Origin: an uncultured Pelagibacteraceae bacterium
Lineage (GTDB): Bacteria > Pseudomonadota > Alphaproteobacteria > Pelagibacterales > Pelagibacteraceae
Reading direction: 5' to 3'
Length of the DNA: 52,478 nucleotides
Assembly (NCBI GenBank): GCA_913050185.1
Contig: CAJXBA010000006.1
Coordinates: 1 to 52,478 of the forward strand
The notes under the pieces are model-generated. The model was given only the letters and a program-made list of their open reading frames with translations, did not search any database and was not told the DNA's origin. Shown one piece after another: positions 1 through 52,478 of the stretch; the first letter of the stretch is position 1, and every line of letters starts with the position of its first letter. The translations under genes and the position numbers were made by a program.

Positions 1-24
1 CAATGATTACGAGTCTTACATACA

Positions 25-41
25 GCGTCGCAGACCGGCGC
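25..41. repeat. Short inverted repeat
   Basis: Arms GCGTC and GGCGC enclose a 7-base loop. This gives five pairs, one of them G-T. It is the weakest of the five hairpins in the left edge. Confidence 0.35.
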
Positions 42-72
42 AGCTTTTAAATCCTTTCAAACATGGCTCCTG

Positions 73-91
73 GGATTCCAAATTTGAATCC
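73..91. repeat. Inverted repeat, 6-bp stem
   Basis: Arms GGATTC and GAATCC enclose a 7-base loop. The geometry recalls a tRNA T-arm, but the loop does not carry the TTCRA core, so it is not taken as one. A palindrome CTCGCGAG overlaps its last base (91-98). Confidence 0.5.
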
Positions 92-98
92 TCGCGAG

Positions 99-118
99 CA
101 TCACATGGAGATGTGATG
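99..118. repeat. Inverted repeat, 8-bp stem
   Basis: Perfect arms CATCACAT and ATGTGATG enclose the loop GGAG. There is no T-run beside it, so it does not look like a factor-independent terminator. Confidence 0.6.
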
Positions 119-218
119 TGAACAACATCCCTAATTTTTTCGTCAATCTATGTGCTTCTTTGGAGTCTTTTCTAGAAATTTATTTCCAATAATTACAATA
201 AGAATTCAGTGACCGGGA

Positions 219-239
219 GCAGGTGGCGCAGCCACCTGC
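219..239. repeat. Inverted repeat, strong 9-bp stem
   Basis: Perfect arms GCAGGTGGC and GCCACCTGC enclose the loop GCA. This is the most GC-rich hairpin in the left edge and stands out against the AT-rich surroundings. It lies 7 bases before the next hairpin at 246-264. Confidence 0.7.
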
Positions 240-245
240 GACTTT

Positions 246-264
246 CAAAAACACTGTGTTTTTG
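246..264. repeat. Inverted repeat, 8-bp A/T-rich stem
   Basis: Perfect arms CAAAAACA and TGTTTTTG enclose the loop CTG. On the plus strand the stem is followed within a few bases by a T-run (269-273), giving a terminator-like shape. No plus-strand gene ends just before it. Confidence 0.55.
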
Positions 265-333
265 AGTCTTTTTGATTAGGGTGTTAGTAACAAGGTAGGA
301 ACAGATTTTAAAAAGAGATTTTTGAATCTTTTT
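259..333. repeat. Near-identical 15-base repeat with 60-bp period
   Basis: TTTTTGAGTCTTTTT at 259-273 recurs as TTTTTGAATCTTTTT at 319-333, exactly 60 bases later with one mismatch. A related GAGTCTTTT occurs at 163-171. Each carries a GANTC core, the recognition sequence of the alphaproteobacterial CcrM methylase. The site is common enough that this may be incidental. Confidence 0.45.
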
Positions 334-373
334 ATGCGAATTTATGATAAGATTTTCGGAAGATTTGGAGTGA

Positions 374-418
374 CTACTAATTACAAATCAGTTGCTCTAC
401 CAATTGAGCTATAGGGGC
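374..418 (-). pseudogene. tRNA-Thr(UGU), 5' part only
   Basis: Read on the minus strand from 418, the sequence shows the acceptor 5' strand GCCCCTA, TA, a D-arm (GCTC/GAGC with an 8-base loop holding GG), and an anticodon arm with stem ACTGA/TTAGT, one G-U pair and loop TTTGTAA. The anticodon is therefore UGU, for threonine. After position 45 the tRNA stops. No T-arm, no TAGGGGC acceptor 3' strand and no CCA follow on the minus strand down to base 1. The gene sits 34 bases downstream of rlmB in the same direction, behind a plausible promoter. It could be a remnant left by an insertion, a tRNA interrupted by a long insertion whose 3' half lies outside the window, or an assembly break. Confidence 0.7.
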
Positions 419-429
419 CTGCGGTTTTG

Positions 430-456
430 TTTATAGTGAAACGAAAGCGAGTTCAA
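430..456 (-). promoter_or_regulatory. Possible promoter of the tRNA-Thr fragment
   Basis: On the minus strand TTGAAC (456-451) and TATAAA (435-430) are separated by 15 bases, with the tRNA 5' end 11 bases further on. The -35 element overlaps the stop codon of rlmB. The spacing is shorter than ideal, so this is only a candidate. Confidence 0.35.
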
Positions 457-1211
457 CCGAGTAATTTTTTTTTTAAATTATCAATATAGTGAAATACTAC
501 AGCAGCTGAATTGGAAATATTAAGGCTTTCCACTGTTCTATTTATATTGATTTTTAATAAAAAATCGGAATTTTTTGATGTTTGATATTTTATTCCATAT
601 CCCTCTGAACCAAAGAGAATAACGTTATTTCCATTCCAATCGTGTTTGGTGAAATCCTTGTTGGCATTATTATCAAATCCACAAATCCAAAAATTTTTAG
701 TTTTTAAATATTTTAATGTTGCATTTATATTTGAAACTTCGAATATATTAATATGTTCTATACATCCACTTGCGCTTTTATATAATAGCCTGCTTTCGCT
801 GGGAAAAGATCTTTCTTTGACAATTAATCCATCAATATTAAATGAAGCTGCGCTTCTAATTATAGAGCCAATGTTTCTGGGGTCAGTTACCTCCTCTAAA
901 GCAACAAAAATAATATCTTTTTTTGCATTTGTTAACTTTAAATAATCCTTAATTTTTATTTCTTCTAAATGTTCGATTTCAGCAATTAAACCTTGATGTG
1001 ATATATTATCTTTTGAGCACAAACGATCCAATTCAATTTTAGTTTTGTAATAAATTTTTACATTTTTTAAAAGATTATGATTGGGATTTTCTTTATTTAT
1101 AGTTTTTTTAGAATCTTCTGTTAATAAGATTTTTAATACTCTACGACGAGGGTTTTTCAGAGCTTCAGTTACAGCGTGTTTACCTGCTATTAAAAAAGTG
1201 GATTTTTTCAT
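453..1211 (-). CDS. rlmB: 23S rRNA 2'-O-ribose methyltransferase, SpoU/RlmB type
   Basis: This 252-residue SpoU-family (SPOUT, trefoil-knot) methyltransferase probably makes Gm2251 in the 23S rRNA P-loop from S-adenosylmethionine. All three SpoU motifs are visible: EEVTDPRNIGSIIRSA in the middle (the NxGxxxR core), ILFGSEGYGI, and NRTVESLNISNSAAV near the C-terminus. An N-terminal substrate-binding domain precedes them. The start at 1211 (MKKSTFLIAGKHAVTEAL) matches the family N-terminus; a longer frame to 1262 would add an unusual hydrophobic leader. It diverges from the tRNA-Tyr/tRNA-Gly/tuf unit, the same arrangement as in many alphaproteobacteria. TrmH is the nearest alternative, but the length and the N-terminal domain favour RlmB. 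Confidence 0.88.
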   Translation of the reverse strand: MKKSTFLIAGKHAVTEALKNPRRRVLKILLTEDSKKTINKENPNHNLLKNVKIYYKTKIELDRLCSKDNISHQGLIAEIEHLEEIKIKDYLKLTNAKKDIIFVALEEVTDPRNIGSIIRSAASFNIDGLIVKERSFPSESRLLYKSASGCIEHINIFEVSNINATLKYLKTKNFWICGFDNNANKDFTKHDWNGNNVILFGSEGYGIKYQTSKNSDFLLKININRTVESLNISNSAAVVFHYIDNLKKKLLG

Positions 1212-1331
1212 GTCTTTTTGGCAAATTACTTGGATTAATAACATATTCTTTGCCAAAATCATTTATTGCATTTGTTTAAGAAGATGATTATAAAACCTTG
1301 TTGAATAAGGCTTTATTGTCACTAAAGGTAA

Positions 1332-1344
1332 CCTCCGTGTATTC

Positions 1345-1349
<5 letters not shown>
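1332..1349 (+). promoter_or_regulatory. Leader hairpin overlapping the 5' end of tRNA-Tyr
   Basis: Arms CCTCCG (1332-1337) and CGGAGG (1344-1349) form a perfect 6-bp stem with a 6-base loop. The 3' arm is the start of mature tRNA-Tyr, whose acceptor strand begins at 1345. The leader therefore mimics the 3' acceptor strand (CCCCTCC at 1420-1426) and could compete with it for pairing in the primary transcript. Confidence 0.5.
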
Positions 1350-1430
<81 letters not shown>

Positions 1431-1478
1431 TTCAAGAAAGTTTAATGCAACGAGCGAGTGTGATACGTTTGGAATGAT

Positions 1479-1552
1479 GCGGGTGTAGTTCAATGGTAGA
1501 ACACCAGCCTTCCAAGCTGGTCGTGAGGGTTCGATTCCCTTCACCCGCTCCA
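1479..1552 (+). tRNA. tRNA-Gly(UCC)
   Basis: This is a 74-base tRNA with acceptor strands GCGGGTG and CACCCGC. The anticodon arm CCAGC/GCTGG has loop CTTCCAA, giving anticodon TCC at 1511-1513. The T-arm contains GGTTCGATTCC, and CCA is encoded. It lies 48 bases after tRNA-Tyr and 40 before tuf, and is probably co-transcribed with both. Confidence 0.97.
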
Positions 1553-1592
1553 AGAGTTTGGTATGAATTAGAAAATTATAGAGGTAATAAAA

Positions 1593-2786
1593 ATGGCAGA
1601 AAAGAAAAAATTTGTAAGAAATAAACCGCATGCTAACGTGGGTACAATTGGTCATGTCGATCATGGAAAAACTACATTAACTGCAGCAATAACAAAAATT
1701 TTATCTGAAAAGGGTGGAGCGGAATATATTGCTTATGATCAAATTGATAAAGCTCCAGAAGAAAAAGAAAGAGGAATAACTATAGCAACTGCTCACGTTG
1801 AATTTGAAACTGACAAAAGACACTATGCCCACGTAGATTGTCCTGGACACGCTGATTATGTAAAAAATATGATAACTGGTGCAGCACAAATGGATGGCGC
1901 TATACTTGTTGTTAGCGCTACAGATGGACCAATGCCACAAACCAGGGAACATGTTCTTTTAGCAAGACAAGTAGGAGTTCCTGCAATTGTCGTTTACTTG
2001 AACAAAGTAGATCAAGTAAAGGATAAAGAACTTTTAGATTTAGTGGTTGAAGAAATACGTGAACTCTTAACTTCATATAAATTTCCTGGTGACAAAATTC
2101 CTATTATCAAAGGATCTGCACTGAATGCACTTGAAGGTAAAGATGAAGCAACTGGAAAAAATTCAGTTATAGAATTAATGAAAGCTATTGATGAACATAT
2201 ACCCCAACCCGAAAGACCTAAAGATAAACCATTTTTAATGCCGGTTGAGGATGTTTTTACTATATCAGGTCGAGGAACTGTTGCGACAGGTCGTGTTGAA
2301 CAAGGAGTTGTTAAAACTGGTGAAGAAGTTGAAATAGTTGGAATCAAGGACACCAAGAAAACGGTGTGCACAGGTGTTGAAATGTTTAGAAAACTTTTAG
2401 ATACTGGAGAAGCTGGAGATAACATTGGAGCTTTATTAAGAGGAGTTGAAAGAGCTGATATTGAAAGAGGCCAAGTATTAGCAAAACCTGGATCAGTTAC
2501 ACCTCATACTAAATTTGAGGCTCAAGCGTATATATTGAAAAAAGAAGAAGGTGGCAGACATACACCTTTTTTCTCAAAATATAGACCTCAGTTCTATTTT
2601 AGGACCACAGATGTTACTGGTGAAGTTGAACTTCCATCTGGTACAGAAATGATTATGCCTGGTGATGATTCAAAATTTACTGTAAAGTTAATAACTCCAA
2701 TTGCAATGAATGAAAAATTGAACTTTGCTATTAGAGAGGGTGGAAAGACAGTCGGAGCTGGAGTTGTAACCAAGATTTTAGAGTAA
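1593..2786 (+). CDS. tuf: Translation elongation factor Tu
   Basis: EF-Tu is the GTPase that carries aminoacyl-tRNA to the ribosomal A site. It is 397 residues, the normal length. The P-loop GHVDHGKT lies at residues 20-27, followed by the switch II DCPGH, NKVD for guanine recognition, and the two C-terminal beta-barrel domains ending in [11 protein letters not shown] good ribosome binding site (GAGGT) lies 9 bases before the ATG. It is the only tuf in the window: the usual str-operon copy between fusA and rpsJ is missing. The stop codon is only 6 bases from tRNA-Trp, so processing of that tRNA would create the 3' end of the tuf message. Confidence 0.98.
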
Positions 2787-2792
2787 GCTCTT

Positions 2793-2868
2793 AGGAGCGT
2801 AGCTCAATTGGTAGAGCGCCGGTCTCCAAAACCGGAGGTTGGGGGTTCGATTCCCTCCGCTCCTGCCA
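2793..2868 (+). tRNA. tRNA-Trp(CCA)
   Basis: This is a 76-base tRNA with acceptor strands AGGAGCG and CGCTCCT and discriminator G. The anticodon arm CCGGT/ACCGG has loop CTCCAAA, giving anticodon CCA at 2826-2828. The T-arm has GGTTCGATTCC, and CCA is encoded. It is squeezed between tuf (6 bases) and secE (18 bases), so it is almost certainly cut from a polycistronic transcript. Confidence 0.97.
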
Positions 2869-2886
2869 AAGAAGGTATGTAGAAAG

Positions 2887-3078
2887 ATGTTTAATCCGTT
2901 AAAATTTGTTCAAAGTGTGAAACAAGAAGCGTTTAAAGTGACTTGGCCTACCAGAAAAGATGTTTTGATTGGCTCATTGATGGTTTTTGTTTTAGCTGCG
3001 CTAGCTGCAATTTTTTTTTTACTTTTAGATCAAATTTACAAATTCTTGTTGGATATAATTTTAACTATTAATATTTAA
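2887..3078 (+). CDS. secE: Preprotein translocase subunit SecE
   Basis: SecE is the small clamp subunit of the SecYEG channel in the inner membrane. This is the short, 63-residue form. An amphipathic helix (FVQSVKQEAFKVTWPT) with the conserved KVTWP is followed by a single transmembrane helix at about residues 26-50. The ATG at 2887 is chosen because it begins the conserved domain; a frame opening at 2839 would start inside tRNA-Trp. The gene sits between tRNA-Trp and nusG, its classic position. Confidence 0.93.
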   Translation: MFNPLKFVQSVKQEAFKVTWPTRKDVLIGSLMVFVLAALAAIFFLLLDQIYKFLLDIILTINI

Positions 3079-3079
3079 T

Positions 3080-3607
3080 ATGAACAATTGGTATATAATT
3101 CAAACTTATTCGGGTTTTGAACAAAAAGTGGCTGAAACGTTAAAGGATATTATTGAAAGCAAACAATTAAATGAAAAAATAGAAGAAGTTCTGGTGCCTT
3201 TACATGAAGTTACTGAAGTAAAAAGAGGAAAAAGAGTTCAAAGAAAAAAAAAATATTTTCCAAGTTATGTTTTAGTAAAAATGGAAATGAACAAGGAATA
3301 TTATCATATGATAAATAATATCCAAAAGGTTACTGGTTTTTTGGGCACCAAAGGAAATCCAATTCCGATTCCAGCACAAGAAATTGATAAAATCATGGGC
3401 CGTATTAAAGAAGGTGCGTTGGCACCAGAAACACTTGTCAGTTTTGATATTGGTGAGCAAGTAAGAGTTTGTGAGGGTCCTTTTGCTTCTTTTAGTGGTT
3501 TAGTAGAAGAAATAGATGAAGAAAAATCTAGACTTAAGGTATCAGTCTCGATTTTTGGAAGACCTACTCCAATTGATCTCGAATATAAACAGGTAGAAAA
3601 ATTTTAA
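3080..3607 (+). CDS. nusG: Transcription antitermination factor NusG
   Basis: NusG binds RNA polymerase, suppresses pausing, and links to Rho or to ribosomal S10. It has 175 residues. The NGN domain begins with [18 protein letters not shown] and includes the KYFPSYVLV strand; a C-terminal KOW domain contains the segment [19 protein letters not shown]. It starts one base after the secE stop, so translation is likely coupled. No insert is present in the NGN domain. Confidence 0.97.
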
Positions 3608-3609
3608 TT

Positions 3610-4035
3610 ATGGCTAAAGAAATTCTTGGTTATGTTAAATTACAAATTAAAGGAGGACAAGCAAATCCTGCTCCACCCGTGGGTCCAGCACTAGGGCAAA
3701 GAGGTATTAATATTATGGACTTTTGTAAGACTTTTAACGAAAAAACAAAATCTTTGATGGGAAAACCAGTTCCAGTTGTTGTAACAGTTTATAAAGACAA
3801 GAAGTTTGATATAGCTATCAAGTCACCTCCAGCTTCACATTTTATAAAAGAAGCCGCAAAGTTGAAAAGTGGTTCAAAGGAACCTGGAAGAGTTGTGGTT
3901 GGTTCAATTACAATGAGACAAGCGGAAGAAATAGCTCAAGAAAAAATGAAAGACCTAAACGCTTTTGATTTAAAAGAGGCAACGAAAATTATTTGTGGCT
4001 CTGCAAGATCAATGGGTATAGAGGTAAAAGAATAA
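3610..4035 (+). CDS. rplK: 50S ribosomal protein L11
   Basis: L11 forms the GTPase-associated centre with 23S rRNA helices 43/44. It has 141 residues. The proline-rich N-terminal loop [11 protein letters not shown], where thiostrepton-type antibiotics bind, is intact, and the rRNA-binding C-terminal domain ends in [10 protein letters not shown]. It lies 2 bases after nusG, and its stop overlaps the rplA start (TAATG). Confidence 0.98.
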
Positions 4036-4733
4036 TGAAAAAAAAAAGATCAAAAAGATTTAACAAACTATTAGAAAGCTCAAAGGATAAAAAAGGTGAA
4101 ACAATAGAAGAAGCAATCAAAAAGGTTAAAAAAAATTGTACAACAAAATTTGATGAATCTATAGACGTTACTGTTAATTTAAATTTAAAACAAAAAAAAG
4201 AAGAAGTTTCTTTAAGGACTTCGGTCAACTTACCTAACGGGAATGGCAAAAAAATTAAAATTGCAGTACTTTGTGAAGAAAACAAAATTCAAGAAGCCAT
4301 AGAATCGGGCGCTGATTTAACGGGTACGGATAAGATAATTAATGACATTACTGCAGGAAAAATTAAATTTGATAAGCTTGTTTCAACACCAGCAATGATG
4401 TCTAAAATGGGAAAATTGGGTAAAATTTTGGGACCTAAAGGCTTAATGCCAAATCCAAAAATTGGAACAGTAACAAATAATATCAAATTTATTGTTAAGT
4501 CATTAAAATCTGGACAAATAGAAATTAAAAATGACAAGGATGGAAATGTCGCTGCATCTATAGGAAAAAAAAGTTTTTCTGATATAAAAATTAAAGAAAA
4601 TTATGATTCATTTTTAAAAACTATAATGAAAGAAAAACCAAAAAGTATTAGAGGTAATTTTATTTTATCAGCTTTCTTGACTTCCACTATGGGAATTTCT
4701 TGTAAGTTAAAATTAGGTAAACAACCATCATGA
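4035..4733 (+). CDS. rplA: 50S ribosomal protein L1
   Basis: L1 forms the mobile L1 stalk next to the E site and in many bacteria represses its own operon. It has 232 residues, the usual length. The signature GPKGLMPNPKIGTVT is present. The ATG at 4035 shares one base with the rplK stop; an in-frame opening at 3993 would lie inside rplK and add a non-homologous 14-residue leader. The 3' end overlaps rplJ by four bases (ATGA). Confidence 0.97.
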   Translation: MKKKRSKRFNKLLESSKDKKGETIEEAIKKVKKNCTTKFDESIDVTVNLNLKQKKEEVSLRTSVNLPNGNGKKIKIAVLCEENKIQEAIESGADLTGTDKIINDITAGKIKFDKLVSTPAMMSKMGKLGKILGPKGLMPNPKIGTVTNNIKFIVKSLKSGQIEIKNDKDGNVAASIGKKSFSDIKIKENYDSFLKTIMKEKPKSIRGNFILSAFLTSTMGISCKLKLGKQPS

Positions 4734-5242
4734 TGACCAAAGATAAAAAAAAAATTTATATAGAAGAAATGAAAAATTTCTTTAAAAACAATGCTTCTGT
4801 TTTTGTAACCCATTATCAAGGTCTCACGGTAAAACAAATTGACAAATTAAAAGCGGAAATGAGAAAGCATGGAATTCTCTTTAAAATTACTAAAAATAGG
4901 ATTACAAAACTAGCTTTAGAAGGTAGTAAATTTAAGAAACTGGAAAATTTATTTTCTGGACCCACGGCTGTAGCACTTTCACAAGATGCTATTATCTCTG
5001 CAAAGATACTGACTAGATTTGCAAAAAATAATTCAAATTTAAAAATTATTGGTGGAATCATGGAAAACGAGCCACTTTCAACTCTAGATGTGGAAAAAAT
5101 AGCCACATTGCCAACTTTAAAAGAAGCAAGGGCTAAAATAGTGTGTATTTTAACTATGCCAGCACAAAAAATAATAAGTATTTTACTTGCGCCGGGCTCA
5201 AAAATTGCTATTTTGGCGCACGCAAAAAGTAAAAAAGTATAA
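4730..5242 (+). CDS. rplJ: 50S ribosomal protein L10
   Basis: L10 is the base of the L12 stalk; its C-terminal helix carries the L7/L12 dimers. It has 170 residues, a normal length. The N-terminal rRNA-binding domain has the pattern VFVTHYQGLTVKQIDKL. Two adjacent ATG codons (4730 and 4733) could start it; the first overlaps the rplA stop as ATGA. Because the genes overlap, the L10-L12 autoregulatory leader known from E. coli has no room just upstream of rplJ. Confidence 0.96.
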   Translation: MMTKDKKKIYIEEMKNFFKNNASVFVTHYQGLTVKQIDKLKAEMRKHGILFKITKNRITKLALEGSKFKKLENLFSGPTAVALSQDAIISAKILTRFAKNNSNLKIIGGIMENEPLSTLDVEKIATLPTLKEARAKIVCILTMPAQKIISILLAPGSKIAILAHAKSKKV

Positions 5243-5254
5243 AACAATATTTTC

Positions 5255-5626
5255 ATGGCAGATTTAAATAAAATCATAGACGAGTTATCAAAACTTACTG
5301 TTGTTGAGGCAGCTGAACTTTCTAAGCAATTAGAAGAAAAATGGGGAGTGTCAGCAGCGACAGCGGTTGCTGCAGCACCTACTGCTGGTGAAGTAGCTAC
5401 ACAAGCTGAAGAAAAAACTGATTTTACGGTATTTCTTGCAGCTGCAGGGGACAAAAAAATTAATGTTATTAAAGAAGTTAGGGCATTTGCGGCTTTAGGT
5501 TTGAAGGAAGCTAAAGATTTGGTTGATGGTGCACCAAAGGAAATAAAAAAAGGAGTGCCAAAAAAAGAAGCTGAAGAAGTTAAGAAAAAACTTGAGGCAG
5601 CCGGAGCTAAAATAGAATTAAAATAA
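5255..5626 (+). CDS. rplL: 50S ribosomal protein L7/L12
   Basis: L7/L12 is the multicopy stalk protein that recruits and stimulates translation GTPases. It has 123 residues. An N-terminal dimerisation helix pair, an Ala/Thr/Glu-rich hinge (about residues 33-53) and a compact C-terminal domain ([20 protein letters not shown] onward) are all visible. It follows rplJ by 12 bases and is followed by a hairpin before rpoB. Confidence 0.97.
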
Positions 5627-5649
5627 TATTTGGTTAAATTAATAATTTT

Positions 5650-5673
5650 AGTTTACACCGTGAGGTGTAAATT
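5650..5673 (+). promoter_or_regulatory. GNRA hairpin holding the rpoB ribosome binding site
   Basis: Arms TTTACACC (5652-5659) and GGTGTAAA (5664-5671) enclose the tetraloop GTGA, a GNRA loop. One G-T and one A-T pair can extend the stem outward. The best Shine-Dalgarno match for rpoB, GAGGTG (5662-5667), spans the loop and the 3' arm, 11 bases before the ATG. The structure may be an RNA-processing or translation-control site between the ribosomal and polymerase genes, where E. coli has an attenuator and an RNase III site. It lacks a T-run, so it is unlikely to be a strong terminator. Confidence 0.65.
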
Positions 5674-5678
5674 TTAGT

Positions 5679-8600
5679 ATGCAATTATCTTTTACTGAGA
5701 AAAAAAGCATCAGAAAAAGTTTTGGTAAGTTAGGTGAGTCTCTATCAATACCTGATTTGATTGAGGTTCAAAAGAGATCGTATAATCAGTTTTTGTCTTC
5801 AAAAAAAAATTCTGACGTAAATCGACTTAAAGGATTGGAAAAGGTTTTTAAGCATATTTTTCCTATCGATGAAATGTCAGATAAAGCAACTTTGGAATTT
5901 TTATCTTATCGTTTAGAAAAACCAAAATTTGATGTTGAGGAATGTAGGCAAAGAGATTTGACTTATGCTTCGGCTCTAAAACCAACCCTTCGCTTAGTTG
6001 TTTATGATATAGACCAAGAAAACAATACAAAACAAATACTTTCAGCAAAAGAACAAGAAGTTTATATGGGAGAAATACCATTAATGACTTCAAGTGGAAC
6101 TTTTGTAGTTAATGGTGTGGAGAGAGTTGTCGTTAATCAAATGCATAGAAGTCCGGGTGTTTTTTTTGATCATGACAAAGGAAAGACACATGCCAGCGGT
6201 AAATTACTTTTTAATTGCAGAGTGATTCCTAACAGAGGATCTTGGTTGGATTTTGAGTATGACGTTAAAGATATATTATACTTTAGAATAGATAGAAAAA
6301 AAAAACTTCCAATTACAACTTTACTATATGCACTGGGATACAGTAGAACTGAGATATTAGATTTGTTTTATGATTTTAAAACTTTCAAATATGACAACGA
6401 ATCTAGCAAATGGAGAACCAAGTTCAATCCAAATGACTATAAACGTCCAATTAAATTAAAATATGATGTCATAGATTCTGATAATAAAAAAGTATTAAAA
6501 AAAGGATCTAAAATCAACTTTGTTATTGCCAATAAAATGCATGACGAAGGTTTGAAAGATATTTTTGTTTCATCTGATTTTTTTTTAGGAGCTTATGTAA
6601 AAGAAAACTTACTTGATCCGGCAACGGATGAAGTATTATTAAAATCTGGCTCTCCTATTACACAAGAAAATTTTGATAAAATAAGAGAGTTAAATATTAA
6701 CGCTCTCAAGATAGTTGACGTAGATCCCATAAATAAAGGACCTTACTTAATCGATACTTTAAATATTGATAAAAATGACTCTAAAGAAAGTGCGATTAAT
6801 GATATTTACAAAGTTTTAAGGCCAGGCGAACCCCCGACTTTTGATGTGGCAAAAACGATATTTAATAATTTGTTTTTTACATCTGAACGTTATGATCTTT
6901 CGGATGTGGGAAGAGTGAAATTAAATAGCAAACTAAATCTTGAATGCAATAATGAAATCTCGATATTAAGAAACGATGATATTATAGCAATCATAAAGCA
7001 TATGCTTGAACTGAGAGATGGTAAAAGAGAAATTGATGACATAGATCATTTGGGAAATCGTAGAGTAAGATCCGTAGGCGAATTAGTAGAAAATCAGTTC
7101 AGAATTGGCCTTTTGAGAATGGAGAGAGTTGTAAAAGAAAAAATGTCGACTTTATTAGAAATAGAAACTTCTATGCCACAAGATTTAATCAATCCTCGGC
7201 CAATAACTGCAGCAATGAAAGATTTTTTTGCAACATCTCAGTTATCTCAATTCATGGATCAAACAAATCCACTATCTGAAATAACACATAAGAGAAGAGT
7301 TTCAGCTCTAGGTCCTGGAGGTCTTACCAGGGAAAGAGCCGGATTTGAAGTTAGAGATGTTCATCCAACACATTATGGAAGAATATGTCCTATAGAAACT
7401 CCTGAAGGTCCGAATATTGGACTGATAAATAGTTTAGCAACATATTCTAGAGTTAATAAATACGGTTTTATTGAAAGTCCTTACAGGAAAGTAATAGACG
7501 GTAAAGTTACCAATAATATAGAATATTTATCTGCATCAGCCGAAGCAAACTTTACAATAGCGACAGCAAATTCACTTATTAATAAAGACGGTTATTTTAC
7601 TGAGGAACTTGTATCATGCAGAAAGTCACTCAATTTTGTACTTAGCAAACCTGAGATGATTGAATACGTTGACGTATCTCCAAAACAATTAGTTTCGGTA
7701 GCTGCTTCACTAATTCCTTTTTTGGAAAATGATGATGCAAACAGAGCTTTAATGGGATCAAATATGATGCGCCAGGCAGTTCCCTTAGTAAAACCTGAGT
7801 CACCATTAGTTGGAACAGGAATCGAACGAGATGTTGCCATCGATTCAGGAGTAGCGATTATAGCCAAGAGAGATGGTATAGTCGATAAAATTGATGGAAA
7901 AAGGATAGTTGTTAAGGCTACCGAAACAGATTTATCAAAGTCGGGAGTAGATATTTACAATTTACTTAAATTTCAAAAATCAAATCAAAATACATGCATC
8001 AACCAGAGACCTTTGGTAAAAATTGGTGATCTTATTAAAAAAGGAGATATTATAGCGGATGGTCCCGCAACCAAGCTGGGAGAGTTAGCATTAGGAAGAA
8101 ATGTTACGGTAGCTTTTATGCCTTGGCTTGGTTACAATTTTGAGGATTCTATTTTAATTTCTGAAAGATGTGTAACTGACGATGTTTTCACCTCAATTCA
8201 TATTGAGGAATATGAATCGATGGCTAGAGATACAAAATTAGGAACAGAAGACATAACAAGAGATATACCAAATACAAGTGAAGAATTATTAAGAAATTTA
8301 GATGAATCAGGCGTAGTTTATATAGGAGCAGAAGTAAAAGCGGGAGATATACTTGTGGGTAAAGTTACACCCAAAGGTGACACAATCTCGAATCCTGAAG
8401 AAAAATTATTAAGATCTATTTTTGGAGAAAAAGCTACTGATGTTAAAGATACTTCTCTAAAAATGCCACCAGGAAGCAATGGAATAGTTATTGATGTGAG
8501 AGTTTTTAATAGACATGGAATAGAAAAAGATGAACGATCTATGGCAATTGAAAGGGCTGAGATAGAATCTGATCAAGAAGATAAAGTTGTAGAGGAAGAG

Positions 8601-9770
8601 ATATTAGAGAGAAATATTAAAGCTAGAGCTCAAGAAATAATAAGCAATCAAAAATTAAATAATAATTTTATGAAGTTTAATTCTGGCGATATGATTACCG
8701 AAGAAGTTCTTGATCAATTGAATATAAATGATTATTGGAAAATGGTTTTTAAATCAAAGCAAACAAACGATGATCTTACAATTATTAAAGAACAATACCT
8801 AAAAGTAAAACAAGATATAAAAAAAAGATTTCAAGACAAGATAGAAAAAATTCAACAAGGGGACGAACTTTTACCCAATGTATTAAAAATGGTAAAAGTT
8901 TTTGTTGCAGTAAAGAGAAGCCTTAAACCTGGTGATAAAATGGCTGGAAGACACGGTAACAAAGGAGTAATAAGCAAGATTGTTCCTGCAGAGGATATGC
9001 CTTATATGGAGAATGGCAAATCTGTTGATGTCGTTTTAAATCCCTTAGGTGTTCCAAGTAGAATGAACGTTGGGCAAATTTTGGAAACACACCTTGGTTG
9101 GGCTTGTTCTGAATTGGGAGAAAAGATTAACAAACTTATAAAGCTAAATAAGAATATTGAAAAAAGAAATAATTCAATTCATGAAATTTTAAAAAAAATA
9201 TATGGTAGCGGAGTATATGACGAAAAAATCAAATCATTAAATAAAAAAGAATTTGAAGAATTGACTAATAATCTGTCAATAGGAATACCAGTTTCCACTC
9301 CTGTTTTTGATGGAGCATCTGTGGACGATGTTACTGACTTACTCAAATTAGCTTCATTACCTGATACTGGCCAAACTATTTTATGGGATGGAAGAACAGG
9401 AGAACAGTTTGACCGTAAAGTTACGGTGGGAACTATTTATATACTCAAACTTCACCACTTGGTGGAGGATAAAATTCATGCGCGATCAACTGGTCCTTAT
9501 AGCTTAGTAACTCAACAACCATTGGGCGGGAAAGCTCAGCTTGGTGGTCAAAGATTCGGAGAAATGGAAGTTTGGGCATTAGAAGCTTATGGAGCTTCAT
9601 ATACTCTGCAAGAAATATTAACAGTAAAATCCGATGATGTTGCAGGCAGGACTAAGGTTTATGAAACAATAGTTAAGGGTGGCGATAAATTTGAATCTGG
9701 TGTACCAGAATCGTTTAACGTTTTAGTTAAAGAAATCAAGTCTTTGGGTTTAAATATTGAAATTAATTAA
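5679..9770 (+). CDS. rpoB: DNA-directed RNA polymerase beta subunit
   Basis: The beta subunit of RNA polymerase forms one jaw of the active-centre cleft. It has 1363 residues, close to other proteobacterial RpoB. The rifampicin-pocket stretch [20 protein letters not shown] is present near residue 520 with the Asp, His and Ser of the sensitive form; one position has Thr where E. coli has Asn. The conserved [35 protein letters not shown] and the C-terminal [20 protein letters not shown], which packs against beta', are all intact. It lies 52 bases after rplL and 6 before rpoC. Confidence 0.99.
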
Positions 9771-9776
9771 TTATTT

Positions 9777-12700
9777 ATGAAACAAGATATAACCAAGTTA
9801 TTCGGAAACATAGCGGCAGAAAAAAAGTTTGATAGAATAAAAATTACTTTAGCGGGTCCTGACAAAATAAAATCTTGGTCATATGGTGAAATAAAAAAGC
9901 CCGAAACTATTAATTACAGAACTTTCAAACCTGAGAGGGATGGCTTATTCTGTTCAAGAATTTTTGGACCAGTTAAAGATTATGAATGCTTATGTGGAAA
10001 ATACAAAAGAATGAAATTTAGAGGAATCATTTGTGAAAAATGTGGAGTTGAGGTTACAAAGACGAATGTGAGAAGAGACAGAATGGGTCATATAGAATTG
10101 GCATGTCCTGTTGCCCATATATGGTTCTTAAAATCACTTCCTAGCAGAATATCATTGGCTGTCGACATGAAACTTAAAGATGTAGAAAAGGTTTTATATT
10201 TTGAAAGTTTTATGGTTATTGAGCCTGGCCTTACAAAACTTACCAAAAGACAACTTCTTTCGGAGGAGCAATATCTAAAAGCACAAGAGGAATATGGAGA
10301 AGATGCTTTCGAAGCTAACATTGGAGCAGAAGCCATAAGAAAATTGCTAATACAACTAGATCTAAAAGCAGAAAAAGAAAAATTAAGATCATTATTAACT
10401 GAAATCAAATCTAAAGTTGCAGAAGAAAGAACTATAAAGAGATTAAAATTAATAGAATCTTTTATAGATTCAGGAAATAAACCTGAATGGATGATTTTGA
10501 CAAGCATTCCAGTTATTCCTCCTGACCTTAGACCTCTGGTTCCTCTTGATGGTGGTAGATTTGCTTCTTCGGATTTAAACGATTTATATCGGAGAGTAAT
10601 TAATAGAAATAATAGGTTAAAAAGATTAATTGATTTAAAGGCACCAGACATAATTGTACGAAACGAAAAAAGAATGCTTCAAGAATCTGTCGACGCTTTA
10701 TTTGATAATGGACGAAGAGGTAGGGTTATAACAGGTCCCGGTAAACGTCCATTAAAATCTTTGGCTGAAATGTTAAAAGGTAAACAAGGACGATTCAGAC
10801 AAAATTTGTTAGGCAAACGAGTCGATTATTCTGGTAGATCTGTAATAGTAGCAGGTCCAGAATTGAAACTTCATCAGTGTGGCCTTCCAAAAAAAATGGC
10901 TTTGGAATTATTTAAGCCTTTTCTGTATGCGAAATTGGATAAACTAGGATTAGCTACGACAATTAAACAAGCCAAGAGATTAGTTGAAAAAGAAAAGACC
11001 GAAGTTTGGGATGCTTTGGAGGCAATTGTAAGGGAACATCCGGTTATACTAAACAGAGCACCAACACTCCACAGACTTGGTGTACAAGCTTTTGAAGCCA
11101 AGCTGATAGAAGGTAATGCGATAGAATTACATCCATTAGTATGTGCCGCTTTCAATGCTGATTTTGATGGTGATCAAATGGCCGTGCATGTTCCTTTGAG
11201 TTTAGAAGCTCGGATAGAGGCTCGTGTGCTGATGATGTCTACAAATAATATATTAAGCCCATCTAACGGCAAACCAATAATCGTGCCAAGCCAGGATATG
11301 GTTTTAGGAATTTATTATCTTTCACAAGCAACCGAAGAACAAAAAAAAGACAAATCACAAGGTTATTTCAGCAACGTAGCCGAGATAGAACAAGCATTGG
11401 AAAATAAAAACATCAGTATACATTCGAATGTAATTTGCAGGTACGAAACAGTTGATGAAAAAGATAATAAAATTGTAGAAAAATATAATAGTACAGCGGG
11501 AAGGTTTATTTTATCTAGCGTTTTACCAAAACATCACAAAATCAAATTTTCATTAATTGACAGAATTTTATCAAAAAAAGATATTTCTGAAATTATTGAT
11601 ATTGTTTTTCGTTATTGTGGACAAAAAGAAACAGTTATTTTTTGTGACAGAATTAAATCTTTAGGCTTTAAACATGCATTTAAAGCTGGAATTTCTTTTG
11701 GCAAAGATGATTTAATTATTCCAAAAACAAAACAAAAACTTGTAAATGACACAAAAAAACAAATTGAAGATTATGAGAGACAATATTCTGAAGGCTTAAT
11801 TACCAGAGGAGAAAAATATAATAAAGTGGTGGATGTGTGGTCTAAATGTACAGACTTAGTTGCAAATGAAATGATGAAAGAAATTTCTTCAGCAACTAAG
11901 GTAGATTCAAATGGACGAATCGAAACAAATTCAGTTTTTATGATGGCAAATTCCGGAGCAAGAGGTTCTGCTGCACAAATGAAACAATTAGCTGGAATGC
12001 GAGGACTTATTGCAAAACCTTCAGGTGATATTATAGAGACACCAATTATAGCAAATTTTAAAGAAGGTTTAACCGCGCTTGAGTATTTTAATTCAACACA
12101 TGGTGCCAGGAAAGGATTGGCTGATACAGCTTTAAAGACTGCTAATTCAGGTTATTTAACCAGACGTCTTTGTGATGTAGCTCAAGATATTTCTATCACT
12201 AAAAGAAATTGTGACTGTAAAACAAAAAATTTTATTTCTATGTCTGAAATTATTGAAGGGGGTAATGTTATAGTAAGTTTAGCGGAGCGGGTTTTAGGAA
12301 GGGTTGCGGGTGAAGATGTCAAAAGTCCAACCGATGGTGAAATAATAGTTAAAAAAAATGAAATGATTGATGAGAAAGCGTGTGAAAAAATAGATTTAGC
12401 GGGCGTAAAGTCCATTAATGTTTATTCTGTACTAACTTGTGAATCCAAGGAAGGTGTTTGCGCATTTTCTTATGGAAGAGATCTTTCTAGGGGTAAGCTA
12501 GTTAATATAGGAGAAGCGATTGGAATGATAGCCGCTCAGTCAATTGGTGAACCCGGAACTCAACTTACGATGAGAACTTTCCACGTTGGAGGTACGGCAC
12601 AACTTAAAAAAGACTCTTCGGTGATCGCTCACTCAGATGGAATACTAAAAATAATAAATAAAAATTTAATTGAAGATTCAGGAAAAAATAAGATTATAAT

Positions 12701-13952
12701 GGGAAGGAATACTCAATTATCTATAGAAGACGAAAATGGTAGACAACTTGCAATTTATAAAGAAGTTCCTTATGGAGCTAAACTCTTTTGTGATAATAAT
12801 GAAAAAATTCGAAAAGGTAAAAAAATCTGTGAATGGGATCCAAATACAATACCTGTGATTGCTGAAAAAAACGGAATTGCAAGTTATATGGATTTGGTTG
12901 AGGGCATTTCTCTAGATGAGACTGTGGATGAAGCTACAGGTATATCTACAAAGGAAGTTAAAGACTGGCGATCACAGTCTAAGAACACTGAATTAAAACC
13001 AAGAATTACTTTAAGAGATGAAAAAGGCAATGTTATTAAAAAAGCCGATGATAACGAAGCTAGATATTATTTAGGTCCCGACTCAATTTTATCAGTAAAC
13101 GATGGTCAACGAGTTCGTGCTGGTGATGTTTTGGCTAGACTACCCAAAGGGACTTCAAAAACTAAAGATATTACAGGAGGATTACCAAGAGTCGCAGAAT
13201 TATTTGAAGGCAGAAGACCAAAAGATAGTGCAATTATAGCAGAAAATGATGGCACGATTGAATTTGGTAAAGAGTTAAGAGGAAAGCTTAAGGTGTCAAT
13301 CGTGACTACTCAAGGAACATCATCTTCATATTTTATTCCCAAAGGGAAACATATTAATTTTAACCAAGGTGAGAAAATAAAGAAGGGTGAATATCTTTTA
13401 GATGGTGGTCCCGCACCTCATGATATTTTAAGAATATTAGGACTTGGTGCTTTAACAGATTACTTTGTTAATGAGGTTCAAGAAGTTTATCGACTACAAG
13501 GTGTAGTTATTAATGATAAACACATAGAAACTATACTACGACAAATGCTCAAAAAGGTAGAAATTAAAAAAAGCGGTGATTCAAAATATTTATTAGGTGA
13601 AATAATTGATAAAAGTGATCTGGAGGATGCTAATGAAAGTTTAAAAAAAGCGGGAAAAAAAACTGCTGAGGCAGAAAGAATTTTGTTAGGTATAACCAAA
13701 GCATCACTGCAAACAAAATCATTCATATCCGCAGCTTCATTTCAAGAAACAACTAGAGTTTTAACTGATGCAGCGATAAAGGGCAAAGTCGATTCACTTC
13801 ATGGATTAAAGGAAAATGTTATAGTTGGTCGTCTTATACCTGCGGGCACAGGATCTACAAAAATCAAGTGGCAAAAAATTGCTGACTCTAAAGATGAAGC
13901 AATGATCAAGACGCTTGATGAAAACGTTGAAAAATCTCTTCCCATTACATAA
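9777..13952 (+). CDS. rpoC: DNA-directed RNA polymerase beta' subunit
   Basis: The beta' subunit carries the catalytic magnesium loop NADFDGD at residues 460-466. It has 1391 residues. The first zinc site (CLCGKYK...CEKCG) keeps all four cysteines. In the second zinc site, cysteines equivalent to E. coli 814, 888 and 895 are present, but the fourth, 898, is a serine (TCT at 12468-12470, in [10 protein letters not shown]). A spare cysteine sits at 812. The trigger-loop region [20 protein letters not shown] is intact. It is followed by the first sizeable gap (207 bases) in the block. Confidence 0.98.
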
Positions 13953-14159
13953 AAAAGTATCATTAATAGGTGTTTTTTTCTTCTTTTTGTTCCTAATTTT
14001 AAACGAGTTCAGTGTTGACTTTTAAGATTTCAATTAGTAGTTTAGCGCAATTTTGATGGTTGGAAGTGAGGTGGTATTGACCTTAAACACTAACTGAAAA
14101 ATTGAATTTTATTTAAATAGAATATCTCATTTTTCCTTCATCATTAAGAAAAAAAAATT
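13953..14159 (+). promoter_or_regulatory. rpoC-rpsL intergenic leader
   Basis: This is the longest gap in the ribosomal block (207 bases). A T-run (about 13973-13980) follows the rpoC stop, but without a convincing hairpin. TTGACT at 14015-14020 and TTGACC at 14077-14082 are -35-like, but neither has a good -10 at the right distance. TTCAGTGTT (14008-14016) can pair with AACA plus CTGAA (14086-14098, 4-base bulge), enclosing about 70 bases. This may be a folded leader for the rpsL-rpsG-fusA unit. No small gene was found. Confidence 0.35.
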
Positions 14160-14531
14160 ATGCCGACTATTAATCAATTGATCAAAAGATCAAGATTGAA
14201 ACAAAAGGTAAGGAATAAGGTTCCAGCTTTAGAACATTCTCCTCAAAAAAGAGGCGTTTGCACCAAAGTTTATACAACTACACCTAAAAAACCGAATTCA
14301 GCTCTTAGAAAAGTTGCAAGAGTTAGACTTTCCAATGGTCATGAGGTTACATGCTATATCCCTGGTGAGGGTCACAATTTGCAAGAACATTCTGTTGTTT
14401 TGATAAGGGGTGGTCGAGTGAAGGATTTGCCAGGAGTTCGCTATCATATATTGAGAGGAAATTTAGATACACAAGGAGTGAACGCTAGGAAACAACAAAG
14501 ATCCAAATATGGAGCAAAAAAACCTAAATAA
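14160..14531 (+). CDS. rpsL: 30S ribosomal protein S12
   Basis: S12 sits at the decoding centre and controls fidelity. It has 123 residues. The segment [18 protein letters not shown] keeps the lysine whose change gives streptomycin resistance in other bacteria. [13 protein letters not shown] contains the aspartate that RimO methylthiolates in E. coli. It is first in the str group, 9 bases before rpsG. Confidence 0.98.
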
Positions 14532-14540
14532 TTAAATTTT

Positions 14541-15011
14541 ATGTCAAGAAAGAACAGAGCATCTAGAAGAACAATTTATCCAGATCCGAATTACAAATCA
14601 ACAACTTTGTCAAAGTTTGTTAATTTTATGATGTTTGATGGAAAAAAAACAACCGCTGAAAAAATTATTTATACAGCATTTGCACAAATTAAGAACAAAA
14701 CAAAAGAAGATCCAATAAAAATTTTTAACGAAGCTGTAAATAATATTCGCCCAAATCTTGAGGTTCGATCTAGAAGAGTAGGCGGAGCTACATATCAAGT
14801 TCCAGTAGAAGTAAAAACATCAAGATCACAAACTTTAGCATTAAGATGGCTGCTAGACGCTTCAAGAAAAAGAAAAAACAAGAATATGTCAGATAGATTA
14901 TTTAATGAACTTATGGATGCTTATCAAAAAAAAGGTAGTGCAATTAAAAAAAGAGAAGAAACTCATAGAATGGCAGAGTCAAACAAAGCTTTTGCTCATT
15001 ATAGGTGGTAA
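14541..15011 (+). CDS. rpsG: 30S ribosomal protein S7
   Basis: S7 nucleates assembly of the 30S head and contacts E-site tRNA. It has 156 residues, the standard length, with [17 protein letters not shown] and the C-terminal [15 protein letters not shown]. It ends 2 bases before the fusA start, suggesting coupled translation. Confidence 0.98.
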
Positions 15012-15013
15012 TA

Positions 15014-17089
15014 ATGGCCAGAACTCATAAATTAGAAAAGTACAGAAATATTGGCATCATGGCACATATTGATGCAGGAAAAACAACAACAACTGAGAGA
15101 ATACTATACTATACTGGCAAGAGTCATAAAATTGGTGAAGTCCATGATGGTGCAGCGACCATGGATTGGATGGAACAGGAACAAGAACGAGGAATTACAA
15201 TTACATCAGCAGCTACTACGTGTTTTTGGAAAGAACACAGAATAAATATTATTGATACACCAGGGCACGTTGATTTTACTATAGAAGTTGAAAGGTCATT
15301 AAAAGTATTGGATGGTGCCGTAGCTGTATTTGACGGCGTCGCTGGTGTTGAACCACAATCAGAAACAGTATGGAGACAAGCTGACAAATATAAAGTTCCA
15401 CGTATTTGTTTTGTAAATAAATTAGATAGAACAGGTGCGAATTTTTTTATGTGCGTAGATATGATTAAAGATAGACTTGGAGCAAAACCACTAGTAATGC
15501 AGTTACCGATTGGTATAGAGGCTTCATTCAAAGGGGTAGTTGATTTGATCAAAATGAAAGCTATTTTGTGGAAAGAAGAAAAGTTGGGAGCGGAATTTGA
15601 ATACACTGAAGTGCCTTCAGATTTAAAAGCACAAGCAGAAAAATATAGAAAAGAATTAGTTGAAACTGCAGTAGAACAGGATGAAAAATTGATGGATGAT
15701 TATTTAAATGGAAAAAATATATCAGAAGATGATCTTATATCTTGTGTTAGAAAGGGTTGCTTAAAATTCAATTTTGTTCCAGTGTTGACAGGATCTGCTT
15801 TTAAAAATAAGGGTGTTCAACCATTGTTAGATGCAGTTGTTGATTTTTTACCAAGCCCCATAGACATTGGTTCTATCAAAGGAACCAAACCTGATTCTAA
15901 AGATGAGATAGAGAGAAAATTTGATGATAAGGAACCTTTTTCATCTTTAGCATTTAAAGTTGCTACTGACCCTTATGTAGGAACTCTAACATTTATAAGA
16001 ATATATTCTGGTACACTAAAAACTGCTACTGGAATTTATAATACTACTAAAGACAAAGAAGAAAGAGTTGGAAGAATGTTATTAATGCATGCTAACAGCA
16101 GAGAAGACGTTAAAGAAGCTAACACAGGCGATATTGTGGCTTTAGCTGGGTTAAAATATACAATAACAGGCCATACGTTATCTGATGAAGATAATCCTGT
16201 AATTTTAGAACCTATGGAATTTCCAGATCCAGTTCTAGAAATTGCGGTTGAACCGAAAACCAAAGCAGATCAAGAAAAAATGGGAGAAGCTTTAGGAAGA
16301 TTAGCAAGGGAAGACCCGTCTTTTAGAGTGGCATCAGATGAAGAATCTGGTCAAACAATAATTAAAGGTATGGGGGAATTACATTTAGATATTATTGTTG
16401 ATAGAATGAAAAGAGAATTTAAGGTTGAAGCTAATATCGGAGCTCCGCAAGTTGCTTACAGAGAGACAATCTTAAAATCTGTAGAAAATACTTATATACA
16501 CAAAAAACAAAGTGGTGGAGCAGGACAATTTGCAAAAGTTGAATTGAGTGTTGAGCCTTTACCTCCAGGAAAAGGAAGAGAAGTTGAAAATAAAATCAAA
16601 GGCGGATCCATTCCAAAAGAATTTATTCCGGGAGTTGAAAAAGGAATTGAAAGTGTAGCAGACAGCGGAATATTAGCTGGATTTCCTTTAATAGATTACA
16701 AAGTTATTATTCTTGATGGACTACATCATGATGTAGACTCGAGTGTTTTAGCATTTGAAATTGCATCTAGACATTGTTTTAAAGAGGCATGTACTAAAGC
16801 TACTCTTAAACTACTTGAACCAATGATGAGAGTAGAAGTCGTAACACCAGAAGATTATATGGGAGATGTTATTGGTGATCTTAATAGCAGGCGAGGTCAG
16901 GTTTCGACAACCGATAAGAGGGGTAACGCAACCGTTATAAGTGCAATGGTGCCTTTGGCAAACATGTTTGGTTACATAAATAATCTTAGGTCTATGTCAC
17001 AAGGAAGGGCCTCTTATTCAATGTTTTTTGATCATTATGAAAAAGTACCTCAGAATGTTCAAGACGAAGTGACAAAAAAATTAGCATAA
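15014..17089 (+). CDS. fusA: Translation elongation factor G
   Basis: EF-G drives translocation and, with ribosome recycling factor, splits ribosomes. It has 691 residues. The P-loop [27 protein letters not shown] and NKLDR form the G domain; domains II to V follow with [10 protein letters not shown] and RREFKVEA-like segments and the C-terminal [16 protein letters not shown]. The ATG at 15014 gives the usual N-terminus [20 protein letters not shown]; a GTG nine bases earlier lies within rpsG. It is followed after only 4 bases by rpsJ, where most bacteria have a tuf gene. Confidence 0.98.
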
Positions 17090-17093
17090 CAAT

Positions 17094-17402
17094 ATGGATA
17101 AACAAAATATAAGAATTCATTTAAAGGCCTACGACAATAAAATTTTGGATGTTACAACGGTTGAGATAATTAACACAGCTAAAAGGACGGGAGCACAAGT
17201 TAAAGGACCAATTCCTTTGCCAACAAAAAAAGAAATTTTTACAGTCTTAAGATCTCCTCATATAGACAAAAAAAGTCGAGAGCAATTTGAAACACGTACT
17301 CACAAAAGATTAATAGATATATTAGAACCAACACCCCAAACTGTCGAGGCTCTCATGAAATTGGATCTGGCTTCGGGTGTTGATATAGAAATAAAACTGT
17401 AG
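17094..17402 (+). CDS. rpsJ: 30S ribosomal protein S10
   Basis: S10 is part of the 30S head and the NusE partner in antitermination complexes. It has 102 residues. [13 protein letters not shown] starts the domain and [19 protein letters not shown] forms the loop. It opens the S10 operon, 4 bases after fusA, so str and S10 are fused without tuf or a leader long enough for L4-type autoregulation. Confidence 0.97.
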
Positions 17403-17410
17403 GCTATTTT

Positions 17411-18130
17411 ATGACGATTGGATTAATAGGAAAAAAAATTGGAATGACAAGAGAGTTTTTTGATTCAGGAACTTCAATACCTGTGACAGTACTATTTGTT
17501 GAAAAAGGAAGAATAATAGATGTCATTAAAAAGGAACAAAGGGGCTATGATGCTATAAGAGTTGGATTTGGTAAAATTAAAAATTCTAAACTAACAAAAC
17601 AAATGAGAGGTGTTTTTTCTAAAAAAAAAACTGAACCAAAAAAATTTTTGAAAGAATTTAGAGTAGATAATATTTCTGAATTTAAAGAAGGAAACGAAAT
17701 AGGATTGGAACTTTTTAAAGATCAAAAATTTGTTGATGTCAGCGCAAAAACTATAGGAAAAGGTTTTGCAGGTGTTATGAAAAGATATAATTTTTCTGGT
17801 GGAAGAGCATCACATGGAGTTTCAGTATCTCATAGAGCGCATGGATCTACCGGCCAAAATCAAGATCCAGGCAAGGTATTTAAAGGAAAAAAGATGGCTG
17901 GCCACATGGGTGACAAGATGAGAACTATTCAAAATCTTGAAATAATTAAATCCGAACAAGAGAGTAGCCTAATATTTATAAAAGGATCTATTCCTGGATC
18001 AAAAAACTCTTATGTACTAATTCAAAAACCTTCAAAAAAAATTGAAAGAAAAACTACTTTAGAAAAGACTAATAGAATTGTTACCAAAGATAGCAAAAAA
18101 GAACAAAAGACAGAGAATATAAAAAAATGA
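17411..18130 (+). CDS. rplC: 50S ribosomal protein L3
   Basis: L3 nucleates 50S assembly and reaches the peptidyl transferase centre. It has 239 residues. GSTGQNQDPGKVFKGKKMAG, the peptidyl-transferase loop, is intact and includes the glutamine methylated in E. coli. The last 30 or so residues form a Lys/Glu/Thr-rich tail (KKIERKTTLEKTNRIVTK onward) beyond the usual end of about 210. It overlaps rplD by four bases (ATGA). Confidence 0.97.
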   Translation: MTIGLIGKKIGMTREFFDSGTSIPVTVLFVEKGRIIDVIKKEQRGYDAIRVGFGKIKNSKLTKQMRGVFSKKKTEPKKFLKEFRVDNISEFKEGNEIGLELFKDQKFVDVSAKTIGKGFAGVMKRYNFSGGRASHGVSVSHRAHGSTGQNQDPGKVFKGKKMAGHMGDKMRTIQNLEIIKSEQESSLIFIKGSIPGSKNSYVLIQKPSKKIERKTTLEKTNRIVTKDSKKEQKTENIKK

Positions 18131-18753
18131 AATTACAAGTGATTAACATAGAAGCAAAAAAAAGTGACAATATTGAATTATCTGATAAGATTTTTTCGGT
18201 CGATCCAAATAAAAACGTAATTCAATCCGTCATTGATTGGCAACTTAGTCGATTTAAATCAAGGACAGCTAAAACTAAACAAAGAAATGAAGTGATTGGC
18301 TCAACAGCAAAAATATATGCACAAAAAGGAACTGGAGGAGCAAGACATTCAAGTAGAAAGGCACCGATATTTGTTGGCGGTGGTGTAGCTCACGGACCTA
18401 AAGGATCGGTATATAAAATTAAGAAGATTAATAAAAAAATTAAAAAAATTGGTTTAGTGCATGCGCTATCTCAAAAATACAAATCAAATTCACTTTTTGT
18501 AATTGAAGATTTTAAAAAAGAGATTGAAAAAACTAAATTATTTAATCAATTTTTAGAAAAAAACAAATTAAAAAATTCACTTATTATCTTAGATAAAAAC
18601 TCAAAAATAAAAATAATCAAATCAGTAAGAAATATTCCTAATTTAAAAATTATTGAACAAGAAGGAGTTAATATTTACGATCTTTTAAAATATAAAAATG
18701 TCATATTTACCATTACATCAATTAAAACTTTACAAGATAGACTTTCAAAATGA
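18127..18753 (+). CDS. rplD: 50S ribosomal protein L4
   Basis: L4 lines the exit tunnel. It has 208 residues. The long tunnel loop QKGTGGARHSSRKAPIFVGG is present. The stretch around residues 95-150 is unusually lysine-rich, which fits the AT-rich codon bias. ATGA overlaps join it to rplC and rplW. Confidence 0.97.
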   Translation: MKLQVINIEAKKSDNIELSDKIFSVDPNKNVIQSVIDWQLSRFKSRTAKTKQRNEVIGSTAKIYAQKGTGGARHSSRKAPIFVGGGVAHGPKGSVYKIKKINKKIKKIGLVHALSQKYKSNSLFVIEDFKKEIEKTKLFNQFLEKNKLKNSLIILDKNSKIKIIKSVRNIPNLKIIEQEGVNIYDLLKYKNVIFTITSIKTLQDRLSK

Positions 18754-19043
18754 AAAAATTTAATTTATTAGATACGATTATTTCTCCAAATATTACCGAA
18801 AAGGCAACTTCCTTATCAGAATTTAATAAATTAGTTTTCAAAGTAAACAGAAATGCTACCAAAAATTCTATTAAACGGAGTGTTGAGAAAATATTTAAGG
18901 TTAATGTTATCAAAATAAATACAATCAACTCAAAGGGAAAGAGAAAGTTGGTTCAAGGCAAAAAGTCATTTAAGTCAGGATATAAGAAAGCAATAGTAAC
19001 GTTGAAAAAGGGGCAAAGCATTGACTTGGCTACAGGAATTTAA
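18750..19043 (+). CDS. rplW: 50S ribosomal protein L23
   Basis: L23 sits at the tunnel exit, where trigger factor and SRP dock. It has 97 residues. The signature IISPNITEKATSL and the VNVIKINTINSKGKRKL hairpin are present. Its start overlaps the rplD stop by four bases. Confidence 0.96.
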   Translation: MKKFNLLDTIISPNITEKATSLSEFNKLVFKVNRNATKNSIKRSVEKIFKVNVIKINTINSKGKRKLVQGKKSFKSGYKKAIVTLKKGQSIDLATGI

Positions 19044-19047
19044 CATT

Positions 19048-19878
19048 ATGTCATTAAAAACTTTTAAATCATACACAAAATCTACGAGAGGAACTGTTTT
19101 AGTCGACCGAAAGAACCTATGGAAAGGAAAACCACTCAAGACATTATCTTTTGGAAAAACCTCAACAGGTGGACGAAATAATTTAGGAAGAATTACTTCA
19201 AGAAGCAAGGGAGCTGGACATAAAAATAAATATAGATTTGTAGATTTTTATAGGAAAAAAGATGATTTAAAAGCAAAAATTGAAAGAATTGAATATGATC
19301 CAAATCGCTCAGCATATCTAGCCTTGATAAAATATGAAGATGGAATAACGAATTATATTCTTGCACCAAATCAAATTGAAATTGGAGACGAGATTGTTTC
19401 GGGAAGAAATAAAGAAATTAATATTGGAAATTGTATGCCATTATCCGATATTCCTGCTGGCACCGATATACATAACATTGAGTTAGCGCCAAACTCTGGG
19501 GGTAAACTTGTTCGTTCGGCTGGTTCATCGGCTCAAATTTCAGGAACTGATGAAAATTATTGTATTGTTAAACTTGCATCAGGCGAGGTAAGAAAAGTAA
19601 TTAATTCAGCTAGAGCAACCATTGGATCTATATCAAATAGCGATCATCAAAATGTCAAAATTGGTAAAGCTGGAAGAAATAGATGGAAAGGCAAGAGACC
19701 TTCCGTAAGAGGCGTTGCTAAGAATCCTGTTGATCATCCTCATGGAGGCGGAGAAGGAAAAACATCTGGAGGAAGAAGTCCAGTCTCTCCGTGGGGACAA
19801 TCAGCAAAAGGCTTAAAAACTCGAAAAAATAAAATGACAAATAAATATATAATAATGAGAAGAAAAAAAAGAGATTAA
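19048..19878 (+). CDS. rplB: 50S ribosomal protein L2
   Basis: L2 is essential for subunit joining and the peptidyl transferase centre. It has 276 residues. NPVDHPHGGGEGKTSGGRSP, with the key histidine, is conserved. The ATG at 19048 gives MSLKTFKSYTKSTRG, matching the family start (ALKTFxPxTP); an opening at 19021 lies inside rplW and is rejected. It follows rplW by 4 bases. Confidence 0.98.
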   Translation: MSLKTFKSYTKSTRGTVLVDRKNLWKGKPLKTLSFGKTSTGGRNNLGRITSRSKGAGHKNKYRFVDFYRKKDDLKAKIERIEYDPNRSAYLALIKYEDGITNYILAPNQIEIGDEIVSGRNKEINIGNCMPLSDIPAGTDIHNIELAPNSGGKLVRSAGSSAQISGTDENYCIVKLASGEVRKVINSARATIGSISNSDHQNVKIGKAGRNRWKGKRPSVRGVAKNPVDHPHGGGEGKTSGGRSPVSPWGQSAKGLKTRKNKMTNKYIIMRRKKRD

Positions 19879-19881
19879 TTT

Positions 19882-20265
19882 ATGTCTAGACCTATATGGA
19901 AAGGTCCATTTGTGGATCCTAGTTTAATTAAAAAAGTTGAAAAATTAAAGGGCCAAACTAACAAAATTCCTATTAAAACTTGGTCAAGAAAATCAACAAT
20001 TATACCAGAATTTGTTGGTCATAGTTTCTTGATACACAATGGAAAAAAATTTATACCTATAAGAATTTCTGAGGAAATGGTAGGTCACAAATTAGGTGAA
20101 TTTTCCCCTACGAGACAATTTTCTGGACATACTCCAGCGGATAAAAAAGCCGCTCAAGAAAAAGCAGCAACTGCTACTGTTGTAAGGTCAGCGGGCCCTG
20201 CCGCTTCCTCTGCAATACCAAAAAATATAAAAGCTAAAGAAGGTTCTAGTGATGCAAAAAAATAA
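19882..20265 (+). CDS. rpsS: 30S ribosomal protein S19 with C-terminal extension
   Basis: S19 is in the 30S head near the A-site tRNA and bridges to S13. The core ([19 protein letters not shown] to [10 protein letters not shown]) matches the usual protein of about 92 residues. It then continues for about 35 residues as an Ala/Ser/Lys-rich, low-complexity tail ending in SSDAKK, 127 in all. The tail overlaps rplV by 14 bases. Confidence 0.96.
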
Positions 20266-20635
20266 AAATATAGTAAAAGCAATAAATAAAAATGTTAGAT
20301 CAAGTCCAAGAAAAATAAATCTTTTGTTGAGAAATATTCGCGGGAAAAAAGTTGATATAGCTATTAGGGATTTATCTTTCGCACGAAAAAGGATAGCTTC
20401 CGACATAAGAAAAACTGTTCAATCAGCAATAGCAAATGCAGAAAATAATTATCAATATGATATTGACAATTTGTATGTTAAGGAAGCTTACGCTGGCAAG
20501 TCGATTGTATTGAAAAGATTTAGAGCAAGAGCCAAAGGCAGAGCTAGTGCAATAAAAAAACCTTATAGCAACGTTACTATTATACTTGCGGAAAAAATAA
20601 ACAAAAAGGAGAAATTACATGGGACAAAAAGTTAG
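20252..20635 (+). CDS. rplV: 50S ribosomal protein L22
   Basis: L22 lines the exit tunnel. It has 127 residues. The core [20 protein letters not shown] and the C-terminal [20 protein letters not shown], which holds the tunnel hairpin, are present. The ATG at 20252 lies inside rpsS (14-base overlap); a GTG just before it at 20249 is a less likely start. It overlaps rpsC by 17 bases. Confidence 0.96.
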
Positions 20636-21263
20636 TCCAATTAGTTTAAGACTCGGAATTCATAGAGATTGGGATTCTGTCTGGTTTGCAAAAAAAAAGC
20701 AATATGGAAAACTTTTGATTGAAGATTATAAAATCAGAGATTACATTAAAAAGAATATTGTTAACTCAGGAGTTTCTCAAGTTATAATTGAAAGGACAGC
20801 AAAAAAGTGCATTATATCCATTTATACATCAAGACCAGGATTTGTTATTGGTAAAAAGGGATCTGATGTTGATAAGATAAAGAAAAATCTTTCAAAAATA
20901 ACAAGTAGCGAAATAAGTTTAAATATAAAGGAAATAAAAAAACCTGAACTTAATGCTTTTCTTGTTGCTGAAAATATAGCTCAACAATTAGTAAAAAGAA
21001 TAGCCTATAGAAGAGCTATGAAGAGAGCAATGCAGTCAGCGTTAAGATTAGGAGCTAAAGGTATCAAAGTTTGTTTGGCTGGAAGATTAGCAGGAAACGA
21101 GATAGCTAGGACAGAGTGGTTAAGAGAAGGAAGCGTTCCATTACACACATTGCGAGCCGATGTTGATTACGCCGAATCTGAGGCTTTAACCACCTATGGT
21201 TTAATCGGTATCAAAGTGTGGATCTATAAAGGTGAAGTTTTTTTAAATAAAAAAATAATTTGA
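20619..21263 (+). CDS. rpsC: 30S ribosomal protein S3
   Basis: S3 helps form the mRNA entry channel and has helicase-like activity. It has 214 residues. [14 protein letters not shown] opens it, the KH domain has [20 protein letters not shown], and the C-terminal domain has [20 protein letters not shown]. The start is within rplV, with AAGGAGA upstream inside the L22 coding sequence. Confidence 0.98.
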
Positions 21264-21281
21264 ACAAGAAAGAATTCAATA

Positions 21282-21689
21282 ATGCTACAGCCAACAAGAA
21301 CAAAATATAGAAAATCCCATAAAGGAAGAATTCATGGCAGCTCTAATAGGGGTGAAATTTTAAATTATGGTATTTATGGTCTTAAAGCGATAGAACCGGA
21401 CAGGATAGTATCGAAACAGATTGAAGCAGCTAGAGTTGCTCTAACGAGATATATGAAAAGAACTGGAAAAGTATGGTTAAGAATTTTTCCAAATATACCA
21501 GTTTCAAAAAAACCTATAGAGGTGAGAATGGGGAAAGGAAAAGGTTCACCCGAATTTTGGATTTGTAGAGTGAAACCTGGAAGAATAATTTTCGAAGTAG
21601 ATGGTGTAAGCGAAAGTGTTGCTAGAATAGCATTGTATAAAGCTTCAACCAAGTTACCAATCAAAACTAAATTTATAAAGAGATTTTAA
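21282..21689 (+). CDS. rplP: 50S ribosomal protein L16
   Basis: L16 organises the A-site region of the 50S subunit. It has 135 residues, compared with 136 in E. coli. [16 protein letters not shown] opens it, followed by the conserved [19 protein letters not shown]. It follows rpsC by 18 bases. Confidence 0.98.
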
Positions 21690-21694
21690 TAATT

Positions 21695-21880
21695 ATGAGA
21701 AACAAAGAAATAAAAAAACTAACCGTTGATGAACTGAAAAACAAGGTCAATTTGTTAAAAAAAAACTTATTCAATTTTAGGTTTAGAAAAGTTAATGGTC
21801 AACTTGAAGATACCTCAAAAGTTTCTCAAATGAAAAAAGATATAGCAAAACTTTTAACTAAGTTAAACAAAAAAGGCTAG
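21695..21880 (+). CDS. rpmC: 50S ribosomal protein L29
   Basis: L29 is a two-helix protein next to L23 at the tunnel exit. It has 61 residues. KKLTVDELKNKVNLLKKNLF and FNFRFRKVNGQLEDTSKV match the family. It lies 5 bases after rplP and 1 base before rpsQ. Confidence 0.95.
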   Translation: MRNKEIKKLTVDELKNKVNLLKKNLFNFRFRKVNGQLEDTSKVSQMKKDIAKLLTKLNKKG

Positions 21881-21881
21881 C

Positions 21882-22112
21882 ATGAGCAAGAAAATATTAA
21901 ACGGCAATGTAATTAGAGATCAAAATGATAAAACAATAACAGTTTTGGTAAAAAGAAAGTACATTCATCCTTTTTATGGTAAGGTGATAACTTCAACAAA
22001 GAAATATCATGCTCATGATGAAAAAAATAAATTTAAAATTGGTGACAACGTAAAAATAATTGAATCAAAGCCTTATTCAAAAAAAAAAAGATGGAAGGTA
22101 ATTCCCAAATAA
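21882..22112 (+). CDS. rpsQ: 30S ribosomal protein S17
   Basis: S17 is an early-binding OB-fold protein of the 30S body. It has 76 residues. VIRDQNDKTITVLVKRKYIH and KYHAHDEKNKFKIGDNVKI are typical. It is directly followed by rplN with no gap. Confidence 0.96.
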   Translation: MSKKILNGNVIRDQNDKTITVLVKRKYIHPFYGKVITSTKKYHAHDEKNKFKIGDNVKIIESKPYSKKKRWKVIPK

Positions 22113-22481
22113 ATGATACAAATACAGACCGAGTTAAATGTTGCAGACAATACGGGAGCAAAAATAGTTGAATGTATTAAGGTTTTAGGGGGCTCAAAGC
22201 GAAGGTATGCTTCGATTGGTGACAACATTGTTGTTAGCGTAAAGGATGCTATTCCTAATGGAAAAATAAAGAAAGGTTCCGTACACAAAGCTGTTGTGGT
22301 AAGAACAAAAAAATCAATACATAGAATAGATGGTAGTAAAGTTAAATTTGATAATAACGCTGTTGTTATTACTGATGATAAGGGCGAGCCTATTGGTACC
22401 CGAATCTTTGGTCCTGTTACAAAAGAATTAAGAGCTAAAGGCCAAACAAAAATAATTTCATTAGCACCCGAGGTATTATAA
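22113..22481 (+). CDS. rplN: 50S ribosomal protein L14
   Basis: L14 lies at the subunit interface and binds the silencing factor RsfS. It has 122 residues, the invariant length, starting [17 protein letters not shown]. It abuts rpsQ and lies 4 bases before rplX. Confidence 0.98.
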
Positions 22482-22485
22482 GAAA

Positions 22486-22734
22486 ATGATTAAAAAAGGT
22501 AACCAGGTAGAAATTATTTGTGGCAAAGATAAAGGAAAAAAGGGAGAAGTTATTGAAATTTTGAAGCCAAAAAATAAAGCAAAAGTGAAAGGAATAAATA
22601 TAGTTAAAAAACATGAAAAAGTTACAAAAGAAAAAAAAGGTGGAATTATTTCAAAGGAAAATTTTATTCACATTTCTAATTTAAAAAATTTAGAAACAGA
22701 AGATAAAAACAAAAAAATTATTGATAAAAAATGA
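22486..22734 (+). CDS. rplX: 50S ribosomal protein L24, short form
   Basis: L24 is an assembly initiator with a KOW domain. It has 82 residues, shorter than the roughly 100 of most bacteria. [20 protein letters not shown] is the KOW motif, and the C-terminal part after [15 protein letters not shown] is trimmed to a lysine-rich end. It overlaps rplE by four bases (ATGA). Confidence 0.94.
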
Positions 22735-23297
22735 TACCAAGACTTAAAAAACAGTACGATAAAGAAGTTGTAGAAAATATACAAAAAAAATTTTCTATGA
22801 AAAATAAACTAATGGTTCCAAGATTTTTAAAAGTTGTTTTGAACATGGGTCTAGGATCTGATTTCAGTGACAAAAAGAAGATCCAGAATTGTATTGAAGA
22901 TATGGCGCTAATAAGTGGCCAAAAACCAATTGTGACAAAATTTAAAAAATCCATTTCTAATTTTAAAACCAGGAAAGGTAACACGGCTGGAGTCAAAGTT
23001 ACTTTGAGAAGTTACAAAATGTATGAATTTATTGATCGACTTGTAAACATTGCGTTGCCAAGAATAAAAGATTTTAAAGGATTAGATTTAAATGGATTTG
23101 ATAACTTTGGAAATTATAGTTTTGGTATCAAAGAACATATTATTTTTCCTGAAATTAATTTTGATAAAGTAGATCGAATTAGAGGTATGGACGTAATATT
23201 GGTAACAAGTGGAAAGAATATAGCTGCTACATTAGAACTATTGGAAGCTATGAACTTTCCATTTATCAAATCAAAAAATAAAAAGAAAATTAATTGA
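22731..23297 (+). CDS. rplE: 50S ribosomal protein L5
   Basis: L5 binds 5S rRNA and contacts P-site tRNA. It has 188 residues. [33 protein letters not shown] and [17 protein letters not shown] are family marks. A short Lys/Asn-rich tail extends the C-terminus slightly beyond the usual 179. Confidence 0.97.
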
Positions 23298-23303
23298 GAG
23301 ATT

Positions 23304-23609
23304 ATGGCAAAAACTAGTGTAATACAGAGAAATTTAAAAAGAATTAAGCTTGCAAATAAATTTTTTAAGAAAAGACAATCTTTGATAAAGATAATTAAAA
23401 ATAAAAAATTAAGTTTGAATGAAAGATTTGAAGCACAGATTAAACTTGCAAAATTACCAAGAAATTCTGCCAAAGTAAGAATTAGAAATAGATGTGAAAT
23501 TACTGGTAGACCACACGGCGTCTATAGAAAACTTCGAATTTCTAGGATAGCTCTTAGAGAATTAGTGTCAAAGGGAAAAATACCAGGTATGACAAAATCA
23601 AGTTGGTAA
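23304..23609 (+). CDS. rpsN: 30S ribosomal protein S14, zinc-free type
   Basis: S14 is in the 30S head. It has 101 residues, the long form without the CxxC zinc motifs. [20 protein letters not shown] is typical. It lies 6 bases after rplE and 19 before rpsH, where AAGGAGA provides a good binding site for rpsH. Confidence 0.97.
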
Positions 23610-23628
23610 AAAAGGAGAAAATGAAAAT

Positions 23629-24027
23629 ATGACTTTTGTAGATCCGATAAGCGATATGATAGCAAGAATAAGAAATGCTCAAATGAGATTGTTAAGAAAT
23701 GTAACAATACCTAACTCTAAATTTAGAATAAGAATTTTAGAAGTTTTAAAACAAGAAGGATACATTTCTGACTATAAACTCTTATCAGATTCTAATAACA
23801 AAAATAGTTTATCTGTTGATTTAAAGTATAGTAATGGTTTACCTGTAATAAGAGAAATTAAAATTATATCAAAACCAGGAAGAAGAATTTATGCAAAAGC
23901 AGATAGTATTCCAAAAATCCAAAATGGATTAGGTTTGGCAATTTTATCCACTTCAAAAGGAATTATGACTGACAGCGACGCAAGAAATCAAAACGTTGGC
24001 GGTGAAATAATTTGTAGGATATTTTAA
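23629..24027 (+). CDS. rpsH: 30S ribosomal protein S8
   Basis: S8 binds helix 21 of 16S rRNA and in E. coli represses the spc operon. It has 132 residues. DPISDMIARIRNAQMR and the C-terminal STSKGIMTDSDARNQNVGGE are conserved. It lies 6 bases before rplF. Confidence 0.97.
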   Translation: MTFVDPISDMIARIRNAQMRLLRNVTIPNSKFRIRILEVLKQEGYISDYKLLSDSNNKNSLSVDLKYSNGLPVIREIKIISKPGRRIYAKADSIPKIQNGLGLAILSTSKGIMTDSDARNQNVGGEIICRIF

Positions 24028-24033
24028 ATATTT

Positions 24034-24573
24034 ATGTCTAAACTTGGTAAAAAACCAATTCGGATTCCAGAAGATACAAAAGTTAAAATTGAAACTGGAA
24101 AGCTTGTCTTGACTGGTCCTAAAGGCTCTAGAGAGCTTAGCATTAATGATAAAATTTTTACCGCAACTATATCGAACAACAATAATCTGATTTTAAAATT
24201 AATTGATAAAAATGAAAAATCAAACGTGATGTGGGGTACTACAAGAAGCAAACTCAATAGTGCAATTATTGGTGTAACGACAGGTCATGAAAAAATACTA
24301 GAATTGACCGGTGTCGGTTATCGAGCAACTTTAAAAGGAAGTATATTAAATTTACAATTGGGATTCAGCCATGATACATCGTATGAAATACCAAAAGATA
24401 TTAAACTTACAGTAGAAAAGAGCACTATTATTAAAATTGCAGGAATTGACAAGGAGTTAGTTGGAAAAACCGTTTCAGAGATCAAAAGATTAAAATTCAT
24501 TGAACCGTACAAAGGAAAAGGCATAAAAGAAAGAGGGCAATATGTGCGGAGAAAAGAAGGTAAAAAGAAATAA
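24034..24573 (+). CDS. rplF: 50S ribosomal protein L6
   Basis: L6 sits near the sarcin-ricin loop. It has 179 residues in two repeated domains. The C-terminal motif PYKGKGIKERGQYVRRKEGK is conserved. It lies 6 bases after rpsH and 6 before rplR. Confidence 0.97.
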   Translation: MSKLGKKPIRIPEDTKVKIETGKLVLTGPKGSRELSINDKIFTATISNNNNLILKLIDKNEKSNVMWGTTRSKLNSAIIGVTTGHEKILELTGVGYRATLKGSILNLQLGFSHDTSYEIPKDIKLTVEKSTIIKIAGIDKELVGKTVSEIKRLKFIEPYKGKGIKERGQYVRRKEGKKK

Positions 24574-24579
24574 TAATTT

Positions 24580-24927
24580 ATGAGAAAATCAATTCACGAT
24601 AAAAGAGCCGAAAGAGTAAGACGTAAGCTTAAAAAATCTAATTCAAATAGGTTCAGATTATCTGTATTCAGATCTTCTAGAAACATATCAGCACAAATTA
24701 TCGACGATGATAATAATAAAACTTTAGTTTCAGCATCATCATTAAAAAAAGACATTAATGATAAAAATAAAAAAAGCGACTTGTCAGTTTATGCAGCTGA
24801 ATTGTTGGCCAAAAAAGCGTTAGAAAAAAAGATTAACAAAGTTTATTTTGATCGGGGTAGCTACAGGTACCATGGTAGAATAAAAATATTTGCAGAAGTT
24901 TTGAGAAAAAATGGCATAGATTTTTAA
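24580..24927 (+). CDS. rplR: 50S ribosomal protein L18
   Basis: L18 brings 5S rRNA to the large subunit. It has 115 residues. [20 protein letters not shown] and [20 protein letters not shown] are family marks. It lies 7 bases before rpsE. Confidence 0.97.
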
Positions 24928-24934
24928 TATATTT

Positions 24935-25435
24935 ATGAATAAAAGTGAATTTAAAGACAAACTTGTTTCAATTAATAGAATAACAAAAGTTGTCAAAGGT
25001 GGCAGAAGATTTGCCTTCGCTGCTCTGGTTGTAATTGGAGATCAGGTAGGTTCTTTTGGTATAGGACAAGGTAAAGCGAAGCAAGTACCAGACGCGATAA
25101 AAAAAGCTACAGAGACTGCAAAAAAAAATCTTATAAAGATTCCCTTACGCGAAGGCAGAACTTTACATCACGATGTTTTGGCAAAGGATGGAGCTGGTAA
25201 AGTTTTATTAAGATCTGCTCCTCCAGGAACAGGTATTATTGCTGGAGGTCCCGTAAGAGCCGCTTGTGAAGTGATCGGAATTCAAGATGTGGTAGCAAAA
25301 TCAATGGGCAGCTCAAATCCTATAAATGTTCTTAGAGCTTGTTTGAAAGGGTTAAAGAACCAAAATTCTCCAAAGCTGTTAGCTCAATCAAGAGGCAAAA
25401 AAATTTCAAAAATAATTAAAAGTAAAGAAGCATGA
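24935..25435 (+). CDS. rpsE: 30S ribosomal protein S5
   Basis: S5 lines the mRNA entry channel and affects fidelity. It has 166 residues. [37 protein letters not shown] and the [10 protein letters not shown] region are intact. It is followed directly by rplO: the rpmD (L30) gene usually found here is absent. Confidence 0.98.
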
Positions 25436-25443
25436 ACAGATAT

Positions 25444-25905
25444 ATGCAGTTAAATACTTTAAATATTAAAAATAAGAAATCGAAAAAAAGACTTGGAAGA
25501 GGCATAGGTTCTGGAAAAGGTAAAACTTCGGGAAGAGGGCACAAAGGGCAGAAATCAAGATCTGGCGTAGCCATAAAAAGCTTTGAGGGAGGACAAATGC
25601 CATTATACAGAAGATTGCCAAAGCGTGGATTTAGAAATTTTAAAACCAAAATAAAAAAATATATTGCTTTGGTTAATTTAGCAAAAATACAAGAAAATTT
25701 TGATAACAAAAAAATATTACCAAATAGTAAAATAAATCTATCAACTTTGCAAAAATCTCATCTGCTAAATAAAAAATATAATAAATTAAAATTACTTGGA
25801 TCTGGAGATATAAAAGAAAAATTTGATATTGAGGCAAATTTTATTTCGAGCTCGGCGAAGAAAAAAATAGAAAAATTGGGCGGGAAAGTTACACTAATTA
25901 AGTAG
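25444..25905 (+). CDS. rplO: 50S ribosomal protein L15
   Basis: L15 is a late assembly protein of the 50S subunit. From ATG 25444 it is 153 residues, starting MQLNTLNIKNKKSKKRLGRG, which lines up with the family start (MxLNTL). An ATG at 25432 that overlaps the rpsE stop (ATGA) would add four residues and could be used instead. GIGSGKGKTSGRGHKGQKSR is the conserved Gly/Lys-rich loop. Confidence 0.96.
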   Translation: MQLNTLNIKNKKSKKRLGRGIGSGKGKTSGRGHKGQKSRSGVAIKSFEGGQMPLYRRLPKRGFRNFKTKIKKYIALVNLAKIQENFDNKKILPNSKINLSTLQKSHLLNKKYNKLKLLGSGDIKEKFDIEANFISSSAKKKIEKLGGKVTLIK

Positions 25906-25940
25906 CAAGCAATTAAATTTGAATTCACTGATTAGATTAA

Positions 25941-27242
25941 ATGGTAAATACAAATATAAAATCATCTGCGCTTTCTAAGGATAACGATTTAAGGAATAGA
26001 ATTTTATTTACTATTTTTATTCTCTCAGTCTACAGATTAGGAACTTATGTTCCTTTGCCTGGAATAGATGCTCAATCTTTACATACGTTAATGCAATCAA
26101 ATCAGCGTGGACTTCTTGGAATGTTCAATGTCTTTTCTGGTGGCGCTGTTAAAAGAATGGCTATTTTTGCTTTAGGAATTATGCCTTACATATCATCTTC
26201 AATTATAATTTCGCTATTAACTGGTGTATCAGATTATTTTAAAAATTTAAAAAACCAAGGTGAAATAGGAAGAAAAAAAATTACACAATATACTAGATAT
26301 GGAACTGTTTTGTTGGCTACCGCACAAGGTTATGGGGTATCAGTAGGTCTTGAGAGTTCATCCAATGTGGTTATTGATCCGGGTATGTTTTTTAAGTTGA
26401 CCACGGTAATTACTTTAGTAGCCGGTACTATTTTTTTAATGTGGTTAGGAGAGCAAATTACTCAAAGGGGTATAGGAAACGGAATATCTTTGATTATATT
26501 TTCAGGTATCGTTGCAGAAATACCACGTGCCCTAGCTACAACATTCGAACTTGGTAGAACAGGAGCTTTGTCAGCTTCAACGATTTTATTTATTCTTGTA
26601 TTACTACTAGGTACGGTAGCCTTTATTGTTTTTATTGAGAGGGCAATAAGAAAAATTTTAATAAATTATCCCAAAAGACAAATGGGAACAAAAATTTATG
26701 GTGGTGAATCATCACATTTGCCTTTAAAAATTAATACAGCAGGAGTTATTCCTGCAATTTTTGCCTCAGCATTGTTGTTGCTGCCAGTAACTTTTTCAAA
26801 TTTTGCTTTGTCTGATTCAGAATTTATAATTAGTTTGTCTTCTTTATTTTCTCAAGGGAAGCCTTTGTACATGCTGTTATACGCTTCTGGTATAATATTT
26901 TTTTCTTTTTTTTACACTTCGATAGTTTTTAATCCAAAAGAAACTGCGGAAAATTTGAGAAAGCATGGAGGCTATGTACCAGGAATTAGACCCGGTGAAA
27001 GAACAGCATATTTTATTGAAGAAATTTTAACACGATTGACTACAATTGGTGCTTTGTATTTAACTTTAGTTTGTTTAATGCCAGAGTTTTTAATTTCTAA
27101 ATATCCTATTCCATTTTATTTGGGAGGAACATCAGTATTAATTGTTGTAGTAGTTGCCATGGATACTGTTTCCCAAATACAGACGAGAATGATGAGTCAA
27201 CAATACCAGTCATTAATTAAAAAAACTAAATTTGGAAGATAG
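25941..27242 (+). CDS. secY: Preprotein translocase subunit SecY
   Basis: SecY is the channel of the Sec translocon, with ten predicted transmembrane helices. It has 433 residues. RLGTYVPLPGID, the plug region and the cytoplasmic loop GERTAYFIEEILTRLT are present. It lies 35 bases after rplO; its partner secE is at 2887. The end overlaps the upstream binding region of adk. Confidence 0.98.
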   Translation: MVNTNIKSSALSKDNDLRNRILFTIFILSVYRLGTYVPLPGIDAQSLHTLMQSNQRGLLGMFNVFSGGAVKRMAIFALGIMPYISSSIIISLLTGVSDYFKNLKNQGEIGRKKITQYTRYGTVLLATAQGYGVSVGLESSSNVVIDPGMFFKLTTVITLVAGTIFLMWLGEQITQRGIGNGISLIIFSGIVAEIPRALATTFELGRTGALSASTILFILVLLLGTVAFIVFIERAIRKILINYPKRQMGTKIYGGESSHLPLKINTAGVIPAIFASALLLLPVTFSNFALSDSEFIISLSSLFSQGKPLYMLLYASGIIFFSFFYTSIVFNPKETAENLRKHGGYVPGIRPGERTAYFIEEILTRLTTIGALYLTLVCLMPEFLISKYPIPFYLGGTSVLIVVVVAMDTVSQIQTRMMSQQYQSLIKKTKFGR

Positions 27243-27246
27243 TCAA

Positions 27247-27897
27247 GTGAATATTATATTGTTTGGTTTGCCTGGAGCTGGAAAAGGAACACAAGGGAAC
27301 ATTTTAGCAAAAGTTTTTAACTTATATAAAATTTCAACGGGCGATTTACTTAGAGATGAAATTAATAAAAAAGGCGTATTGGTCAATAAAATTAAAACAG
27401 TAATAGATAAGGGACTTTTAGTTTCAGACGATATAATTAATAATTTGGTGGAAAATGTTTTATCAAATAAAAGCTATTATAATCGTTTGATTTTTGATGG
27501 TTATCCAAGAACTATGAATCAGGCAAAATATCTAGATGTTTTAGTCAAAAAATATAATCAAAAAATATCGTATGTGTTTAACTTAAAAGTTAATAAAGAT
27601 TCGATTATTAAACGTTTTTTAGGTAGACAAGTATGTTCTAAATGTGGATTAATATTTAATGAATTTTATTACCCTTCAACGAACGAAAATCATCTATGCG
27701 ATCCGAAATTTTTACAAAAGAGATCGGATGATAATGAAGAAACGGTAAGAAAAAGATTTGATATGTATGCCAAAGAAACATCACCTATTTTGAATTATTA
27801 CAGAGATCAAAATTTGTTGCATGAAGTCGATGCGTTGATTGATATTTCCTTAATTTCTAAGGAAATACGTCGAATTATTCATCCCTTAGAGACTTGA
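27247..27897 (+). CDS. adk: Adenylate kinase
   Basis: Adenylate kinase interconverts ATP + AMP and 2 ADP. It has 216 residues, the long form with a LID domain. The P-loop GLPGAGKGTQ lies at residues 7-16, followed by the AMP-site motif (STGDLLRDE) and DGYPRTMNQA. The GTG at 27247 is chosen because it gives the canonical MNIILFGLPG start, with GGAAG upstream; a TTG at 27232 lies within secY. The LID has CSKC and one later cysteine (HLCDPKF), but no fourth metal ligand at the usual spacing. Its place between secY and rpsM is normal for alphaproteobacteria. Confidence 0.96.
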   Translation: MNIILFGLPGAGKGTQGNILAKVFNLYKISTGDLLRDEINKKGVLVNKIKTVIDKGLLVSDDIINNLVENVLSNKSYYNRLIFDGYPRTMNQAKYLDVLVKKYNQKISYVFNLKVNKDSIIKRFLGRQVCSKCGLIFNEFYYPSTNENHLCDPKFLQKRSDDNEETVRKRFDMYAKETSPILNYYRDQNLLHEVDALIDISLISKEIRRIIHPLET

Positions 27898-27953
27898 CTT
27901 TGCAACAGGTAATTATATAAATAGCGACGTTAGATAATTAATCTCAGCAAATT

Positions 27954-28337
27954 ATGGCTCGTATAGCAGGTGTAAATATTCCGCAAGATAAAATTGTTAG
28001 CGTGGCATTAACTTACATACATGGTATCGGAAAAAAATTTTCAGACAATATATGTGGTAAATTGAATATTTCTAAAAACAAAAGAGTTAATAGTCTCACC
28101 GAAGATGAAATTAAAAAAATTAGAGAGTTTATAGATGAAAACTATAAGGTTGAAGGAGATTTAAGAAGAGAAATCTCTTTAAATATTAAACGTCTTATAG
28201 ATCTAGCTACTTATAGAGGAACAAGGCATAAAAAAAAACTACCTGTAAGGGGGCAACGAACACATTGTAATGCGAGAACAAGGAAAGGAAAAGCGATCGC
28301 TATAGCAGGGAAAAAATTAACACCATTAAAAAAATAA
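27954..28337 (+). CDS. rpsM: 30S ribosomal protein S13
   Basis: S13 forms intersubunit bridges and contacts P-site tRNA. It has 127 residues. [20 protein letters not shown] and the basic C-terminal [21 protein letters not shown] are typical. It opens the alpha-operon part, 56 bases after adk; no rpmJ (L36) gene lies between. Confidence 0.97.
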
Positions 28338-28341
28338 TCCT

Positions 28342-28782
28342 ATGGACGAAACTAAGATTAAAAAAGTTGAACCTAATAATAAAAAAATTGAAAAAATACC
28401 TATAAATAAAAAAGCTAAAAAAAAAATAATAAAAAATATCACTTCAGGTATAGCATTTGTGAATGCAACTTTTAATAATACGATTGTTACAATATCTGAC
28501 GATAATGGAAATGTAATAGCTTGGTCTTCGGCTGGATCTAGAGGTTTTAAAGGTTCGAGGAAGTCTACACCTTACGCCGCACAAATAGCAGCCGAATATG
28601 CAGCAAGCAAGGCACAAGAACATGGCATGAAGACTTTGTCCGTTAAATTAAAAGGTCCTGGCTCAGGAAGAGAGACGGCTTTGAGAGCATTTCAAGCAAA
28701 AGGATTTAAAATTCTAACGATAGACGATGTTACGCCATTACCACACAATGGTTCAAGACCACCCAAAAGAAGGAGAGTGTAG
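28342..28782 (+). CDS. rpsK: 30S ribosomal protein S11 with N-terminal extension
   Basis: S11 lies on the 30S platform next to the E site. It has 146 residues, about 17 more than usual. The extra part is a Lys-rich leader ([18 protein letters not shown]) before the conserved [19 protein letters not shown] core. The C-terminal [18 protein letters not shown] is intact. It lies 4 bases after rpsM. Confidence 0.96.
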
Positions 28783-28787
28783 TTTAT

Positions 28788-29813
28788 ATGGAAAATATAA
28801 TAATAGGTCAAAACTGGAAATCTTTAATTAAACCTAATAAGCTAAATATACAAAATAATGAAGATAAATCTGTAGCTTTAATAACGGCAGAACCTTTGGA
28901 AAAAGGATATGGTCTTACAATTGGAAATTCTCTTAGAAGAATTTTACTTTCATCGATTCAAGGTGCAGCAGTCACAGCTATACAAATTGATGGTGTTCTT
29001 CATGAATTTTCTTCTATAAAAGGTGTACGGGAAGATGTTACCGATATAGTCTTAAATGTAAAATCTTTATCGCTTAAAGTAGCATCTGAGGGGCAAAAAA
29101 AATTAATATTAGATATCCAGGGCCCTGGTGAGGTTAAAGCAAAGGATATACAGCCTAATTCAGAAGTGACTATTTTAAATCCAGAGCATGTCATATGCCA
29201 TTTAGATGAAAATAAGAAGTTTCATATGGAACTTATCGCAAACACGGGTAAAGGATATAGTCCCGCTGAGAAACATAAAAAAGATGATGCTCCATTAGGA
29301 TTAATTGCAATAGATTCTCTGTTTAGTCCAGTTAAAAAAGTTTCATACTCTGTTGAAAACGCTAGAAAAGGAAAGTTCCTTGATTATGATAAATTGGTTA
29401 TAAATGTTGAAACGGATGGTTCTATAGATGCTGAAGATGCTGTAGCTTATGCAGCTAGAATTTTTCAAGAACAACTGTCTCCTTTTATAAATTTTGAAGA
29501 ACCGAAAGATATAGAGAAAAAACCTCAAGTAATTGAGCCAGAATTTAATAGAAATTTACTAAGAAAAGTTGATGAACTTGAACTTTCTGTGAGATCAATG
29601 AATTGTTTAAAAAATGATAATATAGTTTATATTGGTGATTTGGTTCAAAAAACAGAAGCTGAAATGTTAAGAACACCAAATTTTGGTAGAAAATCGCTCA
29701 ACGAAATTGAAGAAGTCCTGAACTCAATGTCTCTTTATTTAGGAATGGAAATACCGAATTGGCCACCAGATAATATTGCGCAATTATCAAAGAAACTCGA
29801 AGAGAATACATAA
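28788..29813 (+). CDS. rpoA: DNA-directed RNA polymerase alpha subunit
   Basis: The alpha subunit dimerises to scaffold RNA polymerase assembly. It has 341 residues. The N-terminal domain has the dimer helix [20 protein letters not shown] and GVREDVTDI. The linker is followed by a C-terminal DNA- and activator-binding domain, [20 protein letters not shown] to [16 protein letters not shown]. Its place between rpsK and rplQ is standard. Confidence 0.98.
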
Positions 29814-29821
29814 TATCATAC

Positions 29822-30274
29822 ATGAGACATAAATTAGCCTATAGAAAATTGAATAGAACTTCTGAACATCGAAAATCTTTGTTCAAAAATATGCTTAATT
29901 CCCTAATAAAATATGAACAGATCACAACGACCTTACCTAAAGCAAAAGAATTAAAGCCTAAAATTGATAAAGTTATAACTTTAGGTAAAAAAAATGATCT
30001 ACAATCAAAGAAAAATTTATTTTCTAAGCTACAAGACAGGTCGTCGGTAAATAAGTTAGTTAACATATTATCTCAAAGATATGAAAAAAGAAAAGGCGGA
30101 TATAGCAGAATAATTAGAGCGGGCTATAGATATGGAGACGATGCTCCAATGAGTATTATTGAATTAGTTGATAGGGATGTGGAAGCAAAAAAAATTGATA
30201 TAAAAAAGAAACCTGAAAAGCTACCGGAATCAGCAGAGGACCAGAAACCAAAGTCCGTAGATAAAAAAAAATAG
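29822..30274 (+). CDS. rplQ: 50S ribosomal protein L17
   Basis: L17 lies near the tunnel exit. It has 150 residues. [20 protein letters not shown] and the C-terminal [20 protein letters not shown] are the family core. A charged tail of about 28 residues ([18 protein letters not shown] onward) extends beyond the usual end. It is the last gene of the ribosomal block and is followed by a hairpin. Confidence 0.97.
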
Positions 30275-30278
30275 CACA

Positions 30279-30316
30279 AAAGCAACTTATTTATGAGAGA
30301 TATTATTAGTTGCTTT
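30279..30316 (+). terminator. Hairpin at the end of the ribosomal block
   Basis: Arms AAAGCAACT (30279-30287) and AGTTGCTTT (30308-30316) form a perfect 9-bp stem with a 20-base AT-rich loop, starting 4 bases after the rplQ stop. The following T content is weak (TTTAATT), so it may stop transcription only partly or act as a 3' end stabiliser. Confidence 0.5.
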
Positions 30317-30347
30317 AATTAGCAATATTCAATTCTATTATATTTTT

Positions 30348-31262
30348 ATGAAAAAAGTTTTATTAGTTACTGATGACTTCGTTAATACTCGTTTGGATAG
30401 ATGGTTTAAAAAAAATGTATGTGAAGTTCCCCAGTCTTTGATCGAAAAAAATATAAGAAAAGGAAAAATAATTGTAAATAATAAGAAGAAGAATAGTTCT
30501 TATAGACTTCAAAAAAGAGATGAGATTTTTATTAACAATATCAACTTTTCAACGGACAAAAATACAAAAAATAAAAAAAAGTATATAGCAACAGCTAAAG
30601 ATATCTCTAGATCATCTAGTATTTTTGTTGAGAATAATGAAAATTTTGCTGTGATAAATAAGCCCGCTAGTATTGCAGTTCAATCTGGCACGCGCTCGAA
30701 AAGAAATATTTTAGATATTTTACGTATGACGAAAGAATTTGAAAATTTTATACCATACATTGTTCATAGAATTGATAAAGAAACTAGCGGTTTACTGATT
30801 GTAGCAAAAAACAGGAAGTTCGCTCAATTATTCACTTCACTTTTTCGTTTAAGAAAAATTCACAAAACTTATTTAGGTATAGCAATAGGAGAATTTTCAA
30901 ATAGCAGCGGAATCCTTACTGACTATCTATTTCAATACGAAGGTGATAAAAAAATTAAAACCAAAGCTATAACTCACTTCAGAGTGATAGATTCTAATAG
31001 CAACTATTCTTTTTTAAAATTAGAACCTAAAACTGGCAGAAAGCACCAGCTAAGAAAGCAACTTTTAATGCACGGACATCCTATTTATGGAGATTCAAAA
31101 TATAGACTACCAGAAAGTCACAAAAATAAAACAAATAAACTTATGTTACATGCTTATAAAATTAATTTTTTAATTAATGAAAAAAAATATAACTTTTCAA
31201 CTGAACCACCTAACTATTTTAAGGATACTCTTAAAAAAAAATATTTAAAAAGTTTCTTATAA
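30348..31262 (+). CDS. rluC: RluA-family 23S rRNA pseudouridine synthase, RluC-like
   Basis: This enzyme isomerises uridines in 23S rRNA to pseudouridine. It has 304 residues. An N-terminal S4 RNA-binding domain (about 13-65, RLDRWFKKNVCEVPQSLIEK) precedes the catalytic domain. The motif HRIDKETSGLLIVAKN places the catalytic aspartate at residue 143, and KTYLGIAIGEF and KTGRKHQLRKQLL follow. RluC is the most likely member; RluD or another RluA paralogue cannot be excluded. The 3' end overlaps the convergent lipB gene by 32 bases. Confidence 0.85.
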   Translation: MKKVLLVTDDFVNTRLDRWFKKNVCEVPQSLIEKNIRKGKIIVNNKKKNSSYRLQKRDEIFINNINFSTDKNTKNKKKYIATAKDISRSSSIFVENNENFAVINKPASIAVQSGTRSKRNILDILRMTKEFENFIPYIVHRIDKETSGLLIVAKNRKFAQLFTSLFRLRKIHKTYLGIAIGEFSNSSGILTDYLFQYEGDKKIKTKAITHFRVIDSNSNYSFLKLEPKTGRKHQLRKQLLMHGHPIYGDSKYRLPESHKNKTNKLMLHAYKINFLINEKKYNFSTEPPNYFKDTLKKKYLKSFL

Positions 31263-31848
31263 TGACAGTTTCAATATTCCTATAATTTTTTATTCCCATC
31301 TCTTTTAGGCTTGTGATTCCCTTGTCTTTGATTCCACAAGGAACGATTCCTTTATATTTTGATAAATCATTACACACATTTAATGAAAATCCATGATAAG
31401 CAATCCATTTTTTTACTCTTATTCCAATAGCTGCAATTTTTTTAGTCTTTTTCTCTTTGTTTACCCAAATTCCAATATTTTTTGAATCATTGTATGATTC
31501 TATGTTGTACTCTTTGAGGATTTGAATTATACAAGATTCAATTTTGTCAATTAGGTTTCTAATATCTTTTTTTCTATTATTTAAATTTAGCACAAAATAG
31601 ATGATTTTTTGACCTGGTGAATGATGTGTATATTTTCCACCTCTGTTTGTTTTAATTACATGGAGATTTTTATCTATTAAATCTTTATTATTAGAACTTG
31701 TTCCAGCAGTATATACAGAATTATGTTCCAGCACCCATAACAGTTCTTTCTTTTTTCCCAACGATACGTCTTTAACTCTTTGTTCTAGTATTTTCATAGA
31801 ATCTATGTAATCAACAGGTTTTATGCTATTTTTCACTTCTATATTCAT
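31231..31848 (-). CDS. lipB: Octanoyl-[acyl carrier protein]:protein octanoyltransferase
   Basis: LipB moves octanoate from acyl carrier protein to the lipoyl domains of 2-oxoacid dehydrogenases and the glycine-cleavage H protein. LipA then adds sulfur. It has 205 residues. RGGKYTHHSPGQ lies at residues 69-80, the catalytic lysine at 137 (KIAAIGIRVKKW) and the catalytic cysteine at 171 (IVPCGI). It is transcribed towards rluC, sharing 32 bases at the 3' ends, and divergently from mgtE. The lipoylated glycine-cleavage system would fit with the downstream sarcosine oxidase, but that is inference. Confidence 0.95.
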   Translation of the reverse strand: MNIEVKNSIKPVDYIDSMKILEQRVKDVSLGKKKELLWVLEHNSVYTAGTSSNNKDLIDKNLHVIKTNRGGKYTHHSPGQKIIYFVLNLNNRKKDIRNLIDKIESCIIQILKEYNIESYNDSKNIGIWVNKEKKTKKIAAIGIRVKKWIAYHGFSLNVCNDLSKYKGIVPCGIKDKGITSLKEMGIKNYRNIETVIIRNFLNIFF

Positions 31849-31909
31849 TTTAAGTTTGTGGTTTTAAAAAAAATCAACTAAACAATTCAAAATTAAAAAA
31901 TGTACATTT
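31849..31909. promoter_or_regulatory. Divergent lipB/mgtE intergenic region
   Basis: These 61 bases, nearly all A and T, must hold the promoters of both lipB (minus) and mgtE (plus). I see no clear -35/-10 pair and no magnesium-riboswitch-like structure. The space is too short for the known M-box class. Confidence 0.3.
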
Positions 31910-33289
31910 ATGAGTTTAACAAAAGAAATAACCGATAAAAAAGTTAATTTTGAGTTCAACAAGGAATTCATCAATGTTTTTAATAAAAAAATTAAAGATA
32001 ATGATACAGAATTTTTAAATAAGACGCTAAGAGAATTGCACCCTGCAGATTCTGCTGACATTATCGAGAATTTAGTTCCTGAAAATAGATCAAAGCTAAT
32101 TGAACTAGAAGGATTTAATCTTGATCCTGAAATTTTTATTGAACTTAACGAATCTATTCAAACAGAAGTTTTTATTCTTTTATCAACAGAATCAATAGCA
32201 AATATTTTAAAACGTTTAGAATCTGATAATGCATTGAAAATTATTGAAAATTTGGATGAAAAAAAGAAAATGAAAGTTCTAGACAAGCTTCCCCCAAAAG
32301 ATAGATTCTTATTACAAGAAGGTCTTAGTTTTCCAGAAGATTCAGCCGCTCGTATAATGCAAAGAGAATTTACTGCTATACCTAGCAATTGGTCTGTCGG
32401 CCAAACTATCGATTACCTTAGAGAAAGCAAAGATCTGCCCGAAGAATTTTTGGAAATTTTCATTGTAGATAGTAATTTTAAACCTATTGGTACCGTTCCT
32501 TCCTCTAAAGTTTTGCGCACACCTAGGGAATCCAAAATGAATTCAATAATGAATGAAACACAAGTTTTAATACCAGTAAACATGGATAAAGAAGAAGTTG
32601 GTCATATATTTGAAAATTATAATTTGGTTTCAGCTGGAGTAGTAGATAAAAATAATAAACTGGTTGGCATGATCACTGGTGATGATGTTTTTACAATTCT
32701 TAAAGAAGAAGCAGAAGAAGACGTCTTAAGACTAGCTGGAGTCGGAGATGAAGAAATTACAGATAGTGTTTTACAAAAAACCAAAAGAAGATTTAATTGG
32801 TTATTGCTTAATTTATTTACAGCACTACTGGCAACGTGGGTGATTAGTAGATTTGGCGCTACGATTGAACAAATGGTAGCCCTAGCTTTTTTGATGCCTA
32901 TAGTGGCTTCGATGGGAGGAAATGCTGGTATGCAAACTTTAGCAGTTACCATTAGAGCTTTAGCCACAAAAGAACTTTCTTCAAGTAATTTTGGCAAAAT
33001 TGTAACAAAAGAATTTATTATAGGAATTTTAAATGGAATAATTTTTGCAATTATAACTGGGATAATAGTTCAATTATGGTTCAAAGAAATAAATTTATCA
33101 ATTTTAATTGCAATAGCGATGATATTAAATATGATAGTAGCTGGCTTATTTGGTATATTAGTACCTATATCACTCAAGAAATTCAATATTGATCCTGCTA
33201 TAGCATCAAGTGTATTTGTTACGACAATTACAGATGTTATAGGTTTTCTTTCATTTTTGGGACTCGGAGCATATTTTTTCTACGGTTAA
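31910..33289 (+). CDS. mgtE: Magnesium transporter MgtE
   Basis: MgtE is a homodimeric, Mg-gated Mg2+ channel in the inner membrane. It has 459 residues. The N-terminal superhelical MgtE_N domain (about 25-130, with LRELHPADSADIIENL) is followed by a CBS pair (about 135-260; PIGTVPSSKVLRTP and LVGMITGDDVFTIL). Five transmembrane helices fill the C-terminal 175 residues, including MPIVASMGGNAGMQTLAVTI of the pore. It ends with a 4-base overlap against the convergent panC. Confidence 0.95.
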   Translation: MSLTKEITDKKVNFEFNKEFINVFNKKIKDNDTEFLNKTLRELHPADSADIIENLVPENRSKLIELEGFNLDPEIFIELNESIQTEVFILLSTESIANILKRLESDNALKIIENLDEKKKMKVLDKLPPKDRFLLQEGLSFPEDSAARIMQREFTAIPSNWSVGQTIDYLRESKDLPEEFLEIFIVDSNFKPIGTVPSSKVLRTPRESKMNSIMNETQVLIPVNMDKEEVGHIFENYNLVSAGVVDKNNKLVGMITGDDVFTILKEEAEEDVLRLAGVGDEEITDSVLQKTKRRFNWLLLNLFTALLATWVISRFGATIEQMVALAFLMPIVASMGGNAGMQTLAVTIRALATKELSSSNFGKIVTKEFIIGILNGIIFAIITGIIVQLWFKEINLSILIAIAMILNMIVAGLFGILVPISLKKFNIDPAIASSVFVTTITDVIGFLSFLGLGAYFFYG

Positions 33290-34095
33290 ATATTATCGAT
33301 CAACCTAGTTTTTTTAAGATAATAAGCAATAAATATTCTGAATTTTTTAATTTTGTTAAATGGTTTCGTAAGGTTATTTACATCACGAATCTCTATGTAA
33401 TCAATTTTACTTGTACCAAAATTTAATATTTGATGCTTAATTTCTTTCAAAGATATTTTTTTCATTAATAAATCTTTTTTATTTTTTTTCAATAATTTGT
33501 ATATATTGGATGCAATATTTTTTTCTTCTGGTGTAAGTAAAAAATTTCTTGAAGAATACGCAACACCATTCTTTTCTCTAATGGTTCTACATGCAATTAA
33601 CCTAGTTTTAAGTTTATTTTTTCTTATATAACTTTCAATTATTTTCAATTGTTGCATATCTTTTTCTCCTAAAAAGATTTTATTTGGCTTTATTATTTTT
33701 ATAAATCTGTCAATTACATCAACAACGGATTCAAAATGGCTGGGTCTAGATTTTCCACACAATTTTTTTTTCAGTGAATCTATTTTGATTTTTTTGTTCG
33801 GTCCATTAGGATAAATTTGTTTTGATGATGGTAAGAAAAGATAATCCACTTTATGTTTTTTCATCAAGTAAATGTCTTTTTTTAAAGTTCTCGGATACTT
33901 ATTATAATCTGTTTTTCTGTTAAATTGAGGTTTATTGACAAATATTGATACAATCGTTTTATTACATAATTGATTACATTTTTTGATTATACTTAAGTGA
34001 GCCTTATGAATAGCTCCCATTGTTGGAACAAAACCTAAATTTTTTTGTGCAGACAAAGTGTCTGTAAGTTTTTTTTTATCTGAAATTATTTTCAT
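33286..34095 (-). CDS. panC: Pantothenate synthetase
   Basis: PanC joins pantoate and beta-alanine using ATP, the last step to vitamin B5 and then coenzyme A. It has 269 residues. The nucleotide-binding motif PTMGAIHKAHLSI carries both histidines, with Ala in place of the usual Gly before the second. FVNKPQFN, FLGEKDMQQL and the KMSKS-like YSSRN segment are present. No panB is adjacent. It is divergent from galU (35-base gap) and convergent with mgtE. Confidence 0.93.
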   Translation of the reverse strand: MKIISDKKKLTDTLSAQKNLGFVPTMGAIHKAHLSIIKKCNQLCNKTIVSIFVNKPQFNRKTDYNKYPRTLKKDIYLMKKHKVDYLFLPSSKQIYPNGPNKKIKIDSLKKKLCGKSRPSHFESVVDVIDRFIKIIKPNKIFLGEKDMQQLKIIESYIRKNKLKTRLIACRTIREKNGVAYSSRNFLLTPEEKNIASNIYKLLKKNKKDLLMKKISLKEIKHQILNFGTSKIDYIEIRDVNNLTKPFNKIKKFRIFIAYYLKKTRLIDNI

Positions 34096-34130
34096 TTGTA
34101 AATTTTAAATATTATATGTAAAAGATAACA

Positions 34131-34946
34131 ATGGTTAAACAGGCTATTATTCCTTTAGCAGGTATGGGGACAAGACTATTACCCCTTACAAGTGTTATAC
34201 CTAAGGAATTATTGCCAATTAATGGCAAACCTAGTTTTGAATACATATTGGATGAATGTATTGATGCTGGAATTAAGGAAATTATATTCATTATCTCAAA
34301 TAAGAAAAAAGTGATTAAGAAGTATTTTTACAATGATAATTTTTTCAAAAAAATAATTAAAAAAAAGACCAAAGATAGAAGAATCAAATTGGAATATTCA
34401 AAAATTAAAAAATATAAAAAAATGATTAAGTTTGTCTATCAAAATGTACCACGTGGAACCGGCGATGCGGTTTTAAAATGTAAAAAATTAATTAGATCAA
34501 ATTTTTTTTTAATATTATTGCCGGATGATTTGATAATAAAAAAAAATTGTTCACGTACTATGATAAAACTTCATAAACGATATAAATCATCAATTATAGC
34601 TTCAAAAAGAGTTAAAAAGAATAATGTTTCGAGATGGGGTATTTTTGATTTAAAAAAAATTAACAAAAATAATTTTCATATTAAGGACGTTATAGAAAAA
34701 CCCAGTGTAAAATTAGCTCCCTCAACCTATGCATTAATAGGCCGTTATATCTTACCATCAAAAATATTTAAAGAGCTTAAAGATCAAAAACCTGGTCGTA
34801 ATGGTGAAATTCATATAACTGATGCTATTAGATCATTGATACACAAAAAACATAAATTCATCGGTCATATTTTTGCCGGAAAATATTTAGATTGCGGTTC
34901 AATGAAGGGCTATATCAATTCATCTTCAGAAATTTCTAGATTGTAA
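34131..34946 (+). CDS. galU: UTP-glucose-1-phosphate uridylyltransferase
   Basis: GalU makes UDP-glucose from UTP and glucose-1-phosphate. It has 271 residues, a little short for the family. IIPLAGMGTRLLPLTSVIPK with the catalytic basic residues, KELLPINGKP, and the sugar-site EKP segment (IEKPSVKLAPSTYALIGRY) are present. The next gene, ugd, starts 3 bases downstream and uses the product. The pair is AT-rich and lysine-rich even for this window. dTDP-glucose synthases are a less likely alternative. Confidence 0.92.
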   Translation: MVKQAIIPLAGMGTRLLPLTSVIPKELLPINGKPSFEYILDECIDAGIKEIIFIISNKKKVIKKYFYNDNFFKKIIKKKTKDRRIKLEYSKIKKYKKMIKFVYQNVPRGTGDAVLKCKKLIRSNFFLILLPDDLIIKKNCSRTMIKLHKRYKSSIIASKRVKKNNVSRWGIFDLKKINKNNFHIKDVIEKPSVKLAPSTYALIGRYILPSKIFKELKDQKPGRNGEIHITDAIRSLIHKKHKFIGHIFAGKYLDCGSMKGYINSSSEISRL

Positions 34947-34949
34947 TTT

Positions 34950-36248
34950 ATGAAAATATGCGTGATAGGAACTGGTTATGTTGGTCTTGTCAGTGGAGCG
35001 TGTTTTGCTGACCTAGGTAATGTTGTGTGGTGTGTCGATAAGGATAATCAAAAAATTGAAATGCTAAACAATAATCAAATGCCAATTTTTGAACCAGGCT
35101 TGAAAGAAATTGTTAGCAGCAATTACGATGCCGGTAGATTAATATTTACTACGAATCTTGGATTAGCAATAAAAAGTTCTGATATTATATTTATTTGTGT
35201 TGGTACACCGACCTCCAAAAAAAAAAATTCAGCTAATCTTCGTCATGTTTTTAGCGTTGCGACCACAATCAGAAAAAACATTGATAAATATAAAATAATA
35301 GTAACTAAATCGACTGTTCCTGTTTCAACAGGGGATAAAATTGAAAAAATTATTTCTAAAAAAGTAAAAAGAAAATTATTTCAAGTAGTTTCTAATCCTG
35401 AATTCTTACGAGAGGGAGAAGCATTAAGAGATTTCAGATTTCCTGATAGAATAGTTGTGGGTTCAAATGATAAGAAAGCTTCAAAAAAATTAAAAAACTT
35501 ATATGAACCATTAGTTAAAAAAGGGGCTAATTTTTTTATAACGACTAGGAGAGGAGCTGAATTAATAAAATATGCCTCAAACGCTTTTTTGGCGACAAAA
35601 ATATCTTATATGAATGAAATAGCCAATTTATGTGAAAAAACCGGAGTAAATGTAGAAGAAGTAGCAATTGGTATGGGTCTTGATAAAAGGATTGGCAGTC
35701 GCTTTCTAAGGGCTGGCACTGCTTATGGTGGATCATGTTTTCCAAAGGACACTAAGGCTATAACTGTTATTGGAGACAAATATAAAACTAATCTCTCAAT
35801 AATTAAATCGGTAATTAAATCTAATGAAAAACGTAAAACATTATTAATGGATAAAGTTAAAAAAATTTTATCTAATAAAATTAAAAATAAAAAAGTTGCT
35901 TTCTTGGGTGTGACTTTTAAACCAAATACAGATGATATGAGACAATCTTCGAGTCTTAAAATGATACCTTTTTTGCAGAGAAAAGGAGCAATAATCTATT
36001 ATTATGACCCTTCTGGTGAAAAAAAAGAATTTGCAAAACTTAAAAATGTTCTATTTTGCCGTGATATATCGTCGGTATGTAAGGGAGTTGATTTGATCAT
36101 AATTCACACAGAGTGGGAAGAGTTTAAGGCTTTAGATTTTGCAAAGTTGTCAAAAAGAAAAAAATTTAAAATTTATGATATGAGAAATCTATATTCACCC
36201 AACTTGATGAAGCAAAAAGGTTTTAATTATTATTCAATTGGTAGATAA
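34950..36248 (+). CDS. ugd: UDP-glucose 6-dehydrogenase
   Basis: Ugd oxidises UDP-glucose to UDP-glucuronate with two NAD+, feeding surface polysaccharide or glycolipid synthesis. It has 432 residues. The Rossmann fold starts KICVIGTGYVGLVSGACFA. The active-site cysteine is residue 263 in GTAYGGSCFPKDTKAI. The C-terminal domain has AFLGVTFKPNTDDMRQS. UDP-mannose or UDP-GlcNAc dehydrogenases belong to the same family, but the GalU partner supports UDP-glucose. It ends 16 bases from the convergent ridA. Confidence 0.9.
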   Translation: MKICVIGTGYVGLVSGACFADLGNVVWCVDKDNQKIEMLNNNQMPIFEPGLKEIVSSNYDAGRLIFTTNLGLAIKSSDIIFICVGTPTSKKKNSANLRHVFSVATTIRKNIDKYKIIVTKSTVPVSTGDKIEKIISKKVKRKLFQVVSNPEFLREGEALRDFRFPDRIVVGSNDKKASKKLKNLYEPLVKKGANFFITTRRGAELIKYASNAFLATKISYMNEIANLCEKTGVNVEEVAIGMGLDKRIGSRFLRAGTAYGGSCFPKDTKAITVIGDKYKTNLSIIKSVIKSNEKRKTLLMDKVKKILSNKIKNKKVAFLGVTFKPNTDDMRQSSSLKMIPFLQRKGAIIYYYDPSGEKKEFAKLKNVLFCRDISSVCKGVDLIIIHTEWEEFKALDFAKLSKRKKFKIYDMRNLYSPNLMKQKGFNYYSIGR

Positions 36249-36264
36249 AGTCATTATCTTAATC

Positions 36265-36723
36265 TTATATTTCAAATATTGCATCAATTTCAACAGCAGC
36301 ATCAAGAGGTAAAGAATTAGTACTGACAGCTGCTCTTGCATGTTTACCACAAGAACCAAACGCGGCAGATAAAATTTCTGATGCAGGATTAATTACCTTT
36401 GGCTGGTCTATAAAAGCACTTGTCGAATTTACATAGCCAGTAATTTTGATACAATTTTTAACTTTATCTAAATCGTCATTGAGAGCTTTTTTAACTTGAG
36501 CTAAAATATTAACTACACACAGTTTGGATGCCCGCTGACCATCTTCGAGAGTTAAATCTTTACCAATCGTTCCTTTAATCATTTTTCCATCGCTGGAGAT
36601 TGGAAGTTGTCCTGAAACATAAAGAAGATTGTTAATTTTCTTAAAAGCAACATAGGCACCTACAGGTTCTGGTGCATCAGGAATAGATAAATTTAATTTG
36701 GATAAATTATTCGTAACCGACAT
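36265..36723 (-). CDS. RidA/YjgF-family protein
   Basis: The best-known RidA members hydrolyse reactive enamine/imine intermediates to protect pyridoxal-phosphate enzymes. This one has 152 residues, about 20 more than archetypal RidA. It starts with an NLSKLNLSIPDAPEPVGAYV leader and ends with HARAAVSTNSLPLDAAVEID, which keeps the arginine of the active site. It appears to belong to a longer YjgF subgroup, so the exact substrate is unknown. It lies 8 bases downstream of the small exported protein gene, on the same strand as topA. Confidence 0.8.
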   Translation of the reverse strand: MSVTNNLSKLNLSIPDAPEPVGAYVAFKKINNLLYVSGQLPISSDGKMIKGTIGKDLTLEDGQRASKLCVVNILAQVKKALNDDLDKVKNCIKITGYVNSTSAFIDQPKVINPASEILSAAFGSCGKHARAAVSTNSLPLDAAVEIDAIFEI

Positions 36724-36731
36724 TTATTACA

Positions 36732-37040
36732 TTAGTCGGATTTTTTAAGACCATCTTCTATTTTTTCCATATCCTCAGATTTAACACCAAGTTCGGATAA
36801 ACTTTTGAAGATACCAGTAACTGGATTGTTCTTTTTCAATGACTTTAATTTTTTTTTAGCTGCTTTTCTGGCAGCCTCTGCCTTTTTTTTTGCTAATTTT
36901 TTAGCTTCTTTAGCTTTACATATGTAATATGCTGTAGATGTTTTTTCGTTAACATCGCACTTAGTTTTAGCTTTTACTTCCGATAAAGGTATAAATGAAG
37001 TGAAAATTAAGACAGATAGAAAAATGGCAACAAATCTCAT
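36732..37040 (-). CDS. Small exported Lys/Ala-rich protein, function unknown
   Basis: I do not recognise this family. From the ATG at 37040 it is 102 residues: a signal peptide (MRFVAIFLSVLIFTSFIPLS, probable cleavage after VKAKT or nearby) is followed by a short segment with two cysteines (KCDVNEK...YICKAKEAKK). A highly basic helix of repeated AKKKAEAARKAAKKK type comes next, then a small C-terminal domain (GIFKSLSELGVKSEDMEKIE). In-frame ATGs further upstream (37073, 37091) lie within the topA 3' end. It probably acts in the periplasm. It is co-directional with topA, 4 bases downstream, and with ridA. Confidence 0.7.
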   Translation of the reverse strand: MRFVAIFLSVLIFTSFIPLSEVKAKTKCDVNEKTSTAYYICKAKEAKKLAKKKAEAARKAAKKKLKSLKKNNPVTGIFKSLSELGVKSEDMEKIEDGLKKSD

Positions 37041-37044
37041 AAAA

Positions 37045-39606
37045 TTATTTTTTTTTTCTCTTATTTTTATCATATTCTTTTCTTTTCTCAATTAAAATTA
37101 AAGCGTCTTCCATAGTGATATCGTTAGGGTCTTTTTCTTCAGGAATCGTTGCATTTAACGACTTATATTTGATATAAGGACCGAATTTACCTTTCATAAC
37201 TCTAACTGGTTTTTTATCTTCAGGGTGTTCACCCAAATGCTTTATTTCAGAAGATGAAATTCTTCCCGGTTTAGCCTCAGCGATCATAGTTACTGCTCTA
37301 TTTAATCCAATTGTAAAAATATCTTCAGCAGATTCTATTCTTGCTGATTTATTTTCGCATTTTAAATAGGGGCCAAATCTTCCTGAGTTCAAAGTTATGT
37401 CTTTTCCAGAATCTGGATGTTGACCAAGAACTTTAGGTAGAGAGCAGAGAAATTTGGCTCTTTCTATATCTATCGATTCTAATGAAATTCCTTTTGGTAT
37501 AGATACGTTTCTTACATTTTTTCCATTTGTTTCCTTTTTTGATTTATTTTTTTTAATTGTTTCTTCTGTTTTTTCTGAAAGTTCATATTGCAAGTAGGGG
37601 CCAAATCTTCCACTCTTTAATAATAGTTCTTTACCATCATCATTAAATCCTAAAGTTTTAGGTTCAGGTAAAGCATTTTGTTCGGCAGTTTTTGATTTAG
37701 ATAAAGGTCTAGTGAATTTACATTCAGGATAGTTAGAGCATCCAATAAACGCTCCTCCTCTAAAACTATTTTTTAAGCTTAGTTCTCCTCCATTACATGA
37801 AGGACATTTTCTGTCAATTTTTCCATCTTGATTTGTATCAAAAATTAATTCACCTAAGCTTTCATTTAAAAGATCGAGAACTTCTCTTGTTCTTTTTTCT
37901 TTGACCGACTGAACATTTTTATTAAAATCTCTCCAGAAATTTTCTAATACGCCTACCCACATGACTTTGCCAGAAGTAATTTCATCCAACTGATCTTCAA
38001 GATTTGCTGTAAAATTGTAATCAACATATTTTGCAAATAGTTTTTCCAAGAATGCTGCTAGCAACTTACCTCTATCGGTGGGGTGAAATTTTCTATTGAT
38101 TAAATCAACATAATTCCTGGTTGAAAGAACTGAAATGATACTAGCGTATGTTGAAGGTCTACCAATACCTAATTCTTCAAGTTTTTTGACCAAACTAGCT
38201 TCAGAATATCTTGGCAAAGGTTCTGTAAAGTGTTGCTCATCTATTATTTTATCAATATTGACTGTTTCTTCATCTTTCACTTCAGGTAATATTTTGTCTG
38301 CTTCATTATTATTATCTTTCTCTTCATGTAGTTTCAAAAAACCATCAAATTTTAAAACAGATCCTGAAGCTCTAAATTTAATTCTTTTATCTTTTGATGA
38401 TAAAATAATAGTATTTCTATCAAATTCAGCATTTTTCATTTGAGAAGATAAAGCTCTTTTCCATATTAAATCGTATAATTTAAATTGATCGGAATTTAAA
38501 TATTTCTTAATTTCAGACGGAGATCTCTTTATATCTGTAGGCCTAATTGGTTCGTGGGCCTCCTGTGCATTTTTAGCTTTTTTACCACTATAATTATTTT
38601 GTGTTGCTGGCAAATACTGTTTTCCATAGTTAGTAGAAATGTAATCTCTAAAGGTTGATATAGCTTCGTTTGAAATTTGCGTTCCATCCGTTCTCATGTA
38701 AGTAATTAGTCCGACGGATTCGCCATCTAGATCTATACCTTGGTATAATCTTTGTGCGATTTGCATGGTTCTGGAAGCTCCAAATCCACATTTTCCTGAA
38801 GCCATTTGTTGCATTGTAGATGTTGTAAGAGGCGGAGCAGGATTTCTTTTAAAAACTTGTGACGTAATTTCAGAAACAAAATATTCTTTAGAATTAATTT
38901 TTATCGTGGCTTCGTTAACAGCGTCTTTATTAAGAAAAGTAAATTTTTCAACTTTATTACTATCGTAGAAAATCAATTTAGAAGGAATTTCTTTACCATC
39001 ATTATTTCTAAAATTTGAACCTATTGTCCAATACTCTTTAGAGATAAATTGTTCAATCTCATGTTCTCTTTCAGAGATTAGTTTTAGAGCTACTGACTGA
39101 ACTCTGCCAGCAGATTTTGATCCTGGCAATTTAGTCCACAATATAGGAGAAATATTGAAACCCACAAGATAATCTAAAGCTCTTCTGGCCATGTACGCGT
39201 CTACTAATTGAGGTTCAATATCTCTTGGATTTTCTATACCTTTTGTAACAGCCTTTTTTGTAATCTCATTAAAAACAACTCTTTCAACTTTCTTGCCTTT
39301 TAAAAGTTTTTTTTGATTTAGCACTTCTTTTACATGCCAGGCTATAGCTTCACCTTCACGGTCAGGATCTGTAGCTAAAATAATTTTTTCTGAATCAATA
39401 GCGTTATCTATTATTTCTTTTAAATATTTTTTAGAAAATGCATCTATTTCCCATAACATTTGAAAATTATTATTTGGATCAACAGAACCGTTTTTAGAAG
39501 GTAAATCTCGAACGTGTCCATAACTTGCTAAAACTTTATAATCTTTTCCAAGATATTTGTTTATTGTTTTAGCTTTTGCAGGACTTTCTACGATAACTAA
39601 GTTCAT
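37045..39606 (-). CDS. topA: DNA topoisomerase I
   Basis: This type IA topoisomerase relaxes negative supercoils. It has 853 residues. The Toprim domain begins NLVIVESPAKAKTINKYLG, with the acidic triad DPDREGEA at residues 80-87. The active-site tyrosine is residue 303 in GLITYMRTDGTQIS. Near residue 610 is one four-cysteine zinc finger (CPSC...CSNYPEC). It is followed by three short repeats built on GRFGPYL or GKFGPYI that replace the further zinc fingers of E. coli TopA. It lies upstream of the small exported protein and ridA on the same strand. Confidence 0.97.
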   Translation of the reverse strand: MNLVIVESPAKAKTINKYLGKDYKVLASYGHVRDLPSKNGSVDPNNNFQMLWEIDAFSKKYLKEIIDNAIDSEKIILATDPDREGEAIAWHVKEVLNQKKLLKGKKVERVVFNEITKKAVTKGIENPRDIEPQLVDAYMARRALDYLVGFNISPILWTKLPGSKSAGRVQSVALKLISEREHEIEQFISKEYWTIGSNFRNNDGKEIPSKLIFYDSNKVEKFTFLNKDAVNEATIKINSKEYFVSEITSQVFKRNPAPPLTTSTMQQMASGKCGFGASRTMQIAQRLYQGIDLDGESVGLITYMRTDGTQISNEAISTFRDYISTNYGKQYLPATQNNYSGKKAKNAQEAHEPIRPTDIKRSPSEIKKYLNSDQFKLYDLIWKRALSSQMKNAEFDRNTIILSSKDKRIKFRASGSVLKFDGFLKLHEEKDNNNEADKILPEVKDEETVNIDKIIDEQHFTEPLPRYSEASLVKKLEELGIGRPSTYASIISVLSTRNYVDLINRKFHPTDRGKLLAAFLEKLFAKYVDYNFTANLEDQLDEITSGKVMWVGVLENFWRDFNKNVQSVKEKRTREVLDLLNESLGELIFDTNQDGKIDRKCPSCNGGELSLKNSFRGGAFIGCSNYPECKFTRPLSKSKTAEQNALPEPKTLGFNDDGKELLLKSGRFGPYLQYELSEKTEETIKKNKSKKETNGKNVRNVSIPKGISLESIDIERAKFLCSLPKVLGQHPDSGKDITLNSGRFGPYLKCENKSARIESAEDIFTIGLNRAVTMIAEAKPGRISSSEIKHLGEHPEDKKPVRVMKGKFGPYIKYKSLNATIPEEKDPNDITMEDALILIEKRKEYDKNKRKKK

Positions 39607-39628
39607 TAAATTACCTTAGGATGGTTAC

Positions 39629-39653
39629 TGTCAAAAATATTTCCTTTTGTCAA
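39629..39653 (-). promoter_or_regulatory. Tandem TTGACA motifs upstream of topA
   Basis: Two perfect TTGACA hexamers on the minus strand (39653-39648 and 39634-39629) are 19 bases apart, just upstream of topA. They look like -35 elements, but neither has a good -10 at 16-18 bases. They may mark a promoter or an operator repeat. Confidence 0.25.
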
Positions 39654-39671
39654 ACTGAAGATTTATTTAGC

Positions 39672-39688
39672 AAAAAAAGCGGCCTTTT
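39672..39688 (-). terminator. Weak terminator after plsY
   Basis: On the minus strand AAAAG and CTTTT pair around the loop GCCG and run into seven T. It starts 3 bases downstream of the plsY stop and would separate the pyrB-pyrC-plsY unit from topA. The stem is short, so termination may be partial. Confidence 0.4.
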
Positions 39689-39690
39689 AT

Positions 39691-40302
39691 CTAAAGTTTT
39701 ATTTTGTGTTCAGTTTTATTTATGAGGTTTGAGATGTTTTTTTTGTGAGTGAATATTATTAAAATAAAAAAAATAAATAGAATTAGTTTTATATCAGCAC
39801 TAATATTAATATTTTGATCAAATGATTTTAATGCTGTATCCTTGATTAAAGTTACCATTAGCACTGCCATTGAGGAAAATATAGAAGATATTGAAGAGTA
39901 TTTAAATATCAATAACACAACAACCCAAGTAAAGATAAACAAAAAACTCAATCCATAAGATAAAGCAAATAGAATACCCAAATATGTAGCAACTCCTTTT
40001 CCACCTTTAAATTTTATCCATATTGGAAAAATATGACCTAAAAATGCCATTAAGCATGACAATTGAATTAGTTCAGGCAAGTATTGTTTAGTAATAATTA
40101 CTGGCGCGTAACCCTTTAAAGCATCCAGTAATAGAGTTGAGACAGCTAAAAATTTATTACCAGTTCTAAAAACATTTGTGGCACCAATATTTCCAGAGCC
40201 AATTTTTCTTATGTCCTGACCACTAGCAAATTTAGTTAAGATTAATCCAAAAGGTATTGATCCACTTAAATAGGAAAAAACAATAACTAGTATAATATCC
40301 AT
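39691..40302 (-). CDS. plsY: Glycerol-3-phosphate acyltransferase PlsY
   Basis: PlsY acylates glycerol-3-phosphate from acyl-phosphate, the first step of phospholipid synthesis, in the inner membrane. It has 203 residues with about five transmembrane helices. Motif 1 GSGNIGATN (residues 35-43), the FKGGKG motif (98-103) and the start SYLSGSIPFG are present. It lies 6 bases downstream of the dihydroorotase-like gene. Its partner plsX is not in the window. Confidence 0.95.
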   Translation of the reverse strand: MDIILVIVFSYLSGSIPFGLILTKFASGQDIRKIGSGNIGATNVFRTGNKFLAVSTLLLDALKGYAPVIITKQYLPELIQLSCLMAFLGHIFPIWIKFKGGKGVATYLGILFALSYGLSFLFIFTWVVVLLIFKYSSISSIFSSMAVLMVTLIKDTALKSFDQNINISADIKLILFIFFILIIFTHKKNISNLINKTEHKIKL

Positions 40303-40308
40303 TAATAA

Positions 40309-41601
40309 TTAAATTCTTTCAAAAGCAACTTCACCTTTTACGAAAGTTTTTAATACTTGACCATGTAATTTTCTATTTTCAATTGGAGTATTTTTAGATT
40401 TTGATTTTAATTTATCTTTATCAACAATCCAAGATTTATTAATGTCAAATACACATAAATCTGCATCATTTCCTTTTTCAAGATTCCCTTTGTTGATGTT
40501 AAGGATTTTTGCTGGATTTGATGTAATTGCAGCAATTAATTTTTCAAGTTTTATTGATTTATTGTGAAACAGTTCCAGGGCTAAAGGTAACAAGGTTTCT
40601 ATGCCGGTTGCTCCTGTCGTTGCTTGAGAAAATGTTAATCTTTTTGACTCTTCATCTTCAGGCTTATGATCTGAAACTATAACATCTATAATACCTTCGT
40701 TAATTCCTTGAACTAGCGATTTTCTATCTTTTTCAGTTCTAAGAGGAGGAGATAGTTTTAAAAATGTTCTAAAATCACCAATATCATTTTCATTTAATGA
40801 TAAATTGTTAATTGAAACACCTGTGGAAAAAATTTTACCATCATTTTTAGCTTTTTTGACAACTGAGACAGTTTTTTCAGAAGATATTTGTGAAACATGA
40901 TATCTACAAAAAAATTCCTCAAGGAAGGACAAATCTCTCTCAACAATGATTTTTTCTGCCAAAAAGGGAATTCCTTTTAAACCAAGTCTAGTAGATATTT
41001 CGCCTTCATTAATTAAACCGCCGGCTGATAATATATTGTCTTCCGCATGTTGCATTATCAATGATTCTGATTGACTAGCAAAGTTCATTATTCTTGCCAT
41101 TACCTGAGGATTTTGAATGGTCTTAATTCCGTCCGTAAAAGCCACTATACCTTTTCTCTTAAGAAGGCCAAATTCAGTCATTTGTTTTCCTTCTGTATTT
41201 TTGGTTAAGCTAGCAGATGGAAATATATTAATTCTTGATTTATCTCTTCCTCTTCTTTTCAAAAAATCTACCATTGAAACATTATCAATAACTGGTGATG
41301 TATTTGGCATTGAGACAACCGATGTGACGCCGCCTGATAAAGCAGCATTGCTTAAAGTTCTGAAATTTTCTTTGTATTCATATCCCGGCTCACCTACAAA
41401 AACTCTCATATCAACTATGCCGGGTATCAGAATTTGTTTTTTTAAGTCTATTTTATCAACCGAACTAGGTAAATTTCCGTTAGCTACTTTTTTTCCTACA
41501 GCTTTGATTAAACCTTTTGAATCAATAATTAATCCACCAACTTCATTCATTTGATTTTTGGGGTCAATTATTCTTGCATTTATTAAGTATTTTTCTTTCA
41601 T
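40309..41601 (-). CDS. pyrC: Dihydroorotase-like protein lacking metal ligands (PyrC homologue)
   Basis: The overall fold is that of class I dihydroorotase, the third step of UMP synthesis, with 430 residues including the C-terminal beta part ending GQVLKTFVKGEVAFERI. The metal site is broken. The HxH pair is replaced by Arg66 and Phe68 (VDMRVFVGEPG), and the later histidine of the YHVxH segment is Gln239 (YHVSQISS). His186 (QHAED) and Asp312 (VSDHKP) remain. It therefore resembles the inactive PyrC-prime/PyrX subunits that assemble with aspartate carbamoyltransferase in other proteobacteria. The gene overlaps pyrB by one base (TAATG), which fits a complex with PyrB. An active dihydroorotase would have to be encoded elsewhere. 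Confidence 0.85.
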   Translation of the reverse strand: MKEKYLINARIIDPKNQMNEVGGLIIDSKGLIKAVGKKVANGNLPSSVDKIDLKKQILIPGIVDMRVFVGEPGYEYKENFRTLSNAALSGGVTSVVSMPNTSPVIDNVSMVDFLKRRGRDKSRINIFPSASLTKNTEGKQMTEFGLLKRKGIVAFTDGIKTIQNPQVMARIMNFASQSESLIMQHAEDNILSAGGLINEGEISTRLGLKGIPFLAEKIIVERDLSFLEEFFCRYHVSQISSEKTVSVVKKAKNDGKIFSTGVSINNLSLNENDIGDFRTFLKLSPPLRTEKDRKSLVQGINEGIIDVIVSDHKPEDEESKRLTFSQATTGATGIETLLPLALELFHNKSIKLEKLIAAITSNPAKILNINKGNLEKGNDADLCVFDINKSWIVDKDKLKSKSKNTPIENRKLHGQVLKTFVKGEVAFERI

Positions 41602-42551
41602 TATGTTTTCTTACAAAATATTTTTAGGCAAGCCATTCTTACTGCAACACCCAATTCAACCTGTTCTCTTATAACACTTCTATTAATGTCATCTGCCAAG
41701 TTAGTATCTATTTCGACCCCTCTATTCATCGGACCCGGATGCATTATTAGAGCATTTTTTTTTGCCATTTTTAATTTATCGGGAGTTAAACCGAAATATT
41801 CATAGTATTCTCTAGGTGATGGCAAAAAAGATCCATGCATTCTTTCGTTTTGCAATCTTAACATCATTACTATATCACAATTGTCTAGACCTTTTTTCAT
41901 ATCCGTGAAAGCTTTAACATCCAGACGTTCGATAGAATGAGGTAGTAATGTTTTTGGCCCAACTACGTTAATTTTAGCTCCAAGCATATTCATCAAATAA
42001 ATATTTGATCTGGCAACTCTTGAATGTAAAATATCTCCGCAGATAGCAATTTTTAAACCCTCTACCTTACCCTTTCTATTAATTATAGTTAATGCATCCA
42101 ACAAGGCTTGCGTGGGATGCTCGCAACTACCATCACCAGCATTGATTACAGAGCAATTTACTTTTTGTGATAACAAATTTGGAGCACCTGAATCTTGATG
42201 TCTTATTACGATAATATCTGGATGCATAGCGTTTAGTGTCATCGCAGTATCGATTAGAGTCTCACCTTTTTTTATTGCAGAATTAACAATATTCATTGAC
42301 ATTACATCTGCACCAAGTCTTTTTCCCGCAAGTTCAAAAGAGCTTTGAGTTCTTGTTGAAGGTTCAAAAAATAGATTGATTTGGGTTTTTCCCCTCAGTA
42401 TATCCGTTTTTTTTGAAGCGCTTTTGTTTAAAGTAATAAATGTTTTAGCTTGATTTAATATGCAAGTAACTTTTGAAAAAGAAAGATCCTGAATACCTAA
42501 TAGGTGGTCTTGTTTAGTTTTAACAGCTTGAAGTTTCCTGATTATAGCCAT
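41601..42551 (-). CDS. pyrB: Aspartate carbamoyltransferase catalytic subunit
   Basis: PyrB condenses carbamoyl phosphate and aspartate, the committed step of pyrimidine synthesis. It has 316 residues from the ATG at 42551. [20 protein letters not shown] binds carbamoyl phosphate. [11 protein letters not shown] and [13 protein letters not shown] are intact. A TTG at 42560 would add three residues without homology. No regulatory pyrI gene is present. The dihydroorotase-like gene follows with a one-base overlap, so the two are surely co-translated. Confidence 0.96.
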
Positions 42552-42600
42552 TAAAATCAACTCTATAGCCCTTTATAGGTATCTATGCAAGCATTTTTGA

Positions 42601-43071
42601 CTAGTTTGATAAATAATCTATAGCTCCTTGTAATATGAAAGCCGCTGCATTTTTATCCAATTTTTTTACTCTATTAGTAACGTTTGTGTTTAAATGCTGA
42701 GTTATTTTGAAGCTTCCCTCGCTAGAAAGACGCTCATCCCACATTACGATAGGAATAGTAATATTTTTTGATAAATTTTTGGCAAAATCTAACGCTGATT
42801 GAGACGATTTTCCAAAGGAACTGTCCATATTTAAAGGATTTCCAATAACAATTCCTTTTACACTATTTTCATTAATAATCTCATTAATCTCCTTTAATAA
42901 AATTTCGAATTTAGTTTTTCGAATAACTTTTAAAGGAGTTGCAACCTTTTTGTTTTCATCACATATTGCAAGGCCAATATTTTTGCTTCCTGGGTCGATT
43001 CCTAACAATCTAGAATTGTTTTCAACATTTGTTTTAAATTGCTCAATGTTGAGTATATTGTGTGTTTTCAT
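42601..43071 (-). CDS. ruvX: YqgF/RuvX-family RNase H-fold nuclease
   Basis: This is a Holliday-junction-resolvase-like protein (YqgF). In E. coli it is linked to 16S rRNA 5' end processing. It has 156 residues, with about 20 extra at the N-terminus. LLGIDPGSKNIGLAICDENK has the first catalytic aspartate (residue 26), and VMWDERLSSEGSFKI has the second acidic cluster. It lies 49 bases upstream of pyrB on the same strand and is divergent from gatC. An association with gatCAB and pyrB is common in alphaproteobacteria. Confidence 0.9.
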   Translation of the reverse strand: MKTHNILNIEQFKTNVENNSRLLGIDPGSKNIGLAICDENKKVATPLKVIRKTKFEILLKEINEIINENSVKGIVIGNPLNMDSSFGKSSQSALDFAKNLSKNITIPIVMWDERLSSEGSFKITQHLNTNVTNRVKKLDKNAAAFILQGAIDYLSN

Positions 43072-43111
43072 TATAAATGCTATTTTCTCACTTATTTGCC
43101 AATAATCTCAA

Positions 43112-43399
43112 ATGTCAATAGATAAAGATACAGTAAAACACATATCAAAATTAGCTAGAATTTCCCTAGATGAAAAAAAGATTGATAATTTATCTAAGGA
43201 TTTATCATCAATAATGAAATTTATCGAAAAATTAAATAAACTAAGTACTGACAAAACTAATCCACTTACATCTATAATTAACGCTTCTCTTAAATCTAGA
43301 AAAGATGAAGTAAGAGATGGAAAAATAAGAAGTCAAATATTAAAAAATTCACCTGAAAAAAATGAAGAATTCTTTGTTGTACCAAAGGTTATTGAATAA
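43112..43399 (+). CDS. gatC: Asp/Glu-tRNA amidotransferase subunit C
   Basis: GatC stabilises the GatAB amidotransferase that converts Glu-tRNA(Gln) or Asp-tRNA(Asn) to the amide. It has 95 residues. [20 protein letters not shown] starts it and the C-terminal FFVVPKVIE belt is present. It is divergent from ruvX across 40 bases and lies 1 base before gatA. Confidence 0.95.
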
Positions 43400-43400
43400 T

Positions 43401-44855
43401 ATGTCTAATATTTCGGAATTATTTCTAACAAAAATAGTTAATGGTATAAAAAAAAGGGATTTTACTTCTGAAGAAGTAACAAAAACATTTATAAATAATT
43501 CACAAAATTCTAAAAAATTAAACGTCTACATTAGTGAGTGCTTTGACGATGCTCTAAAATCTGCAAAAAGTTTCGATAAAAAAAAAGATTACAATGGTTT
43601 GTTGTCAGGAGTTCCGATTGCAGTAAAGGATTTGTTTTGCACAAAAAATGTTAAGACTACCGCTGGTAGCAAAATATTACATAATTTTATTCCTACATAC
43701 GAATCTACTGTTACTAGTAACCTGTGGTCTAAAGGAGCATTTTTGTTAGGTAAATTAAATTGTGATGAGTTTGCAATGGGCTCATCAAACGAAACAAGTT
43801 TTTTTGGAAATGTAGTGAATCCTTACGGAAAACAATTAGTACCCGGCGGTTCTTCAGGTGGATCGGCTTCTGCGCTAGCCGCTGAACTTACGCCTGCAAC
43901 TATTGGAACAGATACTGGCGGATCTATTAGACAACCAGCATCTTTTACAGGAACAGTCGGGTTAAAACCTACCTACGGAAGATGTTCCAGATGGGGAATA
44001 GTAGCTTTTGCTTCATCATTGGATCAAGCCGGGCCAATGACAAAGAATGTTGAAGATTGCGCTTTGTTGTTACAAGCAATGTCGGGTTACGACCCGAAAG
44101 ATTCTACTTCAGTAGATGTCAAAGTTGATAATTATACTTCTAAATTAACAGAAAATGTAAAAGGATTAAAAATAGGAATTCCCAAAGAATATATAGTCGA
44201 TAATATGCCAGCAGAAATTGACAATCTTTGGAAGCAAGGAATAGATTATTTAAAAGATGCTGGAGCTATAATAAAAAATATTTCTTTGCCACATACAATG
44301 TACGCCCTTCCAGCTTATTACATAGTGGCACCAGCAGAGGCATCATCAAACCTGGCAAGATATGATGGAGTAAAATACGGTCACAGAGCTAAAGGTAAAA
44401 ATTTAATTGAGATGTATGAAAATACTAGATCTGAAGGTTTTGGCGATGAAGTCAAAAGGAGAATTTTAATTGGTACCTATGTTTTATCATCTGGTTATTA
44501 TGATGCTTATTATTTAAAAGCACAAAAAGTTAGACAATTAATAAAAAATGATTTTGATAAGGTTTTTAGTGATGTAGATGCAATATTAACTCCTTCAACA
44601 CCTAGCTCAGCTTTTAAAATAGGCGACAAGACAGACGATCCAGTTTCTATGTATTTAAATGATATTTTTACAGTACCGGTAAACCTATCTGGTTTACCTG
44701 CAATTTCTGTTCCAGCAGGTTATGACGAAAATAATTTACCATTAGGATTGCAAATTATTGGAAAAGCTTTTGATGAACAGACAATTTTAAATTTATCGCT
44801 AGCAATAGAAAAAAGAGCTAATTTTAAGAAAAATTTTAAAGTTTGGTGGAGTTAA
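43401..44855 (+). CDS. gatA: Asp/Glu-tRNA amidotransferase subunit A
   Basis: GatA is the amidase that releases ammonia from glutamine. It has 484 residues. The Ser-Ser-Lys triad is readable: Lys76 ([10 protein letters not shown]), Ser151 ([11 protein letters not shown]) and Ser175 ([11 protein letters not shown]). The ATG at 43401 follows the gatC stop by one base; an upstream opening at 43362 lies inside gatC. It overlaps gatB by one base (TAATG). Confidence 0.97.
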
Positions 44856-46321
44856 TGGCTGAAAAAAAATTTGATTATTTTATAAATGGAGAGAACGGAA
44901 AGTGGGAAGTTATTATTGGATTAGAAGTTCATGCTCAAGTTTTATCGAAGTCTAAACTCTTTTCTTCATCTTCTACAAAATTTGGAGCCGAACCCAATAC
45001 ACAGGTAAGTCTAGTTGACTCGGCGTTTCCTGGAATGCTTCCTGTTATTAATCAATTTTGTATAGAACAAAGTATTAAAACAGGATTAGGTCTTAAAGCT
45101 ATAATAAATTTAAATTCGGTTTTTGATAGAAAAAACTATTTTTATGCTGATTTGCCTCAAGGTTATCAAATATCACAATACAAAAAACCATTAGTCGGGG
45201 AAGGCGAAGTTATACTTGATATGCCTTACGGTACAAAAAAAGTTGGTATTGAACGACTTCATCTTGAACAAGATGCAGGAAAAAGCATTCATGATATCGA
45301 TCCTGATAATTCTTTTGTTGATCTTAACAGGTCTGGCGTAGCTTTGATGGAGATTGTTAGTAAACCGGATTTAAGATCTCCTGAAGAAGTAAATTTTTAT
45401 GTTAAAAAATTGAGATCTATCATGAGATATCTTGGAACTTGTGATGGAAATATGCAAGAGGGTTCGTTAAGGGCTGATGTAAATGTATCAGTAAGAAAAG
45501 TTGGGGACAGCCAATATGGAACAAGATGCGAAATAAAAAATGTTAATTCAATTAAATTTATGCAAATGGCTATTGAACATGAAGCAAAGAGACAAGTTGA
45601 AATATTGGAGTCCGGAAAAAAGATAGATCAAGAGACGAGATTATTTGATGTAAAGAAAAATACTACAAGATCTATGCGTTCAAAGGAAGAAGCTCATGAT
45701 TATAGATATTTTCCAGATCCTGATTTATTACCACTCAAATTAAACAAAGGTTTAATTGATAAATTAAAGAAGGAGCTTCCAGAATTACCAGATCAGAAGA
45801 AAGATAGATTTATAAAAGATCATAATTTATCTCCTTATGAAGCAAATATATTAGTTTCTGAAAAAGAAATTTCGGATTATTACGAGGAAATGATTAAGGA
45901 ATGTGACAAAAAATTAGCCACTAACTGGATTACAGTAGAATTGTTTGCTGTATTAAATAAAAATAATCTTTCCATTTCACAATCGCCAATTAGTGCAAAG
46001 AATTTATCATCGTTAGTTAAAATGATTACTTTAGGGAAGATTTCAGGAAAAATAGCAAAAGATGTTTTTGAAAAAATGCAAGTTTCTGATAAAGATCCAA
46101 AACAAATTGTTGAAGAGGAAGGTTTAGTGCAACAAAGCGATCCCAAAGAGTTAGAAAAGATAGTCTTGGAAGTGTTATCGAAAAATCAAGATAAGGTAAT
46201 ACAATATCAATCTGGAAAAGTGAAACTTTTCGGGTATTTTGTTGGTGAAGTTATGAAAGTGTCAAAAGGCAAAGCCAATCCCAATCTTGTTAATGATATT
46301 CTAAAAATTAAACTAAAATAA
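44855..46321 (+). CDS. gatB: Asp/Glu-tRNA amidotransferase subunit B
   Basis: GatB phosphorylates the misacylated tRNA and transfers ammonia. It has 488 residues. [38 protein letters not shown] and [14 protein letters not shown] form the kinase-like cradle. A helical tail and YqeY-like C-terminal domain end the protein. The presence of gatCAB implies that Gln-tRNA, and perhaps Asn-tRNA, is made by the indirect route. Confidence 0.97.
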
Positions 46322-46322
46322 A

Positions 46323-46979
46323 ATGCTAAAAAATTTAAAACTAACACAAGAGTTGTTAGATTATATTTATAGCCACACTCATCACTTACATCCTGTTCAG
46401 AAAGATATTTTAAAACACAATAATTCTTTGGGAGATTTACAAAGAATGCAAATTTCAGAAATCCAAGCTCATTTACTTCAGTTAATTATTATGATTAGTA
46501 ATGCAAAAAATTGTTTGGAAATTGGCACTTTTACTGGTTTTAGCAGTTTATCAATGGCTTTAGCATTACCTAACAATGGACAAATTACAACATTGGATCA
46601 TGATAATAAAACTGTTGAAGTCGCAAAAAAATTCTTTAAGAAAGCTGAATTAGATAAAAAAATATTAACTATTGTGGCACCAGCATTAGACAGCTTAAAA
46701 AAATTGGCAAAAAATAATAAATTTTTTGATTTAATTTTCATAGATGCTGATAAAGATAATTATATAAATTATTTTGATCTTTCTTTAGATTTAGTCAAAA
46801 GAGGAGGGATTATCATTATAGATAATGTTTTTTGGCATGGCGATGTTTATGACAAAACCAATAATGATAAAAAAACTAATATTATAAGAAAGTTTAATTT
46901 GTATGTTAAAAATGATAAAAGAGTTGAAAAATTTATCTTGCCATTAGGTGATGGTTTAACAATTTGCATGAAATTATAA
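46323..46979 (+). CDS. Class I SAM-dependent O-methyltransferase, catechol/caffeoyl-CoA type
   Basis: It has 218 residues. The SAM site LEIGTFTGFSSLSMAL lies at residues 65-80, and TTLDHDNKTVEVAKKFF follows. The metal-binding acidic cluster is FIDADKDNY (141-147) with DN at 167-168, as in the divalent-metal-dependent caffeoyl-CoA/catechol O-methyltransferase family. The substrate is unknown; small phenolic compounds are the family norm. It starts 1 base after gatB, so it is probably expressed with gatCAB. No other methyltransferase or aromatic gene is near. Confidence 0.85.
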   Translation: MLKNLKLTQELLDYIYSHTHHLHPVQKDILKHNNSLGDLQRMQISEIQAHLLQLIIMISNAKNCLEIGTFTGFSSLSMALALPNNGQITTLDHDNKTVEVAKKFFKKAELDKKILTIVAPALDSLKKLAKNNKFFDLIFIDADKDNYINYFDLSLDLVKRGGIIIIDNVFWHGDVYDKTNNDKKTNIIRKFNLYVKNDKRVEKFILPLGDGLTICMKL

Positions 46980-47067
46980 TGTATTATATTCAAAATTTTT
47001 GTAAGATTAAAAAATTAAACAAAAACCATATTTTTCAAAAAAAATATTAAAATTATTTTACATTATC
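46980..47067 (+). promoter_or_regulatory. Gap before the MATE gene
   Basis: These 88 bases are almost pure A and T. Arms ATATTTTT and AAAAATAT can form a hairpin around loop CAAA near 47029-47049. It may end the gatCAB transcript or be part of the MATE leader. No ribosome binding site is obvious before the GTG at 47068. Confidence 0.25.
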
Positions 47068-48411
47068 GTGAATATTGAATTAAATTTAATTAAAGATCCA
47101 ATAACAGGTTTGATAAAGAAGATAGCTTTACCTGCTAGTATAGGCACTTTCTTTCAAACAATGTATAACATTGTTGACACTTTTTATGCGGGCAAAATAT
47201 CACCTGAGGCTTTATCAGCTTTAGCTAAGTCTTTCCCAGTATATTTTATTATTATTGCTGCATGCATTGGTGTAACTGTTGGTGGCACATCATTAATAGC
47301 AAATAGTATTGGAGAAAATAATAAACAAAAAGTTTTAAGTTATTTTTCGCATACAATTATTTACGGAATACTAGTTTCCATATTAGTCACCTATTTAGGT
47401 TTGAAATTTTCAAAAACTTTTTTTTTACTAATTGGTTCCAGTAATGAAGTAATTTTATTAGGTCTCGAATATACTAACGTTATATTTTCAGGATCTATAA
47501 TATTTATTTCAGTTGTGGCATTAAACGCATTACTACATGCCGAAGGTGACACAAAAACTTATAGAAATATATTAATTTTAAGTTTTTTTTTAAATATATT
47601 CTTAAATCCTTTATTTATTTTTGGTTATGGTTTTATTCCTGCCATGGGTGTAACAGGTATCGGAATCGCTACGATTGTTTCTCAGCTGATTGCTTTTTTA
47701 GTAATATTATTCAGAGTATTAAAAAATAAAAGAATGTTGGGTTTTTCATTAGAATTTTTTTATCCCAAAACTAACATTTTAAAAAATCTTTTTCTTCAAT
47801 CAGCCCCTATATCTGCGGCACTACTTTCTTTTACAATAGGTAATACAATAATACTTACATATATAGGAATTTTTGGTGAATATGCTACAGCTGGATATGG
47901 ATCTGCCGCTCGTTTTGAACAAGTACTTTTATTACCCGTGTTAGGCCTTAATACAGCTATTATCTCAATTATCGCTCAGAATTACGGTGCGAAAAACTTT
48001 TTAAGAGTAAAAGAATCATACTTTAAAGCTATAAAATATGGTTTTACAATCATGATTCTTTCGGGTTTAATAATTTTTTTTTCTGCAGATAGAATAGTTA
48101 GTATTTTTTCAGACAACACAGAAGTTATTGAATTTGGAGCTAGATATTTAAGAATATCAGCTTTTATGTTTCCAGCATATCCAATATTTTTTATTAGCAA
48201 TGGTTTTTTTATGTCCCTTAAAAAATCTGAAAATGCATTGATTTCAAATTTAATAAAAAATATTTTTTTACCTTTATTTGCTTTTTATTTAGCTAAAAAC
48301 ATCAATGGAAGTTTTAATACTTTTTTTTGGTCTTATTGTTATTTCAATTGGTTCTATGTATTAATATTATTCTTTTTTGTTACTTTTTATATTAAGAGGA
48401 AGTTAAATTAG
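47068..48411 (+). CDS. MATE-family multidrug/sodium antiporter
   Basis: This is a MATE-type efflux protein of the inner membrane with about 12 transmembrane helices in two MatE halves. It has 447 residues. IALPASIGTFFQTMYNIVDTFY near the N-terminus and the matching GYGSAARFEQVLLLPVLGLN in the second half are family marks. The start is a GTG with a poor ribosome binding site; the next in-frame ATG (47161) would cut into the first helix, so GTG is preferred. The substrate is unknown. The end overlaps the convergent soxG by 20 bases. Confidence 0.88.
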   Translation: MNIELNLIKDPITGLIKKIALPASIGTFFQTMYNIVDTFYAGKISPEALSALAKSFPVYFIIIAACIGVTVGGTSLIANSIGENNKQKVLSYFSHTIIYGILVSILVTYLGLKFSKTFFLLIGSSNEVILLGLEYTNVIFSGSIIFISVVALNALLHAEGDTKTYRNILILSFFLNIFLNPLFIFGYGFIPAMGVTGIGIATIVSQLIAFLVILFRVLKNKRMLGFSLEFFYPKTNILKNLFLQSAPISAALLSFTIGNTIILTYIGIFGEYATAGYGSAARFEQVLLLPVLGLNTAIISIIAQNYGAKNFLRVKESYFKAIKYGFTIMILSGLIIFFSADRIVSIFSDNTEVIEFGARYLRISAFMFPAYPIFFISNGFFMSLKKSENALISNLIKNIFLPLFAFYLAKNINGSFNTFFWSYCYFNWFYVLILFFFVTFYIKRKLN

Positions 48412-48967
48412 CTGAATCTTTTAACCAATCCCATAAATATCCAGCAAATGATCGTCTAACATATAAATCAATATTATTTTTATTTTTTCGATGTATTGTA
48501 ACATCAACATGATTCAAAACAGTTTGTATGACTTTGTTATCAACGAAGTTATTTGATTCAAAATCAAAAGGACATCCCTTTGAGAGAACTTCAATAATAT
48601 TTGATCCTGACAGTGAAAAAATTGTAAATTGATCGGTAACATTGGTGACAGCACCTAAATTGATTTTAGAAATACCGTCAAACAATATTTGTTCAAGTTC
48701 ATAAGCATCTTTTTCTTTTAGTATTTCATCGTTAGAAACGATTAGCCATTCATTAGGACCCAACCATAATGAAGTGATTTTTTTTTTCTCAGACACATTA
48801 CAAGATTCTTTAGGCAGCATCATTCCAATAATATTTCTAATTTTGTTTACAAAATCTTTGTTTTCTAGATCGCCTCTTAAATTGATTTTAGCTATTTGAG
48901 CTTTTTCTTTCATAGAAAAATTGTTGTAAGAATATTTTTCGGAGACTGGTGTAGAAAAATTAAGCAT
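48392..48967 (-). CDS. soxG: Sarcosine oxidase gamma subunit
   Basis: The gamma subunit belongs to the heterotetrameric sarcosine oxidase and resembles part of the glycine-cleavage T fold (SoxG family). It has 191 residues. KINLRGDLENKDFVNKI, WLGPNEWLIVS and NHVDVTIHRKNKNNIDLYVR are recognisable. It overlaps soxA by 8 bases and converges on the MATE gene with a 20-base overlap. The family is divergent, so the call rests partly on the operon. Confidence 0.88.
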   Translation of the reverse strand: MLNFSTPVSEKYSYNNFSMKEKAQIAKINLRGDLENKDFVNKIRNIIGMMLPKESCNVSEKKKITSLWLGPNEWLIVSNDEILKEKDAYELEQILFDGISKINLGAVTNVTDQFTIFSLSGSNIIEVLSKGCPFDFESNNFVDNKVIQTVLNHVDVTIHRKNKNNIDLYVRRSFAGYLWDWLKDSANLTSS

Positions 48968-51900
48968 TTAATCTAGTTCCTTCTTTATCTAAGAAAACCG
49001 GGTCTGATACAGTAACTTCAATTGTTTTGTTTGCCATTGGTACAAAAAGCTTTTTTCCTTTTAATTTTTTTCCATTCTTTACAACAGCTAAAGCAATAGA
49101 TTTATTCAAGTTTGGACTATAATAGCTTGAAGTAATGTGTCCAATCATATCCATTGGTGGTCTATTTTTAACTTCAGCGACAATTTGGGCCCCTTCCTCA
49201 AGAATTTCGTTTGGGTCTTTGGTTAATAGACCTACATAATGTTTTCTATCTTCTCTTGCCGTGTCAGATCTATATAAAGATCTTTTTCCAATAAAATCAT
49301 ATTTCTTTTTACTTACTATCCAATCCATCTGAAGATCGATTGGAGTAATCGTTCCATCAGTTTCTTGACCAGTAATTATGAAGCCTTTTTCAGCTCTTAA
49401 TAAATGCATAGCTTCTGTACCATATGGAGTGATTCCATATTCTTTTCCTGCATCCATACATTTTTCCCATACTGATTGTCCATAGTTAGCTTGTATATTT
49501 ATTTCGTAACTTAATTCTCCAGTAAAACTTATTCTCATTACACGACATTTTATTTTATTTATTGAACCTTCTTTAAAACTCATATGAGGAAAATTTTGAT
49601 CTGAATAATCAATATTTTCAGTTACTTTTTCTAATATTTTTTTGCTATGAGGTCCACAAACACTTACTGTTGCGAAGTGATCTGTTACAGAAGTTAAATA
49701 TACTTTTAATTCAGGCCATTCAGTTTGTAAAAAATCTTCAAGTTTACTCATTACCGTTGCGGCCCCACCTGTTGTTGTTGTCATAATGTAATGATTTTCA
49801 TTTAAGCGTGTAGTAACACCGTCATCGTAAACCATTCCGTCATCATTAAGCATCAATCCATATCGACATTTAGCAATTGCTAATTTATTCCATGCATTTG
49901 TGTAAACACGGTTAAGAAATTCGGAAGCATCACTGCCCTGAATGTCAATTTTACCCAACGTGGAAGCATCTAATATTCCAGCTTTTGTTCTAGCAGCTTT
50001 CGATTCTCTTTGAACAGCATCAAACATGCTTTCGTTATCGACAGGATAGTACCAAGCTCTTTTCCATTGACCAACATCTTCAAATTTTGCATTGTTTTTT
50101 TTATGCCATGAATGAATAGGGGTTCTTCTTATTATATCGAAAAACTGGTTAACATTTCTTCCAACAATAGCACCAAAAGTTAATGGGGTATAAGGAGGCC
50201 GAAATGTTGTTGTGCCTAAATCTCCCATTTTAGTATTGGTTGTTTCAGCCACTATTCCCAAGGCATGCATATTTGCTATTTTACCCTGATCAGTAGCCAT
50301 TCCTGTTGTTGTATATCGTTTAACATGTTCTATTGATTTATATCCTTCTCTTAACGCTAACTTTATATCCTTAGCAGTAACGTCATTTTGGAAATCAATA
50401 AAAGATTTTGTTTTTCCTAAAGCTTTATTAGATGGTAACAACCAAATATTTTCTAAATCACCTTCTTTTGGTTCAGAAATTTTATTTTTATTTTCTACGT
50501 TTTGGTTAATAAATTCACTAGTTTTTTGATTACTTTCATTAATTATATCTGCAAGTTTAAATGTGCCATTACAGGATCCAATAGAAATTTGACTTTGTTT
50601 TGTCTTTTTGGGATAAAAGCAAAAATTTTGATTGTTAAAATCCAACTTACCACCTGATTGAGTGAACAAATGGACGGCTGGTGTCCAACCTCCAGACATT
50701 GCCACTGAATCACATTTAATGTTTATTTTTTTGCCAATTACAACACTATTGTCTTTGGATAATTTCATCACAGATACATTTTTGACTTTTGCATGACCAG
50801 ATGAAGAAACTATTGTATGTTTCCAATAAATTTTTAAACCTAGTTCGTTACATTTTTTCGGTAAATCCCCTGACGATTCCTCTCTAATATCAACGATAGC
50901 TTGTACTTTTGAATTTTTATTGTGCAATTCAATAGCTGTTTCATAGGCGCTATCGTTGTTAGTGAAAATAACAATTTTATTACCACATTTTACACCATAA
51001 AAATTAAGATATTTTTTGACTGCTGACGACAACATTATTCCAGGTCTATCATTGCCATCAAAGACCAATGGCCTTTCAATAGAACCTGTGGCTAAAATTA
51101 CTTTTTTTGCTCTTACTTTCCATAATCTTTGTCTTATTTTTTCTTTTTTTTCATTCTCTGAAAGATGGTCTGTTAAATTTTGCATCATTATTAAATAATT
51201 ATAATTGTGATATGCAGATACAGTTGTTCTGTTTAAAATTTTAATATTTTTAAAATTTGATAATTCTTTACATTTATCTTTGATCCATTCAGTAGGAGAG
51301 AGATCATTTATTTTAATGTTCTCTTTACTTGATGATAATAAATTTTCGCCAAATTCAGGTTTCTCATCAACTAGTAATATTTTCTTTCCAGATTTTGCAG
51401 CTATTAAAGCTGCTGTAATGCCAGCTGGACCACCGCCAACAATCAAAACATCACAATGATAATATTTATGATCGTATTTATCTGGATCTTTTTCTGTGGG
51501 TGATTTGCCCAAACCAGCAGATTTTCTTATAAAATATTCGTACTTTCCCCATAATTTAGAAGGCCACATGAAAGTTTTGTAATAAAAACCAGCGGAAAGA
51601 ATAGAAGAGAAAATACTATTAATTTCACCTATATCAAATTTAACATTAGGCCAACAATTTTGACTTTGAGCCTCAAGACCTTCACAAATCTCAATTTGTG
51701 TAGCTCTTACATTTGGATCAGTTTTTGCTTTATCTTTATCTTTTATTATTTGGACTAGTGCATTTGGTTCCTCTGATCCAGAACTTAAAATTCCTCTAGG
51801 TCTATGATATTTAAAGCTTCTCCCAATCAAATGAATACCATTTGCTAGTAGGGCAGATGCTAAAGAGTCACCTTTGTAACCTAAAAGAGTTTTTCCATTG

Positions 51901-51968
51901 AACTTGAAAGAAATTTTTTCAGTTTGATTAATTCCTTCTCCGGATTCTAATCTAAAATTATTTGACAT
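48960..51968 (-). CDS. soxA: Sarcosine oxidase alpha subunit
   Basis: The alpha subunit binds NAD and folate and passes the methylene group of sarcosine to tetrahydrofolate. It has 1002 residues. An N-terminal ferredoxin-like domain (about 15-105, with SLASALLANGIHLIGRSFKY) is followed by a dinucleotide site GGGPAG at 178-183 (DVLIVGGGPAGITAALIAAK). A second half of glycine-cleavage T-protein type follows, with GILDASTLGKIDIQG and EAMHLLRAEKGFIITGQETD. It lies 2 bases after soxD. Dimethylglycine or a related methylated amine could also be the substrate. Confidence 0.95.
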   Translation of the reverse strand: MSNNFRLESGEGINQTEKISFKFNGKTLLGYKGDSLASALLANGIHLIGRSFKYHRPRGILSSGSEEPNALVQIIKDKDKAKTDPNVRATQIEICEGLEAQSQNCWPNVKFDIGEINSIFSSILSAGFYYKTFMWPSKLWGKYEYFIRKSAGLGKSPTEKDPDKYDHKYYHCDVLIVGGGPAGITAALIAAKSGKKILLVDEKPEFGENLLSSSKENIKINDLSPTEWIKDKCKELSNFKNIKILNRTTVSAYHNYNYLIMMQNLTDHLSENEKKEKIRQRLWKVRAKKVILATGSIERPLVFDGNDRPGIMLSSAVKKYLNFYGVKCGNKIVIFTNNDSAYETAIELHNKNSKVQAIVDIREESSGDLPKKCNELGLKIYWKHTIVSSSGHAKVKNVSVMKLSKDNSVVIGKKINIKCDSVAMSGGWTPAVHLFTQSGGKLDFNNQNFCFYPKKTKQSQISIGSCNGTFKLADIINESNQKTSEFINQNVENKNKISEPKEGDLENIWLLPSNKALGKTKSFIDFQNDVTAKDIKLALREGYKSIEHVKRYTTTGMATDQGKIANMHALGIVAETTNTKMGDLGTTTFRPPYTPLTFGAIVGRNVNQFFDIIRRTPIHSWHKKNNAKFEDVGQWKRAWYYPVDNESMFDAVQRESKAARTKAGILDASTLGKIDIQGSDASEFLNRVYTNAWNKLAIAKCRYGLMLNDDGMVYDDGVTTRLNENHYIMTTTTGGAATVMSKLEDFLQTEWPELKVYLTSVTDHFATVSVCGPHSKKILEKVTENIDYSDQNFPHMSFKEGSINKIKCRVMRISFTGELSYEINIQANYGQSVWEKCMDAGKEYGITPYGTEAMHLLRAEKGFIITGQETDGTITPIDLQMDWIVSKKKYDFIGKRSLYRSDTAREDRKHYVGLLTKDPNEILEEGAQIVAEVKNRPPMDMIGHITSSYYSPNLNKSIALAVVKNGKKLKGKKLFVPMANKTIEVTVSDPVFLDKEGTRLNA

Positions 51969-51970
51969 GA

Positions 51971-52243
51971 TTATACTGGAGGTTTTTCTCCAATTTTATA
52001 AACAGAGTGAATTTTATCTTTTGATGTATCTCTAGCCATGTTAAACCATCTTCTGCACCCATGTGAATGGTTCCATCTCTCATAATGAATACCTTTTATA
52101 TTTTTTCTCATAAAAAGATATTCAGCCCATTGATCATCAGTAAGCTCTGTTGGTTTTTTAGGTCTATTAATATGCGCCTCACCCCCATAACTAAATTCGC
52201 TATGATCTCTTTCACCACAATAAGGGCATTTAATTATAAACAT
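51971..52243 (-). CDS. soxD: Sarcosine oxidase delta subunit
   Basis: The delta subunit is a small zinc protein of the sarcosine oxidase tetramer. It has 90 residues. Cys6 and Cys9 (CPYCGERDHSEFSYGGEAH), His59 and Cys63 (NHSHGCRRWF) are the expected zinc ligands, all present. It starts 1 base after soxB ends. Confidence 0.95.
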   Translation of the reverse strand: MFIIKCPYCGERDHSEFSYGGEAHINRPKKPTELTDDQWAEYLFMRKNIKGIHYERWNHSHGCRRWFNMARDTSKDKIHSVYKIGEKPPV

Positions 52244-52244
52244 A

Positions 52245-52478
52245 TCAGTGTGCTACTGCGGCGGCACCATGCTCATCAACAAGATCACCGCTAACAAATC
52301 TATTGATATTAAATGGTGCATTTAATGCATGTGGTTCATCTTTAGCTATTGTATATGCAAATAAATGTCCCGATCCAGGTGTAGCTTTAAATCCTCCAGT
52401 TCCCCAACCACAATTAAAATAAAGTCCCTTTATGGGAGTCTTGCTAATTATTGGACTTGCATCTGGACATATATCCAC
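52245..52478 (-). CDS. soxB: Sarcosine oxidase beta subunit, C-terminal part
   Basis: Only the last 77 residues are in the window; the gene continues past the right edge, so its start is not visible. [20 protein letters not shown] is the C-terminal FAD-binding segment of the D-amino-acid-oxidase-like beta subunit, which holds the covalent flavin and the substrate site. It is first in the visible soxBDAG operon. Confidence 0.9.

Follow-up and report, generated by a model that had tools for sequence, protein, structure and literature searches.

A lone tRNA-Thr(UGU) 5' half in a SAR11 draft genome as the probable end of a reversed-polarity tRNA-gene element

Background

Among the systems closest to the one described here are the tycheposons of Prochlorococcus, which Hackl and co-workers reportedly described in 2023 as marine elements of tRNA genes that combine a tyrosine recombinase with cargo. 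The pTN3-like integrases of archaea, as outlined in a review, use the 5' half of a tRNA gene as attB, and expression of the restored tRNA proceeds from the side where the integrase lies (PMC8371274). The review, citing Williams 2002, describes a similar situation as seldom met in bacteria (PMC8371274). Integration of the T7-like cyanophage P-SSP7 into tRNA-Leu was shown by PCR, and no stable lysogens were found in that work (PMC8776855). In our reading, P-SSP7 carries downstream of int a tRNA-Leu 5' half that extends through the anticodon loop and is preceded by TATAAT.

The stretch analysed here (the window; 52,478 nucleotides) is contig C6 of an 87-contig, 1.24 Mb draft genome (G000) of an uncultured member of the Pelagibacteraceae. 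A first-pass annotation, made from the letters alone, noted at its left end a tRNA-Thr(UGU) gene that breaks off after the anticodon arm, and offered as explanations an island relic, a long-interrupted tRNA or an assembly join. The first of these was right in kind: the lone half is, with high probability, one attachment-site product of a reversed-polarity tyrosine-recombinase element in tRNA-Thr(UGU), the crossover lying in the anticodon loop.

The lone tRNA half

With window 1–420 as query, a search of the genome of origin placed the tRNA-Thr half at E<0.01 on contigs C6 and C12 only. An intact tRNA-Thr(UGU) lies at the very start of C12 (8–83), and its first 45 nt coincide with window 418–374 (minus strand) at 44 of 45 positions; the 5' half is thus real. 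ARAGORN and Rfam called no tRNA at this place. Inspection by eye revealed neither a T-arm nor a 3' acceptor strand in bases 373 to 1, that is to the contig end, in agreement with the first reading. The heptamer AGGAGCC was considered as a 3' acceptor strand within 1–373 and dropped, there being by eye no T-arm in front of it, and a permuted tmRNA, an intron or another RNA was discarded since Rfam gathering scores were reached in the window by its three intact tRNAs only.

The lone halves of relatives diverge from the intact genes right past the anticodon loop (TTTGTAA, window 387–381); where the window has TTAGT (380–376), the four other tRNA-Thr cases have TCAGT, TCATT, TCTTT and TTAAT. Because identity to intact genes is lost after the loop, the apparent 3' strand of the anticodon stem is probably element sequence; the anticodon arm, first described as clean, belongs to the half through its loop, but probably not in the 3' strand of its stem. 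The label "structured" for the adjoining stretch is fair: the fold of the 420 nt has a z of -2.9, 1 of 100 shuffles being as good, and a nine-pair hairpin occupies 239–219. A candidate promoter had also been proposed; a simple sigma-70 scan of 1–600 does not bear it out, giving 0 hits against a shuffle average of 2.0. The features are collected in Table 1.

Table 1. Features at the left end of the window
Feature	Position	Strand	Remarks
Contig end, in a stretch shared with the end of contig C44	1..64	+	98% identical
Element gene, C-terminal 39 codons	2..118	+	same gene ends contig C44
Element right end	42..277	.	83% identical to the element right end at the G008 tRNA-Lys(CUU) 5' half (C50:1763-1997)
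Nine-pair hairpin	219..239	-	8 of 9 pairs kept in the G008 copy (by eye)
AAAAGATTCAAAA, one of three related repeats (others 260-272 and 159-171)	320..332	-	
Motif TATCATAA, 33 nt past the anticodon	342..349	-	fits TANCATAR
Lone tRNA-Thr(UGU) 5' half (acceptor 5' strand, D-arm, anticodon arm)	374..418	-	44/45 vs G000:C12:8-52; collinear with intact tRNA-Thr beside rlmB in relatives
Anticodon loop TTTGTAA, probable crossover region	381..387	-	identity between lone halves and intact tRNAs stops at or just past the loop in the compared cases; putative crossover position
rlmB-like SpoU-type rRNA methyltransferase	453..1262	-	chromosomal flank, 5' side of tRNA-Thr

Chromosomal context

The gene on the 5' side of the half is, judging from its sequence and context, one that we take to encode an rlmB-like SpoU-type rRNA methyltransferase. 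An intact tRNA-Thr(UGU) lies directly beside the rlmB homologue at eight loci (G001, G003, G020, G022, G023, G024, G029 and G036), an arrangement that represents the empty site. In the six of them that were compared (all but G024 and G036) the window aligns from the tRNA interior to rlmB as a single block, which identifies the lone half as the 5' half that the host had there from the start. The tRNA-Thr loci of G002, G005, G009, G019, G026, G028 and G030 do not include rlmB and are uninformative either way. In G016 the tRNA-Thr and rlmB are 6 kb apart and the 760 bases beside rlmB hold no detectable 5' half (best local score 9, vs a shuffle average of 10.3); some insertions at tRNA-Thr/rlmB are therefore not of this kind.

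The C12 gene at 15.4 kb has homologues (65–79%) located 3' of tRNA-Thr in G001, G003, G020, G023 and G029, and other C12 genes find matches 3' of tRNA-Thr in G017. C12 and C6 therefore appear to belong to a single locus, one on each side of an unassembled gap that would hold the element.

C12 further carries, at 6773–8988 (L031), genes which we presume to be purQ/purL-like. Their identity to the same-side tRNA-Thr matches in relatives is just 28–36%, and so they may be a replaced or a second set.

The probable element end

The octamer TANCATAR lies exactly 33 nt past the anticodon in all five lone tRNA-Thr halves. In the tRNA-Lys(CUU) case of G008 the distance is 43 nt, or about one helical turn more, and the tRNA-Arg case of G030 is without the motif. 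The three related repeats of the window (320–332, 260–272 and 159–171) are possible protein-binding sites. The G008 copy of the hairpin (L033, about 1923–1975) differs by two compensatory pair changes and one broken pair. Residues 1–22 of the 39-codon stretch share 91% identity with the end of contig C44, and the G008 copy of this gene is interrupted by three stops; phage records (E<=10) and PHROGs (E<=1) gave no match to the 39-residue stretch of the window. The 64 bases common to C44 are the likely cause of the break in the assembly. The element is cut by the contig end at base 1, and neither an integrase nor its left end is seen.

Another contig of this genome, C9 (L077, 854–2456), contains an intact tRNA-Lys(UUU) with a 453-amino-acid integrase on its 3' side, 36% identical to the integrase of G030. 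Contig C44 (L030, 5071–5485), an apparent island end at tRNA-Lys(UUU), contains a displaced 3' fragment. Together C9 and C44 would seem to hold both ends of an island of ordinary 3' polarity in tRNA-Lys(UUU), in which case one genome would house both polarities in elements having a terminal gene in common.

Filled sites in relatives

A single contig of G017 carries, in order, an intact tRNA-Thr, a 2.3 kb two-gene element, a 5' half and rlmB; window 319–418 aligns across its junction at 81%. One gene specifies an Eco47II-type restriction endonuclease (Pfam, E=3.3e-37), the other a C5 cytosine methylase (9.5e-85). Further tRNA-Thr 5' halves were located in G011 (one, within a longer array) and in G027 (two). 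The larger of the two apparent G011 elements encodes a DNA methylase, a NOV_C-domain protein and a SNF2-like helicase, and the smaller one two small ORFs without clear family. A PF00589 search left the element-bearing contigs of G017 and G011 without a match, the only G017 match falling on another contig. In G017 the stranded half is followed by the methylase gene, which points the same way; promoter capture by cargo was considered as a general feature and dropped, since the first ORF faces the opposite way in G011 and in the window.

One of the G027 halves (C26; L035, 5363–5710) is found about 250 bp from an intact tRNA-Ser(UGA), on a contig without rlmB, which suggests a rearrangement or a second site.

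Junction-pattern matches occurred in 4 of 23 genomes of the genus (G000, G008, G011 and G017) and in 1 of 5 of the genus of G027. An order-wide search of 297 genomes, a sample with just two members of the window's genus, matched four, of which the window's own genome is the only real case; G267, G277 and G281 were dropped, the matched sequence having no tRNA anticodon arm. These frequencies are lower bounds because the pattern was derived from the same genome set. The tRNA-Thr half pattern matched seven genome contigs and two viral contigs. Both viral contigs and three of the others were rejected on account of intact tRNAs at the match, and the remaining four belong to G011, G017 and G027. A second pattern search of the viral contigs gave no match.

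These relatives bear directly on the assembly join raised in the first reading, namely that bases 1–373 were wrongly attached to a real, complete tRNA-Thr. The window is indeed one contig of an 87-contig draft, ending at base 1 in a stretch common to C44, a point in favour of this reading. However, a junction of this type, again with TANCATAR 33 nt past the anticodon, recurs in independent genomes (G011, G017 and twice in G027), and the intact tRNA-Thr is already accounted for on C12; a chimera is accordingly very unlikely.

Polarity of integration

In G030, a genome in one contig, a 450-amino-acid tyrosine integrase (PF00589, 1.7e-17) lies 5' of an intact tRNA-Arg(ACG). A lone tRNA-Arg 5' half is found towards the opposite contig end, and its 42 identical nt stop at the anticodon loop. 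If the contig is circular, as we infer, the element measures about 9.9 kb. G066, of the same genus, has a single tRNA-Arg with the G030 flank genes on both sides, hence an empty site, and about 1.4 kb extra between the tRNA and one of these genes. The 5' flank of the G066 tRNA-Arg matches the flank of the lone half of G030 and not that of its intact gene; therefore the element brought new upstream DNA together with a 5' half. The G030 integrase found no phage record at E<=1e-10 and one weak match (22%) among the viral contigs.

In G008 a lone tRNA-Lys(CUU) 5' half adjoins an element end 83% like that of the window, and on another contig an intact tRNA-Lys(CUU) has the N-terminus of an integrase on its 5' side (PHROG 1, 4.8e-8). 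Only PHROG 1 names this an integrase, Pfam, NCBIfam and solved structures giving no match; it has no relative in the viral contigs or in the other 147 of the 148 genomes searched. A clean empty tRNA-Lys(CUU) site was not found: G021 has the C50 flank genes, but a search there gave no tRNA-Lys(CUU), and the C66 flank genes did not turn up next to tRNA-Lys(CUU) in five relatives.

An on-board tyrosine integrase is thus seen in G030, and its N-terminal part in G008. An intact tRNA and its cognate fragment flank the element in G017 (on one contig) and in G030, and in the window through the synteny of C12 and C6 only. Restoration of the gene by an attP-borne tRNA 5' half, with upstream DNA from the element side, is seen in G030/G066 and in G017, and the window element presumably has the same 5'-half polarity. 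In islands of the usual polarity a 3' fragment is displaced and the restored gene keeps its original upstream DNA; here the displaced piece is a 5' half, and the G030/G066 flanks differ from that expectation. The premise that integration restores the tRNA, which makes a lone 5' half unusual, thus applies to the usual 3' polarity but not to the reversed one. There, a 5' half contributed by the element completes the gene at the element's far end, and a stranded 5' half is just what integration should leave behind.

The half could also derive from an ordinary 3'-polarity island with a decayed partner, or from a stray partial duplication of the tRNA, and the apparently ordinary island of this very genome (integrase 3' of tRNA-Lys(UUU) on C9, 3' fragment on C44) lends this some appeal. 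Both origins are highly improbable, since the lone half is collinear with the tRNA–rlmB junction of relatives and hence the host's original one, and in G030/G066 the stranded piece is a 5' half with its original flank.

In tRNA-dependent lysogeny an element disrupts the tRNA and supplies a separate, complete one. Phages of this type exist (PMC10865867), and pelagiphage HTVC011P has an apparently complete tRNA-Leu. Such elements would bear a whole tRNA without reconstruction, but reconstruction is what G017 and G030 display: 16 bp separate the 3' end of the intact G017 tRNA-Thr from an ORF beyond the element, one with a G013 homologue, and the 42 identical nt of G030 stop at the anticodon loop. 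The intact gene on C12, moreover, runs into genes that lie 3' of tRNA-Thr in relatives. We regard this explanation as extremely improbable. As to HTVC011P itself (L176, 5593–5800), it has, in addition to the apparently complete tRNA-Leu(UAG), a short stretch that repeats the core of the anticodon arm.

A tRNA-Thr gene that is split, or interrupted over a long distance as the first-pass annotation had also envisaged, and whose product matures by splicing or in trans, is scarcely credible: a 5' half with its upstream flank does precede a structured stretch, but no 3' half follows in the 373 bases to the contig end, Rfam at gathering scores reports the three intact tRNAs and nothing else, independent genomes have the same type of junction, and the intact tRNA-Thr(UGU) elsewhere in the genome makes a split gene unnecessary.

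Paired repeats at the element ends

All three elements with both ends located (G017, G030 and G008) carry paired direct repeats close to either end, which lie on one strand. The repeat is GGACTAC in G017, where it occurs four times in 15 kb, TCGACCTAC in G030 and AAGACCGATT in G008. Spacing is 11 bp for the pairs near the lone half in all three; near the restored tRNA it is again 11 bp in G030 but 12 bp in the other two. The pairs lie about 70–80 bp past the anticodon (129 in one G027 end) and 100–140 bp upstream of the restored tRNA. An 8.7-kb contig of G011 (C23; L036, 1–8671) has four GGACTAC pairs spaced 11, 12, 11 and 12 and appears, from this order, to consist of two elements in tandem, about 1.15 and 7.2 kb long and separated by a 5' half; both contig ends fall just past a GGACTAC pair.

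The right-end pair was significant in G011, one G027 end, G008 and G030 (0–2 of 400 shuffles as good), and not in G017 (154/400), the other G027 end (56/400) or the window (102/400). Five of 293 genomes possess a GGACTAC pair, more than one being present in G011 and G017 only and single ones in G394, G411 and G443. At least 120 stretches of viral sequence also contain it; the G008 pair was not found in the viral contigs. Lambda-type attP sites have paired arm-type sites on both sides of the core. The distances observed here resemble those of the arm-type integrase sites of lambda attP.

Proposed mechanism and significance

Two tRNA pieces, synteny on both sides of the locus and the same layout on one contig of a relative are directly seen, and empty and filled sites, both junction products and a conserved spacing are on record. 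On the reversed-polarity reading, a tyrosine integrase, the putative recombinase of the tRNA-Thr elements, would most likely recombine the anticodon loop of tRNA-Thr, where the crossover site presumably lies, with an attP made up of an upstream region, a 5' half and the right end. The host's upstream region and own 5' half would be left stranded next to rlmB, pointing into the element. The upstream region and 5' half of the element, the former presumably active as a promoter, would join the host 3' half to give the working tRNA-Thr at the start of C12. The gap between C6 and C12 would be filled by one element or a stack of elements, and those without integrase would be acted upon in trans.

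A more general picture is conceivable, although we would stop short of calling it probable. The tRNA-Thr(UGU) of SAR11 may be a recombination hub for integrase-free cassettes, each consisting of an attP (its own tRNA upstream region and 5' half) and cargo (restriction-modification or other defence genes). They would stack in tandem by successive insertion at one intact tRNA, depend for their movement on an integrase supplied in trans by a related autonomous element, and each replace the promoter of a single-copy tRNA.

A tRNA half without its 3' partner can pass for an assembly error; on the present reading it marks the end of a mobile element, one that takes over the upstream region of the tRNA gene. 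The reversed polarity recurs in related ocean bacteria and is the rarely reported opposite of the usual treatment of tRNA genes. SAR11 bacteria are streamlined and among the most abundant in the ocean, and elements that carry defence genes in as little as 2.3 kb offer a testable route by which phage defence may be gained and lost. As a rule for mapping such elements, one may search for lone 5' halves that end at the anticodon loop.

Comparison with known systems

The tRNA-targeted islands with tyrosine integrase, in the Islander definition (PMC4383910), are alike in having an intact tRNA at one end, a displaced fragment at the other and the DNA between them. They differ in that here the displaced piece is the 5' half and the restored gene receives new upstream DNA. 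The pTN3-like elements, in the account cited above (PMC8371274), have the polarity proposed for the window element, but their hosts are archaea. P-SSP7 is a phage with a 290-amino-acid integrase, whereas the present cases are integrated elements of about 1.2–10 kb, some of them without integrase. Tycheposons, as described (PMC10872708), share the marine setting, the tRNA genes, the tyrosine recombinase and the cargo. CALIN cassette arrays (PMC11389934) resemble the integrase-free elements in being arrayed cassettes that depend on a recombinase elsewhere; they differ in their repeated site, which is attC rather than a tRNA 5' half, and the helper dependence of the present elements is presumed. 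Literature on small, integrase-free, defence-carrying, tandem SAR11 elements of reversed polarity was not found, although some of this ground may already be covered in the work on tycheposons and in Williams 2002. The polarity itself is already known, from archaeal pTN3 and, by our reading of the sequence, from the attP of P-SSP7; what appears to be new is the occurrence of small integrase-free defence elements of reversed polarity.
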